NCBI RefSeq assembly: GCF_013401555.1
Contig: NZ_CP058552.1
Coordinates: 7,378,001-7,442,000 of the forward strand
Direction of reading: 5' to 3'
Source of the DNA: Paenibacillus sp. E222
Lineage (GTDB): Bacteria; Bacillota; Bacilli; Paenibacillales; Paenibacillaceae
Length of the DNA: 64,000 nt
This document shows positions 1-64,000 of the stretch, piece after piece. The notes beneath the pieces were generated by a model that was given only the letters and a program-made list of their open reading frames with translations, did no database searches and was not told the origin of the DNA. The stretch's first letter is position 1; every line of letters begins with the position of its first letter. Both the position numbers and the translations under genes were made by a program.

Positions 1-912
1 TTCTCCATCCTCTTCTGCTGATAAAGATAGGTTGGCATTTAACCCCTTCACATAAATCATCGTGGTATCCGGATTGATATGCCCCATCATTTCTGCCAAG
101 CGATGCAGTGGTGTATGCTCGGCCATGGCGTATCCGAACCGATGACGCAGATCATGGGAACTTAGCCCTTCCAGACCGGCTGTAGTCATCACCCTTTTGA
201 TCAAATGGCGCAGCGCCCTCTCTGTTAAGCGATCACTGGTTTTCTCGGAAGGAAACAGGTAAGGACTATCTGGCGCGAGACCCTCCATGTACATCTTCAA
301 CAAAGAAATACATGTCATGTTCAGCGGAATTTTCCGTTGACCGTTTCGTTTATCGGCCCGCACGGTAAGTTGCCCGCTTCTTTTGCCCAATTCAATATCA
401 TCGGGAGCGAGATTGCATATCTCCATCGTTCGCATACCGGTATGAAACATGAGCGTTAGGATGGTCTGATCCCGAAGTGAGTTGCCATTTTCGACCGCAG
501 ATAGGAATGATCGTTCTTCCTCGGTGGTCATTCGGCGGGGGCTGACCTTGTCTTCCGGAATGAATTTCAAAGGTTTGGAAGGGTCACTGTTGATTTTGGA
601 TTCCGATGCAGCCCACTTGAAAAAACGCTTCAATGTAATCAGTCTGCGATTAATGGTAGATGGCTTCAGCTGCATCACCTGTTGTGAATCTTCACGGTAA
701 CGGACCAAAGTCGAGGTATGCACGTCTTCGATTCGAAAAGAAACTTCTTCACTCCGAGAATCGTTCGCCTTATACCATTCGATAAAATGCTTCAAATCAC
801 TCGCGTATTCCTTCAAGGTTTTGGGAGTCAATTCTCCCTCAATCGTAAGCATATGTATGAATTCCTGAACAACCATTTCCCCTTGTATCGAAGTACCAGA
901 ACTCTTATCCAT
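1..912 (-). CDS. Tyrosine recombinase/integrase (C-terminus outside window)
   Basis: Reading the minus strand from an ATG at 912 gives 304 uninterrupted codons that run off the left edge. The product has an N-terminal SAM-like core-binding domain (about residues 10-105) and a catalytic domain. All catalytic positions of the tyrosine recombinase family are visible: Arg161 in GMRTMEIC, Lys188, His253-x-x-Arg256 in SHDLRHRFG, His278 in MMGHINPDTT and nucleophile Tyr287 in MIYVKG. Such enzymes cut and rejoin DNA through a 3'-phosphotyrosine link. The start is supported by GGAGGT (921-926) eight bases upstream. No excisionase, phage or conjugation gene is next to it in the window, so whether it serves a mobile element or is a stand-alone chromosomal XerD-like enzyme cannot be told. 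Two copies of a 12-bp repeat lie just upstream. Confidence 0.85.
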   Translation of the reverse strand, partial: MDKSSGTSIQGEMVVQEFIHMLTIEGELTPKTLKEYASDLKHFIEWYKANDSRSEEVSFRIEDVHTSTLVRYREDSQQVMQLKPSTINRRLITLKRFFKWAASESKINSDPSKPLKFIPEDKVSPRRMTTEEERSFLSAVENGNSLRDQTILTLMFHTGMRTMEICNLAPDDIELGKRSGQLTVRADKRNGQRKIPLNMTCISLLKMYMEGLAPDSPYLFPSEKTSDRLTERALRHLIKRVMTTAGLEGLSSHDLRHRFGYAMAEHTPLHRLAEMMGHINPDTTMIYVKGLNANLSLSAEEDGE

Positions 913-931
913 TAGAAAAAACCTCCAAATC

Positions 932-960
932 TTGACTTATATTAGCGGACATGGTATTAT
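932..960 (+). promoter_or_regulatory. Sigma-A type promoter of the cold-shock gene
   Basis: TTGACT (932-937) and TATTAT (955-960) are separated by 17 bp, close to the sigma-A consensus. Transcription would start near 967, giving a 5' leader of about 115 nt before the csp start, as is usual for cold-shock mRNAs whose leaders fold differently at low temperature. One attagcggacat repeat lies inside the spacer between the two promoter boxes. Confidence 0.55.
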
Positions 961-987
961 CATATTAATCGATACATTAGCGGACAT
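941..987. repeat. Direct repeat attagcggacat, two copies 35 bp apart
   Basis: Identical 12-mers occupy 941-952 and 976-987 in the intergenic region between the recombinase and csp. The first sits between the -35 and -10 boxes of the putative csp promoter and the second falls just after the expected start of transcription. This layout suits a repressor operator pair, or binding sites for the divergent recombinase itself. Function is inferred only. Confidence 0.5.
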
Positions 988-1082
988 CAAGTCTGTGGGT
1001 TTGAATATACCTGATTAGCGTTGATTTTTAAATTAGCCTTTTCAAAATGGTCGTTTAAAAACTTATTTTTTGGAGGAACTAC

Positions 1083-1283
1083 ATGCAAACAGGTACAGTG
1101 AAATGGTTTAACGCGGACAAAGGATTTGGCTTTATCGAAACTGAAGAAGGAACAGACGTATTCGTTCATTTCAGTGCAATTCAAGGCGACGGTTTCAAAA
1201 CATTGGATGAAGGACAACGCGTCCAATTCGAAGTAACTCAAGGTAACCGTGGTCCACAGGCTGAGAACGTTACTAAAGTTTAA
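1083..1283 (+). CDS. Cold-shock protein, CspA/CspB family
   Basis: A 66-residue single cold-shock domain, the usual length for bacterial Csp proteins. RNP1 (KGFGFI, residues 13-18) and RNP2 (VFVHF, 26-30), which carry the aromatic residues that stack on single-stranded nucleic acid, are intact. These small beta-barrel proteins bind single-stranded RNA and DNA in the cytoplasm and act as RNA chaperones in the cold or in stationary phase. The start follows TTGGAGGAACTAC, an ideal ribosome site. The gene is monocistronic: it has its own promoter with a long leader and a strong terminator directly behind it. Which paralogue (cspB, cspC or cspD) it is cannot be decided from one copy. Confidence 0.95.
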
Positions 1284-1290
1284 TCATATT

Positions 1291-1320
1291 AAAGCTGCCT
1301 TGCACAAGGCAGCTTTTTGT
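1291..1320 (+). terminator. Intrinsic terminator of csp
   Basis: Perfect 12-bp stem (AAAGCTGCCTTG with its complement) around a CA loop at 1291-1316, followed by a T-rich tail. Confidence 0.9.
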
Positions 1321-1358
1321 TTTATTTCATCCAAAAACGAAAAGCGGAGGTATGACAA

Positions 1359-1631
1359 ATGGATAAAGAACAATTGATCACAGAAGTAGCCAAAAACGGC
1401 GGATTCTCCAAAAAGAACGCTGAAAAGGCCGTAACGGTTGTACTGGATTCGATTTTGGAAGCTTTAAAAGAAGGCAAAGAGGTTCAACTGGTCGGATTCG
1501 GCAAATTCGAAGTACGTAATCGCGAAGCACGTATGGGTAAAAGCCGGAGAACTGGTAAGGAAATTCAACTTCCAGCAGGTAAAGTTCCCGTATTCACAGC
1601 AGGATTAACCATGAAAGAAGCTTTAAACTAA
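1359..1631 (+). CDS. hup: HU-family DNA-binding protein
   Basis: A 90-residue histone-like protein aligning over its whole length with HU of Bacillus-type bacteria: helical dimerisation half (1-45), VGFGKFEVR hinge and the DNA-embracing beta arm (53-75). HU dimers bend and compact DNA without strong sequence preference. AGCGGAGGT eight bases upstream fixes the ATG. One feature is odd: the arm tip, normally GRNPxTG with the DNA-intercalating proline at position 63, reads GKSRRTG here, so the proline is replaced by arginine. This suggests a variant HU paralogue with altered bending rather than the sole housekeeping HU. It is transcribed separately from csp because a terminator lies between them. 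Confidence 0.93.
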   Translation: MDKEQLITEVAKNGGFSKKNAEKAVTVVLDSILEALKEGKEVQLVGFGKFEVRNREARMGKSRRTGKEIQLPAGKVPVFTAGLTMKEALN

Positions 1632-1663
1632 ACAGCAACAACAGGATCGGAAAAGAGGTTTTT

Positions 1664-1834
1664 ATTCAAACACACAACGAACATTTTGATGTAAATTTCG
1701 TATTTTCTACGGTTGATGATATCATTAACTTTTATTCCGGGAAGCAGACCAACCAGAGTAACGCGGAAGATCACACCCATTCAACACCCCCATCAACAGA
1801 GTCTGCACAGACGCCACAACCACCCACTCGCTAA
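1664..1834 (+). CDS. Possible small protein with non-standard start
   Basis: Downstream of HU an open frame (phase different from HU) runs to a TAA at 1832-1834. It contains a plausible folded segment (HFDVNFVFSTVDDIINFYSG) followed by a Pro/Thr/Ser-rich tail. No ATG, GTG or TTG start is seen; an ATT at 1664 stands five bases after AAGAGG, so an ATT start, a frameshift from the HU gene or a decayed gene are the options. It is not recognised as any family. The codon pattern looks protein-like, but this is weak evidence. Confidence 0.25.
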   Translation: MQTHNEHFDVNFVFSTVDDIINFYSGKQTNQSNAEDHTHSTPPSTESAQTPQPPTR

Positions 1835-1861
1835 AACGAACCTTTCATCTTGGACAATAAG

Positions 1862-1894
1862 AAGCCCTGTTCCGCTCAAAACGGTCCAGGGCTT
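1862..1894. terminator. Hairpin between convergent transcripts
   Basis: AAGCCCTG (1862-1869) pairs with CAGGGCTT (1887-1894), with extra pairs inside the loop. It lies between HU (plus) and the ABC operon end (minus) and may stop both. The T tracts are weak. Confidence 0.55.
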
Positions 1895-1910
1895 GATTTG
1901 TGTATTTGTG

Positions 1911-2711
1911 TCAATCGAGCACCCAGGGAGAATGAATTTTGGGTACGTCATTGATTAATTGTTTAGTATAAGGATGCTCTGCATGGTGAATAACTTCCTC
2001 CGCTCTCCCCGCCTCCACCATTCGTCCATGCTCCATAATGCAAATCGTGTCGCTCACATAATACGCCAGACCCACGTCGTGCGTAATAAACACAATGGTC
2101 ATGCGGTTCTCGTCACGCAGCTTGAGCAGCATATCCAGAATCGTTGAGCGCGAGCACGCGTCCACCATGGACGTTGGTTCATCGGCGATCAACACCTTAG
2201 GATGCAGCATGAAAATGCGGGCAATCATGAGCCGTTGCATCTGTCCACCGGACAGTTCAAACGGATATTTGTTGTATAACTCCTCGAACTTCAGGTTGAC
2301 GAAGGAACAAGCTTCCTTCATTTTGGCATATTCCTCGTCCTTATTCAGCTTCAGCCCCTGAAGTTTGATACAGTCCACCAGCAGCTTTTCCACCCGGTGA
2401 AATACGTTGAACGAAGAGAACGGGTCCTGGAAAATGGCCTGGATATCCTTCCAATAGGCTTTACGCTCACGATACCGCTTCAGTTGTCTGGGCTTACCAT
2501 CGTATTCGATCGCTCCACCCGTTTCCTTGAGCAAACCCATGATCATTTTCGCGAGTGTCGTCTTGCCGCTGCCGCTCTCTCCCACAATGGAGATAATCTC
2601 CCCTTCATGAAAATCAAAGCTCACATCGTCCACCGCTGCCTTTTTGCGATTGCCTGTACCGTACACCTTGGTCAGATGGCGGCCGCTGATCAGCACCTTT
2701 CCCATCGCCAT
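1911..2711 (-). CDS. Oligopeptide-type ABC transporter ATPase, DppF/OppF-like
   Basis: A 266-residue ATPase of the peptide/nickel/oligosaccharide importer class; the last gene of a five-gene operon. Walker [10 protein letters not shown] (44-52), Q-loop, signature LSGGQ (153-157), Walker B VLIADE (173-178) and the H-loop histidine in FITHDVG are present. The D-loop reads SMVD instead of the usual SALD, a mild deviation. It should form a heterodimer with the neighbouring DppD-like ATPase and power uptake through the two permeases. AAAGGAG nine bases upstream supports the ATG at 2711. The 60-bp gap to the previous gene contains no terminator. The substrate is not determined by this subunit. Confidence 0.9.
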
Positions 2712-2771
2712 ACTATCTCACTCCTTTCGGGGAGCCTTGATCCGAACCCGTTACGCCCGGAAAGAATCATT

Positions 2772-3908
2772 TCATTGGTCTGCGATATCGTCTGTGTCAG
2801 CTCGAACATCTCGGACATCTTCTTTATTTAGGCCGCTTTCCTCCTGGTTTTGTTCACTCTCCTGGGACTCTTCGTTCACAGCCTCCTGCTCTACGTGACC
2901 GTCCTGCTCCTGCTCCCTGATCTGCTCCAGCATCTCGGGTGTCAGGAGACAGCGATATATGCGCCCATCGACATGAATGTTCTCAATTTTCCCCTGGCGG
3001 CACTCGTCGGTCACCAGTGTACATCGCTCTGCGAAGCGGCATCCTTCCGGCACATTCTTCAGATTTGGTGGTGCACCAGGAATGGCAGCTAGTTTGTGCT
3101 CCTTCATGCCCTCTTCCGGCACAATGATGGAACCCATCAGCTTGCGAGTGTACGGATGCAGCGGATTAAAAATCATCTGCTCTGCCGTGCCTCGTTCCAC
3201 AATCTCTCCGGCATACATCACCATAATTTCATCCGTGACATGGTACAGCAGAGGCAGCTCATGCGTGATGAACACCAGTGATTTGATTACCTTGCGTTTC
3301 AACAAATCCTTCAACAGACGAATAACTGCCTTCTGAGAAGTTACGTCCAGAGCCGAAGTAGGTTCATCCGCAATAAGCACGTTAGGATTCAGAATCGTTG
3401 AGATGGCGATAACCGTTCGCTGCTTCATGCCGCCGGACAATTCATTTGGATACATATCCAGTACATCCGGCGACAGGTTCAGTGATTGGAAGCGCTCCGT
3501 AGCCATCTTCCGCACATCCGACCGTTTCATCTCCGGACGATGCTCCTTCATAATATCTTCAATAAACCTGATTATACGCAGCGTTGGGTTCAGTGCATTC
3601 ATAGCGGCCTGCGGAATATAAGCAATTTCCTTGCCCAGAACGCGCGAACGAAGCTGCTCTTTGTTCAGCTGCATAATATCGGTACCATTAATGCGGATCG
3701 AACCACTGCCATAATGAAGCGGCGGGAAATAAAAGCCCATCAGGCTGAGCGCCAGCGTCGATTTGCCACAGCCCGATTCACCTGCAATGCCCAGCGTCTG
3801 CCCCTCTTTCAGTCCGAACTCCACCCCGTCGACGGCAAAGACGTTCTCCTTGAGCCGGGTACGGTAATAGGTTTTGAGACCGCTGACCTGAAGTATAGGT
3901 TGGTTCAT
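2772..3908 (-). CDS. Oligopeptide-type ABC transporter ATPase, DppD/OppD-like
   Basis: The product has 378 residues; Walker A GESGCGKS is at 43-50, signature LSGGM and Walker B VLIADE precede the SALD D-loop. The oligopeptide-transporter C-terminal domain follows, with its cysteine cluster (CRFAERC ... C ... C). The protein is longer than usual because of an acidic, Glu/Gln/Asp-rich tail of about 50 residues (from about 330), which looks disordered and is not needed for the family fold. The start lies four bases after the stop of the permease gene upstream, so translation is probably coupled. Partner of the DppF-like ATPase. Confidence 0.9.
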   Translation of the reverse strand: MNQPILQVSGLKTYYRTRLKENVFAVDGVEFGLKEGQTLGIAGESGCGKSTLALSLMGFYFPPLHYGSGSIRINGTDIMQLNKEQLRSRVLGKEIAYIPQAAMNALNPTLRIIRFIEDIMKEHRPEMKRSDVRKMATERFQSLNLSPDVLDMYPNELSGGMKQRTVIAISTILNPNVLIADEPTSALDVTSQKAVIRLLKDLLKRKVIKSLVFITHELPLLYHVTDEIMVMYAGEIVERGTAEQMIFNPLHPYTRKLMGSIIVPEEGMKEHKLAAIPGAPPNLKNVPEGCRFAERCTLVTDECRQGKIENIHVDGRIYRCLLTPEMLEQIREQEQDGHVEQEAVNEESQESEQNQEESGLNKEDVRDVRADTDDIADQ

Positions 3909-3912
3909 GGTC

Positions 3913-4749
3913 TTAGCTCCTTATTTTCGGATTGAAAATTTCGTCCATGCCCGTATTCATCAGATAAAGCGAGAAGGTAATGACCGCAATCGCCAGCGCC
4001 GCAGGAATGAAAGCCCACCACGCCCCTGCTACTGGCGCTTCAAACACAAGTGCCCAGTTCATCAGAATGCCGAGCGAGATCGTATTATACGGCCCCAGGC
4101 CCAGCATGGAGATGGAAGCTTCGGACAGAATGCCCGATGCCGTCTGGAGCACAAAAGCCATCACCACATAAGACGCGATATACGGCAAAATCTCATGGAT
4201 AATGATACGCGGCGTACTGTGTCCCGAAATTTTCGCAATGTGCACATGATCCCGGCTGCGCAGAGATGTCGTCTGGGCTCGCACAGCCCGGGCCGTCCAG
4301 GGCCAGCTGGTTATCCCGATAATGATCGCCGTCACCAGGGAACTGCGTGAATCAATGCTGACGGAGATCAAGATCAGAATAATGAATGAAGGAATAACGA
4401 TAAAAATATTGGTAATTGCCGTCAGAAAGTTATCCAGCATTCCCCCGATATATCCAGACACCAGACCCATAACCAGACCAATAACGGTCGCAAACACACC
4501 TGCAATCAGCCCCACACGTATGGATGTCTGGATGCCATACATCAATTCAAGGAAAATGTCCCGTCCAAAATTGTCCGATCCTAGCAGCAGGCCATCACCA
4601 GGTGGCTGGAACGCCATCGCAATCATCTCGAGCGGATCACTGCGATTGATGAGCGGATAGATCGTAACCAAGAGCAGCATGCCGACAAAAGTCACCGCAC
4701 CGATCATGAATTTGGGTGACTTCAGCAAAATAGAGATCGAATGCTTCAT
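3913..4749 (-). CDS. ABC transporter permease, DppC/OppC-like
   Basis: A 278-residue membrane protein with an N-terminal helix (about 15-35), a long external segment containing the [18 protein letters not shown] motif typical of DppC-type subunits, and a BPD_transp_1 domain with five further helices. The EAA-like loop around [19 protein letters not shown] contacts the ATPases. It forms the translocation pore with the DppB-like protein encoded one base upstream. Its ATG is preceded by GGAGGAACAGTGAT, which overlaps the end of that gene. Confidence 0.9.
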
Positions 4750-4750
4750 A

Positions 4751-5773
4751 TCACTGTTCCTCCATTTGAGCGGCCTTGATGCGCGGGTCTATGAAGCCGT
4801 AGATGACATCAATGGTAAAGTTCGCAAGCAATACAGCAATGGCAATCAGCAGCGTACACCCCGAGATTAGTGGGTAATCCAGCTGCCTTATGGCCGTGAA
4901 CAACCATGTGCCGATGCCCGGATAACTGAAGACAATCTCACAGATAAGTGATCCGCCGACCATCGTACCGATGGAGAGCGCAAGTCCCGTAATTTGCGGC
5001 AGCATGGCGTTACGGAACACATAACGCGCGATTCGGCCGTCGCGAATACCCAGCAGTTTGCTGTATAACACATAGTCTGAATTCAGCTCATAGATGGACA
5101 TCTCCCGCATGCCAATGGCCTGACCACCAATGGTCACAAGCACGATGGAGAGGAACGGCAAGGTATGATGGCGAACCACCGACATGATGAAGTCGAAGCT
5201 CAGCTGCGGCACCATCTGGAAGTCATATCCCCCTGATAAAGGGAACCATTTCAGTGATAACGCAAAGACATACAGCATAATAATTGCCAGAGTAAAAAAA
5301 GGAATGGAATTGATAAATAACGCTACCGGAAACAGCACTTTATCAAAAACACCCTTCCGGTACGCTGCAATCGCACCGAGCAAATTGCCAATCAGCCAGC
5401 CGACCAGGATGGCCGGAAGTTGAAGCCCCACCGTCCAAGGGACGGCGGAGGCCAGAATGTCCGTCACAGGTTTCGGATACAGTCCAAAGGACGTGCCCAG
5501 ATTACCTGTGAACAGATTTTTTAAATAAATGCCGAATTGGGTCCATAGCGGCTGATCAATGCCGAATTCCACCGTAAATGTCTCATACACCCGCTTGATG
5601 GAATCCGAGTCGGTCATCCCTGACGTCATTTTGGAAGCAATCATGCTCACCGGGTTACCTTCTATCAGTCTTGGCAAAATAAAATTCAGTCCGATGGCGA
5701 TGACCAGGGTCAGGCCGTACCAGAATACTTTTTTGGCGACATATCTGGAATAGGCATTCATAGGATTTAGCAC
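4751..5773 (-). CDS. ABC transporter permease, DppB/OppB-like
   Basis: A 340-residue integral membrane protein: N-terminal helix followed by the [14 protein letters not shown] periplasmic-side region and a five-helix BPD_transp_1 core. The [17 protein letters not shown] stretch is the cytoplasmic ATPase-coupling loop. It is the second gene of the operon, 77 bp behind the lipoprotein gene and one base ahead of the DppC-like gene. Length and motif layout match the DppB/OppB group. Because the operon sits among plant-cell-wall sugar genes and carries a cre site, oligosaccharide import is as likely as peptide import. Confidence 0.9.
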
Positions 5774-5850
5774 CCCCGAGTTTAGCGGATAAGGGCCTTA
5801 TGTCTGAAGTGACGGTTCACTTCATCGCGTCCTGATTCAATATGAGTTCC

Positions 5851-7662
5851 TTAATTGTGAATCTGATACAATGCCTTAATACCTGCACCGTCCATCGAGA
5901 TTTGCGGCGGAATGTTGGTGCCATCTCCTTCGGTCGGGAAACCTTTCCAGACTGATTCGTTCACGGTGTCAAATACCCATGGTCTGTACATCAGCGGAAT
6001 GGAAGGGATATCTTTCAGCCAGATGGTATTCAGTTCGGTATACAGTGACTTCAGCTTCGCCTCGTCAGACACAGATGGAATCTCTTCAATAATGGCGTCT
6101 GCGCGGTCATTCTGGTAACGTCCCCAGTTCCAGAATGCCATCTCACCCATTGGGGCAACCCCTTTGGAGTACATGATCGTCATCGCACGGTTCCATGGCT
6201 GGCTTGGGCTGACCCCGCCTGCAGGTGTGTTCATGATGATGTCGAATTTGCCGGTTTGCAGATCATTGGTCCATACCGGGGATTCCGGGAATTTGGTGCG
6301 AATTTCAATTCCTATGGCCTTGGCGCTCTGCGCTACGATCTCCAGGGCAGCGTTCCAGTCAGACCAGCCGTAAGGACATTCAACCTCGAAAGGTCCAAGG
6401 CGTGTGCCGTTAAGAACACGGATGCCGTCTTTGCCTTTCGTCGCTCCAATCTTGTCGAGCAGCGCATTGGCTCCTTCAATATCCATCGTCCATTGCAACG
6501 ACTTGATGGCATCCTGGTCAATATATTTGGACTCGGCGTCTGAGTTCAAGGTCAGAGAAGGCTGCATTGGTGCGGAATATCCGCTCATGGCCAGCTCCGA
6601 GATTTTGTCATAGTTAATGCTCATGGCTATTGCACGGCGAACGTCAGCATTATCCAGTCCGGCTTTGGACAGATTGAAGAAAATGCTTGGCATGGAACCG
6701 GGTAGATAATACGGTGCATCCTTCAGATACGTTTTGACAGCAGCCCCGCCTTCCCACATCTTCCACACTTGAGGGATAAACTGCTGGGAGACGTCCACTT
6801 GCCCACTTTTGAACGCCAGATCACCTGCGGCATTATCCTTGTAGATCACGTGAGTGATGTACTTCGGTGCAGGCAGCTTGCCGAACAATTTCTGTCCCCA
6901 GTAGTTGTCGTCACGGACAATCGTAATTTTCTGGTCGTTGTAAAAGTGAAGCTTATAGGCTCCGGTTCCCACCGGATTATCATTAACCTCTTTGCGAATC
7001 GCGGTCAGATCATTATTGTTCTTCTTCTCGATCTCTTCCCAGATATGCTTCGGCAGCATCGGGATCAGTTCAATGCTGTCCAGTACGGTCAGCTTGTTAG
7101 GGTTATCGGGGTTCAGCTTAATTTCCACAGCTTGCTCTCCATCCGCTTTCACTTCACTGATGTAGGTCCAGAAGCTGCTCCAGTTGATATCGTATTTTTT
7201 GCCCAGTTCATAGGTATATACAACATCATCTGCCGTAAAAGCCGTTCCGTCGCTCCACTTCGCATCCGCATTCAGCTCGATACGCAGAGTGGTTTCATCT
7301 GTCCATTCATACGACTTGCCCAAGAGCGGTTCAAGACCGCCGTCCAGCTGGTTCACCATGAACAACGTCTCGTACACCAGTTCCCTGGAGTTGCCGTAAT
7401 TCACTGGAAATGCGGGATTTCCGCTCAACAGATTGAAGTTGGTTGGTGGCCCCCATTGCAGCCCGTTGATATACAAGGTCTCATTACGTGGTGTTTCCTT
7501 GTTGGTCTGTGGTGCAGGTTCGTTCTGGGTTGTCGTGGTGGGTGTATCCACCGTCCCTTGTGGTTCACTTACAGATGGTGGCTGAACACTTTGGCAACCG
7601 GCAAACAATGTGACCGACATGAACAGAGCGACGAGCGGTGTGGCAGCTCTTTTAAATCGCAT
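5851..7662 (-). CDS. Solute-binding lipoprotein, family 5 (peptide/oligosaccharide type)
   Basis: A 603-residue SBP_bac_5 protein. The N-terminus is a lipoprotein signal with lipobox LFAGC (Cys about residue 23), followed by a Pro/Thr/Gln-rich linker and the large bilobed domain typical of DppA/OppA-like receptors (AKWSDGTAFTADDVVYTYEL, VSMSINYDK-like segments). It would be anchored to the outer face of the membrane and hand substrate to the DppBCDF-like complex encoded behind it. Several members of this family bind cello-, xylo- or mannooligosaccharides rather than peptides; the sequence alone does not settle this. A cre site lies 34 bp upstream, pointing to carbon-catabolite control. Confidence 0.9.
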   Translation of the reverse strand: MRFKRAATPLVALFMSVTLFAGCQSVQPPSVSEPQGTVDTPTTTTQNEPAPQTNKETPRNETLYINGLQWGPPTNFNLLSGNPAFPVNYGNSRELVYETLFMVNQLDGGLEPLLGKSYEWTDETTLRIELNADAKWSDGTAFTADDVVYTYELGKKYDINWSSFWTYISEVKADGEQAVEIKLNPDNPNKLTVLDSIELIPMLPKHIWEEIEKKNNNDLTAIRKEVNDNPVGTGAYKLHFYNDQKITIVRDDNYWGQKLFGKLPAPKYITHVIYKDNAAGDLAFKSGQVDVSQQFIPQVWKMWEGGAAVKTYLKDAPYYLPGSMPSIFFNLSKAGLDNADVRRAIAMSINYDKISELAMSGYSAPMQPSLTLNSDAESKYIDQDAIKSLQWTMDIEGANALLDKIGATKGKDGIRVLNGTRLGPFEVECPYGWSDWNAALEIVAQSAKAIGIEIRTKFPESPVWTNDLQTGKFDIIMNTPAGGVSPSQPWNRAMTIMYSKGVAPMGEMAFWNWGRYQNDRADAIIEEIPSVSDEAKLKSLYTELNTIWLKDIPSIPLMYRPWVFDTVNESVWKGFPTEGDGTNIPPQISMDGAGIKALYQIHN

Positions 7663-7695
7663 TCTGAACCCCTCCGTGAATTCATATTGATGTTA

Positions 7696-7710
7696 TTGGA
7701 AGCGCTTACT
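7696..7710. promoter_or_regulatory. CcpA cre site upstream of the importer operon
   Basis: TTGGAAGCGCTTACT matches the cre consensus WTGNAANCGNWNNCW at every defined position. Its place just upstream of the lipoprotein start fits catabolite repression of the operon. Confidence 0.65.
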
Positions 7711-7791
7711 TAAAGTTATTCTATGACTTATCTCACACCAAACATTCCATCTCTTTTCTCAATTTTGAGACATTATTTATACGGACACACG

Positions 7792-7826
7792 AAATAACCA
7801 ACTCCGCAAGAAGCAGCTGGTTATTT
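7792..7826 (-). terminator. Hairpin behind the two-component operon
   Basis: AAATAACCA (7792-7800) pairs with TGGTTATTT (7818-7826), 46 bp after the response regulator stop on the minus strand. Confidence 0.5.
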
Positions 7827-7871
7827 GCTGAATTATGATTGATTATTACTCCCCATTAGATCAAGAACGGT

Positions 7872-8558
7872 TTACTTGACGAATCCATTACGAATGGCAA
7901 AGACGACCGCCTGTGTGCGGTCTTCCACCTGAATTTTTTGCAAAATACGATGCACATGCGTCTTGACTGTACTCTCTCCGATAAAAAGCTTGCGAGCAAT
8001 CTCCTCATTCCGTAATCCATAGGCCATCTGCTGCAAAACCTCCAATTCCCGTCCGGTAAACGGTTCCGGCAATGCTTCATATGCTACTGTTTCCTTCACC
8101 GAATCCGAATGACTCGGGGTTGAACGAATGGCGAGACCGATCACCTTGGCTGCCACAGCCGTGCGGTAGATCGCCTCCCCCCGGTATGCAGCACGAACCG
8201 CATCAACGAGTTCGTTCGGCGCCGCATCCTTAAGCAGGTAACCGACAGCTCCGGCACGTATTCCTTTGTACACATAATCCTCATGATCGAATGTGGTCAG
8301 GATCACCACTTTGCAGTCAGGCAGTATCTTCATTAGCTCCGCTGTCGCTTTCAGTCCGTCTCCTGCTTCCATCTGCACATCCATCAATACGACATGTGGA
8401 CGAACCTCTGCTGCCAGACGGACTGCTTCATGTCCCCCGCCCGCTTCGCCTACCACTTCCATATCCTGCTGTGCATTAATAATAAAACGTAAACCATGCC
8501 GGACCAGATGCTGGTCATCTACGAGGAGTACACGTATTTCCTGTATGTCCTGCTCCAT
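7872..8558 (-). CDS. Response regulator, NarL/LuxR (LiaR/DesR-like) family
   Basis: The product has 228 residues: a receiver domain with the acidic pair in LLVDDQ, phospho-acceptor Asp60 in VVLMDVQM, the switch Thr in ILTTF and Lys in YLLKDA; then a C-terminal LuxR-type HTH (TGRELEVLQQMAYGLRNEEIA ... STVKTHVHRIL, split by a few residues). It is expected to bind DNA as a dimer after phosphorylation by the kinase encoded immediately upstream. The two genes overlap by one base (TAATG), so translation is coupled. Targets are unknown; autoregulation of the 10276-7872 operon is common for this type. Confidence 0.93.
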   Translation of the reverse strand: MEQDIQEIRVLLVDDQHLVRHGLRFIINAQQDMEVVGEAGGGHEAVRLAAEVRPHVVLMDVQMEAGDGLKATAELMKILPDCKVVILTTFDHEDYVYKGIRAGAVGYLLKDAAPNELVDAVRAAYRGEAIYRTAVAAKVIGLAIRSTPSHSDSVKETVAYEALPEPFTGRELEVLQQMAYGLRNEEIARKLFIGESTVKTHVHRILQKIQVEDRTQAVVFAIRNGFVK

Positions 8559-9796
8559 TACTGTTCATCACCTCCCATAATCTCCTTCACATCTTGAGGA
8601 ATGGTAAGGGTTAACCTCATTCCATGTGGATCGACTGCATCAATCGATAAGGAACCGCCTGCCCTTTCGCATCTTGCTCTCATACTTGATAGTCCGAAAC
8701 CGGGAGAGATCGGATTTTCTTTGCGATACATTCCGTTATCCTCCACAATCATATGCAGCTGCTGCTCCTTCTCCAGGATGTTCACCTTCACTTGCGAAGC
8801 CTGGGCATGACGAATAATATTCGTTAACGCCTCCTGAAGTACACGATACAATAATTCGGACGTTTCTGGCGTCCAATGACTCGTCTGCTCTTGGGGAGTG
8901 AGTTTGATCGTAAAACCTGCCATCTCCCGTATCTCATTCACCAGACTCGTCAAGGCGACCAGCCCGAGGCCTGCTTCATTGCTGCCCATCTGATGAGCAA
9001 CGGTCCGAACCTCCTGGAGACATTGTCTGACTACTTCAAGCACCGTCCCCATCGCTTTGTCCGCTTCTGCTGCGTCCATCTTCATCATATACGGCAATGC
9101 CTGAAGCTGAACAATAATGGAGGTCAATCGGTTGCCAACACTGTCGTGCAAATCCATCGAGATCCGGCTTCGTTCTTCAAGTACGGCATACTGCATCAAT
9201 CGCACGGTAGCCTGCTCCAACTCCTGATGTGTATCCTGAAGCTCCCGATGGGCATGTGTCAGTTCAGCGTGCATCTTCTGCAATTCCTCATAATGTCGTT
9301 TGCTGTCCTGTCTGCTTTCCCGTCTGATTCTCGCAGCCCAGCATAGAATATAGGTTCCAGCGTGAGCCATCGAATACACCAGAATCTGATTGGGTTCGTA
9401 TTGATCCACATAGAGCAGCGCCGCATTCCCGATGATGATAATGATGCCAAGCAACGAAGAACGATGGATGGGCAATTTCAGCGCAGTATATCCGATGAGA
9501 TAAAAGGTTAATTCAAAGATACGATACTCGGCCTGGAAGAACTGGGCATAGAGCAGCGTCACCATCCAAATCGCCAATATCCCTAACGTTCGCATCCGCT
9601 CATTTCGAAGTGACTGCGGAACCCAAACCAACATAAGGTAGGGCAGCCTTACGATCAGTCCTACACTCAACTCGACCCACGCCAATTCTTTGAAGGGCTC
9701 GATCAGACTGTAAAGCAGCAGCACCGTTAAAATAATATCTGCTATATGATCCAGTACCACCTTTTGAATCTGCATCCATTTCGAATCGTTCTGCAT
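8558..9796 (-). CDS. Sensor histidine kinase, HisKA_3 (DesK/LiaS-like) family
   Basis: A 412-residue kinase. The first 155 residues form about five transmembrane helices with very short external loops, so the sensor probably detects a membrane or intramembrane signal. A coiled-coil linker (about 158-205) leads to the HisKA_3 box, EERSRISMDLHDSVGNRL, with phospho-acceptor His217, and a HATPase_c domain (VEDNG, GFGLSSMRAR) closes the protein. It is the cognate kinase of the overlapping NarL-type regulator. The layout resembles DesK, which senses membrane fluidity, but the signal cannot be read from the sequence. Confidence 0.92.
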   Translation of the reverse strand: MQNDSKWMQIQKVVLDHIADIILTVLLLYSLIEPFKELAWVELSVGLIVRLPYLMLVWVPQSLRNERMRTLGILAIWMVTLLYAQFFQAEYRIFELTFYLIGYTALKLPIHRSSLLGIIIIIGNAALLYVDQYEPNQILVYSMAHAGTYILCWAARIRRESRQDSKRHYEELQKMHAELTHAHRELQDTHQELEQATVRLMQYAVLEERSRISMDLHDSVGNRLTSIIVQLQALPYMMKMDAAEADKAMGTVLEVVRQCLQEVRTVAHQMGSNEAGLGLVALTSLVNEIREMAGFTIKLTPQEQTSHWTPETSELLYRVLQEALTNIIRHAQASQVKVNILEKEQQLHMIVEDNGMYRKENPISPGFGLSSMRARCERAGGSLSIDAVDPHGMRLTLTIPQDVKEIMGGDEQ

Positions 9797-9829
9797 AGCT
9801 TTCCTTTCTAATCCTAAAGTTTGAAACGA

Positions 9830-10276
9830 TTATACACCTCTGCCTTGAAAACGCTGGATTTTGGCATACAGAAAATAGCGCCGGGCAACGATGCTTCCCA
9901 GAGGCAGAAACAACAAAGCACTGCTCAGTGAAACCACCGTATGATGCACATCCCATTGGCTGGCGAGCTGTCTCAGCACCATAACCACGATCAGGAGCAA
10001 GCTGCTCGCCAGCGATCCCCTGGACATCAATTTACCTGTAGTTGGATGGACTCGAAGCTGCTCCAGATGTACCCGCCACGCACCAATCCCGCAACCGATG
10101 AGGAGAAAAACAATATATAACAGGATATTGCCTACTGTTAATGGTGTATTTACTACGCTCGAAAGCACCCAATACGCAATGATTGCTGGAAAGACCCATA
10201 AACGGGATGTCTTCACTTCCTTCTCCCTTAAAGATAACAATAGAACAATGACGGCTATTATCACAAGATTCATCAT
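9830..10276 (-). CDS. CcdC-like (DUF1453) multi-pass membrane protein
   Basis: A 148-residue very hydrophobic protein with about four transmembrane segments (residues 2-15, 25-62, 88-108, 113-135) and a cytoplasmic LRVHPTTGKLMSRGS loop, resembling the CcdC/DUF1453 family. It is the first gene of an operon with the kinase (33 bp downstream) and response regulator. Membrane proteins next to DesK/LiaS-type kinases often modulate signalling, so a sensor-accessory role is possible. Biochemical function is unknown. GTGAGGAAACAAAC precedes the ATG pair at 10276. Confidence 0.75.
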   Translation of the reverse strand: MMNLVIIAVIVLLLSLREKEVKTSRLWVFPAIIAYWVLSSVVNTPLTVGNILLYIVFLLIGCGIGAWRVHLEQLRVHPTTGKLMSRGSLASSLLLIVVMVLRQLASQWDVHHTVVSLSSALLFLPLGSIVARRYFLYAKIQRFQGRGV

Positions 10277-10431
10277 GTTTGTTTCCTCACCTTCTTCACG
10301 TGTTCTCTGATCTACAATCAGTGTAGCCGAATTCAGCGGGAGTTAAGTCCACCTGCGGATGGATTGGCTCAATTCATCTTTTCCATCCAGGGGTTTAGCT
10401 TGGGATACGCAACCCTCTCCTCCGGCAGAAC
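10277..10431. other. Intergenic region with promoter area of the ccdC-like operon
   Basis: The start region of the minus-strand operon. No gene with coding character was found from 10277 to 10711; the stretch holds this upstream region and two hairpins described separately. Confidence 0.4.
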
Positions 10432-10473
10432 AAAACAGCTGCGCTGTCCTGAATGGACAGTGCAGCTGTTTTG
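10432..10473. terminator. Long bidirectional hairpin
   Basis: AAAACAGCTGCgCTGTCC pairs with GGACAGtGCAGCTGTTTT around a five-base loop, with A and T runs on either side, so it could terminate in either direction. It isolates the two-component operon from the vat gene. Confidence 0.65.
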
Positions 10474-10643
10474 GAGTTTAGCTTTAAAGTTGTTTTCTTC
10501 TACCAACTGTTCAAAATGTACCTGCAAGCTGTTCACTTCCCGAGTCCATGATAAACAGGCAGATACCCCGCAGTGCTGCATTTCCCCGCTTAGGGCAAAG
10601 TCGTGCTGAGTTGTATGTCCATGCTCAAGGTCAGTCAGGCAAA

Positions 10644-10671
10644 ATAAAAAACTGGCTCCGTAAGGAACCAG
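10644..10671 (-). terminator. Intrinsic terminator of the vat gene
   Basis: On the minus strand CTGGTTCC and GGAGCCAG pair around TTAC and are followed by TTTTTT (10651-10644), 41 bp behind the vat stop codon. Confidence 0.8.
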
Positions 10672-10711
10672 CCATAGTCTCGTTTTTGCACATTAATTCT
10701 CGTACACCAAC

Positions 10712-11356
10712 CTACTTGCTCTTCAAAAGCTCACGCAATGTCTGCCGATCATATGTAGAGACCAGTCGTTCCAAATGAGTGTCCAACCACACCTCATCCT
10801 GATCCCACCATTTTAGTTCCAGCAGCAAAGCAATGATCTCGTCGTCAAAGCGCTTTTTGATCGGCTTGGCCGGATTGCCACCCCCGATGGTGTAAGGCTC
10901 GATATCCTTGGTGACTGTCGCATTGGAAGCAACGATGGCACCGTCTCCAATCGTGACACCCGGCATGATGGTTACATTTTGACCAATCCAGACGTCATTC
11001 CCCAATACAGTGTCTCCCTTAAAAGGCAGCTGATCCAGCGTAGGGGTCACTCTCTCCCAACCACCACCAAAAATATTGAAGGGATAGGTCGTCATGCCCT
11101 CCATCCGATGATTGGCACCATTCATAATGAATGTCACGCCTTCGGCAATTGCACAAAACTTACCGATCACCAGACGATCACCCAGGAAATCATAATGATG
11201 CTGAATGCGGTCATAAAATTGCTCGGGTGGACGACTGTTGTCACTATAGTACGTATAATCACCGATCAGCACATTAGAGCGCGGCGGCAAATTTTGAATG
11301 TAACAAACGGTACGAATATTGTCGTTAGGGAAAAGTTTTGTTTTATCGGGAGCCAT
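10712..11356 (-). CDS. vat: Vat-family streptogramin A O-acetyltransferase
   Basis: A 214-residue left-handed beta-helix (hexapeptide-repeat) xenobiotic acetyltransferase. The match to VatD-type enzymes is strong throughout: IGKFCAIAEGV, catalytic His in IMNGANHRM, YPFNIFGGGW, the LDQLPFKGDTVLGNDVWIG block, IMPGVTIGDGAIVAS repeats, GGNPAKPIKKRF and the WWDQ C-terminus. The family transfers acetyl from acetyl-CoA to a hydroxyl of group A streptogramins and inactivates them; trimeric, cytoplasmic. An in-frame ATG also exists at 11380, but AAAGGAGGG seven bases before the ATG at 11356 favours the shorter form. It is a single-gene unit with its own terminator and no mobile element nearby, so it looks like an intrinsic chromosomal gene. 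Substrate range is inferred. Confidence 0.9.
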   Translation of the reverse strand: MAPDKTKLFPNDNIRTVCYIQNLPPRSNVLIGDYTYYSDNSRPPEQFYDRIQHHYDFLGDRLVIGKFCAIAEGVTFIMNGANHRMEGMTTYPFNIFGGGWERVTPTLDQLPFKGDTVLGNDVWIGQNVTIMPGVTIGDGAIVASNATVTKDIEPYTIGGGNPAKPIKKRFDDEIIALLLELKWWDQDEVWLDTHLERLVSTYDRQTLRELLKSK

Positions 11357-11398
11357 ATATATTCCCTCCTTTTCCACCATTGTAACAGATATTAGATT

Positions 11399-13018
11399 TT
11401 AAACGGACGGAGTTCTATCTATCACTCTTACCGTTTGGTTGTTCATTTCTTTATACACAAAGTAATCGAAATCAGCGTGTTTACGGGTCCCGCCAAGATC
11501 CTGCACACAGAGACCGATATAGGTACCGGTAAACCGGATATATTCCGGAGATTCATCAGACAGATGTGTGATATCAAGCCACCCGCTTACCCGACACCAG
11601 GATGGATCATCATCTAACGCATAGTAAAAGCAGGCACGATCGTGATTGACCACAACCTTTAAGCGGATTTTGTTCACTGATTCTAACGGAATATCCTCCA
11701 GCAGCAGTTCGTCGTATATCCCGTACCTGGACTGAATAATGCCCAAGCACAATCCCTTCTCTTCATGACAAGTAACCCGTAAATAAAGATAGTCTTTGGT
11801 ATCGTAGTACAGAATCAGTCCTGCCATTTGCTGTGGATGGTCCGGCGCAAATTCCAGACAAGTTTCAGCTTCACACTCAAACGCCTGCAATCTCCGGGCG
11901 ACCATGCTCTGCCTGTGCGTCGAACTCATAGACTCCATTCCGTGCAAGCGCAAGTAACCGGGACGTTCTGTCAGGCTGAGCCAAGTCGGATCGGGTGGTA
12001 TACGAAGTGTATTCCAATCGTTCTGAAGCTCGAATTGATCAAAGTGGTCCATTTCTGCTGCTGGTTCAAATGGATGTGCCGTGATCTTCGGTGCGGGCAC
12101 CTGAACCTCTGGATAACGATCTCCACTCGCAAGCCTCAGCCAGCCGTCCTCGCTCCAAGTGCACTGCTGAAGCGCCGTCTCGCGTCCAAGTATGCAATAT
12201 TTTTGATTGATGGGCCGCCCGACCAGATGAGCCATGTACCACTCGCCGGTGTGCGTTTCGACGAGGCTGCCGTGACCGGCCTTTTGCAGATCTAGTTCCG
12301 GCCTGCCGTATGAAGTGAGGATGGGACTATCAGGATCGACCTCATAAGGGCCTTGTAACGTACGGGAACGTGAAACCGTAACCGCATGCTCATAACCGGT
12401 TCCCCCTTCAGCCGTTATTAAATAATAATAGTCCTTGTGCTTATACAGATGCGGCGCTTCCGTCAGTCCTAGTTCCGTTCCTTTAAATATGTTAACTGCA
12501 GGCCCGACCATCTGTTGTTCTCGGACAGAATATTCCTGAAGAACGATGCCTGCAAACCGGTTTTTACCCTTACGATGATCCCAGATCATATTGACCAGCC
12601 ACTTCCGTCCGTCTTCATCATGAAATAAGGAAGGATCAAAACCGCTGCTGTTCAGATACACCGGTTCGGACCAGGGCCCTTCAATATCTGTTGCTGTCAC
12701 AAGGTAATTGTGGGTATCTTTAAAAGCGCCTACCCGGCTTTTGACATCTGTGTAGATTAGGTAAAATAAACCGTTGTCATAGCTAAGGCAGGGTGCCCAT
12801 ACACCGCCGGAGTTAATGTTGCCCTCCATGTTCAATTGCGTTACACGGGTCAGTGGAGAAGCGATCGGCCGCCAATGAACCAGATCCCTTGAATGTTGTA
12901 TCCGAACACCAGGGAACCATTCAAAGGTGGAGGTGGCGATATAATAATCTTCCCCCGCCCTGCATATAGACGGATCGGGATGAAAACCGCGAAGAATGGG
13001 GTTCGTGATCATATTCAT
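11399..13018 (-). CDS. xynB: GH43 beta-xylosidase / alpha-L-arabinofuranosidase
   Basis: The product has 539 residues, the size of XynB-type GH43 enzymes: a five-bladed beta-propeller (about 1-320) and a C-terminal beta-sandwich (about 330-530). The inverting catalytic triad can be placed: base Asp15 in GFHPDPSICR, pKa-modulating Asp in GFDPSLFHDEDG, and acid Glu in LTEAPHLYKH. There is no signal peptide, so it acts in the cytoplasm on imported xylooligosaccharides and releases xylose (or arabinose). It is the last gene of an operon whose other members degrade xylonate-type acids, so product and pathway agree. Dual xylosidase/arabinofuranosidase activity is common in this family. Confidence 0.9.
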   Translation of the reverse strand: MNMITNPILRGFHPDPSICRAGEDYYIATSTFEWFPGVRIQHSRDLVHWRPIASPLTRVTQLNMEGNINSGGVWAPCLSYDNGLFYLIYTDVKSRVGAFKDTHNYLVTATDIEGPWSEPVYLNSSGFDPSLFHDEDGRKWLVNMIWDHRKGKNRFAGIVLQEYSVREQQMVGPAVNIFKGTELGLTEAPHLYKHKDYYYLITAEGGTGYEHAVTVSRSRTLQGPYEVDPDSPILTSYGRPELDLQKAGHGSLVETHTGEWYMAHLVGRPINQKYCILGRETALQQCTWSEDGWLRLASGDRYPEVQVPAPKITAHPFEPAAEMDHFDQFELQNDWNTLRIPPDPTWLSLTERPGYLRLHGMESMSSTHRQSMVARRLQAFECEAETCLEFAPDHPQQMAGLILYYDTKDYLYLRVTCHEEKGLCLGIIQSRYGIYDELLLEDIPLESVNKIRLKVVVNHDRACFYYALDDDPSWCRVSGWLDITHLSDESPEYIRFTGTYIGLCVQDLGGTRKHADFDYFVYKEMNNQTVRVIDRTPSV

Positions 13019-13070
13019 GTAAGAAACCTCCGGTATGAAAGTAATGATAGGTAATCAACAAAGGTTGATT

Positions 13071-15047
13071 TCAATACCAGCCTAACGCTTTTTTACCAGC
13101 TTCCAAGGCGGTTATGATCCGCTCTACATCGTACACATTTCCTCTCCATGTCCCACCGCTGACGGATTGCAGCGCAGCCCACAGCCGGGTATCATCCGGC
13201 AGAGCTTCATCAGGTCGCATATCCGGATGGAAAGACCTTTGTGCCAGAGTAAGAGCACCTTCTTCCGGTGAAACCTCCGTCTCTCCTTCTCCGACAAAGT
13301 TAATGCTGCCCTCCAGTGTATTGCGATCCACGACGATGTCAATTAAGTCTCCGTTCCGTAGCTTGCCAATCGGTCCGCCTGCCAGTCCTTCGGGTCCAAC
13401 ATGGCCAATACACGCTCCGGTGGAAACACCAGAAAACCGGGCATCGGTAATGAGGGACACGTATTTACCAAAAGACAAATGCTTGAGCGCAGACGTCAGC
13501 TGGTACGTCTCTTCCATGCCGGTCCCCGTTGGACCTCGTCCGAGAAGCACAACAACGTCGCCAGCCAGAATACCGCCAGTCTTAATCGCATGGATCGCCT
13601 CACGCTCGGTGGTAAACACCTTGGCTCTGCCACGATGACGATATACGCCATGCTCATCCAGCACAGCAGGGTCAATAGATGTGGATTTGATCACAGAACC
13701 TTCAGGAGCGATATTCCCGGTTGGAAATGTCACGGTCGAAGAAATTCCAAGACGCTGCGAGTGTTCCATACTCATGATGACACTGTCCGGATCAATGCCA
13801 TCCTGCTCTTTCAATTGCTTCCGCATGAGATGACGGCGTTCTGACGATTCCCACCAATCAAGCACTTGACCCAATGACGTACCTGTAACTGTCGGTACAG
13901 ACTCATCCAGCAGGCCGAGCTGTCTGAGGTGGAGCATGACCTCCGGTACGCCTCCTGCCTGAAAAACCCGGATGGTCGGGTAGAAGATCGGTCCGTTCGG
14001 CAGGGCACTAACCAGTCTCGGAACATTTTTGTTGACCTGTATCCAGTCCTGTACCGCAGGCACGGTTAAACTAGCCGCATGAGCAATAGCCGGTATGTGA
14101 AGAAGCAGATTGGTTGAACCGCCAAACGCAGCATGAACGGTCATGGCATTGCGAATCGACGCTTCTGTGACAATGTCCGCCATCTTCATCCCCTGGGATT
14201 CCATGTGGATCAGTGCGCGTGCGGATTGGCGCGCCATTTCGATCCAGATGGGCTGCCCGGAAGGTGCAAGCGCGGCATGCGGCACCGTCATGCCCATGGC
14301 CTCAGCTACGACCTGGGCTGTTGCCGCAGTACCTAGAAACTGACAGCCTCCTCCAGGTGTAGCGCAAGCCCGACATCCTAAATCCGATGCCATTTCCAGA
14401 GAGATTTCCCCGTTGACGTATCGTGCGCCGATGGTCTGAATTTTACCCGCGTCCTCTCCATCTATAGGCGGAAGTGTGACGCCACCGGGAACGATTACGC
14501 CAGGCAATTGCGGCATACCGGCAAGCGCGAGCATCATCGCTGGCAGACCTTTGTCACACGTTGCGACACCAAGCACGCCTTTACGCGTCGGCAGGGAGCG
14601 AATCAGTCGGCGAAACACCATAGCGGCATCGTTACGGTAGGGAAGCGAGTCGAACATTCCGGTCGTTCCCTGTGATCTACCGTCACACGGATCGCTGACA
14701 TATCCGGCAAACGGGATTCCTCCCCGGCTTGACAGCTCTTCTGCAGCAGCCTTCATCAGCAGGCCGACCTCCCAGTGGCCCGTATGGTAACCAAGTGCTG
14801 CCGGGCTGCCGTCCTCATTGCGTATGCCGCCTTGTGTACTTAAGATCAGAAACTGTTTACCGTTCAATTCCCCGGGTTTCCAGCCCATTCCAACATTTTG
14901 AGACATGCCGAACAAGTCGCCGCTTGGAGCATTTCGCAGCAAATCATCCGTTAAAGGAAGACTTCCGGCAGCCCCTGGAGCATGTGCTATGATATCGAAG
15001 CAGTTGGATGCCGTCTCCCCCATAATCGACGTAATCTGTTCGTACAT
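13071..15047 (-). CDS. yjhG: D-xylonate dehydratase, YjhG/YagF family (IlvD/Edd)
   Basis: A 658-residue IlvD/Edd-superfamily dehydratase, matching the YjhG/YagF group in length and sequence. Diagnostic segments are [48 protein letters not shown], the Cys-rich [37 protein letters not shown] and [20 protein letters not shown]. The cysteines and Asp/Lys are the usual ligands of the iron-sulfur cluster and metal. YjhG and YagF dehydrate D-xylonate to 2-keto-3-deoxy-D-xylonate. Here the gene lies between a semialdehyde dehydrogenase and a xylosidase, which supports xylonate as the substrate; a different pentonate remains possible. AGGCTACCATG starts the frame, 16 bp after the dehydrogenase stop. 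Confidence 0.9.
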
Positions 15048-15063
15048 GGTAGCCTCCCAATGT

Positions 15064-16539
15064 TTATGACTTCACGAAGACGGTTTTGATGGCGGTGAAA
15101 AACTCGATAGCCGCTTGGCCCTGTTCCCTGGAATGCGAGCTAGACATCTTCATTCCACCGAACGGAGCCTGCAGCTCTACGCCAGCCGTTTCCGCATTGA
15201 TTCTGACCAATCCTGCATCCATATCCCGGATGAAAGACAGCATAGCTCCAACATTTTGAGTATAAATGGAAGCACTTAAACCATAATCGGTGTCATTAGC
15301 CACCTCTATAGCTTCTTCCAGGGAATCCACTGGCATTAAAGCAAGTACCGGGCCGAAGATTTCTTCCCGGGCGATGGACATGTGCGATTCGACACCTTCA
15401 AATACGGTCGGCTGGACATAAAATCCCTCTGCAAGCCCCGGGTCGTCCGGTCTTTTTCCACCTGCCAGCAGAACGGCACCTTCGTCCTGTCCTTTTTGAA
15501 TATAGCTCAGCACGGTGTTGAGCTGTCCTTCGTTTGCACATGGACCCATCCAGCTGCCGGAAGCCATGCCATCACCCAGTCGGATTTCCTGAATTTGCGA
15601 GAGGAGCTTTTCTTTAAAGGCGTCATATATTTTTCGTTCAATAATGACCTTGCTGGTGGCCGTGCATTTTTGACCAGTCGATTTCAAGCCACCGCTGATG
15701 GTGGCCTCAACAGCCAAATCCAGATCAGCGTCTGCCGCGATGATAATCGGGTTCTTCCCACCCATTTCAAGTTGATACTTGGCCCCTCGTGCCAGTGCTG
15801 CTGCGCCGACGCGCTTTCCCACTTCATTGGAACCCGTGAATGTAATTCCGCCCACATCCGGATGCTCTGCAAGCGCATTTCCGATCACCGAGCCTCTGCC
15901 ACATACCAGATTAAGAACGCCTGCCGGAATACCCGCCTCTTCAAAACATTCCATTATTTTAGCCGCAGTAACTGCCGTTTCCTGTGCCGGTTTTAACACA
16001 ACGGTATTGCCGTAAATCAAGGCCGGAGCCGTCTTCCAAATCGGAATCGCTACAGGAAAATTCCACGGAGCAATAACGCCCACAACACCAAGCGGGACGC
16101 GGGTCGTAAACATCAGCGCTTCGCTGTCCGTCGAAGGAATAACATCGCCTGTTTTGCGCATGCCTTCTCCTGCGTAATACCTTAAGATCGCGACACCGCG
16201 CATCGTCTCTCCTTTGGCTTCAGGAAGGGTTTTGCCCATTTCCCTGGTCATCGCTTCCGCAACCTCATCGGCCCGGCGTTCCAGGACGTTTGCGGCCTGA
16301 AATAGATAGTTACCACGCTCCGCACCGGTTAACCTCCGCCAATCCTTGGCTGCTGCCTTCGCCGCTGCAACAGCCTGGTTCAGATCCTCTACGCCGGAAG
16401 TGGGGACGTAGCCGACTACCTCCTTCCGATTCGCCGGATTAATACTCGGTTCGGTCTCACCGGTTGTGGCCTTCACCCATTCTCCGTTAATGTAATTGCT
16501 GTATGTCTGCTCTACCTGAAATGTGGTCATCGCATTCAT
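15064..16539 (-). CDS. 2-oxoglutarate semialdehyde (2,5-dioxopentanoate) dehydrogenase
   Basis: A 491-residue NAD(P)-dependent aldehyde dehydrogenase. Catalytic Cys292 in [10 protein letters not shown] and general-base Glu258 in LEMGGKNP are in place; [11 protein letters not shown] and the PWNFP motif complete the cofactor site. The best family fit is the alpha-ketoglutaric-semialdehyde dehydrogenase group used in pentose and aldarate catabolism. In the Weimberg route it oxidises the product of the neighbouring FAH-type dehydratase to 2-oxoglutarate. It sits 12 bp behind that gene and 16 bp ahead of the xylonate dehydratase, in one operon. General succinate- or betaine-aldehyde specificity cannot be excluded from the sequence alone. 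Confidence 0.88.
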
Positions 16540-16551
16540 CCTCCTTATAAA

Positions 16552-17427
16552 CTAGTTTGAAATGACTGGATTGATGAGTGTCCCGATATCGCTAATAGAT
16601 ATTTCAATACGGTCCCCAGGTTCAAGTGTAAAATCATTGGGTGGTACGATGCTTGTGCCTGTCAAAAGCACCGTACCGTCAAACAAATCGTTATCCCTAG
16701 CCAGAAAGGAAACCAGCTCATCCAGCTTTCGGTTTAATTCACTCGTGCTCGCCTCACTCTTGACAACCACTTCCCCTTCGCGATAGATCTGGCAGACGAT
16801 GCTGAACGCATACGGATTCTGCACCGTTTCCGCTAGTCGAATGGCCGGACCTATGGAGCAGGAATTGCGCCACATTTTTGCTTGTGGCAGATACAGCGGG
16901 TTTTCCCCTTCGATATCACGGCAGCTCATGTCATTGCCAACGATGTATCCCACAATGCTGCCATCCGCGGCAAGCACCAATCCAAGCTCAGGCTCCGGGA
17001 TCTGCCAATTGGAATCGCTGCGAAGCGTGACTGCCTCATGCGGTCCAACGGTGCGGGCAGCTGTGGATTTAAAAAAGATCTCCGGTCTTTCTGCATCATA
17101 AACCTTATCGTAAAAAGTCTTCACATCCAGCTTGCCATCCGTGGCTTCATAATTTCGCGCTTCGCGGCTGCGCTGATATGTTACACCCGCCGCCCATACT
17201 TCCGGAGCTTCCAATGGAGTGGTTAGATGCAGGGAAGTCCAATCGTCAGTCAGCTCGTTCAACGGCTTAAGAGCGCTTTCAATAAGTTGGACTGGAGAAA
17301 TTCCCTGCTCTCTTGCTTGATAGATCAAAGTCATAAAATCGGCTTGCGGCAAACGATACGCTTTTTCATCATCCGTAACGGCTGCCAGCCACTTCTGTTG
17401 TCCATCCAGAAATCGAATAATTCTCAT
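16552..17427 (-). CDS. FAH-family 2-keto-3-deoxy-pentonate dehydratase
   Basis: A 291-residue fumarylacetoacetate-hydrolase-fold enzyme; first gene of the pentose operon. The C-terminal catalytic domain shows the metal ligands (EIFFKS, IPEPELGLVL with two Glu, and a later Asp in VGNDMSCRDIEGENP) and the YLPQAKMWRNSCSIGP segment typical of the 2-keto-3-deoxy-D-arabinonate/xylonate dehydratase subgroup. Such enzymes remove water from 2-keto-3-deoxy-pentonate to give 2-oxoglutarate semialdehyde, the substrate of the next gene's dehydrogenase. An acylpyruvate-hydrolase role is the alternative, made unlikely by the operon. GGGGCAAGCTTGA precedes the ATG at 17427. Confidence 0.87.
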   Translation of the reverse strand: MRIIRFLDGQQKWLAAVTDDEKAYRLPQADFMTLIYQAREQGISPVQLIESALKPLNELTDDWTSLHLTTPLEAPEVWAAGVTYQRSREARNYEATDGKLDVKTFYDKVYDAERPEIFFKSTAARTVGPHEAVTLRSDSNWQIPEPELGLVLAADGSIVGYIVGNDMSCRDIEGENPLYLPQAKMWRNSCSIGPAIRLAETVQNPYAFSIVCQIYREGEVVVKSEASTSELNRKLDELVSFLARDNDLFDGTVLLTGTSIVPPNDFTLEPGDRIEISISDIGTLINPVISN

Positions 17428-17555
17428 TCAAGCTTGCCCCCATTCTCCCCCATCGGGTTGATAATACTACCATAGCACCAGCTATGGTTCATGACGATGC
17501 TCTAATCACTCCGACGATTTACCCTTTTCACGCATTCTTTTTCTGTTAAGATGGA

Positions 17556-17752
17556 TCTATATCAGTTGAACTAAAGATGATTTACACGGACACTCCGATG
17601 ACAGAATAACCTTCCAATCACTGTTATCCCCAGATTTTTTTGATTCCCTCTTCACAAGGGGAAAATCCGGTGATAAAGGCGACCGCTTCGCTTTTTCAGG
17701 TTTTTTCTGTCCTCTCCGTTTCTGTGTAAATAGTTAGTTCAATTGATATAGA
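17556..17752. repeat. MITE-like element with 18-bp inverted ends
   Basis: The ends at 17556-17573 and 17735-17752 are inverted repeats (17 of 18 bases), enclosing about 160 bp without coding capacity. An internal 38-bp segment (17591-17628) recurs at 31317-31354 with only three differences, and the terminal motif GTTGAACTA recurs near 26860 and 31370. The element occupies the divergent promoter region between the pentose operon and its AraC regulator, so it may also carry the regulatory sites. Whether it is mobile or an operator pair is not settled. Confidence 0.5.
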
Positions 17753-17803
17753 CGAAACGATAAGATGTTGGATTATAGAACATTACGAGGGGGTTGGGTT
17801 ACT

Positions 17804-18718
17804 GTGACCAAGCTTTCAGAAGCCGTGTATTTAGGTCGTCTGCCCGATGTTCGCATGTCTTTTCAATTATTGGGGCTGCATGCACGAAAAGTAGATTCCA
17901 ACTGGACTTATCCGTCCCACGAGCATTCGATGTATGAAATCCACTGGATGATGGATGGCCAGATGAACATGGTCGTTAACGGGCAGTCATACAGCCAGTC
18001 TGTTGGCGACCTTCTGTTTATCCGTCCTGGTATGACCCATTCCTGCACCGGTGCCGGACCGCAGGGGTTCACTTATTTTTCCGTACATTTCAGCATACAC
18101 GATACTTCTTTTTGCAGAGAACTCAACCGCTATAAAGACATCTATTATCCGGCAGATTCCGATCTGGCTATTGGTCTGTCCTCTTCCCTGTCTACACTCT
18201 ATGATCTGGCCACAGAGCATTTGTTGAGCTCGCTGTCTTCCTCCAAACAAATGAAGGTTCATGCCGCCGTATTTGAACTGCTTGGCTCCCTGGTCGGCCA
18301 GTTATCTCAAAAAGCATCTGTTACTTTATCCCGAAAAGAAACCATCGCCCATCAAATTGCCGAGCACATTGAGGATTCCGTAAGATATATCCATCTTCAT
18401 GGGGAAATTCAGGAGAGCGAGCGAACCTGGATTCAAGACATCGCCAAGTCACTGAACATTAGCCCATCCCAGGTCAATCGCATCTTTCGGCAGATCTACG
18501 GCATTGCCCCGCGCAAATTTTTATCCGAAACCCTGTTGAACGAAGCCCAGCGGCTGTTAAAGCAAACAGACCTGAACATTGACCATATTGCGATGATGCT
18601 GGGGTATAAAACCAATGCGCATTTCAGCCGTCAGTTCAAGCGGTGGACAGGCATCGCGCCAAGTGAATTTCGCAGCCATTCCCAGCAGGCAACGGCAGCC
18701 GATCATCCTGATGATTGA
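17804..18718 (+). CDS. AraC-family transcriptional regulator (pentose operon)
   Basis: An N-terminal cupin sensor domain (HEHSMYEIHWMMDGQMNMVV, GDLLFIRPGMTHS) is followed by a two-HTH AraC domain (DIAKSLNISPSQVNRIFRQ; LNIDHIAMMLGYKTNAHFSRQ; final FKRWTGIAPSEFR). It is transcribed divergently from the xylonate/xylosidase operon, so it is the likely sugar-responsive activator of that operon. Two in-frame starts are possible: ATG at 17765 with no good ribosome site, or GTG at 17804, ten bases after CGAGGGGG; the second is preferred. A terminator separates it from the convergent GH43 gene. Confidence 0.88.
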   Translation: MTKLSEAVYLGRLPDVRMSFQLLGLHARKVDSNWTYPSHEHSMYEIHWMMDGQMNMVVNGQSYSQSVGDLLFIRPGMTHSCTGAGPQGFTYFSVHFSIHDTSFCRELNRYKDIYYPADSDLAIGLSSSLSTLYDLATEHLLSSLSSSKQMKVHAAVFELLGSLVGQLSQKASVTLSRKETIAHQIAEHIEDSVRYIHLHGEIQESERTWIQDIAKSLNISPSQVNRIFRQIYGIAPRKFLSETLLNEAQRLLKQTDLNIDHIAMMLGYKTNAHFSRQFKRWTGIAPSEFRSHSQQATAADHPDD

Positions 18719-18741
18719 CTTTTTAGTGTTCACATGAAATA

Positions 18742-18769
18742 AGCAGCTGCTGAATGATCAGCAGCTGCT
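18742..18769. terminator. Terminator between convergent araC and GH43 genes
   Basis: AGCAGCTGCTGA and TCAGCAGCTGCT form a perfect 12-bp stem with a four-base loop; it lies between two convergent stop codons and can serve both. Confidence 0.75.
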
Positions 18770-18803
18770 CTGTCTTTACAAACGTCGAATCTGTTCAGCC
18801 GGT

Positions 18804-20225
18804 TTATTCTAATGTAAAGGAGGCCAAACTCGCGCCTCCGGCTCCCCTGTAAGTAAAATACAAAGCCTGTCTACCGTCCGGAACGGTAATCTCGGCTGTG
18901 TATTTTTTCCAATCATTTGTAAAATGTACCGGAATCACTCCCAGAACAGGACCGTCCCAGGCCGTTTTGACCTCGAAGACTCCATTACAATATCCGCGCA
19001 CCTTGATCCTAACCTGGCGAATTCCGTTACAATCGAAATATTTAAACCCTGCCGTTGCGGATTCAACCATGTTGGCAATATATCCGGTCTCTTCATCGCC
19101 GTCTCTTCCATCCTGAGTAATCTTCGGAAAGCGGCTGTCCAGCCACGCTCCCTGTCCGAAGCCACCTGTATACAGTTGATCATCTTTCGTAAAAAGATTG
19201 CAAGCCAGGTAAGCCGAGTACTCCCCTTTTCCTTCAAGAGGTCCCCCATTCAAGCCGAGGGAAGTCATTTCCACTTGAGGAATGCTTCCGTCCTCCTCAA
19301 AAGAGATCTTTTCAACGCAGCCCTGACGGTTAAATGCGTCCCCATTGGTGTGGCGGTGATAGAAAATGTACCAGTCCCCGTTTATCTCCACAACGCTGCC
19401 ATGGTTATTCCCGCCATAATACATCGGCTTGTCAGCTGGTTTATAGGCGTCGATATGAAGATCGCAGTTGCTTACGATAACGCCCTGATATTCAAACCCT
19501 TTGTTTGGAAATGTACTGGTAGCATAGCATAATTCATGCATGACGATAGAGGAATAAACCAAGTAGTAGATGTCCCCTCTCTTCCGGATGGAAGGTGCTT
19601 CAAAAAATTCATGTCCTTCAAATCCGCTGCCCTTGCTGTATGGTTGGCTAGGAGCTACGAATGCGGGTTCATCCACAATCGTCAGCATGTCCGGACCAAG
19701 CACCGTCACCATCGCGCCATGTCTCGATTGATCCCCGGGCGCACAGAAGCCGGTATACAGGTATGTATGCTCCCCTTCAGTCAACACGCCGGGATCGAAT
19801 TGTGGCTCGTCCCCGTCTCTTTCTCCCAGTCGAGTGCCATCGGCATATTTCACGTAACCGTAGAATTCATATTGGCCGGCAGGTGTATCGCATACAGCCA
19901 CAGAAACAACCGGCACTTTATCCAGCACATAATACAGATAATACCGTCCATCAGGACCTACCGTAACATCTGGCGCATAGAGGCACATACTGGCATCCGG
20001 ATTCAGCGGATCATCTGTTTTTCGGTAGATCACACCTTCATTTCGCCAATTCCCCAGGTCATTCACTGGGGCCGACCAGCATACATAGTCATTCAAGCAA
20101 AAGACATGTCCGTTAAATCGATCATGCGAACCATACACATAAACTCTGCCGTCAAATACATAAGGCTCACTATCAGGAACGTACTCCCAGGATGGAAGGT
20201 ATGGATTTAACCCCTGTTTCTTCAT
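18804..20225 (-). CDS. GH43 glycosidase with C-terminal carbohydrate-binding domain
   Basis: The product has 473 residues and no signal peptide. The N-terminal two thirds form a GH43 propeller: YLPSWEYVPDSEPYVF with the catalytic Asp region, YAPDVTVGPDGRYYLYY with the central Asp and FEGHEFFEAPSIRK with the acid Glu. The last 120 residues (from AGFKYFDCNGIRQVRIKVRGY) form a beta-sandwich like CBM6/CBM36. Such proteins hydrolyse arabinosyl or xylosyl linkages in arabinoxylan oligosaccharides; exact specificity is open. It stands divergent to an AraC regulator (20343) that in turn faces a sugar ABC importer, suggesting one regulon. Confidence 0.85.
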   Translation of the reverse strand: MKKQGLNPYLPSWEYVPDSEPYVFDGRVYVYGSHDRFNGHVFCLNDYVCWSAPVNDLGNWRNEGVIYRKTDDPLNPDASMCLYAPDVTVGPDGRYYLYYVLDKVPVVSVAVCDTPAGQYEFYGYVKYADGTRLGERDGDEPQFDPGVLTEGEHTYLYTGFCAPGDQSRHGAMVTVLGPDMLTIVDEPAFVAPSQPYSKGSGFEGHEFFEAPSIRKRGDIYYLVYSSIVMHELCYATSTFPNKGFEYQGVIVSNCDLHIDAYKPADKPMYYGGNNHGSVVEINGDWYIFYHRHTNGDAFNRQGCVEKISFEEDGSIPQVEMTSLGLNGGPLEGKGEYSAYLACNLFTKDDQLYTGGFGQGAWLDSRFPKITQDGRDGDEETGYIANMVESATAGFKYFDCNGIRQVRIKVRGYCNGVFEVKTAWDGPVLGVIPVHFTNDWKKYTAEITVPDGRQALYFTYRGAGGASLASFTLE

Positions 20226-20342
20226 TCAAGCTGCACTCCTCGCAAAAGTAATTAGGCAATATGATTTGAAAATAAATCCCGTATAATAGAAAACAACTAA
20301 AACGCTTACTGACTTTTCAACTCTAATAATAAGGTGAAGACA

Positions 20343-21149
20343 ATGACAAACATTTTTTACGTTGAGTATGACGCTGCACATAACAGCAATTTTGTTTTTG
20401 ATATTCCCGAAGGGCACAACTGCTGGCTTTTGGTTATTACACAGACTCCTGCTCAGTTCTGGGTAGATGGAAAACTGAAGGATTACCCTCCCCATTGTGC
20501 CGTTTTTTTTGAACCGCATCAAAAAGTGTATTATCGGGCTTGTGGAGAGCAATATATTAATGATTGGATTCGTTTTGAAAGCGATGAGCCTTACGTGACC
20601 GAAACCTCGCTTCCATTTGGCAAACCTTTTCCTTTGGATGACCCCGAATATTGCCACATGCTATTCCAACTGCTTGTCATAGAGAATTCATTCAAAAAAG
20701 ATTACAGGGAATCATCCATAGATTGTCTGCTCCGGACCCTGTTCAATAAACTGCTTGAGTCTTACTTTCAAGAAAAGATTAGTCCTCAACACTATAATCT
20801 TTTAAAACTTCGGGCGGCCGTCCACAATAATCCCAGCCACCCTTGGACCATATCGGAAATGGCTAAAATCATTAGCATCAGTCCGGGATACCTGCAATTC
20901 ATTTACAAGAAATTGTTTGGCCTCTCGTGTATGGATGATGTTATTCATAGTCGAATTCGCTTAGCCAAAGAATACCTTCGACATAACCTCTACACGGTTT
21001 CAGAGATTGCAGACCGCTGCGGTTACCGTAATGTAGAGCATTTTTGCAGGCAGTTCAAACAAGTGACTGGTTCGACACCAAAGAGATTTCACAAACGGAT
21101 CGTCGACTTGCCTGTTGGCACAGCCGATTTCGATGGGGTCAACCCTTGA
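20343..21149 (+). CDS. AraC-family transcriptional regulator
   Basis: About 268 residues: a variable N-terminal ligand domain (PAQFWVDGKLKDYPPHCAVF region) and an AraC HTH pair (WTISEMAKIISISPGYLQFI; YTVSEIADRCGYRNVEHFCR; FKQVTGSTPKRFH). It is divergent from the GH43 gene at 18804-20225, and its 3' end overlaps the last 11 bases of the convergent permease gene, so the two transcripts are antisense at their ends. The probable targets are the GH43 gene and the sugar importer. A GTG at 20334 is in frame, but AAGGTG six bases before the ATG at 20343 makes the ATG more likely. Confidence 0.87.
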   Translation: MTNIFYVEYDAAHNSNFVFDIPEGHNCWLLVITQTPAQFWVDGKLKDYPPHCAVFFEPHQKVYYRACGEQYINDWIRFESDEPYVTETSLPFGKPFPLDDPEYCHMLFQLLVIENSFKKDYRESSIDCLLRTLFNKLLESYFQEKISPQHYNLLKLRAAVHNNPSHPWTISEMAKIISISPGYLQFIYKKLFGLSCMDDVIHSRIRLAKEYLRHNLYTVSEIADRCGYRNVEHFCRQFKQVTGSTPKRFHKRIVDLPVGTADFDGVNP

Positions 21150-21996
21150 TTCCCGTCATCGTAATCCCCTGAATAAAATACTTTTGTCCGATGAAGAAGA
21201 GAATCAGCACGGGGATCACTGTAATCAAGGAAACCGCCATCAGCATCTGTATTTGGGAAGAGCCAAAAGAATTCTGAAAGAACTGCAAACCGATAGCCAA
21301 TGTAAAATTCTCATCGCTATTCAAATAAATTAACGGAGACATGTAGTCATTCCAGTGAAAGGTAATTGACATGAGACCAACCGTAATCAAAGCCGGTTTG
21401 ATGGCTGGCAGCAGTATTTTGTAATAAATCTGGAAGGCATTTGCACCGTCAATATAGGCGGCTTCATCCAGATCTTTCGGAATGGTTTTGAAGAATTGTC
21501 TGAGAAGGAAAATGTTAAATGCTCCTCCCCCAAAAAAGGAGGGAATGATCAGAGGCATCAACGTATCAAGCCAGCCAAGTTTGGTGAACAACAGATACGT
21601 AGGAATGAGAGTCACCTGACTGGGGAGCATCATGGTAGCAAGCACGACGGTAAATAACAACCCGCTGTATCTGGATTTGAAGCGTGCAAAGCCAAAGGCT
21701 ACAAATGAAGCGGAAAGAACCGTTCCAAACGTTGCCAGTCCCGTTACGATTAAGGTATTCCATGTATACCGTGTGAAATCCGCATACTGCCAACCCTGAA
21801 TGAAATTATCCCACGTAAAAGTTCCCGGGATGATTTTGGGAGGCAGCGTATAGGCTTCCGAGGGGATTTTAAAGGCGGTGGAAAGCATCCATATAAACGG
21901 AAAGATAAAAACGACTGCAACAATTGTCAGTATTATATAACTCAAGCTGACTCTGATTCGATCGCTGGTTCTTTTACTTTTATAATAAGCCTCCAT
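21139..21996 (-). CDS. Sugar ABC transporter permease, MalG/LacG-like
   Basis: A six-helix BPD_transp_1 permease of the carbohydrate CUT1 class; the EAA loop reads EAAYIDGANAFQIYYKILLP and the C-terminus ends in QGITMTGIKG, typical of MalG-type subunits. The frame is open to a TTG at 22011, but GGGAGGTG just before the ATG at 21996 marks the real start. It pairs with the MalF-type protein encoded 16 bp upstream. No ATPase gene lies in the cluster, so a shared MsmX-type ATPase encoded elsewhere probably energises it. Confidence 0.9.
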   Translation of the reverse strand: MEAYYKSKRTSDRIRVSLSYIILTIVAVVFIFPFIWMLSTAFKIPSEAYTLPPKIIPGTFTWDNFIQGWQYADFTRYTWNTLIVTGLATFGTVLSASFVAFGFARFKSRYSGLLFTVVLATMMLPSQVTLIPTYLLFTKLGWLDTLMPLIIPSFFGGGAFNIFLLRQFFKTIPKDLDEAAYIDGANAFQIYYKILLPAIKPALITVGLMSITFHWNDYMSPLIYLNSDENFTLAIGLQFFQNSFGSSQIQMLMAVSLITVIPVLILFFIGQKYFIQGITMTGIKG

Positions 21997-22012
21997 GGCT
22001 GCACCTCCCAAA

Positions 22013-22906
22013 TTAGTTATCGTAATAAACCCAGTGTCTGGAGGTCCGGTTTACGATTAGAGTGATGAGCATAATAACTAAGAATAATAACCAGGCCAAA
22101 GTTGAGGCGTAACCCATCTCGTTATATTTAAATCCGCTGTTATAAATATGCATCATGTAAGTATAGGTGGAGTAACTTGGGCCGCCTTCGGTCAGGATGA
22201 AAGGTTGCATAAAGATTTGAAAACCACCGATAATCCCCATGATCAGATTAAAATAAAGCGTAGGCGTTATCAGAGGCAGAGTAATCCGCGTAATTTTCAC
22301 TAAACTGCTCGCTCCATCCATTTCAGCACTCTCATATAGGGCTTCCGGAATATCCTGCAGCCCCGCAAGTGTAATGATAATGGAATTCCCGATGGTCCAG
22401 ACCCCCATAATAATAATTGCCGGCATCGCCCATTTGGTATCGCTTAACCAGTTCGGTCCTGTAATGCCGAATAGAGAAAGGAAATAGTTAACGAGTCCGT
22501 ATTGAGCATTAAAAATCCACCCCCAAAGCAAGGTAACCGCAACGCCGGATGTGATATAAGGGATATAAAAGCTGGTTCGAAAAAAACCAACCCCCTTAAT
22601 TTTTTGATTAAGCAGAAGAGCAATCAGAAAGGACAAGAGCAAGCTGGCCGGAACGGAAACCAACACAAAATATAGCGTATTCAGCAACGAACGGTAAAAT
22701 AGTGGGTCCTGTGTAAAGGCTCTGACGATATTATCTAAGCCAATAAATTGACCTGAGCCGGTCATATCCATATTTGTGAAAACCAGAATGATGGAATAAA
22801 CCATGGGATATAAAGTGAATATTAAAAAGCCCAAAAGCCATGGCGAGATAAAGAGGAAAAATGATTTTTCCTCCCTTTTTTCAATGCTAATGTTTCGAGC
22901 CTTCAT
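22013..22906 (-). CDS. Sugar ABC transporter permease, MalF/UgpA-like
   Basis: A 297-residue CUT1 permease with about six transmembrane helices; the ATPase-coupling loop EALYESAEMDGASSLVKITRITLP carries the EAA motif. GGAGGCGAAAGA precedes the ATG at 22906. It lies 99 bp behind the solute-binding lipoprotein gene and forms the heterodimeric pore with the following permease. Confidence 0.9.
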   Translation of the reverse strand: MKARNISIEKREEKSFFLFISPWLLGFLIFTLYPMVYSIILVFTNMDMTGSGQFIGLDNIVRAFTQDPLFYRSLLNTLYFVLVSVPASLLLSFLIALLLNQKIKGVGFFRTSFYIPYITSGVAVTLLWGWIFNAQYGLVNYFLSLFGITGPNWLSDTKWAMPAIIIMGVWTIGNSIIITLAGLQDIPEALYESAEMDGASSLVKITRITLPLITPTLYFNLIMGIIGGFQIFMQPFILTEGGPSYSTYTYMMHIYNSGFKYNEMGYASTLAWLLFLVIMLITLIVNRTSRHWVYYDN

Positions 22907-23005
22907 TCTTTCGCCTCCATAAATGCCTGCATTTGCAAGACCGATTATGATAGAGATGGGGGGACTGCCCCCCCATTGTTAAACAAACCGTACATTGTTC
23001 TTCTA

Positions 23006-24322
23006 TTATTTGTTTTGATGGATCGAGTCAAGAGCGGCCTGAATTTGTGAGGTATAGGCTTTAGCGGCTTCCTCAGCCGATTTCCCCTGAACGGTGACCT
23101 GCTGCCAGGTCTGCTTGTAAAGATCCCCTGCCTTAGCAATGGAGCCTCCCCAAGGGAAAGTTATGGCATCCTGCAGTCCAGTTACAAAATCCACCATGGA
23201 GATATCTGTACCTTCAATTTTCAAGTTGGCAAACGTACTTTCAGCCGATTCTTTCGCCGCAGGAAGATTTACCTTGCTGTACAATTCGCCTACCTCTTTA
23301 TTCAGGGATACTGTTTTTATATAAGCCCAAGCCGCTTCTTTATTTTTAGAATCTTTATTCATGGCGAAGCCGGTCTGAAATTTAATGTTGACTGTCTTTC
23401 CGGACGGATCTTTTGGAGGCATCACAATTCCCCATTTGAAATTTGATCCAATATTTTTGGAAATCGTCGAAGCTTCAAACACACCTAGCGGATACATCGC
23501 AGCCTTGCCTGCAGCGAACATTTGATCCATGGGCATGCTCTTGGCAGCAGCATCATCCGGCATTGCTTTTGCGTTCACCAGGTCGCCAAACAATTGGTAC
23601 CCCTTAAGCGTATTGGGATCATCCAAAGTCTGTTTGGTCCAATCCTCGTTATATGGCATCCCTCCGTATATAAATGGAGCAAAGCTTTGCAAAATCCAGT
23701 GGGACACAATACCGTAGACCCGGTTTACTCCTTCACCCGACGAGATCTGTTTGGCTGTTGCCGAAAAATCATCCCAAGTCCAGTCATTTGTTGGATAAGG
23801 GATCCCCGCCTTGTCAAAGATGTCTTTATTGTACGCAATCATAAAATCCGAGGCTGTTGTCGGCATACCTTTGCGTGTACCGTCCGGATCAACATATCCT
23901 CCGTCAACTCCCTGCGTAAACAAAGCTTCCAGGTCTAATTGATCCTTTTCAATATAAGGGTTTAAATCTTCGAACCATTTAGACCTTAGCCCTTTCCAGT
24001 CCGGGGACATCATAATCACATCACCAGCATTTCCCGCAGCGAGAGCTGCATCCAACTTAACATCGATGTTATCTGCCGGGAGCCAAACTTCATGCACCTT
24101 CACTTTTGGATAGAGTTTCTTGAAAATTTTAGTTGCTTCCTTCCGGGACTGGAGCTCCTCACCGCCGCCCCACCCGAAAATGGTAAGGTCGCCGGAAATT
24201 TCCTGCCCACCCGGATTAGAACTGCCCCCAGGGTTTTCCTCCGCCTGATTACCGTTTCCTCCGCAAGCTGTGAGCGCTGTCATTAATATCCCGATGAATA
24301 GAATGGCTGAAAATCTTCTCAT
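23006..24322 (-). CDS. Sugar-binding lipoprotein, SBP family 1
   Basis: A 438-residue extracellular solute-binding protein. The lipoprotein signal ends in TALTACGG (Cys20), then a Gly/Asn/Ser linker leads into the bilobed SBP_bac_1 domain (DLTIFGWGGGEELQSR, DVIMMSPDWKGL, AAMYPLGVFEAS, FAMNKDSKNKEAAWAYIK). It captures a sugar or oligosaccharide for the MalF/MalG-type pore encoded downstream. The neighbouring GH43 enzyme suggests xylo- or arabino-oligosaccharides. AAAGGAGGATAAAT precedes the ATG. A cre-like site lies about 215 bp upstream. Confidence 0.9.
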   Translation of the reverse strand: MRRFSAILFIGILMTALTACGGNGNQAEENPGGSSNPGGQEISGDLTIFGWGGGEELQSRKEATKIFKKLYPKVKVHEVWLPADNIDVKLDAALAAGNAGDVIMMSPDWKGLRSKWFEDLNPYIEKDQLDLEALFTQGVDGGYVDPDGTRKGMPTTASDFMIAYNKDIFDKAGIPYPTNDWTWDDFSATAKQISSGEGVNRVYGIVSHWILQSFAPFIYGGMPYNEDWTKQTLDDPNTLKGYQLFGDLVNAKAMPDDAAAKSMPMDQMFAAGKAAMYPLGVFEASTISKNIGSNFKWGIVMPPKDPSGKTVNIKFQTGFAMNKDSKNKEAAWAYIKTVSLNKEVGELYSKVNLPAAKESAESTFANLKIEGTDISMVDFVTGLQDAITFPWGGSIAKAGDLYKQTWQQVTVQGKSAEEAAKAYTSQIQAALDSIHQNK

Positions 24323-24535
24323 ATTTATCCTCCTTTGTACTTAGGCCATGGCTAATGTTATAACCCGATGAATGAATTTAACATCCTGACTACATTCGAA
24401 AAACGGGGGAGGGGATTACTGATCAATCCTTATTTAATACAAAGATCCTATGACCAACCCAAACCTGAATCTGTCCTAAAATTGCACGGTGAAACTTCCC
24501 AGACATCGCATATCGAAACACCACTCCTTCTGCTT

Positions 24536-24550
24536 TGTTAGCGTTTTCTT
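24536..24550. promoter_or_regulatory. cre-like site upstream of the sugar importer
   Basis: TGTTAGCGTTTTCTT matches the reverse cre consensus with one mismatch, and fits catabolite repression by CcpA of the importer operon. Confidence 0.45.
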
Positions 24551-24703
24551 TTGTTATTTAAAAGTAAGGTTTCTCACGGTTTGATTCAATGACCTATCCT
24601 AAAGAATTATTGATCAATAGTCACATTCAACTATTTGTTGTTACGGGCTGTGGTAAAACTCTTGCAAGAAAAGAAGATGTCTTAGAGGAATGAGACGAAC
24701 AAA

Positions 24704-24738
24704 AAAAAGGGACTCGATGTGCTCATCGAATCCCTTTT
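24704..24738 (-). terminator. Terminator of the CotH-like gene
   Basis: On the minus strand AAAAGGGAtTCGATGA and its near-complement pair around GCA, followed by a run of eight T. Confidence 0.85.
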
Positions 24739-24750
24739 ATTCCATCCTGA

Positions 24751-26733
24751 TTATTTAGATGTAAGACTTACTTTTGCAGCCGTTTGATCCCAATCCACGG
24801 TCAGTCCCAGTCCTTCAGAGATGAAGCGTACCGGTACAAGTGTGCGACTGTTCTTGATAATGGCTGGTGCATCAATTTCGAGCGTTTCACTATTCACCGT
24901 TGCCGTGCTGCTTCCGATCTGGAGCACAAGCGTCTGGTCATTCAGAACGGCTGTTACCGTTTTCGCTGTTTTGTCCCACGTTACTTCTGCACCCAAAGCT
25001 TCAAGGATGGCGTTCACAGGTACCATAACTCGTCCGTTTTGCTCTAACGGGTCCTGATCCGGGAACGTAATCGCTTGGCCATCCAGGGTTACCGTAATCG
25101 CTTTGTCTGTTGTTCCTGTTCCGGTATCCGTACCTGTATCTTCCGAAGTCTCAGGCAGAGGTGTTACTTCACGTCCAAGCTGCTCTTGCAGATTGGCAAG
25201 TCGGTTCAGGGCAAACGTCGTCAGCGATCCCGCTGCCATGGAGCCCATACCTCCGCCAAAGTTACCGCCAGGACGTGTCTGGGTATTGCCTGTGCTGGCT
25301 GTTGTTCCCGTTCCTGTTGTGCCATCCGGCGGTGTCGTACCATCGGGAGGTGTCATGCCTTCAAAACCTTCCGGAGGCGTCATACCTTCCATGCCCTCTG
25401 GCGGTGTCATACCTTCGAATCCTTCTGGTGGTGTACCACCCATGCCACCCATACCGCCTGCTGCATCAGCGTTGGCTGAATATGCGATGTTGGATTCAAA
25501 CTGCTCTGCTGTGTAGAACTTCGTTGGATCTGCTTCTACATATGGACGAATGATGTCAGCCAGATCTGTGATACGGTCCTGAATGTCTTCCAGATAGTCC
25601 GTTAACTCATTGACGTAGCTCAAGTATTTTTCCTTATACTCAGGCACAGCCAGCAGGTTGTTGATCATCGGTACATTTTCCATGCTAATGCCCAGTACTG
25701 GCTCGTCCACAGATACGTTCGTTGCGTTGGTGTTGGTCATCGTTGATCCAGTTGTTGTTGTTCCACGTCCGCCTCCACCGGCGTATCCATTAAAAGACAT
25801 GTTAAAGTCCCAAGGGACAACGGTGAATTTGCCATCTGCGTCGCCGTAGAGCATGTAGTTATGCCCTTTGTCACCGCTATAGCTATCATAGTTGCCAAAG
25901 ACCATGTTGCCCGCGATATATTTCAGTGCCGAATCCACGTCCAGCACACTCTCGATATCGCCTTTTTCACCTTCAGGCATGTCGTTCAGCGTTTTGATGA
26001 AGTTTTTGAGCTTGGTTTTATTCTCGTCCGTACCCAAATCTTCGGTGATGGTGCTGTAGTCACTGCCTTCTGAATACTGCAGATAACTCTTCTCCTCCGT
26101 ATCGTAGAGGACACCGTCCTCATAATCTTCGCCGTAATTGCGTTCCAGGTAGCTGTCATCTACTGCTTCGACCCCGGTATAGAAACCAACCAGTTCGCCG
26201 TTGATATACAGATTAACGTAGTTCGTCATCGGTACATCCATGCCAATGCTGCGCAGCGCTTCATAATGAAGAACTTCACGCATGTACGATGGATCGGCGT
26301 AGTTGTTGTTCAGGACCATTTTATCCAGACCAAGCAGGGTTTGTGTTTTGTCGTATTTATCGAACTTCAGTCTGAAGCTGTAACGGTCGGAATCTTGCAT
26401 CGAGGCTACGGATTTCAACGTCAGATTACCCTTGGTGGAGAAACCAACGTTATCCAGCTTGTTGCCGTCCACTTCCACACTTACCTTCTTATAATCCTTA
26501 TCCAGCGGGCTTTCGAGCATGCTCTTCCAGTCTGCATCATCAATCGTAACATTCACATCAATGATGTTGTCCGTTTGGAACAACGATTCATAGGCTTGAG
26601 TGACACCTGTGCTGGTAGTTGTATCCTCAGCGGCAAACGCAGCGTTCGGGCTTCCTAGCAAAACAAAAGAAGATGATGTTACCATCGTCACGGACAAGGC
26701 CGTTACTGCAACTTTACGTAGTAAACTATTCAA
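24751..26733 (-). CDS. Secreted CotH-family protein with copper-amine-oxidase-like C-terminal domain
   Basis: A 660-residue exported protein: signal peptide ending near AAFAAED (residue 35), a CotH domain (about 60-400, with FSTKGN, RYSFRLKFDKYDK, YGDADGKFTVVPWDFNMSF), a low-complexity segment repeating TPPEGFEGM/TPPEGMEGM four times and Gly/Thr-rich linkers (about 430-510), then a C-terminal domain of the copper-amine-oxidase N-like type (VTLDGQAITF, GRVMVPVNAILEALGAEV, ISEGLGLTVDW; about 560-660). CotH proteins are atypical kinases of spore coat proteins; the DFN metal motif is seen here. Fusion to a cell-surface type domain and a signal peptide points to an extracellular role. Start is TTG behind AAGGAGGA. 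Confidence 0.85.
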   Translation of the reverse strand: MNSLLRKVAVTALSVTMVTSSSFVLLGSPNAAFAAEDTTTSTGVTQAYESLFQTDNIIDVNVTIDDADWKSMLESPLDKDYKKVSVEVDGNKLDNVGFSTKGNLTLKSVASMQDSDRYSFRLKFDKYDKTQTLLGLDKMVLNNNYADPSYMREVLHYEALRSIGMDVPMTNYVNLYINGELVGFYTGVEAVDDSYLERNYGEDYEDGVLYDTEEKSYLQYSEGSDYSTITEDLGTDENKTKLKNFIKTLNDMPEGEKGDIESVLDVDSALKYIAGNMVFGNYDSYSGDKGHNYMLYGDADGKFTVVPWDFNMSFNGYAGGGGRGTTTTGSTMTNTNATNVSVDEPVLGISMENVPMINNLLAVPEYKEKYLSYVNELTDYLEDIQDRITDLADIIRPYVEADPTKFYTAEQFESNIAYSANADAAGGMGGMGGTPPEGFEGMTPPEGMEGMTPPEGFEGMTPPDGTTPPDGTTGTGTTASTGNTQTRPGGNFGGGMGSMAAGSLTTFALNRLANLQEQLGREVTPLPETSEDTGTDTGTGTTDKAITVTLDGQAITFPDQDPLEQNGRVMVPVNAILEALGAEVTWDKTAKTVTAVLNDQTLVLQIGSSTATVNSETLEIDAPAIIKNSRTLVPVRFISEGLGLTVDWDQTAAKVSLTSK

Positions 26734-26833
26734 ATGATGAATCCTCCTTATTGGTTTCTGTTAAGCAACGTAGGCTTATGAAACCATGGTAGAGGACAAA
26801 CCTTTAATGAATCTTAAATCAATGATCCACAAC

Positions 26834-26855
26834 AAAAAGTAGCCCATCAGGCTAC
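26834..26855 (-). terminator. Terminator of the multidomain esterase gene
   Basis: GTAGCC and GGCTAC pair around a short loop on the minus strand, followed by TTTTT (26838-26834). Confidence 0.7.
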
Positions 26856-26927
26856 ATAAGTTGAACTATAAATGGTACACCTTATCACTCCGATTGCAGG
26901 ATGGTGTACAATTGAGCTTCAACTTAT
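26856..26927. repeat. Short hairpin element of the GTTGAA repeat family
   Basis: ATAAGTTGAA at the left and TTCAACTTAT at the right bound a 72-bp imperfect palindrome, with inner GGTACACC/GGTGTAC arms. The 8-mer CAGGCTAC stands immediately to the left and again about 12 bp past the right end, resembling a target duplication. The terminal motif is shared with the elements at 17556 and 31317. Confidence 0.5.
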
Positions 26928-26960
26928 ATAGACGCCTGCCAGGCTACTTGTTCTGATCCT

Positions 26961-29900
26961 TTATAGCTCGGTAACGGTCACACCTGCTGCTTTGTAGTAG
27001 TCCTCATCTACATTGTTTAGAACGTTGGCCTTCATTAGGATGCCGACTCCGGCAAAGAGTCCGATTCCGTTTGTGTTCCCTTCGATTCGGTTATTTTCAA
27101 TCAACACATTCTCGGGGTTACCTTCGCCAATATTGCCGGCTCCGGCATCGCCTTTGTCGCGTTCAAGACGCACGCCCCAGTATCCGCTTGCGGTATTGTT
27201 ACGGATCACATTGCCTCGAATCACCGTACCCGGTCCATTCAACACTTTGATTCCTGCCGCATCTGCAATCGTGGTTGTATTCTCGATGAGGTTATCCTCG
27301 ATTAGAGTATCGGGGGTGCCCATAGTTACCGAAATGCCGATTTGGCTGTTCCTGATCGTGTTGTCATGAATGTAGTTTCCTTTACCCGACTTGCTGTGAT
27401 TGCTGGGTGCTGAACCCCCTGTATTGCCAAGTCCAATCCCTGCGCCTGTCAGCACATCCGTAATGACATTGCCGGAGATTTCATTCAAATACTCCAGTTC
27501 ACCATGAAGATCAATAGCATCCAGCTTGGTTCCGTTAAATGTATTGCCACGCAGCACGTTGTTATGAGCGACAAACTGAATCAACGCTCCATGTCTGAGA
27601 TAAGGGCCCTCAAACGTACTATCCTCAACCACATTCCATAACGTATCATTGTCAAAACCGAGTCGATCAGTCTTGGCCGTTCCCTGAATGGAAATTCCGT
27701 AGCCTGAACCCCCAGGGCCCAGATCTGTTGCATTACGGAATGTTGCATGCTTCACAACGACATCTCGGCTGTGTTCGATGCGGATCGCCATTCGTTTGAA
27801 TTTCTCCACAATTACGCCGTCGATCGTAATGTCATACGATGGAGCCTCACCATAGTTGGCGATGTGAATTAGGCTATCCGGCCCCCCTGCGGAGGGATTG
27901 TTGGATTTGTGATCGGTTGTGTAGCTGCCAGACCAAGATGATGTTATGGTCATATTGGATACGAGAATGCTGTGCTGAGCCGATGCTTTCAGGACCGCGC
28001 TGCCCGTCACCTGATCCAGCGATGTCTTGAGCACGGTTCCGCCACTGCTCTCTCCTCTCAGATTCACCCCGGATTTGAGCTTCAGGTTGGTGGTTCCATC
28101 CGGCCCGGACAACAAATTGTACACTCCATCAGGCAAAAACACTTCATCACCAGCGTTCGCCTCATCAATAGCAGCCTGTATTGCGGGTCGGTCATCACTC
28201 GTATGATCAGCCAGATCTGCTCCGTAATCCCGTACATCAATCGTACGTCCGGTTACAGCATGAGGAGAATGGATAGTATGCGGTGCTCCATCTGTCTCCG
28301 TCAGTCCTGGAGCGATAAAGGGCACCGTCCCTTCGGGTGGTTGTGGCTCAATGTATGGAATCAGGGCAACAGGCGTTCCTCCCCCTGCATAAGGGGCATA
28401 CAGATGCACATCGGTCAGACTCGTGTAAATACTTGAATCAGAATTGCCATGCCCGGTGATCCGTACATAACGTGCAGAAGTGTCCGGGATATCAAATGCC
28501 TGCATTTCGGTTGTATCCCCACTGCTTTCGCCGCCATATACCTGGGTCCAATGATTCCCGTCAACAGACGTGTCTATCTCAAAGAAGGTCTTTCGGACAT
28601 CCCCTTTGTAAAAACCAATCCCAACATAGCTCACTTGCTGAACCTGACCCAGATCATACATGATCCATTGCCCCTCTCCGGCAACTGACCAGCGTGTATA
28701 ACTGTTATTGTCGAGGGTATTGGTCGCCAGGTTGCCGTCGCTACCGCTTGCCGAGACGGAGGCAACAGGCAGGGACGATACCGGAACCGCAAGGGTGGTC
28801 ATACCGGTTGATAGAGCACTGCTGACGTTGCCGGCTTCATCAATCGCCCTCACTTGAAACGTGTACGATGTTTCGGCTGCAAGTCCGCTGTCACGAAATG
28901 ACTGCTTACCTTGTTCAGCCAGCATAACTCCATCTCGATAAATCCGGTAGGCAGATACAGCTGTATCATCACTGGCAGCGGGCCATCTCAGTTCTGCAAA
29001 CTCCGTTCCCCAGTTGCGAATCTCAAGCTCAGCTTCCTGCTGCCATTCTGGCGCGCGTGTGTCGCTTCCATCTTCGATTAATGAGATAACAGATAACTGT
29101 GGACGCGGATTGCTCGTTCCGTTGGCTTCCTTGGTGTATACGTTCACGGAAACACCTGTTGATCCCGCATCCGCGAGCAAAAATGCAACCTGATCCGCAT
29201 CTGGGCGACTCTTCAAATAATCGGTTACATCCACTTCATAGACGGCCGGGCTTCCACTACGATCTGCCGTGACCTGGAATGTGCCAAGCAGCGAACTTTC
29301 GCTGAGACTTTGGACCGGGGCATTCGACCAGGTTAACGATGATTCGCTCCAGTCTGTTTTATTCAAACCGTAAAGAGACAACTCTGTATCGATATTCGAT
29401 GTGCCTTTTTTGGCGGCAATCCGTAGTCGATACCGATCTCCTTCGACCTCATTTCCGGTCATGTCAAATTTGAAGTACACATATTTCTTGGTCGATGGCG
29501 TGGAAGAAATGCTTAGCAATCCGGTGCTGGAGCCCGTGGCCTGATTGAAATTCAAGTCAGGCTTGCTGCTGTCAATCGCCGCATCGTCGTTTGGCAGCTT
29601 GCTGGCGATGACCTTTTCAATCAACGGTTTCTCTTCTTCCTCTTCTTCATCTCCAGGCGTAGTGTGTTCGGGATTGCTTTTGAACATAACGGGCTCCGTA
29701 ACGATCCGGTTCTTCACATGTTCATCAAGGAAGGCCCATGCCTCCGCATTGGCAACCTCGGAAGCCGTCCCTGTAAATCCATGGCCCTGACCGGGTACGA
29801 CTTTCATATCTACAATCGGGACACCCGCCGATTGAAGCTGTCCCGCGAAAGTAACACTGTCGGTATAGGGAATGGTGGCATCAGCATCACCGTGCCGAAT

Positions 29901-31286
29901 CCAGAACGGTGGATCATCTGGTGAAGCATACGTGCCCGGCATGGCAAGTCTGGCCTGCTCCGGAACATCGAACGCACGATGCCCGCCAAGCAGAGCTGTG
30001 ACCGAGCTATAGTTATTGGCAAATGTCGTCGTAAAATCAGCAGGTCCGTACCAGTCGGCAACGGCCTGCACTTTGTCGGAATACTCAGGCCATCCGCCAG
30101 AACCTTCAAGATCAGGTACATCTACCGTCACCCCTGTATCGAGCTCTACAGTGTCCCCAGCGACCATGTCCCCTGTTGTGCCGAGTAATGCAGCCAGATG
30201 GCCGCCCGCTGATGATCCCCAGACGCCGATCCGACTCGGGTCCAGATTGTACTGGGCTGCATGGGCCCGCAAATATCGGATAGCGAGCTTTACATCCTGA
30301 ATCTGGGCAGGGAAAGGCGCCTCAGGTGTCAGCCGGTAGTCCAGAGATACACCGATATAACCGCGTTTGAGTACATAATTGCATATGGAGTTTAATGCCT
30401 GCTTCCTGTCCCCGTGATTCCATCCACCTCCATGGATATAGACCATGACCGGCATCGGTTCAGCTGCCGCTGTCTCGGGAACAGCAATGGATGAATAGAT
30501 TGCTCGCCCACCAGCCGTTCCAATCTCCACATCCTCGTATAAAGTTACTCCTTGTGGTGGCGTAAACTCCGTATTCTCCTCTCCAGGCGGAACTGGGGAT
30601 GGGGCAGGCGTTATACCGGGAATAGCCTGACCGTAAATGACAACATTGTCGATATACATGTTGGCCTGCATGGCATCTCCTGTTCGAAAACGAATTTTCA
30701 CTGTGCTGTTATTGTTCGCTTCCGAACCCAGCGTCCAGCTTTTTAACGTATTTCCTTGCTTGTTCTTCGCATCAGGAGTGCCTGGGGCAAGTTCAAATGT
30801 CTCCAGCGTTGCCCAGGAACTGCCTCCGTCCTTCGACCATTCAATAATGATGCTTCCGCTGATATAGGACGAGGCGCGTGTGTAGTAGTTCAGCCGGATA
30901 TTTCCGTATCCAGTCAGATCAAGCGGCAGTGCGATTGCATCGGTTCCGTCAATTTTGATCATGTTGGGCAGCGAGGGGGCGGTTGTGGAAGATGACGTTT
31001 TGGCCTTGCTCCCTCCTTCTCCTTCCTGAAGCCAGGGGGCTCTCAGTGCAATTCCGCCTGTAGAGCCAAAGTTGTCCGGATCATCAAAGTTTTCCGCGTA
31101 AATCTCCAACTCTGGGCCCTCCGGATCCGGGATATTTTCTTCCTGCGTACTATTTAAAATAGAATGAGGAACAGCGTCTTCGATCGCCCGGACTTCATGC
31201 ACGGGAACGGTAATACCGCTAATGAGTATGACAGACATGGCAACAAGTACAACCCGCTTCTTCCACGTTTTGAACACGTCATTCAC
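26961..31286 (-). CDS. Giant secreted protein: esterase + DNRLRE + FN3 + discoidin-type CBM + beta-helix
   Basis: About 1440 residues (the frame extends to a GTG at 31319; a GTG at 31286, six bases after CGGAGGGG, is favoured). Numbered from 31319, the order is: signal peptide (18-45); a jelly-roll carbohydrate-binding-like domain (70-230); an alpha/beta-hydrolase esterase (255-540) with oxyanion motif YIHGGGW, nucleophile in VWGSSAGGH, and HGDADATIPY and GQGHGF supplying Asp and His; a DNRLRE domain (565-745); a fibronectin type III domain (755-850); an F5/8-type (CBM32) domain (855-985); and a right-handed parallel beta-helix of the pectate-lyase superfamily (1010-1450). It probably deacylates and cleaves plant or microbial polysaccharide outside the cell. 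Substrate is unknown. Confidence 0.85.
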   Translation of the reverse strand: MNDVFKTWKKRVVLVAMSVILISGITVPVHEVRAIEDAVPHSILNSTQEENIPDPEGPELEIYAENFDDPDNFGSTGGIALRAPWLQEGEGGSKAKTSSSTTAPSLPNMIKIDGTDAIALPLDLTGYGNIRLNYYTRASSYISGSIIIEWSKDGGSSWATLETFELAPGTPDAKNKQGNTLKSWTLGSEANNNSTVKIRFRTGDAMQANMYIDNVVIYGQAIPGITPAPSPVPPGEENTEFTPPQGVTLYEDVEIGTAGGRAIYSSIAVPETAAAEPMPVMVYIHGGGWNHGDRKQALNSICNYVLKRGYIGVSLDYRLTPEAPFPAQIQDVKLAIRYLRAHAAQYNLDPSRIGVWGSSAGGHLAALLGTTGDMVAGDTVELDTGVTVDVPDLEGSGGWPEYSDKVQAVADWYGPADFTTTFANNYSSVTALLGGHRAFDVPEQARLAMPGTYASPDDPPFWIRHGDADATIPYTDSVTFAGQLQSAGVPIVDMKVVPGQGHGFTGTASEVANAEAWAFLDEHVKNRIVTEPVMFKSNPEHTTPGDEEEEEEKPLIEKVIASKLPNDDAAIDSSKPDLNFNQATGSSTGLLSISSTPSTKKYVYFKFDMTGNEVEGDRYRLRIAAKKGTSNIDTELSLYGLNKTDWSESSLTWSNAPVQSLSESSLLGTFQVTADRSGSPAVYEVDVTDYLKSRPDADQVAFLLADAGSTGVSVNVYTKEANGTSNPRPQLSVISLIEDGSDTRAPEWQQEAELEIRNWGTEFAELRWPAASDDTAVSAYRIYRDGVMLAEQGKQSFRDSGLAAETSYTFQVRAIDEAGNVSSALSTGMTTLAVPVSSLPVASVSASGSDGNLATNTLDNNSYTRWSVAGEGQWIMYDLGQVQQVSYVGIGFYKGDVRKTFFEIDTSVDGNHWTQVYGGESSGDTTEMQAFDIPDTSARYVRITGHGNSDSSIYTSLTDVHLYAPYAGGGTPVALIPYIEPQPPEGTVPFIAPGLTETDGAPHTIHSPHAVTGRTIDVRDYGADLADHTSDDRPAIQAAIDEANAGDEVFLPDGVYNLLSGPDGTTNLKLKSGVNLRGESSGGTVLKTSLDQVTGSAVLKASAQHSILVSNMTITSSWSGSYTTDHKSNNPSAGGPDSLIHIANYGEAPSYDITIDGVIVEKFKRMAIRIEHSRDVVVKHATFRNATDLGPGGSGYGISIQGTAKTDRLGFDNDTLWNVVEDSTFEGPYLRHGALIQFVAHNNVLRGNTFNGTKLDAIDLHGELEYLNEISGNVITDVLTGAGIGLGNTGGSAPSNHSKSGKGNYIHDNTIRNSQIGISVTMGTPDTLIEDNLIENTTTIADAAGIKVLNGPGTVIRGNVIRNNTASGYWGVRLERDKGDAGAGNIGEGNPENVLIENNRIEGNTNGIGLFAGVGILMKANVLNNVDEDYYKAAGVTVTEL

Positions 31287-31316
31287 TTGCATCCCCTCCG
31301 TATTCAGCTGACTTGC

Positions 31317-31378
31317 CACTCCGATGACAGAACAACCTTCCGATCGCTGTTATCGTGTAAAATGTATAGTTCAACTTA
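31317..31378. repeat. Copy of the MITE-like core and terminus
   Basis: 31317-31354 repeats the core found at 17591-17628 (35 of 38 bases), followed by GTGTAAAATGTATAGTTCAAC, whose end matches the inverted ends of the other copies. It occupies the whole gap between the lipoprotein gene and the giant esterase gene. Confidence 0.55.
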
Positions 31379-31383
31379 AATCG

Positions 31384-32934
31384 TTAGCGACGCGGTGCGG
31401 ACACGCCTTCACCCTTATTGAATTTCTCGGTGGCTTCTTTGATTGCCTGATCGCCGCCTTTGGATTTCCATTCCTCTACCACTTTCGGCCAATCGGAGAT
31501 CGGCTCCTTACCATAAACCATCTTGATCATGTGTGTGAGCAATACCTGAGGAGGTGTATCCGAATTGGGAGCAATCTCGGGATTCTGTACAAAAGCTTCC
31601 AAACGCGGATCAAAGTTGATGCCATCCCGACCTTCTTTGGCTAAGATGGTATCGTAAATATTCATCAGCGTTCTGCCTTCTTCTGTCAGCGATAACGAGC
31701 CTTTATTGTACGTTGTGTCCTGTACGAACCATAAGAACGACTGACGGTAACGCTCTTCGTCTACACCAGCGGAGTCTGTTGGAGCTGTGTATGAAATCAC
31801 GCCATTATCCTCTGTGTAGGTCTCTCCTTCTGTGCCGTATGTGAAAAACTTCTCCGCTTCGTCAGACACCATCCAGTTGAAGAAACGGATAATGGAAGCC
31901 GGATCAGCCGCATCCTTATTAATAAAGTAGGCACGTGTCACCGGACCGTACAAATAATAACCGCCCTTTCCGTCCGGGCCGACAGGGGAAGGGATAATCT
32001 CGATTTTGGCATCGGGAACCGACGCTTTAATCTGCTTCTCCCATTGGATCAGTTCGTTGGCATTCATGGACCACATGCCCGCCTTGCCCGAGAGAATCGT
32101 ATTTTTGAATACGGTGGAATTGATGGTCGCGAACTCTTTGTTGATCAGCCCTTCCTCGTACATCGTCTTATAGACCGTTAGGGCTTGCTGCATATTCTCG
32201 TTATCCATAAATTTAGGAACAACCTGGTCGCCCTGCTGCTCCATCATGGACAGGAATTGCTGTACGTCATAGGCACCGAAAAAGGTATCCGCATATTTGA
32301 AATCCTCACGCCCCATATACGGATTCTCCACGCCGAGCTTCTTAAAGGCGCGCAAAACGTCCATAGTCTCCTCAACCGTCGTGGGCACCGGCAGTCCCGT
32401 TTGATCCAGCAGATCCTTGCGAATCCAGGTTGCCCGGCGGGATGGATTGGATAAATATTCAGGGATAGCATAGATATGGCCGTCATGAGTTACCTGGTCC
32501 CAGGCTTCCTTCGGCACGGTTTTGAGCAAATCTTGCCCGTACTGCTGCAGCAGTTCATCCAGCGGCTGAAATACTCCAGCTTCGACCGAGCCTGCCATCT
32601 CTTTGCCGTTGACGCCGCCGTCACCCTGCACCACGTCAGGAATATCATTGGTGGCAAACATCTGGACCATTTTCTGTTCATATTCCTTATGGGGGACCAG
32701 GACAATTTCCAGATCGGTATTCGTCAGATCCTCCAGTTTTTTCACCCATTGATCCTTGTTAATGTCTGGTGACTTCTCCACATACGTATACGCCAGCGTA
32801 CGGAGTGAAATGGAGAATTTCGTTTTGCCGTCTCCCCCGCCTTCACCGGATGCCGCTCCGCTGCCTTTGTTGCACCCGGTCATAACAGCTGCTGCCAGCA
32901 ATAGCGCCATGCCTGAGACCATCCACTTTTTCAT
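31384..32934 (-). CDS. Solute-binding lipoprotein, LplA/YtcQ-like
   Basis: A 516-residue ABC receptor lipoprotein: signal and lipobox VMTGC (Cys21), a Gly/Ser linker and a large SBP_bac_1-type domain (VVQGDGGVNGKEMAG, FFNWMVSDEAEKFFTYGTEGE). This LplA/YtcQ type works with LplB- and YtcP-type permeases, which are encoded at 40117-41094 and 39226-40104 in the same gene cluster. It probably binds oligosaccharides released from the polysaccharide attacked by the nearby lyase. A terminator-like hairpin and a cre-like site lie just upstream, so it may be expressed from its own promoter more strongly than the rest of the operon. Confidence 0.9.
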   Translation of the reverse strand: MKKWMVSGMALLLAAAVMTGCNKGSGAASGEGGGDGKTKFSISLRTLAYTYVEKSPDINKDQWVKKLEDLTNTDLEIVLVPHKEYEQKMVQMFATNDIPDVVQGDGGVNGKEMAGSVEAGVFQPLDELLQQYGQDLLKTVPKEAWDQVTHDGHIYAIPEYLSNPSRRATWIRKDLLDQTGLPVPTTVEETMDVLRAFKKLGVENPYMGREDFKYADTFFGAYDVQQFLSMMEQQGDQVVPKFMDNENMQQALTVYKTMYEEGLINKEFATINSTVFKNTILSGKAGMWSMNANELIQWEKQIKASVPDAKIEIIPSPVGPDGKGGYYLYGPVTRAYFINKDAADPASIIRFFNWMVSDEAEKFFTYGTEGETYTEDNGVISYTAPTDSAGVDEERYRQSFLWFVQDTTYNKGSLSLTEEGRTLMNIYDTILAKEGRDGINFDPRLEAFVQNPEIAPNSDTPPQVLLTHMIKMVYGKEPISDWPKVVEEWKSKGGDQAIKEATEKFNKGEGVSAPRR

Positions 32935-32974
32935 GCTACCCCTCTTTTCATCCTGATTTAGGTACCACTCGTTG

Positions 32975-32989
32975 GTGAAGCGCTTTCAA
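32975..32989. promoter_or_regulatory. cre-like site upstream of the LplA-like gene
   Basis: On the minus strand TTGAAAGCGCTTCAC keeps the AAAGCGCTT core of CcpA sites but has mismatches at its 3' end. Weak evidence. Confidence 0.35.
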
Positions 32990-33000
32990 ATAGATGTTAA

Positions 33001-33035
33001 AACATCCCCACCGCCTGCAACAATGGGGATGTTTT
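33001..33035. terminator. Hairpin between lyase and lipoprotein genes
   Basis: AACATCCCC (33001-33009) pairs with GGGGATGTT (33025-33033). On the minus strand it follows the lyase stop and may partially end that transcript before the lipoprotein gene. Confidence 0.55.
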
Positions 33036-33069
33036 AGATGAGATTGCGTTTTCTTTAGGTCCGCACTCC

Positions 33070-35478
33070 CTAGTACGTCTTGGATACCTCGATCTTCTTC
33101 GTTACACCGTTGTCGGTAAAATAGAGATGGATGCCGTGATCCTGGTCATCGATGAAATAGGGGACATACTTCGGCTCCTCGATTTTATATGGTACAAGCA
33201 GTGTTACAATTCTGTGGCTTGAGGCCGGCCGCGTTTCTGCGGTCAGATGATAATGTCTTTCCAGCCCTTCGTACTCTGCCGGGTCCACCTCTGCGAATTG
33301 ATCCGTCTGGCTGAGCGCCAGCTCACCGGAGGAAGCATATACAAACGTGCCCTCAAGCCCCGCCATATTCCCGTTCAGACGGAAGCTCTGCCCTTTCAGC
33401 TGTAGCGGGTGCAGTGCATGGAACAGCCATTGAACGCTGTCCGGCTTCTCCAGGTCAATGTGGTCCACAATGACGAAGTAGGATGATTGCAGAAAATGAA
33501 TCTCCCGTACAACACGCTTCACATGAGGTACGGTGCTGGCATAGGCATCGGTCGCTACCGCGCGCACATAACCATCGCCGTCCCGCCAATAGGCCTCTTC
33601 GATCTGCCCGGTGGCGGCCATATTCAGCACCTTGTTGTTCTCAGCATACTGCCCTGCTCCACCAATCAGCAGGTTGTTTTTGGAACGTGTCTGCCTGCGC
33701 CATTCCCGGTGAAAGGAGCTGCCGTGGGCGATATAATAGCCTGTATCCGCCGCAAGCGGCTCACCGAATGCGTGCAGGGTAAAGCTGTTCTGATCCGCAT
33801 GACTGTGGCTGATGGAGCCATAACGGCTCGACTTGAGCAGCAGCATAACATGCTCATCCGGATCGTCCATCCGGTGATGCATGGCTACCCAACCCACATC
33901 ACGGAACCACTTCAGCGGCTCGATGTCCACAGGCGACTCTTCCTCCACCTGCGGATAATCGTGGCGGTATACCAAGTCGTCAAAGTTAAAGTCCCACCAA
34001 CCGTAATTATAAAAAGCTCCCTCTGTCCCCGGATCGGATTGGCGCACACGCTCAAAGTACCACTGGTACCAACGGTTGCCTGTAACACCTGCCAGTTGGC
34101 GGACAAGATAGCCTGTTTTCAAGTTTACCGGGTCACCCAGCGTAGACTGATCTCCAAAGCTGGCGCGCCGTGCATCGGGCGGGTACACGTAGAGTGGAAA
34201 ATCCCCAGTACGCTGGAAGAACGGCCGACGAAAGAAATCGATGCCAGCATAGTTTCGTAACAAATTCATCGCTTCTGTCACGTAGGCCATACCTGTTGTC
34301 CAGTACATCGGGCCTTCAGCCCAACCTCCATCACTTCCTCCCCAAGGGGAGTACAGACAGGCATAATAATCGATCGCATAATCCAGCCACACTGCAGCCT
34401 GCTGATGCTCATGCAACAAGGCCATACAGCAGGGCACAAGCACGGAAGACAATGAACGCACCGCATGGCTGTCATAAGGCACATGATGGATCTTCGAGCG
34501 AACCATCACATGCTGGGCTACCTGTTCTGTCCGCCGCAGCAAACTGCGCCTTACCATCTCTTGCTCTTCACTGTTCAACTCATCATGCAGCCAGTCATAA
34601 CCCCAAGCAAGCGCAGCGGCAACCCGAAAGGCCGCCTCATCGTTATAATCACGAGAGGTCGTTCCCTCTGTATCCCAAGCCGCCACATGCAATAACCAGG
34701 TTTTCGCTGCTCCAAGCAACCGTTCGTCACGTAGCACCCGCCCCGCGATGCTGAGATGTCGAATCGCATATAACGTTTCCTGACAATCAATATACATTTG
34801 CCTCCAGAGCGCGGCGACACGTTTGTTCTCCGGGTAAGGCAGCGGTTCACGAATTGGTTCGCGGTTGGCCCATGGCTCCACGGAATTTGCCATAAATACA
34901 TCCCAGCCGCAATATGTAGCATCTGTCGCAATGGCATCCGCAAGTGCCTGCAGCCCGCTCTCTCCGAGCCATAACCGGGGGTGAGACGTGTCTGTGGAAA
35001 TGTACCGCTGCGCCCGGGAAGGTAGCGGTGTCTCGGGTAATCCCGCTGGCACAGTGAACTGCCGCACCTCACTCCAAGCCGACATTTCCCCTTGCTTCCT
35101 TTGCGAGGCATGCCCTTTGGCTTCACTCCCTTGCTTCCCCTGAGAGACATATGCTTCGGCTTCGCCCACTTGCTGCACTGGTTGATCTACAAGCAGCGCA
35201 TATCGCCAATAGTACTCCCCAGGTTCAAACACCCGGTCCGGCGTGAAAAAGTTATACGGGAGCGGCGCAAAGGTCATCGTCTCTCCTTCCTGAAAAGAAG
35301 ACCCCACCGATACTTGCAGCATATAGGCATTCTCGTCTTCTTGCTGTGCCGCCATCCAGGTAAACCTCGGCGGATTTTCTCCTAGAACGGTGTGCTCGTC
35401 AGGCGCATAGTCCACATGGAACGGCCCGCTGATTGGTTGGTACAACGGTCTTTCTGCAAGCTTCCGCTTCACTTCCAT
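33070..35478 (-). CDS. Heparinase II/III-type polysaccharide lyase with DUF4962 domain
   Basis: An 802-residue protein without signal peptide. The N-terminal region (1-155) resembles DUF4962 (GPFHVDYAPDEHTVL, NPPRFTWMAA); an alpha/alpha-toroid follows (160-480, with DYNDEAAFRVAAALAWGYDW) and then the heparinase II/III beta-sandwich (about 520-800, SSRYGSISHSHADQNSFTLH with the His pair, GDGYVRAVATDAY, VDHIDL). This order is that of PL15-like exolytic lyases acting on alginate or heparin/heparan oligosaccharides. Being cytoplasmic, it would act on imported oligosaccharides and release unsaturated uronate. Residues around 105-135 contain a duplicated SQGKQG/SQRKQG insert. Exact substrate is not determined. 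Confidence 0.82.
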   Translation of the reverse strand: MEVKRKLAERPLYQPISGPFHVDYAPDEHTVLGENPPRFTWMAAQQEDENAYMLQVSVGSSFQEGETMTFAPLPYNFFTPDRVFEPGEYYWRYALLVDQPVQQVGEAEAYVSQGKQGSEAKGHASQRKQGEMSAWSEVRQFTVPAGLPETPLPSRAQRYISTDTSHPRLWLGESGLQALADAIATDATYCGWDVFMANSVEPWANREPIREPLPYPENKRVAALWRQMYIDCQETLYAIRHLSIAGRVLRDERLLGAAKTWLLHVAAWDTEGTTSRDYNDEAAFRVAAALAWGYDWLHDELNSEEQEMVRRSLLRRTEQVAQHVMVRSKIHHVPYDSHAVRSLSSVLVPCCMALLHEHQQAAVWLDYAIDYYACLYSPWGGSDGGWAEGPMYWTTGMAYVTEAMNLLRNYAGIDFFRRPFFQRTGDFPLYVYPPDARRASFGDQSTLGDPVNLKTGYLVRQLAGVTGNRWYQWYFERVRQSDPGTEGAFYNYGWWDFNFDDLVYRHDYPQVEEESPVDIEPLKWFRDVGWVAMHHRMDDPDEHVMLLLKSSRYGSISHSHADQNSFTLHAFGEPLAADTGYYIAHGSSFHREWRRQTRSKNNLLIGGAGQYAENNKVLNMAATGQIEEAYWRDGDGYVRAVATDAYASTVPHVKRVVREIHFLQSSYFVIVDHIDLEKPDSVQWLFHALHPLQLKGQSFRLNGNMAGLEGTFVYASSGELALSQTDQFAEVDPAEYEGLERHYHLTAETRPASSHRIVTLLVPYKIEEPKYVPYFIDDQDHGIHLYFTDNGVTKKIEVSKTY

Positions 35479-35512
35479 CGTATCGTCCCCTCCTTATCGC
35501 AATGGTGTAGCA

Positions 35513-36280
35513 TCAACGCATGTACATCCCGCCATTGATTTCAATCGTTTCTCCGGTTATAAAAGAACCCAGCTCGGAACACAGGTACAGCGCCGCTCCT
35601 GCGACATCATCGGGAGTCCCTTCCCGCCCAAGCGGAATGCTGCTTACCGCAGAAGTTCGGCCTTCCGCCGAGGTGAACGTAGCGTGGAACGCCGTTTGTC
35701 CGATGAAGCCCGGTGAAAGGGCATTGACCGTAATCCCGCCAGGAGCCAGTTCTTTGGCAAGTCCTTTGGTTAACGCAATGACAGCCGCCTTGGATGCTGC
35801 GTAAATAGCTGCACCCGGCCCGCCACCATTATGAGCCGCTACGGAAGTCAGATTGATAATTCGGCCGCCTCCAACCGCCTTCATGCCAGGAATGACCGCT
35901 TTGGAGACAAAGACGGCGCTCTTCAGATTGACATCCATAATCCGGCTGTACAACTCCTCGCTCATTGTTTCAATGGGGCTTCGCTCCACCAGATGCCCCG
36001 CATTATTAATCAACAGATCAATCGGACCGCCGAAGCGGAGTGTGATATCCCCAACCATCGATTCTATGGCATTCGTATCAGTCACATCCGCCCGAAATGC
36101 CGCTGCTTCACCGCCAGCATCCCGGATGGCGGTCACTACCTCCTCCGCCCGATCCATATTATGCAGGCCATTCACAGCCACCTTTGCTCCGCAACGTGCC
36201 AATGCCCCAGCAATGGCAGCACCAATTCCTCCGCTGGAGCCGGTAACCAGCGCAATTTTGTTCTGCAAGTTGATATTCAT
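35513..36280 (-). CDS. Short-chain dehydrogenase/reductase (SDR)
   Basis: A 255-residue classical SDR: cofactor motif TGSSGGIG (14-21), NNAG (about 91-94), catalytic Ser in NLTSVAAH and YAASK with Tyr and Lys. It is a cytosolic NAD(P)H-dependent oxidoreductase. Annotation by similarity would often say FabG-like, but its place beside a uronate lyase suggests reduction of a 4-deoxy-5-oxo-uronate or a similar keto sugar acid, as known for DEH reductases and KduD. That role is inferred from the neighbours. It lies 34 bp upstream of the lyase gene and 30 bp behind the kinase gene. Confidence 0.88.
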   Translation of the reverse strand: MNINLQNKIALVTGSSGGIGAAIAGALARCGAKVAVNGLHNMDRAEEVVTAIRDAGGEAAAFRADVTDTNAIESMVGDITLRFGGPIDLLINNAGHLVERSPIETMSEELYSRIMDVNLKSAVFVSKAVIPGMKAVGGGRIINLTSVAAHNGGGPGAAIYAASKAAVIALTKGLAKELAPGGITVNALSPGFIGQTAFHATFTSAEGRTSAVSSIPLGREGTPDDVAGAALYLCSELGSFITGETIEINGGMYMR

Positions 36281-36310
36281 GTTCTATCTTCCTCCCTGAT
36301 ATAGGTTCAA

Positions 36311-38149
36311 TTAAATCCGTTTACTATGCTGATCTGCGGGAAGCGCCATCGTAATGGTCGTTCCCAAGCCTTGCTCACTCTCAATCATCAAGCCATATGA
36401 TTCTCCAAATACCAGTTGAATCCGTCGATGGACATTCATAAGACCGATGCCTCCGCGATGGTAGACATCATCGGAATCTTCTCCTGCCAGACGATTCAAT
36501 TCCAGACGGTCACGCAGCTTCTCCAGGCGTTCCTCGCTCATGCCCATGCCGTTATCCTGGACGATGACAAGAAAGCGATCTTCCAGGCGCCGAGCATCGA
36601 TGCGGATAAAGTGACCGGGCTCCATGCCTCGTGGAAATGCGTGTTGTAGCACATTTTCGACCAGTGGCTGAAGAGTGAGTCGAACCATTTTTTCCAACAA
36701 CAGATCCGGTGCAATGATGACCTCAACTTCAAGCTCCCGATCCATGCGATGTTTCATAATGGAAAGGTAGGCCAGCACATGCTTCAGCTCATTCGCAACC
36801 GTAATTTCCTCCAGATTGGTCTGAATGGAATACCGGAGCATATGAGCCATGGATTCCACCATCTGTGCAATTTCTTCGGAGTCCTGTACGACGGCATAAC
36901 ATTTGATCGTTTCCAGGGTGTTGTAGAGAAAATGCGGATTGATCTGCAATTGAAGCGCCTGAAATTCCGCACGGTGCCGTTCCAGCGCCTCCTGCTGAAG
37001 CTCGATTTCCGACTTCTGGCGGCGCAGCTCGGACTCGTATACACTCTCAATCATGTCCGACAGACGGCTGACCATCAGATTATAGCTGCGGATCAGCACA
37101 CCAATTTCATCGCGCCTTTCCTTCATCTCCACCTTGTTCCAGATTCCCTTCTCCGTCTGTCTCATTCCGTTCATCAGCACACGAATAGGTTCCACCTGAG
37201 ATGCTCCGATCCGGTAGGCCACAACAAGTGCAGCGAGCAAGGTTCCTGCACCAACCCATAAGGTGGCCGAACGGATCGTTGCAATCGGTCTTTGCAGCTC
37301 AGACAGCGGCACGGAAGCGACAAAGCGCCATCCCGAATATGCAGAAAGCTCCGATATGAGCAGCCGTTTGGTGCGATCCGTGTTCTGTTCCAGTGATCCT
37401 GCCTCCATGTGCATAAGCCTGTTCACCGTGCTGGACGGCATCGCTGTCTGCGCCTCTTCGTCCCCGGGTGTGTAGATTACCGTTCCGTTCTGATCCATCA
37501 CATACTGATACCCACCTTGACCGAGGTCGAGTTCTCCCCATATTTTGTCAAGCTCCAGCACATTTACTTCCATCGCCAGTACTCCGTTGGGCGTATAGGA
37601 GGACACTCCTCTGATCCGGCGCGCGATCGTAATCACATTGGCACTCTGTCCACTGCGAATACTGCGGGTAAGCAGCGTCGATTCGCCATTTGCAGGGGTT
37701 GCAGCCAGCAACTCCTTATACTGCTGTGCCGCGTCGATATCCGGTATGCCGGCTGAATTCTGGTTGTCATCAATCACAACACGCCCGTTATCCCCGATAA
37801 CATACAGAAACTTGATCTGTGGGTATAACATAAAAACAGGCGGGAACACGTTCGTCTTAATCTGACGGCTGTACTCGTAATAGGCATAACTGTCCTCCGA
37901 ATTCATATCGAGGAAATGCTTCACACTTCCGTTCGAGAGAATGGAGTAGGTTGCACGATCATAATTTTGCAAATACAGATCAGTCTGGTACGCCGTATTG
38001 CGCATCGTTTGGGCGATGTTGTCCGCAAGCTGGTCGTTCATTTCAGTCGAGGCATAGGTATAGGTAAACAGGCCGATGGCGGACAGAGACAACGTAATCA
38101 CGACGGCAAAATGAAAGAACAGGCGGATGGACAGGCTGCGCTTCATCAT
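36311..38149 (-). CDS. Sensor histidine kinase, YesM family
   Basis: The product has 612 residues: transmembrane helix (10-32), an extracellular dCache-like sensor (35-285), second helix (about 290-312), HAMP region (315-365), a coiled-coil, then the His_kinase box LQINPHFLYNTLETIKCY with the phospho-acceptor His and a HATPase_c domain (VQDNGMGMSE, GGIGLMNVHRRI). YesM-type kinases control polysaccharide utilisation genes through YesN-type regulators. The gene overlaps the regulator's stop by four bases (ATGA). The ligand is probably an oligosaccharide or a loaded binding protein. Confidence 0.92.
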   Translation of the reverse strand: MMKRSLSIRLFFHFAVVITLSLSAIGLFTYTYASTEMNDQLADNIAQTMRNTAYQTDLYLQNYDRATYSILSNGSVKHFLDMNSEDSYAYYEYSRQIKTNVFPPVFMLYPQIKFLYVIGDNGRVVIDDNQNSAGIPDIDAAQQYKELLAATPANGESTLLTRSIRSGQSANVITIARRIRGVSSYTPNGVLAMEVNVLELDKIWGELDLGQGGYQYVMDQNGTVIYTPGDEEAQTAMPSSTVNRLMHMEAGSLEQNTDRTKRLLISELSAYSGWRFVASVPLSELQRPIATIRSATLWVGAGTLLAALVVAYRIGASQVEPIRVLMNGMRQTEKGIWNKVEMKERRDEIGVLIRSYNLMVSRLSDMIESVYESELRRQKSEIELQQEALERHRAEFQALQLQINPHFLYNTLETIKCYAVVQDSEEIAQMVESMAHMLRYSIQTNLEEITVANELKHVLAYLSIMKHRMDRELEVEVIIAPDLLLEKMVRLTLQPLVENVLQHAFPRGMEPGHFIRIDARRLEDRFLVIVQDNGMGMSEERLEKLRDRLELNRLAGEDSDDVYHRGGIGLMNVHRRIQLVFGESYGLMIESEQGLGTTITMALPADQHSKRI

Positions 38150-39189
38150 TCAATGCCCAACTTGCTGCGGTATTCGGACGGGGTCAGTCCGGTAATTTTC
38201 TTGAATGTTTTCGTAAAATGGGGATGGTCCGCATACCCCACTTCGTAGGAAATATCCGTAATCCGGTTGCCCGGCTGTTCCAGCATGCGTTTGGCCAGTT
38301 CCATTTTGCTGCGTATCCGGTATTGGATAAAGGTCTGGCCTGTCGTCTGCTTGAACAGCTGGCTAAAGTAGGACGGGTTAAGGCCCAGCTTGGCAGCAAT
38401 CTCGTCCAGCGAGACTTCGCGGCGCAAGTGCTTCTCCAGATAGGCTTTTGCTTCTTCCACCGGATGTTTGCGCTTGCCGCTGCGCCGCTCCTTGATCGTC
38501 TTCATTAATATGTGGATCTCATTGCCCAGAGCCTCGAAGCACTCTTTTGAGGAAGCGCTTTCATTTATCTTGCAGGATGTACTCATTGTTCCGTTGCCAC
38601 GTGCGTTCATGCGGGCCACAATCAATTCCAGCAATTCCTGAAAAAGCTCCGCTGTCTGCTCAGGCATCAAGGAATATGCCGGATAACGACCAGACCATGC
38701 TGCGAGCAGCTCCGTCACATCGGACTGCCGTAACTCCCATATAGCCTCTTCCAGACGCATCGCCCAATCATTCAGCTCTCTCACGGGTACAAGGGAAACC
38801 GCAGGTTTATCCTCTTCGGTGGCCAGCAATTTGAGCAGCAGTTCATGCAGCTCCTGTCGTGCCACAGGCTTCAGCAGATATCGCTTTACTCCATAATCCA
38901 TACAGGCTCTTGCATATTCAAAGTCCGAATAACCGGAAACCACAATAATGCGCATCGTACTTCCTTGCTCGGATAAACGTCGGCACAGCTCAATACCATC
39001 CATCGTTGGCATGCGGATATCCGTAAACAGGATGTGCGGCCGAAAGGCCTCTACCACCTGGAGGGCCTCTTCCCCATGCGCAGCCTGCCGAATCTCACAG
39101 TCGAACAGTCCCGCTTGCTTGATCATCTTCGCCAGACCCATCCGAATCATCGGTTCATCGTCCGTAATCAAGATTCTGAACATCGTCAT
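38146..39189 (-). CDS. Response regulator, YesN/AraC family
   Basis: A 347-residue protein made of a receiver domain (acidic pair in ITDDEP, phospho-acceptor Asp in ILFTDIRMPTMDG, Lys in YLLKPV) and a C-terminal AraC-type double HTH (SLDEIAAKLGLNPSYFSQLF; RITDISYEVGYADHPHFTKT; ITGLTPSEYRS). It is the cognate partner of the overlapping YesM-type kinase. Lying inside the transporter operon, it should activate the locus itself. Confidence 0.93.
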   Translation of the reverse strand: MTMFRILITDDEPMIRMGLAKMIKQAGLFDCEIRQAAHGEEALQVVEAFRPHILFTDIRMPTMDGIELCRRLSEQGSTMRIIVVSGYSDFEYARACMDYGVKRYLLKPVARQELHELLLKLLATEEDKPAVSLVPVRELNDWAMRLEEAIWELRQSDVTELLAAWSGRYPAYSLMPEQTAELFQELLELIVARMNARGNGTMSTSCKINESASSKECFEALGNEIHILMKTIKERRSGKRKHPVEEAKAYLEKHLRREVSLDEIAAKLGLNPSYFSQLFKQTTGQTFIQYRIRSKMELAKRMLEQPGNRITDISYEVGYADHPHFTKTFKKITGLTPSEYRSKLGIE

Positions 39190-39225
39190 TCCCCCGTTTC
39201 CGTCAGATCTGTCTGCTTCTTGTAC

Positions 39226-40104
39226 TTAAGATTTGACGGAGCCAACCATGATTCCTTTTACAAAATGTTTTTGCAGGAAAGGGTAAATGATAATGATCGG
39301 CAAGGTGGCGATAATGATGGTTGCCATTTTGATGCCTTCCGGTGATGTATGTGCAAGGGTGCTGTAAACGGCAGAACCCGCATCGACGGAAATATCGTCA
39401 CTTTCAAACAGCTTCTTGAGTGTGACCTGAATCGGCCACCAGGCTGGATCATTCAGATAATACAGCGCAGTTGAATAGGCATTCCAGTGGCCTACCGCAT
39501 AGAAAATACCGAGTGATGCCATGGCTGGTTTGGACAAGGGAATGACGATACGCCAGATGATGCCGAATTCCCCACAGCCATCGATGCGGGCAGCGTCGAT
39601 CAGTTCACCCGGCAGCTGTGCGAAGAACGAGCGCATGACGAAAAAGTTAAAGGCATTGATCGCTCCTGGCACAATCAGTACCAGCGGATTGTTGACCAGA
39701 TGCAGTTCTTTCATCAGGATAAAGTTCGGAATGAGCGGCGCCGAGAATACAACGGTTATTAGGACAAACATGACGACCACAGAGCGCCCCTTGTACTCTG
39801 GACGGGAAACGGGATACGCCAGCGATGCCGTTGCAGCGAGATTGACCAGCGTCCCGAACAGCGTCACCCCAACCGATACTGCAAATGCCCGCCAGAACGA
39901 AGCATCGCCGAATACATATTCATAATTGATCCAGGTAAAAGCCACAGGCCAGAAGCTGACCTTTCCGCCCATGATCGCTTCCGAGCTGCTAAGAGATTGA
40001 GCCAGCACATTAATGAAAGGCAGAATCATCGTCAACGAGAGCAGCGTAAGAAAAACGAGATTTCCAATGCGGAATATACGGTAACGGACACTGGGGGAAC
40101 GCAT
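39226..40104 (-). CDS. Carbohydrate ABC permease, YtcP/LplC-like
   Basis: A 292-residue CUT1 permease with six predicted helices; the loop ELIDAARIDGCGEFGIIWRI contains the EAA motif and the C-terminus HFVKGIMVGSVKS is typical of the YtcP/LplC group. It follows the LplB-like permease by 12 bp. With that partner and the LplA-like receptor it forms an oligosaccharide importer; the ATPase is not encoded here. Confidence 0.9.
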   Translation of the reverse strand: MRSPSVRYRIFRIGNLVFLTLLSLTMILPFINVLAQSLSSSEAIMGGKVSFWPVAFTWINYEYVFGDASFWRAFAVSVGVTLFGTLVNLAATASLAYPVSRPEYKGRSVVVMFVLITVVFSAPLIPNFILMKELHLVNNPLVLIVPGAINAFNFFVMRSFFAQLPGELIDAARIDGCGEFGIIWRIVIPLSKPAMASLGIFYAVGHWNAYSTALYYLNDPAWWPIQVTLKKLFESDDISVDAGSAVYSTLAHTSPEGIKMATIIIATLPIIIIYPFLQKHFVKGIMVGSVKS

Positions 40105-40116
40105 CGATCTCGCCTC

Positions 40117-41094
40117 CTAATACAGGCTTTCGCCGGTTGTTTTTTTGCTGAAGAAATTACCGAGTAGAACAAGCATCAAACCCACAACTGACTTGAACAA
40201 CCCAATGGCTGTTGTATAGCTGTATTGCTGTGAGAGCAGGCCGGCTTTGTAGATATACGTATCGAGAATTTCACCCGATTCCAGATTGAGCGGATTCAGG
40301 AATACGAACACACGCTCAAAGCCCAGATCGAGGAACTTCCCAATGTGCAGCAGCAGCAGAATCATAATCGTCGGCAGTAAGGATGGCAGGGTAATCGACC
40401 ATATTTGCTTCAAACGTCCGGCTCCATCCACCTCTGCCGCCTCATACAGATCGGGATTAATGCCCGCAATGGCAGCCAGGAAAATAATTGTGCCGTACCC
40501 GGAATCCCGCCAAATCCCCGAACCGATCAGAATGGATCGAATGTACGAGTCTTCTCCAAGAAAGTAGATCGGCTGCATGCCCAGAAATCCAAGTGCCTTG
40601 TTCACCACCCCGGCATCCATCGAGAAAATACCCATGAAGATGCCGCTAATGACGACCCAGGACAGAAAGTGGGGCATGTATACAATCGTTTGCAGCAAAC
40701 GCTTAAACACAATCATCCGCACTTCATTCAGCAGAATGGCCAGTAAGATCGGAACCGGGAATGCAATCACCAGATCATATAGTCCAAGCAGAAGTGTGTT
40801 ATTGAGAATTCGCAAAAAGTCATAATGGCTGAACATCTTCTGGAAATGCTCCAGGCCTACCCAATCACTTCCGGTGATGCCTTTGAAAATGTTGTAGTTC
40901 TGAAAAGCAATGATCGAGCCGAACAGAGGCACATATTTGAAGAGGAAAAAATACAGGATGCCCGGTACAGAGAGCAGATATAGTATCCGGTATCGCCACA
41001 GATAACGTCCCGCATCTCCGAGCCGAGTGCCCAGACCAGACGAATTAAGTCTGGCTGTTCCTCGGCTTGGCGGCGCAATGTCCGCCGGCTTCAC
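40117..41094 (-). CDS. Carbohydrate ABC permease, LplB-like
   Basis: A 325-residue permease: a hydrophilic N-terminus of about 35 residues, then six membrane helices with the coupling loop LYEAAEVDGAGRLKQIWSI. Phe/Tyr-rich segments (YFFLFKYVPLFGSIIAFQNY) are characteristic of LplB/YtcP-partner permeases. The GTG start overlaps the tautomerase stop by four bases (GTGA), indicating translational coupling. Confidence 0.9.
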   Translation of the reverse strand: MKPADIAPPSRGTARLNSSGLGTRLGDAGRYLWRYRILYLLSVPGILYFFLFKYVPLFGSIIAFQNYNIFKGITGSDWVGLEHFQKMFSHYDFLRILNNTLLLGLYDLVIAFPVPILLAILLNEVRMIVFKRLLQTIVYMPHFLSWVVISGIFMGIFSMDAGVVNKALGFLGMQPIYFLGEDSYIRSILIGSGIWRDSGYGTIIFLAAIAGINPDLYEAAEVDGAGRLKQIWSITLPSLLPTIMILLLLHIGKFLDLGFERVFVFLNPLNLESGEILDTYIYKAGLLSQQYSYTTAIGLFKSVVGLMLVLLGNFFSKKTTGESLY

Positions 41095-41300
41095 GTCTTC
41101 TCCCCTCCTTGCTTCTGTGATTGCATGGCTTTCAAATTATCAGGAACGTTCTCGTCCCATGGGATTTCATTGAATTCAACGGAAATGTACTCCGGCTCAC
41201 GATCGATAATACGCGATAACTCGCGTGTGAACACCTCCACGATCTCCTGCTTTTGCTCATCCGTCCTGCCTTCATACAGCCTGATCGTAATTTCTGGCAT
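41091..41300 (-). CDS. 4-oxalocrotonate tautomerase-like protein
   Basis: A 69-residue protein beginning Met-Pro-Glu-Ile-Thr; removal of Met would expose the catalytic Pro1 of the 4-OT family. The length and the beta-alpha-beta pattern (TDEQKQEIVEVFTREL, PEYISVEFNEIP) agree. 4-OT enzymes move double bonds in 2-hydroxydienoate or keto acids through Pro1. It is the first gene of the lyase operon, so it may help isomerise unsaturated or keto uronates produced by the lyase; this is inference, since the family is promiscuous. The C-terminus is longer and more hydrophilic than usual and overlaps the permease start. Confidence 0.83.
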   Translation of the reverse strand: MPEITIRLYEGRTDEQKQEIVEVFTRELSRIIDREPEYISVEFNEIPWDENVPDNLKAMQSQKQGGEKT

Positions 41301-41326
41301 CCGAGTTAAGCTCCCTTCACCATGTA

Positions 41327-41341
41327 ATGTAAACGCTTCAA
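41327..41341. promoter_or_regulatory. cre-like site upstream of the lyase operon
   Basis: ATGTAAACGCTTCAA retains the TGTAAACGCTT core of CcpA sites; the last positions deviate. It lies about 27 bp before the tautomerase start. Confidence 0.4.
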
Positions 41342-41474
41342 CAACTTCATCTTAGCGTTCCTGTAAGAGAGCAACAATGGACTGTCTTTTCGTTCACTTG
41401 TGTTTTTTTTAGGTTGAAGCAGCCTTTGCGCCACCATTTCAGGCTTTAAAAACAACTGTTCTTCTATGTAAATA

Positions 41475-41504
41475 AGCCTATAGCGGTTTCGCACGCTATA
41501 GGCT
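41475..41504 (-). terminator. Hairpin behind the alpha/beta hydrolase gene
   Basis: AGCCTATAGCG and CGCTATAGGCT form a perfect 11-bp stem with an 8-base loop, 75 bp after the hydrolase stop. The T tract is short. Confidence 0.6.
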
Positions 41505-41578
41505 GAAAATGCTTGATATTATGGTTTTTTCACCTCGTCAGAAAGCTCCTCTACTATTTCAGCTCTCTAAGACTACAT

Positions 41579-42544
41579 TTATTTTCCTATATACTCATCC
41601 AAAAAATGATCTACTCTCTGGAAATATTCAGTGGGGTAGTGATTGATCGCATCGATGTGCTCGGTGTTTTTCGGATACCATACTTCTGCGCTTGGATTAT
41701 CTTTTAAGGACTCGTATATCATTTCTGTATTTTTATAACTGATTTGCTGATCTCCAGTACCATGAATGAGCATAACGGGCTTGTCTTGCATTTTTTTCAC
41801 CGCATCCATGGGAGATACGGAATCAAGATCCACATCAAAGACCCAATTGGCCATCCAGGTCGATGTATAACTGAATGGAAACGCAGGTAAACCTGAAAAG
41901 AAAGGCAGGCCCTCTCTCAGAAATAGCCCGGCATTGCGAAACGGACTATCCGCGATTACAGCTTGGATATCATCACTTTCACTTGTGGCTAGCAAAGAAG
42001 TAGCTGCACCCATTGAAAAGCCGATCACGCCAATGTTATCCCCCGCATGGTCTTTGGATTTTAAATAGTCTACGGCTCCCAGCAAATCATATTTTTCATT
42101 GAGACCAAGTGTAATCAGATCACCATCGGATTTACCTTGCGAGCTGAGATCAAATGCCAATACATTGTAACCTTTGGGAACGAGATGCTCTACTAACTTT
42201 GGGGTCCGCCCTTTGACTAAACGATTGCTTGTATATCCATGGACGATAATAATCGTCTTATCGCTTGATTTAACACCAGGATTTGCAGGAAAGAAGGTAC
42301 CTCTAATCGCATTATCATTTTTCAAACTCTTGAACTCGACCTCTTCGTAGGGCGTTTTATTGATATTCAATTCGTAGCTGACATTCGTATCTCTAGGATG
42401 ATGCAGCAAGGTGTCTACTACTTTATACGATATAAAAAACACAAGAGCCACCACAAGCAAAAGCACGATTCCCAGGCTCCATAAAATGTTGTTCCGTTTT
42501 TTCACACGAACGTTATGATTGGGTTCTAATGATGCTTGACTCAT
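41579..42544 (-). CDS. Membrane-anchored alpha/beta hydrolase
   Basis: A 321-residue protein with a single N-terminal transmembrane anchor (22-45) and an extracytoplasmic alpha/beta-hydrolase domain: oxyanion region IIVHGYTS, nucleophile Ser in IGFSMGAATS, Asp near LIHGTGDQQI and His in NTEHIDAI. It is probably an esterase, lipase or peptidase working outside the membrane. Its start overlaps the stop of the TetR gene by four bases, so both form one operon and the hydrolase is likely under that regulator's control. Substrate unknown. Confidence 0.87.
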   Translation of the reverse strand: MSQASLEPNHNVRVKKRNNILWSLGIVLLLVVALVFFISYKVVDTLLHHPRDTNVSYELNINKTPYEEVEFKSLKNDNAIRGTFFPANPGVKSSDKTIIIVHGYTSNRLVKGRTPKLVEHLVPKGYNVLAFDLSSQGKSDGDLITLGLNEKYDLLGAVDYLKSKDHAGDNIGVIGFSMGAATSLLATSESDDIQAVIADSPFRNAGLFLREGLPFFSGLPAFPFSYTSTWMANWVFDVDLDSVSPMDAVKKMQDKPVMLIHGTGDQQISYKNTEMIYESLKDNPSAEVWYPKNTEHIDAINHYPTEYFQRVDHFLDEYIGK

Positions 42545-43170
42545 TCAGACTCCTCCAGTTTTTCTATAGGTGATATGGGTCCGAACAAATAAAAGGCATG
42601 CCCCTTCAGATTTTCCCACTCGGGATGATGAAGAATACTTTCTCCAAGAGTTAAAGCCACACCATTTAAGAAAGAGATATAAGCACGGGAGATCATTGCG
42701 GGAGAAAAGCTTTTGTTGAACTCTCCCATTAATTGTCCCTTGGCATAGACACTTTCGATCTCATCGGTCATTACCTTTATACTTTCAAGGACCTTCTGTG
42801 TAAGTTCAGGGAATCTTATTCGTTGTCCTAAGACCGATTGAGCAAGCCGTAATTCATTGGTATAGAAGTAGATATGGTTGAATTGTTCTGCCACCATGTT
42901 CTTAATCAATGCGCCCGGCGTTCCCTCTTGTTGTAGACAAGCAAGTGATCTCATCTGTATATCAGCAAGCGGCTCAAGAACAGCGGCATAGAATAAAGCT
43001 TCTTTGCTAGAGAAATATTGAAAAATGGTTCCAGGAGTCACTCCCACATTCTTCGCAATGATAGCCGTTGTAGTATTTGAATATCCGCTTTCTGCGAACA
43101 GAACAACTGCTTCTTTTAGGATCCGTTTACGACGCTCCAACCTTTTTTCTTCATTGATGGGTCTTGCCAA
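42541..43170 (-). CDS. TetR-family transcriptional repressor
   Basis: A 209-residue regulator with an N-terminal TetR HTH (KEAVVLFAESGYSNTTTAII, VGVTPGTIFQYFSSKEALF) and a helical ligand-binding domain. The start is TTG behind GAGAGGGGG. It is co-transcribed with the overlapping alpha/beta hydrolase gene. An AT-rich palindrome at 43195-43227, just before its start, is the probable autoregulatory operator. Confidence 0.9.
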   Translation of the reverse strand: MARPINEEKRLERRKRILKEAVVLFAESGYSNTTTAIIAKNVGVTPGTIFQYFSSKEALFYAAVLEPLADIQMRSLACLQQEGTPGALIKNMVAEQFNHIYFYTNELRLAQSVLGQRIRFPELTQKVLESIKVMTDEIESVYAKGQLMGEFNKSFSPAMISRAYISFLNGVALTLGESILHHPEWENLKGHAFYLFGPISPIEKLEESE

Positions 43171-43194
43171 ATGTATCCCCCTCTCTAATAAACT

Positions 43195-43227
43195 TTAATT
43201 AATTAAATGATCAGTTAATTAATTAAT
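43195..43227. promoter_or_regulatory. AT-rich palindrome, probable TetR operator
   Basis: TTAATTAATTAA arms flank a central TGATCA, directly upstream of the TetR/hydrolase operon. The position suits autorepression. Confidence 0.5.
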
Positions 43228-43305
43228 TAATAATATATCTTTAATTATGGATGATTGCAAGAGCTAATTTAGCTTGCTTACTTCCAAGCAGGATGAATCT
43301 CTACA

Positions 43306-43357
43306 AATACAAACAAGCCGGAGTGCGGCCCAACATGCGCCTCCGGCTTATTTGTAT
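43306..43357. terminator. Long hairpin at the distal end of CRISPR array 1
   Basis: ATACAAACAAGCCGGAG pairs with CTCCGGCTTATTTGTAT. On the minus strand it lies 71 bp beyond the last repeat and may end the array transcript. Confidence 0.55.
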
Positions 43358-43427
43358 CAGGTTACTTTGAAAGAACACGTTTCGCTTTCCATATGTATTT
43401 TGCTGATCGGTTCATAAACGTAAACCA

Positions 43428-46400
43428 ATTTCAATCCACGCACTCCATACAGAGTGCGACCTGGGAAACATCAGGTACATCCCCTGTTCTATTTGGTGTT
43501 TCAATCCACGCACTCCATACAGAATGCGACTAAACTCAGTGAAATATTCAATGACAATATTGATGTATTTCAATCCACGCACTCCATACAGAGTGCGACC
43601 TGGGAAACATCAGGTACATCCCCTGTTCTATTTGGTGTTTCAATCCACGCACTCCATACAGAATGCGACTAAACTCAGTGAAATATTCAATGACAATATT
43701 GATGTATTTCAATCCACGCACTCCATACAGAGTGCGACCCCTGGCCGGATTCACCTTTACACCAACAGCCCGATTTCAATCCACGCACTCCATACAGAGT
43801 GCGACTAGCGACCAAACAACTTAATGTATCAGCAAGAGGAATTTCAATCCACGCACTCCATACAGAGTGCGACGCGGGGCAGTCTGATCTCGAATCGTTT
43901 ACGGAAATTTCAATCCACGCACTCCATACAGAGTGCGACCGCATCAATGGCTCCCGTTTCCGCATGGTCGATCGATTTCAATCCACGCACTCCATACAGA
44001 GTGCGACGCGAAGAAGTTATATACAGTGGTTATAACATCGAGATTTCAATCCACGCACTCCATACAGAGTGCGACCAGACACAATCATTAGAGCGTCGGT
44101 GTGGCGTATTTCAATCCACGCACTCCATACAGAGTGCGACTCAGGAGTCCAGCAATTTCGGACATATCCTTGAGGATTTCAATCCACGCACTCCATACAG
44201 AGTGCGACTCGACCAACATACCGTTGTCATCGATCTTCCAACCATTTCAATCCACGCACTCCATACAGAGTGCGACATGCGGCCCGGGCAATAGACTTTA
44301 AGGCTATGAATATTTCAATCCACGCACTCCATACAGAGTGCGACCACCGACCGCTGCGACCTTGTTGAACACCCACCAATTTCAATCCACGCACTCCATA
44401 CAGAGTGCGACCCTGTTGAACCTGGCGCCATGGATGGACTCCCCAATTTCAATCCACGCACTCCATACAGAGTGCGACCCCATGACTCTGCCGACTGTCT
44501 CGCACCGGAGATAATTTCAATCCACGCACTCCATACAGAGTGCGACCACGATCACCAAATGTTGATGTAGCTGCATTAGCCGATTTCAATCCACGCACTC
44601 CATACAGAGTGCGACGTGATTGCAAAGGCTGGGTTAAGTTTGTTCTTAAGGATTTCAATCCACGCACTCCATACAGAGTGCGACATGAAACCTACACCCG
44701 GGCAGACGGTAAGCCTATATTTCAATCCACGCACTCCATACAGAGTGCGACATATGACTTTATAATACCATACGTTCACAGTATTAATTTCAATCCACGC
44801 ACTCCATACAGAGTGCGACGAACAGTATCTATAAGATGGCTCGGATGTTTAAAGATTTCAATCCACGCACTCCATACAGAGTGCGACCTGTAGTGTCTGT
44901 AATGGCACGCAGTATATTGATATTTCAATCCACGCACTCCATACAGAGTGCGACTTGCTACTCCGTTGTTCAATCTGTTGTTCGGTTTCATTTCAATCCA
45001 CGCACTCCATACAGAGTGCGACCGCCGCAATTTTTTGTGTAATTTTCTTCGCATATTATTTCAATCCACGCACTCCATACAGAGTGCGACATCCGCGTAC
45101 TGTTGAACAGATTGCGGCCGACAACATTTCAATCCACGCACTCCATACAGAGTGCGACTGAGGATCGGTTGATGGAGCACCTTACGAAAACGATTTCAAT
45201 CCACGCACTCCATACAGAGTGCGACGAGTTTCTTCAGTTCCTCGCAATATTTTACATAGATTTCAATCCACGCACTCCATACAGAGTGCGACTTGTGCCG
45301 ATTTCAAGGCTGCTTTATGTTCCCTAGATTTCAATCCACGCACTCCATACAGAGTGCGACTTTTCTCAGCAATTTCACATCCAAGCCAGCTGCCGATTTC
45401 AATCCACGCACTCCATACAGAGTGCGACGCTGTATATTCCGGAAAATGACGACTACATTTATCATATTTCAATCCACGCACTCCATACAGAGTGCGACGG
45501 AAGCGAGTTAGCTTATGTAGGTATTGCGTGTATTTCAATCCACGCACTCCATACAGAGTGCGACTCAGTACATTTTCAGTACTGGCTATTTGCTGGTTAC
45601 ATTTCAATCCACGCACTCCATACAGAGTGCGACCTGGACATCCGCTCTTATTTGCAATCACCAAAAGGTATTTCAATCCACGCACTCCATACAGAGTGCG
45701 ACGTAGCCGGGACGCCTGTTATACGCGGTACCTTTCGATTTCAATCCACGCACTCCATACAGAGTGCGACGACGGCCGTCCTGACGGGCATTGACGAGGA
45801 GTACATCATTTCAATCCACGCACTCCATACAGAGTGCGACTCCCGCCGCCTGAAACGGGCTTAAATGCCTCGCCTATTTCAATCCACGCACTCCATACAG
45901 AGTGCGACTTGGTCGGGTCGTTAAGGCAACCTAAATCAAAGGGATTTCAATCCACGCACTCCATACAGAGTGCGACGGTTCATTGGCAGTACTGGCGATT
46001 AACACAAATAAATTTCAATCCACGCACTCCATACAGAGTGCGACGGTAATGACCCTACACGTATCACCGAGTTCCTTATATTTCAATCCACGCACTCCAT
46101 ACAGAGTGCGACTCGCCAAGGGATCACATCCAACCAAGCGAGCATTAAATTTCAATCCACGCACTCCATACAGAGTGCGACTCATACAGTTCATCAGCGA
46201 TCTGTTTAAACTCAGGATTTCAATCCACGCACTCCATACAGAGTGCGACCTGCCACCTTATTAAATTTTTTTACCCAGAAATACATTTCAATCCACGCAC
46301 TCCATACAGAGTGCGACGCCATGAATGCTTCAAATTCGCTGTATTCTTCATCATTTCAATCCACGCACTCCATACAGAGTGCGACAAAATGTTCGAACCT

Positions 46401-47061
46401 AGCTCATGAGCAGTATGGATATTTCAATCCACGCACTCCATACAGAGTGCGACACCGTCAGGAACAATAGACTTCCGACCCACATCTGGATTTCAATCCA
46501 CGCACTCCATACAGAGTGCGACCGAATCTTTTCTTGAGTCAGCTTCTTCAGCTCAATTTCAATCCACGCACTCCATACAGAGTGCGACGTTGGTAGCACG
46601 ATTAACTCAATGGACTTTTCTATTTCAATCCACGCACTCCATACAGAGTGCGACACGTCTGCCAGATCGTAGTTCAAGTTAACTACTGATTTCAATCCAC
46701 GCACTCCATACAGAGTGCGACATGTTTTTCTATAGATTCTGCTATAATGCAGGGAATTTCAATCCACGCACTCCATACAGAGTGCGACTTAATTTGTGGT
46801 ACTAGACTCTTAGCAAATTGAAAATTTCAATCCACGCACTCCATACAGAGTGCGACTCAAGATCAAGCCAGGGCTTCCTTCTTGCTGGATGATTTCAATC
46901 CACGCACTCCATACAGAGTGCGACTTGGCTGCACCCTAATCGGTGGAATCATTGTAGGGTATTTCAATCCACGCACTCCATACAGAGTGCGACCAAGCGC
47001 GCGCGGATGCCATCACATCATACAAGGGATTTCAATCCACGCACTCCATACAGAGTGCGAC
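43428..47061 (-). CRISPR. Type I-C CRISPR array 1: 54 repeats, 53 spacers
   Basis: The repeat is 33 bp; in transcript sense it starts GTCGCACTCTGTATGG and ends GTGCGTGGATTGAAAT, the type I-C form with GCACTC/GAGTGC stem. Spacers are mostly 33-37 bp (mean period 68). By repeat polarity and the leader at the right end, transcription runs leftwards. Degeneration marks the distal (left) end: two repeats carry a G-to-A change in the stem and lack the last T, and a block of two repeat-spacer units is duplicated in tandem (43461-43738). The array directly follows cas2. Long open frames read across it (FNPRTPYRV, THSIQSAT) are translation of repeats, not genes. Confidence 0.98.
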
Positions 47062-47255
47062 AGCGAAAAAGTACGTAATAGCAATATTTCTCGAATAGAT
47101 ATTAACGTCTTTTCGTTATTTCAACTTAGTTAGAACCTTTACTCAATCGAATTTGCTTAAAATTCATTGCCAAAAGGTCACAAAAAGGACATTTTCGACA
47201 AATTCCGAGGTGCGAATCCCCCAGGAAAATCATGTGAGCTTGGCATTCGCACCTG
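47062..47255 (-). promoter_or_regulatory. Leader of CRISPR array 1
   Basis: An AT-rich 194-bp stretch between cas2 and the first repeat. It shares with leaders 2 and 3 the repeat-adjacent AGCGAAAAA-type start, a GCCAAAAGG block, TTTTCGACAA and an inverted pair GGTGCGAAT (47209-47217) / ATTCGCACC (47245-47253) with ATGTGAGC between the arms. It should contain the array promoter and the Cas1-Cas2 integration signals. Confidence 0.8.
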
Positions 47256-47546
47256 CTAAAGTATTAACGGATCACCCATATCATAGGAATCTTTGGCTCC
47301 CACATGTTGGACTTTACTTTTGTAATTATCGCCTAAGTTGTAGAATCGAAGACTATCTGTATCCTTATCAATCAATTCTTCCAGTTCGAATCTTAATCGT
47401 CTAAACTGGGCAGCGTCCAGTATACATTCAAATACTGAGTTCTGCACTCGCTGACCGTGATCCACACACTTTTTAGCCACTTTAGATAGCCTTCTTCGAC
47501 CTTCACTATCTATTGTGCTCACATCATACGTAATTAAAATAAGCAA
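47256..47546 (-). CDS. cas2: CRISPR-associated endoribonuclease/integration protein Cas2
   Basis: A 96-residue ferredoxin-fold Cas2 of type I-C: beta-1 LILITYDVS with the metal-binding Asp, GRRRLSKVAKKCVDHGQRVQNSVFEC and the SLRFYNLG beta strand. It bridges two Cas1 dimers in the spacer-acquisition complex. The frame starts at TTG; an ATG three bases upstream is out of frame. It is the last cas gene, nine bases after cas1, and abuts the leader of array 1. Confidence 0.95.
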   Translation of the reverse strand: MLILITYDVSTIDSEGRRRLSKVAKKCVDHGQRVQNSVFECILDAAQFRRLRFELEELIDKDTDSLRFYNLGDNYKSKVQHVGAKDSYDMGDPLIL

Positions 47547-47555
47547 TCATCACAC

Positions 47556-48587
47556 CTACTTCCACAGAAACGGAGGATATTCATCCAGATCCCCACGTAT
47601 ATATCTTGCCAGTAGTAACGCTTGAGTGTATGGTACAAGACCCCAAGGTATTTTTTCATTCAAATACGGATGCATAATCTTGTCCTGTTTACGATCTTGC
47701 CACGCTTTTAACACTTTCTTTCGTGTTTCATCATCCATAATGACTGCAAGATTTTCTTTTACATAAAAGCCTTTATCGTTAATCACTTTTTTATTAATAA
47801 GAGAGAGCACAAAACGGTCTGCGTACACTCCCCGAAGTTCCTCCATCATATCCAGTGCAAGAGAAGCTCTGCCAGGACGATCCCGGTGCAAAAAACCAAC
47901 ATATGCATCAAGTCCGACAGATTCAAGTGCAGACTTCATATCATTAGCGAGCAAGGTATAGGCAAAGGATAATAATGCATTCACTTTATCTAAGGGAGGA
48001 CGGCGACTGCGTCCGTAAAAGTAAAATGACTCCTTTTGCTGTAGGATCAGATCATCGAAAACGGAGTTATATTGAACAGCGGCAGAGCCTTCCAAACCAC
48101 GCAATATGTCCAATTGTTCTACATCGCGTAACAGCTTCATCGTTTCTCCTAGCGACTCCGTGACCTTCTTGATTCGTTCTGTGTCGATACGTAGTGCATA
48201 ATCTCGTGTGGCACGTTCCAGAATCCACTTGTTGTTGTATAACTTCCCTGTAATCATATTACGAGCAACCCGCGCACTGCGCACCTCATCGTCCGAGATA
48301 CGGTACTGCTCCTTCCGCAATACAACATTTCCTCGATCCTCACCAATGACCCGTGCGAGGAATCGCCCTGTTCGTGTCATAAACGTCAAACTAACATTCC
48401 GAGACGCACAAGCCCCCATCAGTGCTGGACTTACTCCAGCATAGCCAAAGGTGCATACGGCCTCCAGATTATGTAGGGGATAGCGAGCAAGAATTTCCTC
48501 CTCCTGCTTCACCACAATGTTTTCTCCATCCAGTGCCAGGTATGTATCAGGCAATGTTACAAATAAGGTGTTCAGCAGCTTTTTCAT
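47556..48587 (-). CDS. cas1: Type I-C CRISPR-associated integrase Cas1
   Basis: A 343-residue Cas1 with an N-terminal beta domain (NTLFVTLPDTYLALDGENI) and a C-terminal helical catalytic domain. The metal ligands can be placed in LRGLEGSAAVQYNSVF (Glu), YVGFLHRDRPGRASLALD (His) and LDMMEELR (Asp/Glu). The KKLLNTLFVT start and length are those of Cas1c. With Cas2 it integrates new spacers at the leader-repeat junction. The start overlaps cas4 by four bases. Confidence 0.96.
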   Translation of the reverse strand: MKKLLNTLFVTLPDTYLALDGENIVVKQEEEILARYPLHNLEAVCTFGYAGVSPALMGACASRNVSLTFMTRTGRFLARVIGEDRGNVVLRKEQYRISDDEVRSARVARNMITGKLYNNKWILERATRDYALRIDTERIKKVTESLGETMKLLRDVEQLDILRGLEGSAAVQYNSVFDDLILQQKESFYFYGRSRRPPLDKVNALLSFAYTLLANDMKSALESVGLDAYVGFLHRDRPGRASLALDMMEELRGVYADRFVLSLINKKVINDKGFYVKENLAVIMDDETRKKVLKAWQDRKQDKIMHPYLNEKIPWGLVPYTQALLLARYIRGDLDEYPPFLWK

Positions 48588-49243
48588 TCATTCAACCTGC
48601 TTTCGATGTAACTTGAAACAGAGCGTTTGTTCAAGATATCAGGCACACATATGTTGTTCAAAGAACAACTTAGGCAGTGTGGTCCTGCTTTGGCTTTGGG
48701 GGTGTGGTTCCGTTCAAAGTAATGTCTCATCTCTTCAATACTTGCCCTCACACGTTCCCGGTCTGCCGTAGTAATAACTACTTCTACCCGATGCTTAATC
48801 TCGTCATAATAAAAATAGGCCTTGTTAATATCACATACGAGCATCTCTTCCAGACACATGACTTGTGCTACCAATTGGGCGTGATCGGAATCATTTCGTT
48901 TGGGTTTGCCACGTTTATATTCAACAGGAAAAGGAAGGTATAACCCTTCCTCCCCTGCAAGCGGAACTCCAGCCGGATCACGAATGAATTCAACTACGTC
49001 ACAGATACCTGTGATGCCAAGTTCTCTCGATTGTACCGGAAGTGCACGAACCACCAATTTATCTCCTCGTTTTTCACGAAGCGCTGGTTGATCTGCCTTT
49101 CGATGCAAATGATCTCCCTCAATGGTACGCACATTATCTTCCCACTGTTGTTCAATATGAATTAATGCCCACTGCCTTCTACAAAAGTTAAAATGCTGAA
49201 TACCCGAAAGCAGCAGATAATCCTCTTCGTTATAGTCCTTCAT
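48584..49243 (-). CDS. cas4: CRISPR-associated exonuclease Cas4
   Basis: A 219-residue RecB-like nuclease: iron-sulfur cysteines in FNFCRRQW at the N-terminus and CLSCSLNNIC at the C-terminus, with the catalytic DVVEF and PVEYKRGKP (Asp, Glu-x-Lys) motifs between. Cas4 trims prespacers and helps select PAM-bearing ones, acting with Cas1 in type I-C. It overlaps cas7 by 14 bp and cas1 by four. Confidence 0.95.
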   Translation of the reverse strand: MKDYNEEDYLLLSGIQHFNFCRRQWALIHIEQQWEDNVRTIEGDHLHRKADQPALREKRGDKLVVRALPVQSRELGITGICDVVEFIRDPAGVPLAGEEGLYLPFPVEYKRGKPKRNDSDHAQLVAQVMCLEEMLVCDINKAYFYYDEIKHRVEVVITTADRERVRASIEEMRHYFERNHTPKAKAGPHCLSCSLNNICVPDILNKRSVSSYIESRLNE

Positions 49244-50105
49244 ATTCTTGGACTTCTAATCCATCGAGCTGCTGAATATCATAGGTATAACGTGCATAAG
49301 TGTTTTTCTCAGCCTCGGTGACTTCCAGATTCTCTTCTATGACCAATGAACGATGTACCTTTGCAGAAGAGTATTGTCCCAGCTTAGATTTGTGCTCCCA
49401 CCAGTACAGCTTGTGTACCTCCATGCTTCCGTCAGGACGAGCAGAGGATGTATCGTTGGCGAACAATGTGCGAAGCGCCTCCCTCAACTTTTCCGCATCC
49501 TCATATGTAAATCCAGTCTTCTCTGCAAGTTGTGTGTTGATGCTGCCATAGATCACGTATACGCCAAATTCGACACGGTGTTTCATACCCATGGTGTCCG
49601 AGCCACGTTTGTCTGGATCTTTGGGAGAGGTAACAGAGTTGACGCTTTTCGTAATTTGCATGCTGCTAATATCGATCCGATCCTGACTTACCGCAGTATG
49701 AATAGATACCGGACCACGAATACCTACCGACACATCTGTTCCGCTAAAAGCAAAAACCTGCCCGAAGCTGCGTACATCTATCCAAGACTGGCATGCCGCA
49801 TCTGCATATAATTCCTTATTGGCTTTTTTACCCTTAGCGTGTTCCTGTACGGCTTCATTAGCATCGACTCGATCCTTGATCGAACGGTGCCCATCATCCC
49901 GACGATCATCGGATTGCACCAGTATTGACTCGCCCATATCTTGTAGACGGTTGCGCAGCTTGCGCTTGATGCAAACGTCGGAAATCTCTCCGTAACCATC
50001 ATAATTCTGACGTGGACGGTTCCCGTTCAGCGGGTCACCATTCGGATTGGCATTGCGGACAGAGACTACGACAGCAAAATCAATTTTACGATCCAATACG
50101 CTCAT
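49230..50105 (-). CDS. cas7: Type I-C Cascade backbone protein Cas7 (Csd2)
   Basis: A 291-residue RAMP protein of the Csd2 type, recognised by VSVRNANPNGDPLNGNRPR at the N-terminus, SFGQVFAF and the QITKSVNS segment. Several copies coat the crRNA spacer in Cascade. The ATG follows the cas8c stop without any spacer, so translation is coupled. Confidence 0.96.
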   Translation of the reverse strand: MSVLDRKIDFAVVVSVRNANPNGDPLNGNRPRQNYDGYGEISDVCIKRKLRNRLQDMGESILVQSDDRRDDGHRSIKDRVDANEAVQEHAKGKKANKELYADAACQSWIDVRSFGQVFAFSGTDVSVGIRGPVSIHTAVSQDRIDISSMQITKSVNSVTSPKDPDKRGSDTMGMKHRVEFGVYVIYGSINTQLAEKTGFTYEDAEKLREALRTLFANDTSSARPDGSMEVHKLYWWEHKSKLGQYSSAKVHRSLVIEENLEVTEAEKNTYARYTYDIQQLDGLEVQEYEGL

Positions 50106-50522
50106 TCAATTTTCCTCCTGTGTATCGTTATCTTCACCTTGTTGTGTGTCTGATGTACCCGTCGCTTCCTTGGCTTTTTTACTGGTGTACAGATCGTTAC
50201 GCTGGCTGTAAAAGCCAAGCAAATACAACCCAGTTAGCGGTTTGTCTGTGTAATCTTCCAGGTTGAGCATCGCACCTACCTCATCTAGCAAACTGTTGTA
50301 GTATCTTGCATCCGTACCCATTTTAGCTTGATAAGGTTGTAAGTTCGACTGAATAATACTCCAGGTACGTCCTGGACGTTGGGCAAAAGCATTCATGTAA
50401 CGAATCGCATTGCTGGCCCGTTTCTCTTCTCGTCCCAGCGCTCTTCGTTCCAGCACATCGGCAATCGCCAGCATCCGTCCAAACAAATAACTGCGATCCG
50501 TCGTTTCCGTGTTCAAACCCAC
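50106..50522 (-). CDS. cas11: Internal ORF for the small subunit Cas11c within cas8c
   Basis: Inside cas8c, an in-frame GTG (codon 534) stands eight bases after AAGGAGG, an ideal ribosome site in the middle of a coding region. Translation from there gives 138 residues covering the helical C-terminal domain ([51 protein letters not shown]). Type I-C systems are known to make Cas11 from an internal start in cas8c, and length and position agree. Two to four copies would form the inner belly of Cascade. Confidence 0.7.
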   Translation of the reverse strand: MGLNTETTDRSYLFGRMLAIADVLERRALGREEKRASNAIRYMNAFAQRPGRTWSIIQSNLQPYQAKMGTDARYYNSLLDEVGAMLNLEDYTDKPLTGLYLLGFYSQRNDLYTSKKAKEATGTSDTQQGEDNDTQEEN

Positions 50523-52121
50523 ATCGAAGCCCTCCTTCTCATTCTCCTTATTCACCAAGGCACAAGCGATGCTCAGCGTCTTCTCCCATTCCCATGTTTC
50601 CATCCCAACCGGGTTTGATGCACGCTGTACAGCACTTCGCACGATATCACGAGGCAACTCACGTCCTACTTCTATAATACATGGCAGGATTCGCTCCATC
50701 AGACCTTTGACCAGTTTGTCGCTCGCTCTAGGTCCGTATGCCGCAAACGCAATATCTCTTGTCGCAGGTGCCCCGGTAAAGGTCGTCCAGTGGTTGTCCT
50801 TGTCCTTCCGGTACCGATGTTGCCAGTAACAACTCGTATGCCACTTTTCCAATCGATCGAGGTAATCCTCATGATTCAAATCCTGATAGTACGTGATCGA
50901 CATTCGACCTGGCGTCGCCGCGTCCAGCACCATAATCGTGATATGGGCGTAATGCTCACCATCATAACGGTATCCGTCAATGGCTTTCTTAATCTCTCGC
51001 GCAAAAGCTTTGGACGTTGTATCGCCTGCCGGTGCAGGATTTCCAGAGTTGGACGAATTATCTCCGTAGGCATCCACATCGAAATCCTCTTCAAACTCGC
51101 GATCTTCGTCATAATCCTCCAACTCTTGGGCAGCTTCCCTCAATTCCAATGCATCCTGATGAGGTTCCGGCAAGTCCAGCCGCTGGTTTCCCCATACGAC
51201 AAACACTTTACCGTCAATCGTAATGCCTTGCCTGTCAATCAGCCATTTAAGCGCATTATGTCCCTTTTGTGATGCCATGTAACTGACGGATGCAGCCTCA
51301 CGACTGGTTCGAAACCTTCCACGATACGTAAATCCTACCGAGTCATTCGCCGAAATCAGCTTAGATTTGTCGCCAGAATGCCGAATTCGGGAGGTATGTT
51401 TATCGGCAACAGGCAATATTTCTCCCGTCACATAACAGATATCCATGTCCACAAGACTACTCTCATAAAACTGAACAAATAACTGTTGTACCTCTATATC
51501 TCGCCACAGTCTCGCCTCTGGGTCACCCGGAATGTTGACAGCGAACCGCACAAACGCGCTGCTCTGATCAGATGCCAGCACATTGAAGATCGGCGGTTTT
51601 TCACTCGCTTCCTGACTTGGGGCCGGAGCCCACTTATCCCGCAGCTTCCCCTGTTCATCAACATGCAGGATACCTTCGGCAACGAGATCAGCAATCAAAG
51701 TTCCTTTGCGGACATATTCATACACGCTCTGCACTTTTTCATGGGAGTAGGACGAATCGCACCAAGCCTTCAATTGAGCCAGATAATCCTCGTAAGGCGT
51801 GCCTTTCACATCACCGCAGAACTGAACAAAATCCCCAGCCACATACAACAACTTGTCAAAAAGCGGATATGGCACCGGAGCGCTTGTCCTGCTGGCCGCA
51901 GCTTCGGTACACGGAATGATCGTGCTGCCCTCTACCTTGTCTCGAACGTAGGCGGTGGAGAAGTTTCCTTTCCCATCCAAATGCACTTCGATATGTGCAG
52001 TCTGCGTTGTATGAGAGACTGGGATCAGGGCGTATTCGCGCCCATTCTTTTTTGTTTCGAATCGTCCTACTGACAATATGTTGTTATTGTAGGTTTGCGT
52101 CAGATTCGCCAGCCAGCTCAT
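50106..52121 (-). CDS. cas8c: Type I-C Cascade large subunit Cas8c (Csd1)
   Basis: A 671-residue Cas8c/Csd1. N-terminal [16 protein letters not shown] and the central VGFTYRGRF and FVVWGNQ segments are characteristic of Csd1; the C-terminus is the Cas11-like helical domain. Cas8c recognises the PAM and recruits Cas3 in the I-C Cascade. It is somewhat longer than many homologues because of an Asp/Glu-rich linker (about 335-370, [20 protein letters not shown]) and an acidic tail. The start overlaps cas5c by four bases. Confidence 0.95.
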
Positions 52122-52840
52122 ACCGTATCACGCCCCTCAAACCATTCGTCATGCAACTCATCCACAGATTTCATGTTATCTGTGTGGAATGCTTTGGATG
52201 TGCCTTCCCCTATACTACGCACCAACGTGCACTCCTCGGGACGATCGAAACGAATAATGCCGTTATACATCTTGGCCCGCCACAATCGCACTTCCCGCTC
52301 ATTGCGCCCTGTCTCATCCGGGTAGTTCATACCATGCACCATCGTTCCAAAATCAATCTCTGGCACCTTGTCGTACGCGCCTTCTCCTTCGCCGAATAGA
52401 CAAGGCTCCACATATGCCTGACATTCGCGAGTTCCGAGAAAAATATCTCTGCGTCCACCGACGTTCACCGCTCGCTTGGCGATATTATGGTGTTTGTGCT
52501 CATTTCGGTCGTAGGCCAAGTCTTCCCGATGGGGATTGAACCTGAAATGAGCTTTGACCTGATAACATACGTCTTTCAAATATGTATAATAGGCCAGCGT
52601 ATTTCCACCATTGTATTCGATAGGGCGCATCCCTTTGGACTCGGTCTGGATTGGCTTCACGATTCGAACCTCATCCACGAACCAGATAATGGTTGGTTTC
52701 CAGTAGATGGATTCTACGATCCCTTTCAGCGCTTGATATGTCGGTACCTGATAGCTAAATTTCTCGCCTCCCAGCTTCGTCATCGGATCGGTAAACAACG
52801 CATAGTTGCCATATACTTTGAATTCAATCTGGTTCCGCAT
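52118..52840 (-). CDS. cas5c: Type I-C crRNA-processing protein Cas5c (Csd5)
   Basis: A 240-residue RAMP protein with the Cas5 N-terminus ([15 protein letters not shown]), the Gly-rich turn [17 protein letters not shown], and HRANR-like basic segments. In type I-C, which lacks Cas6, Cas5c cuts the pre-crRNA and caps the 5' handle in Cascade. AAGGAGGATTATGCA precedes the ATG. A 95-bp gap with a hairpin separates it from the small gene upstream. Confidence 0.95.
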
Positions 52841-52879
52841 TGCATAATCCTCCTTTCTGGATAAACGTTGGTGAAGCTT

Positions 52880-52908
52880 CGGGGAGAAACAAATTATGCT
52901 GCTCCCCG
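52880..52908 (-). other. Hairpin between the small ORF and cas5c
   Basis: CGGGGAG (52880-52886) pairs with CTCCCCG (52902-52908) around a 15-base loop. No T tract follows on the minus strand, so it is more likely an mRNA processing, stability or attenuation structure than a full terminator. Confidence 0.4.
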
Positions 52909-52935
52909 TTGCCCAAAGCAGTGTATCAATCTTTT

Positions 52936-53139
52936 TTAATGTTTAAAACACCAGTTGATTTTAACCTCAATTTTTGTGTTACCAGACACCGCACATATAG
53001 CCTTGAATAGTTCAGGAATCATCATTTCGCTTGTTACATGGCTGTTAAAAATTTTTGATGATTCAAGAATCTCGTTTCCTGTGTTACATTCCGTTCTGAA
53101 GAAAAGTTTCCCACGACTGGTGCTTTTGGTAAATATCAT
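52936..53139 (-). CDS. Small unrecognised protein between cas3 and cas5c
   Basis: A 67-residue ORF with a textbook ribosome site (GGGAGGTGAGTAAG before the ATG at 53139); the open frame continues upstream, but this start is clear. The product is basic to neutral and soluble-looking, with beta-type ends ([24 protein letters not shown]) and a helical middle ([17 protein letters not shown]). I do not recognise a family; it is not a standard type I-C component. It heads the cas5c-8c-7-4-1-2 gene set, and a PAM-bearing match to a crRNA-like guide (53314 onward) lies 62 bp upstream of its start. It could be a Cascade-repressed toxin (CreT-like), an accessory or regulatory Cas protein, or a passenger. 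Confidence 0.6.
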
Positions 53140-53197
53140 CTTACTCACCTCCCATCGTATATAACCCATCCTATGTTCAAACACATAGTTTAATTAC

Positions 53198-53234
53198 TTC
53201 GTGTGTTTTAAAAGATTGAATGTAAAATTTATCT
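53198..53234 (+). promoter_or_regulatory. PAM plus partial protospacer for the crRNA-like guide
   Basis: TTC (53198-53200), the usual type I-C PAM, is followed by GTGTGTTTTAA, which equals guide positions 1-11 except position 6. Beyond position 11 the match is lost. Type I guides flip out every sixth base, so this is a complete seed match followed by mismatches. The site lies in the upstream region of the small ORF and cas5c, where bound Cascade would block initiation or elongation without strong cleavage. The exact promoter boxes for the leftward transcript were not identified with confidence. Confidence 0.65.
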
Positions 53235-53288
53235 GTCCATATATTTATGTTACACTCTAAGCGGTTACTACTAATTCAGACTCTAATT

Positions 53289-53362
53289 GTCGCTACTAAG
53301 CGCGGATTGAAAAGTGTGGTTTAATGATTGGAGACTCGCCTTTGGCGAGTTTTCTCTCTTTA
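53289..53362 (+). ncRNA. CreA/CreR-like crRNA-like RNA (single degenerate repeat + guide + terminator)
   Basis: GTCGC (53289-53293), a six-base loop, then GCGCGGATTGAAAA (53300-53313) reproduces the two ends of the type I-C repeat while the internal stem-loop is shortened. A guide begins at 53314 with GTGTGGTTTAATGATTGG. It runs into an intrinsic terminator (ACTCGCC/GGCGAGT, 53334-53350, then TTTCTCTCTTT). A possible extended -10 (TGTTACACT, 53248-53256) lies upstream. The unit is on the plus strand, opposite to the cas genes and convergent with cas3. The guide's seed matches the PAM-flanked site at 53198. Known CreA and CreR RNAs have this design: repeat-like handle, partial target match, target in a cas or toxin promoter. 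Confidence 0.7.
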
Positions 53363-53376
53363 ACGAGTCATACGTT

Positions 53377-55836
53377 CTATAAAACCAGGCTCTCCCACTC
53401 TCCATTGCCCTCCAGATGCATACCGAACTTTTTCGAGTATGCCGTATCCCTTAATGCAAAGGCTTGTCCGTTTAGCAATGAAATAATCTCATCATTTTGG
53501 CTAAGTATCTTCATTTCATGCTCGTACACATTCACGGTATATTGCTGTGCTTGGCGCAATAGATCGCTAAGCTCACCCGGGCCTAATTGACCGTTCAGGT
53601 CTGTAATTAGTTCGCGGCCTATCTCATCATAAGGAACGATAACTGGTGTTGCTTTCAACGTGATGACTTCAAAATACTTCTCAACTGTTGCAATAGCAGA
53701 CTTGTTAACTAGTTCAGGTAAATGACCATGTTTCTGTTTATATCCGTCGATGTTGTATGAATTACGGTTCATCAGATCGAACAGATTTTGCTCCAATTTC
53801 GGCACTGGATAATGCACTTTCTCCCCAATGCCATGATAGTAATACTTGAAGTAACAAGTCATCGCCTCTGCCGATAACAAACTACCGCCCAACGCTTCTG
53901 GGTCATCTGCGAATTCTCTCAATACCCGTTCCGTCATCTCTGCACCAAGCTTAATTTCTCGCAAATGCTTCAAATTTTCATCAGCCGACCGAATAATATA
54001 TACATCCCGCAGTGGCACTTCCCGGTGGCGGTTGCACCTCCCCGCTGCCTGCGCTATGGAGTCCAGTCCGGCGAGCGAGCGTATCACACACTGAAAGCTG
54101 ATATCCACCCCCGCCTCAATGAGTTGTGTACTGACGCAAATAACGCGATCTCCATCTTCCAGTCCGGTAATAAGCCCAGCGAGCATTTCTTTCCGATGAG
54201 CCGCACACATGTTGGTACTCAGATGCACAAGTCGAATGTTCTCCGTCTCCACCCATTCGGATTCATTCAACTCGCGATACAATTTACGCACAGCCGACTT
54301 TGTGTTCAATATGACCAGCACGCTGTCCACTTTGTTCATCTGTTCTTGTACAAAAGCAGCCAGCTCCTCTGCCACCCACCCCGCAGGGGCTTGAGAAGTC
54401 AAATCATGAATGTCCACCCGCCTGAAGGCATCGCCCACATGGCGTAGATCACTTACGATCTCCGCATCATTTGACAGTCGTAGCTTCTGTGGCACCTCAT
54501 GTAACGCAGGCTGGGTAGCCGTGCATAGCAGCAGACTGGACTTACCGAAAATACGCAGAAAATTGAGTGCTTCGTTAAAGAGGGAAATACAATACACAGG
54601 CACTGACTGTACTTCGTCAAAGACTATGACTGCGTTGGATAGCTGATGTAATCTGCGCACATTGCGAGTTCCCTTGGCATAAAACGTATTCAAAAACTGT
54701 ACCATCGTTGTGAAAATAATCGGGCGATCCCAATGATCCCGCGCCAGCTTCAATTGTTTGCGTTTCATATCATAACGTTCGCCATCTTCATCGTCTTGTC
54801 GTTCATCATCCTGGTTATCTACCACATTGGAATGGTGTTCCAGAATCATACCTTCCTCATCATCTTCCCCCAGCAAAATACGGCGGATCTCCGCAGCATT
54901 TTGTTCGATTATGGTGGTATACGGTACAACGTAAATAATGCGTTGCTTGCCGTGTTCCAGCGCGTGTCTTAGCGCATAACGCATACTCGCAAGCGTCTTG
55001 CCTCCACCTGTGGGAATAGACAAGGAGTAAATGCCCGACTCACGAAATGCAAACTGTTCGCATTGATTGGACATCTCCTGACGCAACGCCTGAATCGGAT
55101 TAGTTGAGTCTGCATTCAAGCTTATCTTATGAAGATGGTTCATAAGTGCATCGTAACTCTTTTGAAAAAAAGGCTTGTAATCTGGCACCTCAGCCGGAGG
55201 CTCGTCCTCTTCAAACTCACGGGTGTTACTTCGGTCAGCATCGATCAGACAACTAAATATGTATTTCGTCATGAGTGACGCCGTAATCAGCGGCAATCCA
55301 TGATGTTTAGCTTTACGATAAAAATTCTTCCATTCTTCGACGGCTTGAGCAAATAAATGGTCAAGCTCTTCCGTTGTTACATGCTGATGAAATTGTTGCT
55401 TAGCTTGCTCATAATGAGGCAGAGCATTATCCTGGACACGTTTCAGATAAGGAGATTCCCGATCCGGTGATACATAATCCCGCAATCCCTGATGGTGTGA
55501 GATGATGCAATTCGCCAGCCATTCTGCTGTCATCCGGCTTGGTACCTTCTGGTCAGGTCCACCATACCGTTGATGCAACAGCCTTCCCCCTGCTGTAGAA
55601 TGATCCACCGATCCCCTACGAGGGGCCTGATCCGATTGGGCAACGGCAAGCTGGATATAGTTTTTGAATTCATCGGTGAACTTGCCCATATCATGTAGTA
55701 ATCCTGCCAACGCTGCCAGATGTTCCACGTCCATTTTGGCCCCCGCTCGTCCACTGCCTCTGCTTACCTCCAGCAAATGCTCGATCACCGTCTGAATTGC
55801 CCAGTCCTTGACTCGTATATGCGCAATGTAGGTCAC
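53377..55836 (-). CDS. cas3: CRISPR-associated helicase-nuclease Cas3
   Basis: About 819 residues. An N-terminal HD nuclease domain (HEALAGLLHDMGK-type motif LAGLLHDMGKF near residue 45) is followed by a superfamily 2 helicase: Walker A IPTGGGKT, motif II VFDEVQSV, motif III LLCTATQPAL, and motif VI QAAGRCNRHREV. Cas3 unwinds and degrades DNA marked by Cascade. The frame is open to an ATG at 55851, but GAGGGGG six bases before a GTG at 55836 makes the GTG the likely start. It is the first cas gene; a 237-bp gap holding the crRNA-like RNA separates it from the small ORF. Confidence 0.95.
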   Translation of the reverse strand: MTYIAHIRVKDWAIQTVIEHLLEVSRGSGRAGAKMDVEHLAALAGLLHDMGKFTDEFKNYIQLAVAQSDQAPRRGSVDHSTAGGRLLHQRYGGPDQKVPSRMTAEWLANCIISHHQGLRDYVSPDRESPYLKRVQDNALPHYEQAKQQFHQHVTTEELDHLFAQAVEEWKNFYRKAKHHGLPLITASLMTKYIFSCLIDADRSNTREFEEDEPPAEVPDYKPFFQKSYDALMNHLHKISLNADSTNPIQALRQEMSNQCEQFAFRESGIYSLSIPTGGGKTLASMRYALRHALEHGKQRIIYVVPYTTIIEQNAAEIRRILLGEDDEEGMILEHHSNVVDNQDDERQDDEDGERYDMKRKQLKLARDHWDRPIIFTTMVQFLNTFYAKGTRNVRRLHQLSNAVIVFDEVQSVPVYCISLFNEALNFLRIFGKSSLLLCTATQPALHEVPQKLRLSNDAEIVSDLRHVGDAFRRVDIHDLTSQAPAGWVAEELAAFVQEQMNKVDSVLVILNTKSAVRKLYRELNESEWVETENIRLVHLSTNMCAAHRKEMLAGLITGLEDGDRVICVSTQLIEAGVDISFQCVIRSLAGLDSIAQAAGRCNRHREVPLRDVYIIRSADENLKHLREIKLGAEMTERVLREFADDPEALGGSLLSAEAMTCYFKYYYHGIGEKVHYPVPKLEQNLFDLMNRNSYNIDGYKQKHGHLPELVNKSAIATVEKYFEVITLKATPVIVPYDEIGRELITDLNGQLGPGELSDLLRQAQQYTVNVYEHEMKILSQNDEIISLLNGQAFALRDTAYSKKFGMHLEGNGEWESLVL

Positions 55837-56188
55837 AAGTGTCCCCCTCATTTGATTTGAAACAACACAATCTTACTTCGGTATTCAGGAGATTCGACTT
55901 GTATCTTACATTTCGACAAGAAGATTCGGTTTCCTTTACATGAAATTGTAAAATTTTGTAGCAGGTTAGGTGAAAACAAAAAAACTGGTTTCCAAAATGA
56001 TTGAAGGCATCTAAGATTCTATAACCGGGCAGTTAGGAACACCCGTAGGAAAAGGATATACTCCGCAATTCCAGGGACAATTTCGAGAAAAAGCCTCCCG
56101 TGTCGGATTATATACCTTGCTTAAATCTCTCAATTTAAACAGAGTGCTAAACAAACATGCCGTAGCTTTTATGTGTGATCCTTGATTT
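55837..56188. other. Intergenic region upstream of cas3, with an ORF remnant
   Basis: It holds the cas3 upstream region. A plus-strand stretch (56015-56185) is open for 56 codons and ends at TGA just before array 2, but has no start codon or recognised similarity, so it is at best a gene remnant. No second crRNA-like unit or seed match was seen here. Confidence 0.3.
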
Positions 56189-57216
56189 ATTTCAATCTAC
56201 GCTCTCATATAGAGTGCGACAAAAGTTTTTTCGACCCGGTCCTTCTTCAAAGAATTTCAATCCACGCACTCATATAGAGTGCGACTATCATACCGTCCAT
56301 GCACAAGCATTACACGATGATTTCAATCCACGCACTCATATAGAGTGCGACGAGGCATTGCTGCAGCGTTATTATGAGCGTGTCAATTTCAATCCACGCA
56401 CTCATATAGAGTGCGACGTGGAATACGGGGATGTAACTCGCCTCTCAGGAAAATTTCAATCCACGCACTCATATAGAGTGCGACTTCAACACTCAGCACA
56501 TTGTCAGCCGCACCTAAAGATTTCAATCCACGCACTCATATAGAGTGCGACGTTAATGCGGTTGCTGTTGCGGGCGAAGAGTACCTATTTCAATCCACGC
56601 ACTCATATAGAGTGCGACCCTTGTTGCCGAAAACATCGGCCAACTCTGTGATATTTCAATCCACGCACTCATATAGAGTGCGACAGCTGTATACACGTAA
56701 GGACGAACTGTCCAAAGAATTTCAATCCACGCACTCATATAGAGTGCGACGCAGCTAACGTGCAGGCGAGTCCGACAACTACACAATTTCAATCCACGCA
56801 CTCATATAGAGTGCGACTGGAGCCGATGGACGTCATCAAGCGCCGTATCGAGATTTCAATCCACGCACTCATATAGAGTGCGACATAAATTTGATCGCGC
56901 GTTTGCCTATACCAGTGAATTTCAATCCACGCACTCATATAGAGTGCGACCGTACGCTATGACAGCATGGAGGGCTCCAAAAGTGATTTCAATCCACGCA
57001 CTCATATAGAGTGCGACTCTGAACGGTTAGGTACTGCATGGTTGATCCGGTTATTTCAATCCACGCACTCATATAGAGTGCGACTGGGCAAATTGTGCTT
57101 TTGCCTGCATTTTTAATTTATTTCAATCCACGCACTCATATAGAGTGCGACAAGCAGCGTCTGAATACCATCGGCAATCACCTTATTTCAATCCACGCAC
57201 TCATATAGAGTGCGAC
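56189..57216 (-). CRISPR. Type I-C CRISPR array 2: 16 repeats, 15 spacers
   Basis: The repeat is 32 bp; in transcript sense GTCGCACTCTATATGAG ... GTGCGTGGATTGAAAT, a one-base-shorter loop than in array 1. The leftmost repeat (56189-56220) has two changes and is the distal end. The leader is on the right, so transcription is leftwards, towards cas3. Spacers average 34 bp. Confidence 0.97.
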
Positions 57217-57420
57217 AGCAGAAAATAACGTATATTCGTTTAAAAAAAGATGTTTTTTACGTTATTCTATCGTTTAGTAAAGATGATAAATTCATCTTAA
57301 TACAAATAATCCATTTAATTCAAGAATGATGTTGCCAAAAGGGGACAATAATGCTTAATCGACAATTTTCGAGGTGCGAATCTCCTAGAGATTTTATGTG
57401 AGCTTAACATTCGCACCAGT
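57217..57420 (-). promoter_or_regulatory. Leader of CRISPR array 2
   Basis: AT-rich leader starting AGCAGAAAATAACG at the repeat. It shares GCCAAAAGG, TCGACAATTTTCGAGGTGCG and the inverted pair GGTGCGAAT (57373-57381) / ATTCGCACC (57409-57417) with the other two leaders. Confidence 0.75.
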
Positions 57421-57555
57421 AAAGCAGCGCTTTTCAGCGGTCTAATCTTTGTTACTTAAAAATATTATTTTGATAATATCAACATCTAAAGAACCAAAAA
57501 ATCCCATTATATTCGATCTTATACTATATGCTGCTATGACCATCGCATCATATTT

Positions 57556-57906
57556 TTATTGAAATCGATCAAGCTTCAAGTTCATATCCACACGTTCTGG
57601 AGTCCACAATAAGACATCCGTGAGAAATGTCAAAGCATCCATTCCGCACAATCTATCCACGATTGACTCTATCAGTTCTTTGACATTTCCTTGGGGGTGC
57701 TCAGCGAGAATTATTCCTCCGGTATCTCCATTAATATATAAGTGATCTACGTGAGTAACTTTGTGTACATGCCGTAGCCATAGCTTACCTTCGTCAAGGA
57801 AAAAAATATAACTTTCATTCAAGACATAGCCTTGGTAAATATAAAAATCCTGAACGTCATCAAAAGGACCGATCACTACAGAAGCTAATTCAATACGATC
57901 TGACAT
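57556..57906 (-). CDS. Hypothetical protein between CRISPR arrays 2 and 3
   Basis: A 116-residue protein (start ATG at 57906 behind AAAGAGGTGTTCC; a GTG at 57918 is possible). It looks like a small soluble alpha/beta protein: VVIGPFDDVQDFYIYQGY, ESYIFFLDEGKLWLRHVHK, and a C-terminal helix with VKELIESIVDRL. No family was recognised. It stands alone in a low-GC stretch between two CRISPR arrays, on the same strand as the cas genes, with no conserved link to them visible. Confidence 0.6.
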   Translation of the reverse strand: MSDRIELASVVIGPFDDVQDFYIYQGYVLNESYIFFLDEGKLWLRHVHKVTHVDHLYINGDTGGIILAEHPQGNVKELIESIVDRLCGMDALTFLTDVLLWTPERVDMNLKLDRFQ

Positions 57907-58276
57907 ACTTAGGAACACCTCTTTTTCATTAGATCGCTATCAAAATCTCATATTTCTGTAACATAATAGATTAGTATAATTATATTTTTGTTTTGTACCG
58001 CCTTAGCCTCAGCAAAGTCTAACAATTTTCTAATATATCTACTTGAATCAAAAATCATTTTTCATGCATAGTAATCCTTCGTTCTGAGATATCGCCCCCA
58101 CATCCAAAGATAAATATATTTTTTAATGAACTAAAAGTTCGATTTATTATACATATAGTATAACAAGTTAAATTTTTATTCAATACTAATTTATACAAAA
58201 AGTACGACTTCTTGTATTTATAGTCCATATTCAATAAAATAAATGTATATACACACTTTTTTCTTGGAGGTTAATG
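57907..58276. other. AT-rich intergenic region
   Basis: Strongly AT-rich, without coding signal. Its right end carries the promoter of the small HTH gene. Confidence 0.4.
58212..58240 (+). promoter_or_regulatory. Promoter of the small HTH gene
   Basis: TTGTAT (58212-58217) and TAAAAT (58235-58240) with a 17-bp spacer, about 36 bp before the start codon. Confidence 0.55.
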
Positions 58277-58486
58277 ATGGCATTAAAACCTAGCTATAAA
58301 CCAATGGAGATTACTCTAATTAAAAAGGACAAGACTAAAACTTACCTGCGTACTCAACTAGGTATTTCACCTTCTACTCTAGCTAAAATGTCTAATGGAG
58401 AGTTTGTTGCGTTAAGTGTGATCGCACGTATTTGCGAAGAACTACAATGTCGTATTGAAGAAGTTGTTGAATTTATAGAGGAGTAA
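58277..58486 (+). CDS. Small Cro/XRE-type HTH regulator (YozG-like)
   Basis: A 69-residue protein that is little more than a helix-turn-helix domain: KDKTKTYLRTQLGISPSTLAKMSNGEFV followed by LSVIARICEELQCRIEEVVEF. This matches the YozG/Cro-like group of mini-regulators. GGAGG lies six bases before the ATG at 58277 (an ATG at 58274 is also in frame). No partner gene is adjacent, so its target is unknown. Confidence 0.85.
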   Translation: MALKPSYKPMEITLIKKDKTKTYLRTQLGISPSTLAKMSNGEFVALSVIARICEELQCRIEEVVEFIEE

Positions 58487-58996
58487 ATTTAAGTGGATAT
58501 CTCAAACTTATTGCGATGCAAGAGACTATACATTTTAGCGGATTTGAAACAGCGGGTTTACTTTATATAGGTAAACTTGTCTGCATTTCACATTAATCTA
58601 CCATATTCCAACTAACAACCGATACTCCTTTCCAATAAGAAAATTTGATGTTCATGCAACACGAGTTCCGATAATTTTATTTATAAAATAGGTAATCATA
58701 TTATCCTGATTTAACACATATATCATCAACTTTTGAATAAAAGTGCCTATCTTAATTCTATTAAGGTTCAATCTCCTCTAATATCATCCCCACAATCGAA
58801 CGTTCAGTAATCGAAAAAGACAAGCTCGTATCTATTCACTTCGCACAGTATAGATGGCCCATCTATACTGTATACCAGAATTATTGAACCCACTAATTTT
58901 TTTTAAGGAATATTATTGGAATTCTAAACCTACAACGCTGCATATAAGAACGGTAACACGTTCCAGCATTTTAATTCCCTTTTTTTATTTATCTTC
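58487..58996. other. Intergenic region distal to CRISPR array 3
   Basis: About 510 AT-rich bases without a convincing gene. The only clear structure is the 27-bp palindrome at 58845-58871. Confidence 0.4.
58845..58871. promoter_or_regulatory. Perfect 27-bp palindrome
   Basis: ACAGTATAGATGG and CCATCTATACTGT are perfect inverted arms around a single C. No T tract follows on either strand, so it resembles an operator more than a terminator. Confidence 0.45.
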
Positions 58997-60449
58997 CTCC
59001 TGATCTTCGCACTCCATAAGGAGTGCGACCGGAATACGAGACTCGAACTCGTATCAGTAGCTTGATTTCAATCCACGTACTCCATACGGAGTACGACTGC
59101 ATCGTCACCTATAACGTCCAGCGTGATAAACATTTCAATCCACGCATTCCATACGGAGTGCGACCACATTTATCCTCTCAAGCGTCTTTTAATATAATCA
59201 TTTCAATCCACGCACTCCATACGGAGTGCGACCTAATTATTCAATCGACGGGGGCAAGGACGTAGTTATTTCAATCCACACACTCCATACAGAGTGCGAC
59301 CAACATAGGTAAATATGCTCTAGGATGTGTTGAGGATTCCAATCCACGCACTCCATACGGAGTGCGACATTCCGGAATGATGGTCGATCCACCCATGCGT
59401 AAGATTTCAATCCACGCACTCCATACGGAGTGCGACTCGGGGCATTTTTGTTTATGATGCTTCTGTTTAGAATTTCAATCCACGCACTCCATACGGAGTG
59501 CGACCACAAACGTTGGAGCTTAAACGTGAATATTTACTTATTTCAATCCACGCACTCCATACGGAGTGCGACATGAGCAATTTGACTATTTCACGATGGA
59601 TCTGGAATTTCAATCCACGCACTCCATACGGAGTGCGACTTCGGTTTTGGGTGGGCAGCGATAAGAGTAATCGATTTCAATCCACACACTCCATACGGAG
59701 TGCGACTGGAATTCATGTCCGATTATGCAGCACCATTTTCGATTTCAATCCACACACTCCATACGGAGTGCGACATTCCGCTACGTTCGCATAGCTCTTT
59801 GACTTGTAGATTTCAATCCACACACTCCATACGGAGTGCGACCAAAATTATTTTTTCGTTGTGCGCTTCCACTATATTTCAATCCACACACTCCATACGG
59901 AGTGCGACTTTGTTTTCTTGTTTTTTTGTCATTAACAACAACCGATTTCAATCCACACACTCCATACGGAGTGCGACTTAAAGGGAGATTAAACACCTTG
60001 CTAGCAAGATTGATTTCAATCCACACACTCCATACGGAGTGCGACGCCGTCGGCAAACACCAACTTGATCTCCTTAAGATTTCAATCCACACACTCCATA
60101 CGGAGTGCGACTGTGACACATCCAATGTACCACCACCAAGAGCTTTATTTCAATCCACACACTCCATACGGAGTGCGACGCCCATTACAGTCGTTGCTTT
60201 TGTTTCGCGAGACAATTTCAATCCACACACTCCATACGGAGTGCGACCTCATTACGAAACTGACCACCACACTCAGTATTAAATTTCAATCCACACACTC
60301 CATACGGAGTGCGACCGCTGGCCTATCTCTCAATTCTGGCTGGACTTTCTATTTCAATCCACACACTCCATACGGAGTGCGACGCTCAATTTCATCTTTC
60401 ATTTCCGTCATACTCAATTTCAATCCACACACTCCATACGGAGTGCGAC
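58997..60449 (-). CRISPR. Type I-C CRISPR array 3: 22 repeats, 21 spacers, two repeat variants
   Basis: The repeat is 33 bp; in transcript sense GTCGCACTCCGTATGGAGTG then (C or T)GTGGATTGAAAT. Twelve consecutive leader-proximal repeats plus the fifth from the left end have T at that position, while the other distal repeats have C. The leftmost repeats are degenerate; the first keeps only its 24-bp stem part. Leader on the right, transcription leftwards. Confidence 0.97.
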
Positions 60450-60645
60450 AGCGAAAAAACACATATCTCAACGATCTGATCCATTAAAAACGCGTTTTTT
60501 CACTATTATTCTATGACTTTCCATATCATAATTCAATCTATTCCTGTCTACGTTATGCCAAAAGGCAATAAATTCCCCCTTTTCGACAAAATCTGAGGTG
60601 CGAATCCCCCAGGGTTTTTATGTGAGCATCACATTCGCACCTGCC
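60450..60645 (-). promoter_or_regulatory. Leader of CRISPR array 3
   Basis: Starts AGCGAAAAAACAC at the first repeat and shares GCCAAAAGG, TTTTCGACAAA and the inverted pair GGTGCGAAT (60597-60605) / ATTCGCACC (60633-60641) with TTATGTGAGC between them. Confidence 0.78.
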
Positions 60646-60827
60646 TAAGTCACATACCGATTCCCCTGAACAACCTCCTCACTCCCCCATGTACATTATG
60701 ACCAAGATCACATCCACTCTACCTGTTTCTGTGCTACATTTACGAACGACCAGTTGACCATATTAGTAATCTAGTCAAACATAGACACACCTTTTACTTA
60801 ATCAGAAAACAAGGAGGTGGATATACC

Positions 60828-61406
60828 ATGAAAACCATCGATCGAAGGCAGCAGGTCATTGACTCTGCTGAGAAATCGTTCGCGCTGTTTGGATACAAAG
60901 CCACCACAATGGAGCAAGTTGCGAGACTGGCCAATGTGGGGAAAGGTACGATCTATACTTTTTTCGAGAACAAGGAAGAACTGTTTGGGGAGATCCTCCA
61001 CTCGATCATTACTGATATGAAGCGGATTACAGAGCAAACGGTTCAAGACGACAAACCATTTCTTGAGAATGTACACCAGACCATGGACGCTTTGCTGGAG
61101 TACAGAGAGGAACATGAGCTGTTGATTAAGCTGTTCCAGGAGGTGAACGAGTTCGGCACGCCTCAGGCGAAGGAAGGTCTGCAAAAAGTAGAGACAGCTA
61201 TTCTCCAATATCTGGAACGACAGGTTCACCGCGCCATGGAACTACAGCAGATTCGTGAGGACGATCCCAGACTGGTGTCTTTTGTCCTGTTGAAGCTGTA
61301 TGTCACATTAACATCCGATTGGAACAAAGCGCATCCTTCGCTGCACAAGGATCAGATCAAGCATTTCGTGGGCCTCTTTCTCAAACGTGGATTATCCCCT
61401 ACATAA
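60828..61406 (+). CDS. TetR-family transcriptional regulator
   Basis: A 192-residue regulator: HTH in the first 60 residues (SAEKSFALFGYKATTMEQVA, VGKGTIYTFFENKEELF) and a helical C-terminal domain. AAGGAGGTGGATATACC precedes the ATG. It lies 82 bp ahead of a YhgE/Pip-type membrane protein gene on the same strand, the usual arrangement for a repressor of such a gene. Confidence 0.92.
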   Translation: MKTIDRRQQVIDSAEKSFALFGYKATTMEQVARLANVGKGTIYTFFENKEELFGEILHSIITDMKRITEQTVQDDKPFLENVHQTMDALLEYREEHELLIKLFQEVNEFGTPQAKEGLQKVETAILQYLERQVHRAMELQQIREDDPRLVSFVLLKLYVTLTSDWNKAHPSLHKDQIKHFVGLFLKRGLSPT

Positions 61407-61488
61407 AGAAAGATGCGCGGCTGAATCCTTTTTTAGATTAAAGATAGATAAAGAGAGCAACAGAGTAGCGTAATGATGGGGAGAGAAC

Positions 61489-63678
61489 ATGATGAAATCA
61501 TTCACTGTATTTGGGCAGGATTTGAAATCCGCCTTCAAGAAACCCAAAGTATTTATTCCGATTCTCGTGGTGCTGTTCATTCCGGTACTGTATAGCGGTC
61601 TGTTCCTCAATGCATTCTGGGACCCTTACGGCAAAATTAATGAATTGCCTGTCGCCGTGGTCAACACGGATCAGGGGGCAACCTACAATGACAAATCGCT
61701 GGAAGTCGGACAGAATCTGGTCGATGAATTGAAAAAAAGTGACGACTTCAAATGGCAATTTGTGACCCGAGAAGAAGCCGAGAAAGGCATGGAAGACAAC
61801 ACGTATTATATGACGATTGTTATTCCAGAGGATTTTTCCAAGAAAGCAACCACTCTGATGGATGACCATCCACAACCAGCAGAGCTAATCTATGAACCCA
61901 ATGAAGGTTACAACTTCCTTGCGGGTCAGATTGGCGGGACTGCGGTCAAACAGATCAAATCCAAAGTCTCGGCCAAAGTGACGGAGTCGTATACCGAAAC
62001 GTTGCTCGACCAGGTGGAGAAAATCTCTAACGGTTTGGCGGATGCCGGAGATGGTGCAGGTCAGATCAACGAGGGTGCGGTTAAGCTGGATGAAGGTGCC
62101 TCCAAGCTGAAAGAGAACCTGTCCAAACTGGCCGATGGAACCAACAAACTCGAAACAGGCATTCCCCCGTTAAAAGAAGGCACGAACACCTTGGCTCAGG
62201 GTATTGGTGAACTTCATACGGGAGCGAGCTCCCTTTCCAATGGTTTGTCCCAATTGGCGGCAGCAGGTACGAAGCTTGGAGACGGAGCAGCACAGGCTGA
62301 AGCTGGCGGTAAAAAGTTACAGGCTGGGATTCAATCCACTAAGGAAGGAGCCGCAAAATTGGATGCTGGACTGGCAGCAACCGAGGAAGGCAGTGCCAAG
62401 CTGACCGCTGGATTGCAGACTTCAGTCGGAGGCAGTGGCAAAGTAAGTGAAGGTGCCAAGGCCGTTGCGCAAGGTCTTGCTCAATTAGCTGAAGCCAGTC
62501 CGGAGCTCGCTGCTAACCCTGCTGTACAACAGTTGCTGGCAGCAAGCCAGGCTGTTGCCGCTGGTAGCGAACAGGTATATCAAGGTGGACAGCAATTGCT
62601 TGAAGGCAGCCAAAACCTGCAAGCTGCTCAACATCAGCTGCATCAAGGCAGCAGCCAGTTAGTGCAGGGTGAGCAGCAGCTTTTAGAAGGAGCAACACAA
62701 TTGTCCGCTGGACAGGTGCAGCTTGCGACTGGCCTCCAGCAGTTCAACTCCAAGTTGTCTGAGGCTGCCGCTGGCGGAGCCAAACTTTCAGAGGGTTCGA
62801 GTCAATTAAACGCAGGTGCAGGGAAACTGGTTGATGGGTTGAACCAACTTTCAGACGGAATCACCACCATTGCCGATGGTTCCCGCAAGCTGGATAACGG
62901 CGCAGGAGATTTAAAAGAAGGTACCACCAAGTTGACCGACGGCTCTGGTGAGCTTGCCACCAAACTGAATGATGCCGCCGATCAAACGGGTAGTGTGAAA
63001 AAGACGGATGAACTTGTAACGATGTATGCAGAGCCTGTTCAGGTGGATGAACATAAACATAATGAAGTGCCCAACTATGGTACAGGATTCTCGCCATACT
63101 TCCTGTCATTGGGACTGTTTGTCGGGGCATTGATTGCAACGCTGGTTGTACCAACACGCAGCAGCTCGGTTACCGATGCGAGTGGTTGGAATCGTTTTGT
63201 GAGCAGAACGCTTGCTTTCACGATCATGAGTGCCGTGCAGTCCCTGCTTGCTTCCTGGCTTGTCTTGTCCGGCTTGGGCCTGGAAGTTCAAAGCGTGCCT
63301 TTGTTCCTTTTATTCAGTTTCGTTACCAGCCTGACCTTCATGTACATCATTCAGGCTCTCGTCACTTGGTTGGAGAATCCCGGCCGCTTCCTGGCGATCC
63401 TCATGTTAATCTTTCAACTGACCACCAGTGCAGGTACGTTCCCGTTGGAGCTCATTCCGAACTGGCTGAAAGGTTTCAACCCATGGCTGCCAATGACCTA
63501 TTCGGTAACCGGGTATAAAGCGGTTATTTCAAGTGGACAGTTCGGTGTGGCATGGGATCAGATCGGAATTCTGTGCATCTTTGCGGTGATTGGTCTGGCG
63601 GCTACCTTTGCCTATTTCATGATGCATCGAACAAATGAGGTCGAAGAAGTAAACAGTGAAGCAGTGCTTCACGTGTAA
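61489..63678 (+). CDS. YhgE/Pip-family membrane protein
   Basis: A 729-residue protein. One N-terminal transmembrane helix (20-40) precedes an extracytoplasmic region with the YhgE/Pip N domain (INELPVAVVNTDQGA, MTIVIPEDFSKKA). A long segment (about 190-500) is built of short heptad-like repeats of the form LxxGxxxLxxGxxxL (for example KLDEGASKLKENLSKLADG), probably an extended rod. Five C-terminal helices (about 530-715) with an ABC-2-type character close the protein. Relatives include the phage-infection protein Pip and YueB/EsaA-type components. It is likely repressed by the TetR protein encoded just upstream. The transported substrate, if any, is unknown. Confidence 0.88.
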   Translation: MMKSFTVFGQDLKSAFKKPKVFIPILVVLFIPVLYSGLFLNAFWDPYGKINELPVAVVNTDQGATYNDKSLEVGQNLVDELKKSDDFKWQFVTREEAEKGMEDNTYYMTIVIPEDFSKKATTLMDDHPQPAELIYEPNEGYNFLAGQIGGTAVKQIKSKVSAKVTESYTETLLDQVEKISNGLADAGDGAGQINEGAVKLDEGASKLKENLSKLADGTNKLETGIPPLKEGTNTLAQGIGELHTGASSLSNGLSQLAAAGTKLGDGAAQAEAGGKKLQAGIQSTKEGAAKLDAGLAATEEGSAKLTAGLQTSVGGSGKVSEGAKAVAQGLAQLAEASPELAANPAVQQLLAASQAVAAGSEQVYQGGQQLLEGSQNLQAAQHQLHQGSSQLVQGEQQLLEGATQLSAGQVQLATGLQQFNSKLSEAAAGGAKLSEGSSQLNAGAGKLVDGLNQLSDGITTIADGSRKLDNGAGDLKEGTTKLTDGSGELATKLNDAADQTGSVKKTDELVTMYAEPVQVDEHKHNEVPNYGTGFSPYFLSLGLFVGALIATLVVPTRSSSVTDASGWNRFVSRTLAFTIMSAVQSLLASWLVLSGLGLEVQSVPLFLLFSFVTSLTFMYIIQALVTWLENPGRFLAILMLIFQLTTSAGTFPLELIPNWLKGFNPWLPMTYSVTGYKAVISSGQFGVAWDQIGILCIFAVIGLAATFAYFMMHRTNEVEEVNSEAVLHV

Positions 63679-63690
63679 GGTGGAAACATA

Positions 63691-63767
63691 AAAAGCAAGG
63701 CCTGTTATAAGCAACGCCCTCGCCTCAATAACAGCGGGTGTTTGCTTATACACGGCCTTGCTTTTTT
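63691..63767 (+). terminator. Terminator behind the YhgE/Pip gene
   Basis: AAAAGCAAGGCC (63691-63702) pairs with GGCCTTGCTTTT (63754-63765), with smaller internal pairing, followed by T residues. Confidence 0.7.
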
Positions 63768-63812
63768 AGTGAAGAGACAAAAATGTAGATCGCCCTTCCT
63801 CATTCCTCGATC

Positions 63813-64000
63813 CTAATATGTAGAAGAAATCTCGCCGCTAGAAAATGCGACAAATGCAACCAGTAGGAGCAAAATGATAATTGCATAAATCGCCGTGCCA
63901 ATGATGCCACAGACAAGACCAGCAATCGCGAGTCCTCTTCCCTGTTCCATGCGAAGCTTGATTTCTTTAAGAGAAATAGATGCAAATACGATAGCAACAA
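63813..64000 (-). CDS. DUF4190-like small membrane protein (start outside window)
   Basis: On the minus strand a frame entering from the right edge ends at TAG (63815-63813). The 62 visible residues include EIKLRMEQGRGLAIAGLVCG, then a hydrophobic helix (IIGTAIYAIIILLLLVAFVAF) and a short tail. The GxGLAIAGLVxGIIG pattern is characteristic of DUF4190 proteins, small two-helix membrane proteins of unknown function. Upstream sequence is missing. Confidence 0.75.
   Translation of the reverse strand, partial: VAIVFASISLKEIKLRMEQGRGLAIAGLVCGIIGTAIYAIIILLLLVAFVAFSSGEISSTY

Follow-up and report, generated by a model that had tools for sequence, protein, structure and literature searches.

A candidate CreR-type RNA gene and its co-conserved target between cas3 and cas5c in type I-C CRISPR-Cas loci of Paenibacillus and other Bacilli

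CreR RNAs, which have been described for CRISPR-Cas types I-B, I-E and V-A, are among the closest known counterparts of the element reported here: according to the available portions of PMC13131331 and PMC12737573, they are likewise crRNA-like RNAs from a cas locus that are complementary in part to the promoter region of the cas genes and have a predicted role in autorepression, and the term I-C is absent from the text of PMC12737573. The present element differs from CreR in that it belongs to type I-C, carries a single repeat, has its 3′ end predicted at a terminator and is inferred from conservation. The original CreR paper reportedly describes a two-repeat mini-CRISPR form. A literature search of titles and abstract openings, which took in few subscription journals, returned no I-C CreR case; the survey of Shmakov et al. 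2023 may contain I-C elements, as this pipeline survey reportedly covers standalone repeats of type I and type V-A systems with spacers that show partial complementarity to cas promoters.

Haloarchaeal CreA represses with a seed of exactly positions 1-5 and 7-11, and CreA of the Haloarcula hispanica I-B CreTA module has in common with our element one pseudo-repeat, a guide, a T-rich terminator and this same seed, TTC being the PAM of the H. hispanica I-B system too (accessible text of PMC8501985). That CreA differs in its archaeal I-B setting, its use of Cas6, its 8-nt handle and its toxin promoter target. The Acinetobacter I-F CreTA resembles our element in its location in the cas3-effector gap, its short 20-nt guide and an unpaired position 6; its target lies downstream of the promoter, and a strain without CreTA is also without the gap (excerpts of PMC10097628). 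Unlike our element, it has two pseudo-repeats, a toxin RNA target gene and a CC PAM. Phage Racr units also consist of a single repeat behind a promoter, and one of them acts on type I-C, whereas Racr inhibits by serving as a decoy and no target is described for it in the available part of PMC10651486. As for type I-C itself, ranked second in abundance among the subtypes by one review, the PAM of Bacillus halodurans is NTTC (sections of PMC6546366), and Cas5d cuts the I-C repeat at the base of the hairpin to leave an 11-nt 5′ handle, with B. halodurans spacers of 33-36 nt (sections of PMC3890593). The predicted handle and PAM of the element described below fit both the 11-nt Cas5d handle and NTTC.

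The window, by which we mean the whole 64-kb stretch of Paenibacillus sp. E222 DNA that was analysed, contains a type I-C locus that reads leftward on the minus strand in the order cas3, a 67-aa ORF and cas5c-8c-7-4-1-2, with the cas genes assigned by Pfam (Table 1). The host system is complete for cas3, cas5c (Cas5d), cas8c (Csd1), cas7, cas4, cas1 and cas2 and is thus a member of type I-C. The gap between cas3 and cas5c measures 536 nt. Three CRISPR arrays surround the locus (43428-47061, 56189-57216 and 59132-60449); their repeats differ slightly, their copies number 52, 16 and 19, respectively, as counted with one strict pattern, and their sense orientation is that of the minus strand.

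Table 1. Coordinates of the cas genes and of the predicted crRNA-like element and its target in the window.
Feature	Position	Strand	Remarks
cas3	53377-55851	-	Pfam Cas3 domains; upstream of the crRNA-like element
Predicted intrinsic terminator	53330-53358	+	stem 53330-53354, then T-rich tail
Guide	53314-53329	+	16 nt, up to the terminator stem; matches the target at positions 1-5 and 7-11
Degenerate type I-C repeat (pseudo-repeat)	53289-53313	+	4-bp stem CGCT/AGCG, loop ACTA, then 11-nt 5′ handle CGGATTGAAAA (53303-53313)
Candidate promoter of the crRNA-like gene (predicted)	53228-53256	+	TTTATC, 17 nt, extended -10 TG-T-TACACT (TACACT 53251-53256); scan score 8.1 on its own scale
Alternative promoter candidate (predicted)	53216-53245	+	TTGAAT-18-TATATT
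TTC + seed-matched target GTGTGTTTTAA	53198-53211	+	sequence match; NTTC is the PAM published for B. halodurans I-C
Small ORF, 67 aa	52936-53139	-	Shine-Dalgarno-like GGGAGGTGA; first gene behind the target
cas5c (Cas5d), crRNA-processing subunit	52118-52840	-	PF09704, 5.9e-43
cas8c (Csd1)	50106-52121	-	PF09709
cas7c	49230-50105	-	PF05107
cas4	48584-49243	-	PF01930
cas1	47556-48587	-	PF01867
cas2	47256-47546	-	PF09827

The plus strand of the gap reads GTCGC-TACTA-AGCG-CGGATTGAAAA at 53289-53313. Compared with GTCGCACTCTGTATGGAGTGCGTGGATTGAAAT, the most frequent repeat of the local arrays (one pattern finds 52 copies), it retains both ends, and its stem has shrunk to 4 pairs from the 7 read from the array repeat, so that the degenerate repeat with a shrunken stem reported by the first-pass annotation was borne out when the sequence was checked. 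The guide begins at 53314 with GTGTGGTTTAATG, and the predicted terminator stem begins at guide position 17. The terminator that the same annotation had placed behind the guide was also recovered, as a hairpin at 53330-53354; by itself this hairpin is unremarkable because the scan expects 0.6 such sites in shuffles. The pseudo-repeat stem appears when the repeat is folded alone or with its 5′ leader (two of three folds); it is absent from the lowest-energy fold of 53289-53358, and on its own its stability is not above that of shuffles (z -0.54). Promoter-like sites in the region number two where 2.2 are expected in shuffles. Between the predicted -10 and the pseudo-repeat lies a direct repeat, ACTCTAA, at 53254-53260 and 53280-53286, with a spacing of 26 nt; the similar leader of locus L004 has no such duplication, which suggests a 26-nt insertion or slippage in the window leader, and the inserted stretch is able to pair with the handle in one predicted fold. 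An Rfam search with the element produced only an irrelevant weak miRNA match. The plus strand has the handle sequence GGATTGAAA at 53304 as an isolated copy, so the element is not a canonical CRISPR array with at least two repeats and full-length spacers; judged by its sequence, it is a putative crRNA-like RNA gene with a repeat-derived handle inside a cas locus, as expected of a CreR.

The putative target consists of TTC at 53198-53200 followed by GTGTGTTTTAA at 53201-53211, where position 6 is the sole mismatch within guide positions 1-11 and guide positions 12-15 are unmatched. Coordinates and letters thus agree with the earlier description of a TTC-flanked match to guide positions 1-11 save position 6, ending at 11, and the accompanying judgement that chance would hardly produce an exact register at handle and PAM alike was upheld by the controls. 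The TTC-flanked match occurs once in the window and twice in the 7.5-Mb genome, in which the reversed pattern occurs once. Among 20,000 dinucleotide shuffles of the 536-nt gap, a single one yielded an exact TTC-flanked match and 35 reached at least 9/10, and of 71 array spacers extracted with a single repeat pattern, none attained 9/10 at a TTC-flanked site in the gap. We conclude that the element and its match are real and not products of chance. As in CreR, the PAM-flanked partial match stands ahead of the cas effector operon, here with the 67-aa ORF intervening. Promoter scans found no clear leftward promoter near the window target (best 8/12). The second genomic TTC-GTGTGTTTTAA site (L139 1501-1514, genome position 1912746) is intergenic, ~78 nt upstream of a 305-aa ORF; guide positions 12-16 are all unmatched there, and the site is probably a chance occurrence rather than a second target.

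For comparison with relatives we assembled 106 usable cas5c loci from a genome-contig search with Cas5c, of which the best 80 of 550 relatives were taken, and a genus search of 75 genomes, which added 28 places including the window itself; L054 (no upstream DNA) and L109 (distant Cas5) were left out of the counts. An element was scored where an isolated handle with at most one change from GGATTGAAA lay within the cas3-cas5c gap on the strand opposite to cas5c. By this rule 45 of the 106 loci carry an element, and merging identical pseudo-repeats ahead of the target counts left 41 distinct elements, the window counted. Occurrence follows gap width: an element is present in 43/47 loci whose gap measures ≥200 nt, in 1/3 with 150-199 nt and in 1/56 with less than 150 nt, counts that hold some species twice, as loci without an element were not de-duplicated. 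Element and target together are carried by, among others, members of Paenibacillus, Neobacillus, Bacillus, Caldibacillus, Aeribacillus, Brevibacillus, Mesobacillus, Oceanobacillus, Schinkia, Fictibacillus, Sporosarcina, Metabacillus, Evansella and Saccharibacillus. No element was found within 900 nt upstream of cas3 in the loci scanned there (L002-L081 without L050 and L054).

The first-pass annotation had named co-variation of seed and target in relatives as a check, and in these loci handle, seed and target do not drift independently: 36 of the 41 distinct elements have, in the same gap, a TTC followed by a site identical to the guide at positions 1-5 and 7-11. Shifting the guide by -5 to -1 or +1 to +5 leaves 0/41 matches at every shift; replacing TTC gives 5/41 for the next-best trinucleotide, ATA, and a mean of 0.19 over the other 63; and freeing a position other than 6 reduces the count to 6-7/41, six loci matching without any free position. 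Over all 35 regions, shuffles (300 each) lead to an expectation of 0.003 matches, compared with 32/35 observed. Because the targets were picked on positions 1-5 and 7-11, agreement in the seed is partly by construction; positions 12-16 were unused in picking, and the high agreement at 13-16 together with the dip at 12 is therefore independent evidence. Among the 36 target-bearing loci, position 6 matches in 6 and position 12 in 10, while positions 13-16 match in 35, 33, 34 and 29, followed by 13 (position 17), 11 and 9; beyond position 17 agreement between guide and target is at background level. This pattern is that of type I pairing with each sixth base unpaired. The window is the only one of the 36 without a match at position 13.

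The pairs are also diverse, with 21 distinct seeds among the 36 target-bearing loci. Guides placed on other loci's regions match in 122 of 1,190 pairs, and guides compared with other loci's targets in 106 of 1,260, since a single AT-rich seed is common to ten loci and a few other loci also have seeds in common. On the Cas5c tree, at least 49 parsimony changes fall at guide seed positions and the target is equal in every locus (by selection of the targets), whereas positions 6 and 12 change in guide and target without agreement. Five of the 41 elements, those of L019, L023, L038, L048 and L081, have no strict target, and L023 and L081 are also without the GTC end.

The anatomy of the element is likewise shared. 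All 38 elements with a GTC end have a stem of 3-9 bp (G-U allowed) directly before the handle, and compensated stem pairs occur in four of the elements, as CAC/GTG in L058 and L072 and as CGT/ACG in L048 and L104. In 26/38 elements an extended -10 that ends 6-8 nt ahead of GTC ranks first or second among the scored promoters (a count with no shuffled control), which places the predicted start of the RNA at the repeat; in the window, the predicted -10 ends 33 nt ahead of the repeat. A hairpin lies behind the guide in 35 of the 36 target-bearing loci, and its stem starts at guide position 16-20 in 28/36 (again with no shuffled control), coinciding with the end of complementarity. With respect to the operon, guide and cas5c messenger share their sense in 26/36 loci, and for 20 of these 26 the start of the best-scoring cas5c-side -35 falls within protospacer positions 15-29 (no shuffled control). 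The remaining 10/36 loci, the window among them, have a guide antisense to the downstream messenger, and the targets of L009, L013 and L018 are set against the ribosome site.

With the rule fixed beforehand, 33 further loci from a class sample served as a held-out set. Where the gap was at least 200 nt, an isolated handle was present in 15/15 and a target in 12/15; L166, with a gap of 192 nt, has both; below 150 nt, 0/16 have a handle or a target; and L171, with no cas3 in reach, has no handle. For three of the 13 held-out targets (L144, L151 and L153), an identical element had already occurred among the earlier loci, and 3 of the 16 wide-gap loci (L141, L142 and L161) have a handle and no target. 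For the 18 isolated handles of this set, the true register gave 13 matches and six shifts gave 0, TTC gave 13 and the next trinucleotide, ATT, 3, and freeing position 6 gave 13 and any other position 0. In a sample of the phylum (Bacillota), matches were found in 107/398 genomes, many of them weak; in 24 of the best 29 other phylum loci cas3 and cas5c are <100 nt apart, and only L110 has element and target, its element being identical to that of L026 and its genome lying outside the class of the window. The phylum and held-out results together indicate that the element occurs mainly in Bacilli whose cas5c is set apart from cas3. L129, from a distant family of the class, has a gap of 762 nt and a handle-like repeat without a target. 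Handles are intact and strict targets lacking in L038, L048, L141, L142 and L161, and these elements may be broken, re-aimed or using another PAM; the gap of L048 holds a large foreign ORF of 641 aa, by eye a transposase.

Taking sequence and conservation together, the best reading, to which we assign a probability of roughly 0.86, is that a CreR-type RNA allows the I-C Cascade to repress its own operon. The plus strand at ~53251-53358 would be transcribed into this crRNA-like RNA, which Cas5d would cut at the base of the stem to leave the 11-nt handle, and the RNA would then load into Cascade and direct the complex to the TTC-flanked partial match at 53198-53211. Cascade bound at this site would repress the leftward operon of small ORF-cas5c-8c-7-4-1-2, with the short complementarity (11 nt here, ~16 in relatives) blocking RNA polymerase without licensing Cas3. 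The predicted outcome is negative feedback on the level of Cascade, which would be lifted, as in published CreR, when ordinary crRNAs compete for Cascade or an anti-CRISPR disables it. Because its match ends at position 11, its -10 is distant, its stem is lost in the lowest-energy fold and its promoters are not clear, the window copy may be weaker than those of relatives.

Autorepression was one of two outcomes proposed by the first-pass annotation, the other being a guarded toxin. On the latter reading, Cascade and the RNA would silence the 67-aa ORF (or an RNA overlapping it) in the manner of a CreTA- or CrePA-like addiction module, and loss of Cascade would free the toxin. The target does stand ahead of the small ORF, and the Acinetobacter I-F CreTA occupies the equivalent gap with its 20-nt guide and unpaired position 6 (excerpts of PMC10097628). 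However, the whole gap is ≤330 nt in 22/36 target-bearing loci, where the target is directly before cas5c, and for this reason autoregulation is preferred; apart from the start of cas5c, 9 of these 22 loci have some start codon accompanied by a ribosome-site-like stretch, in 5 of the 9 only within 8 nt of the cas5c start, and none is common between loci. Larger gaps hold unrelated ORFs, three of them transposase-like helix-turn-helix ORFs above the Pfam cut-off, and the 67-aa ORF has two close relatives in a search limited to close relatives. The toxin half of the earlier proposal thus found no support, and we regard an addiction module as unlikely.

The other rival explanations dispense with either the guiding role or the RNA gene itself and are less probable still. 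An ordinary antisense RNA acting on the messenger leader, with no part for Cascade, would suit the 10/36 loci whose guide is antisense to the messenger, including the three in which the ribosome site is faced, but in the other 26 guide and messenger agree in sense, and antisense pairing gives no reason to expect a strict TTC, the 11-nt handle register or free positions 6 and 12; we consider it very improbable. Much the same weight falls to a decoy that ties up Cas5d or Cas7 without guiding: the single repeat behind a promoter recalls the solitary repeat units of Racr, one of which acts on I-C (available part of PMC10651486), yet the target is conserved although a decoy requires none, the element sits inside the cas locus itself and not, as a Racr would, on a mobile element to act without a target, and none of three pattern searches of viral contigs, each with a single guide form, turned up a copy of it. 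A decayed array remnant, composed of a repeat and an ordinary spacer that matches the gap by chance, might be suggested by the repeat-like sequence, its weak stem and the three arrays nearby; the shuffle and spacer counts for the window (1/20,000 and 0/71) speak against it, as does the recurrence of element, TTC and register across relatives, and the 41-element and held-out results contradict it, leaving a negligible chance.

We infer that the 67-aa ORF is cargo and not a toxin. Its two relatives share 97% and 85% identity with it; it matches no Pfam family at the curated cut-off, it gives no alignment with the small ORF of L004, and its predicted fold (mean pLDDT 46.6) is of no use. The same slot is taken in L015, L025 and L031 by a small stand-alone transposase-like helix-turn-helix ORF above the Pfam cut-off, and helix-turn-helix ORFs in the gap could possibly be co-opted regulators. 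The slot of L044 holds a small helix-turn-helix-like ORF with a weak Pfam match, and the ORF of L020 is similar to that of L015.

If the autorepression reading is true, RNA-guided self-repression extends to type I-C, and there would be an explanation for the gap of ≥200 nt that separates cas3 from the Cascade operon in many of the bacteria concerned; anti-CRISPRs or a flood of crRNA would then be predicted to raise I-C cas expression. The co-varying pairs of guide and target provide a test bed, in which natural sequences, with no need of a structure, indicate that I-C positions 6 and 12 are free and ~16 are under selection. I-C editing and silencing tools could also gain a short guide of natural origin and an inherent off switch. 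We also put forward a broader and tentative proposal, which we hold to be possible though rather less likely than its converse: the I-C systems of Bacilli and near relatives may have a built-in short-guide Cascade that binds and silences and never licenses Cas3, with the intrinsic terminator of a single-repeat RNA, placed after ~16 guide bases, fixing both guide length and complementarity, and evolution may have recorded the skipped sixth base in vivo.

Two minor features of the arrays were noted. In the first array, a 139-nt stretch comprising two repeat-spacer units is duplicated exactly in tandem (43428-43566 and 43567-43705). Beside the first and second arrays, 47195-47253 and 57359-57417 have a common 59-nt stretch (81%), which is probably part of their leaders.
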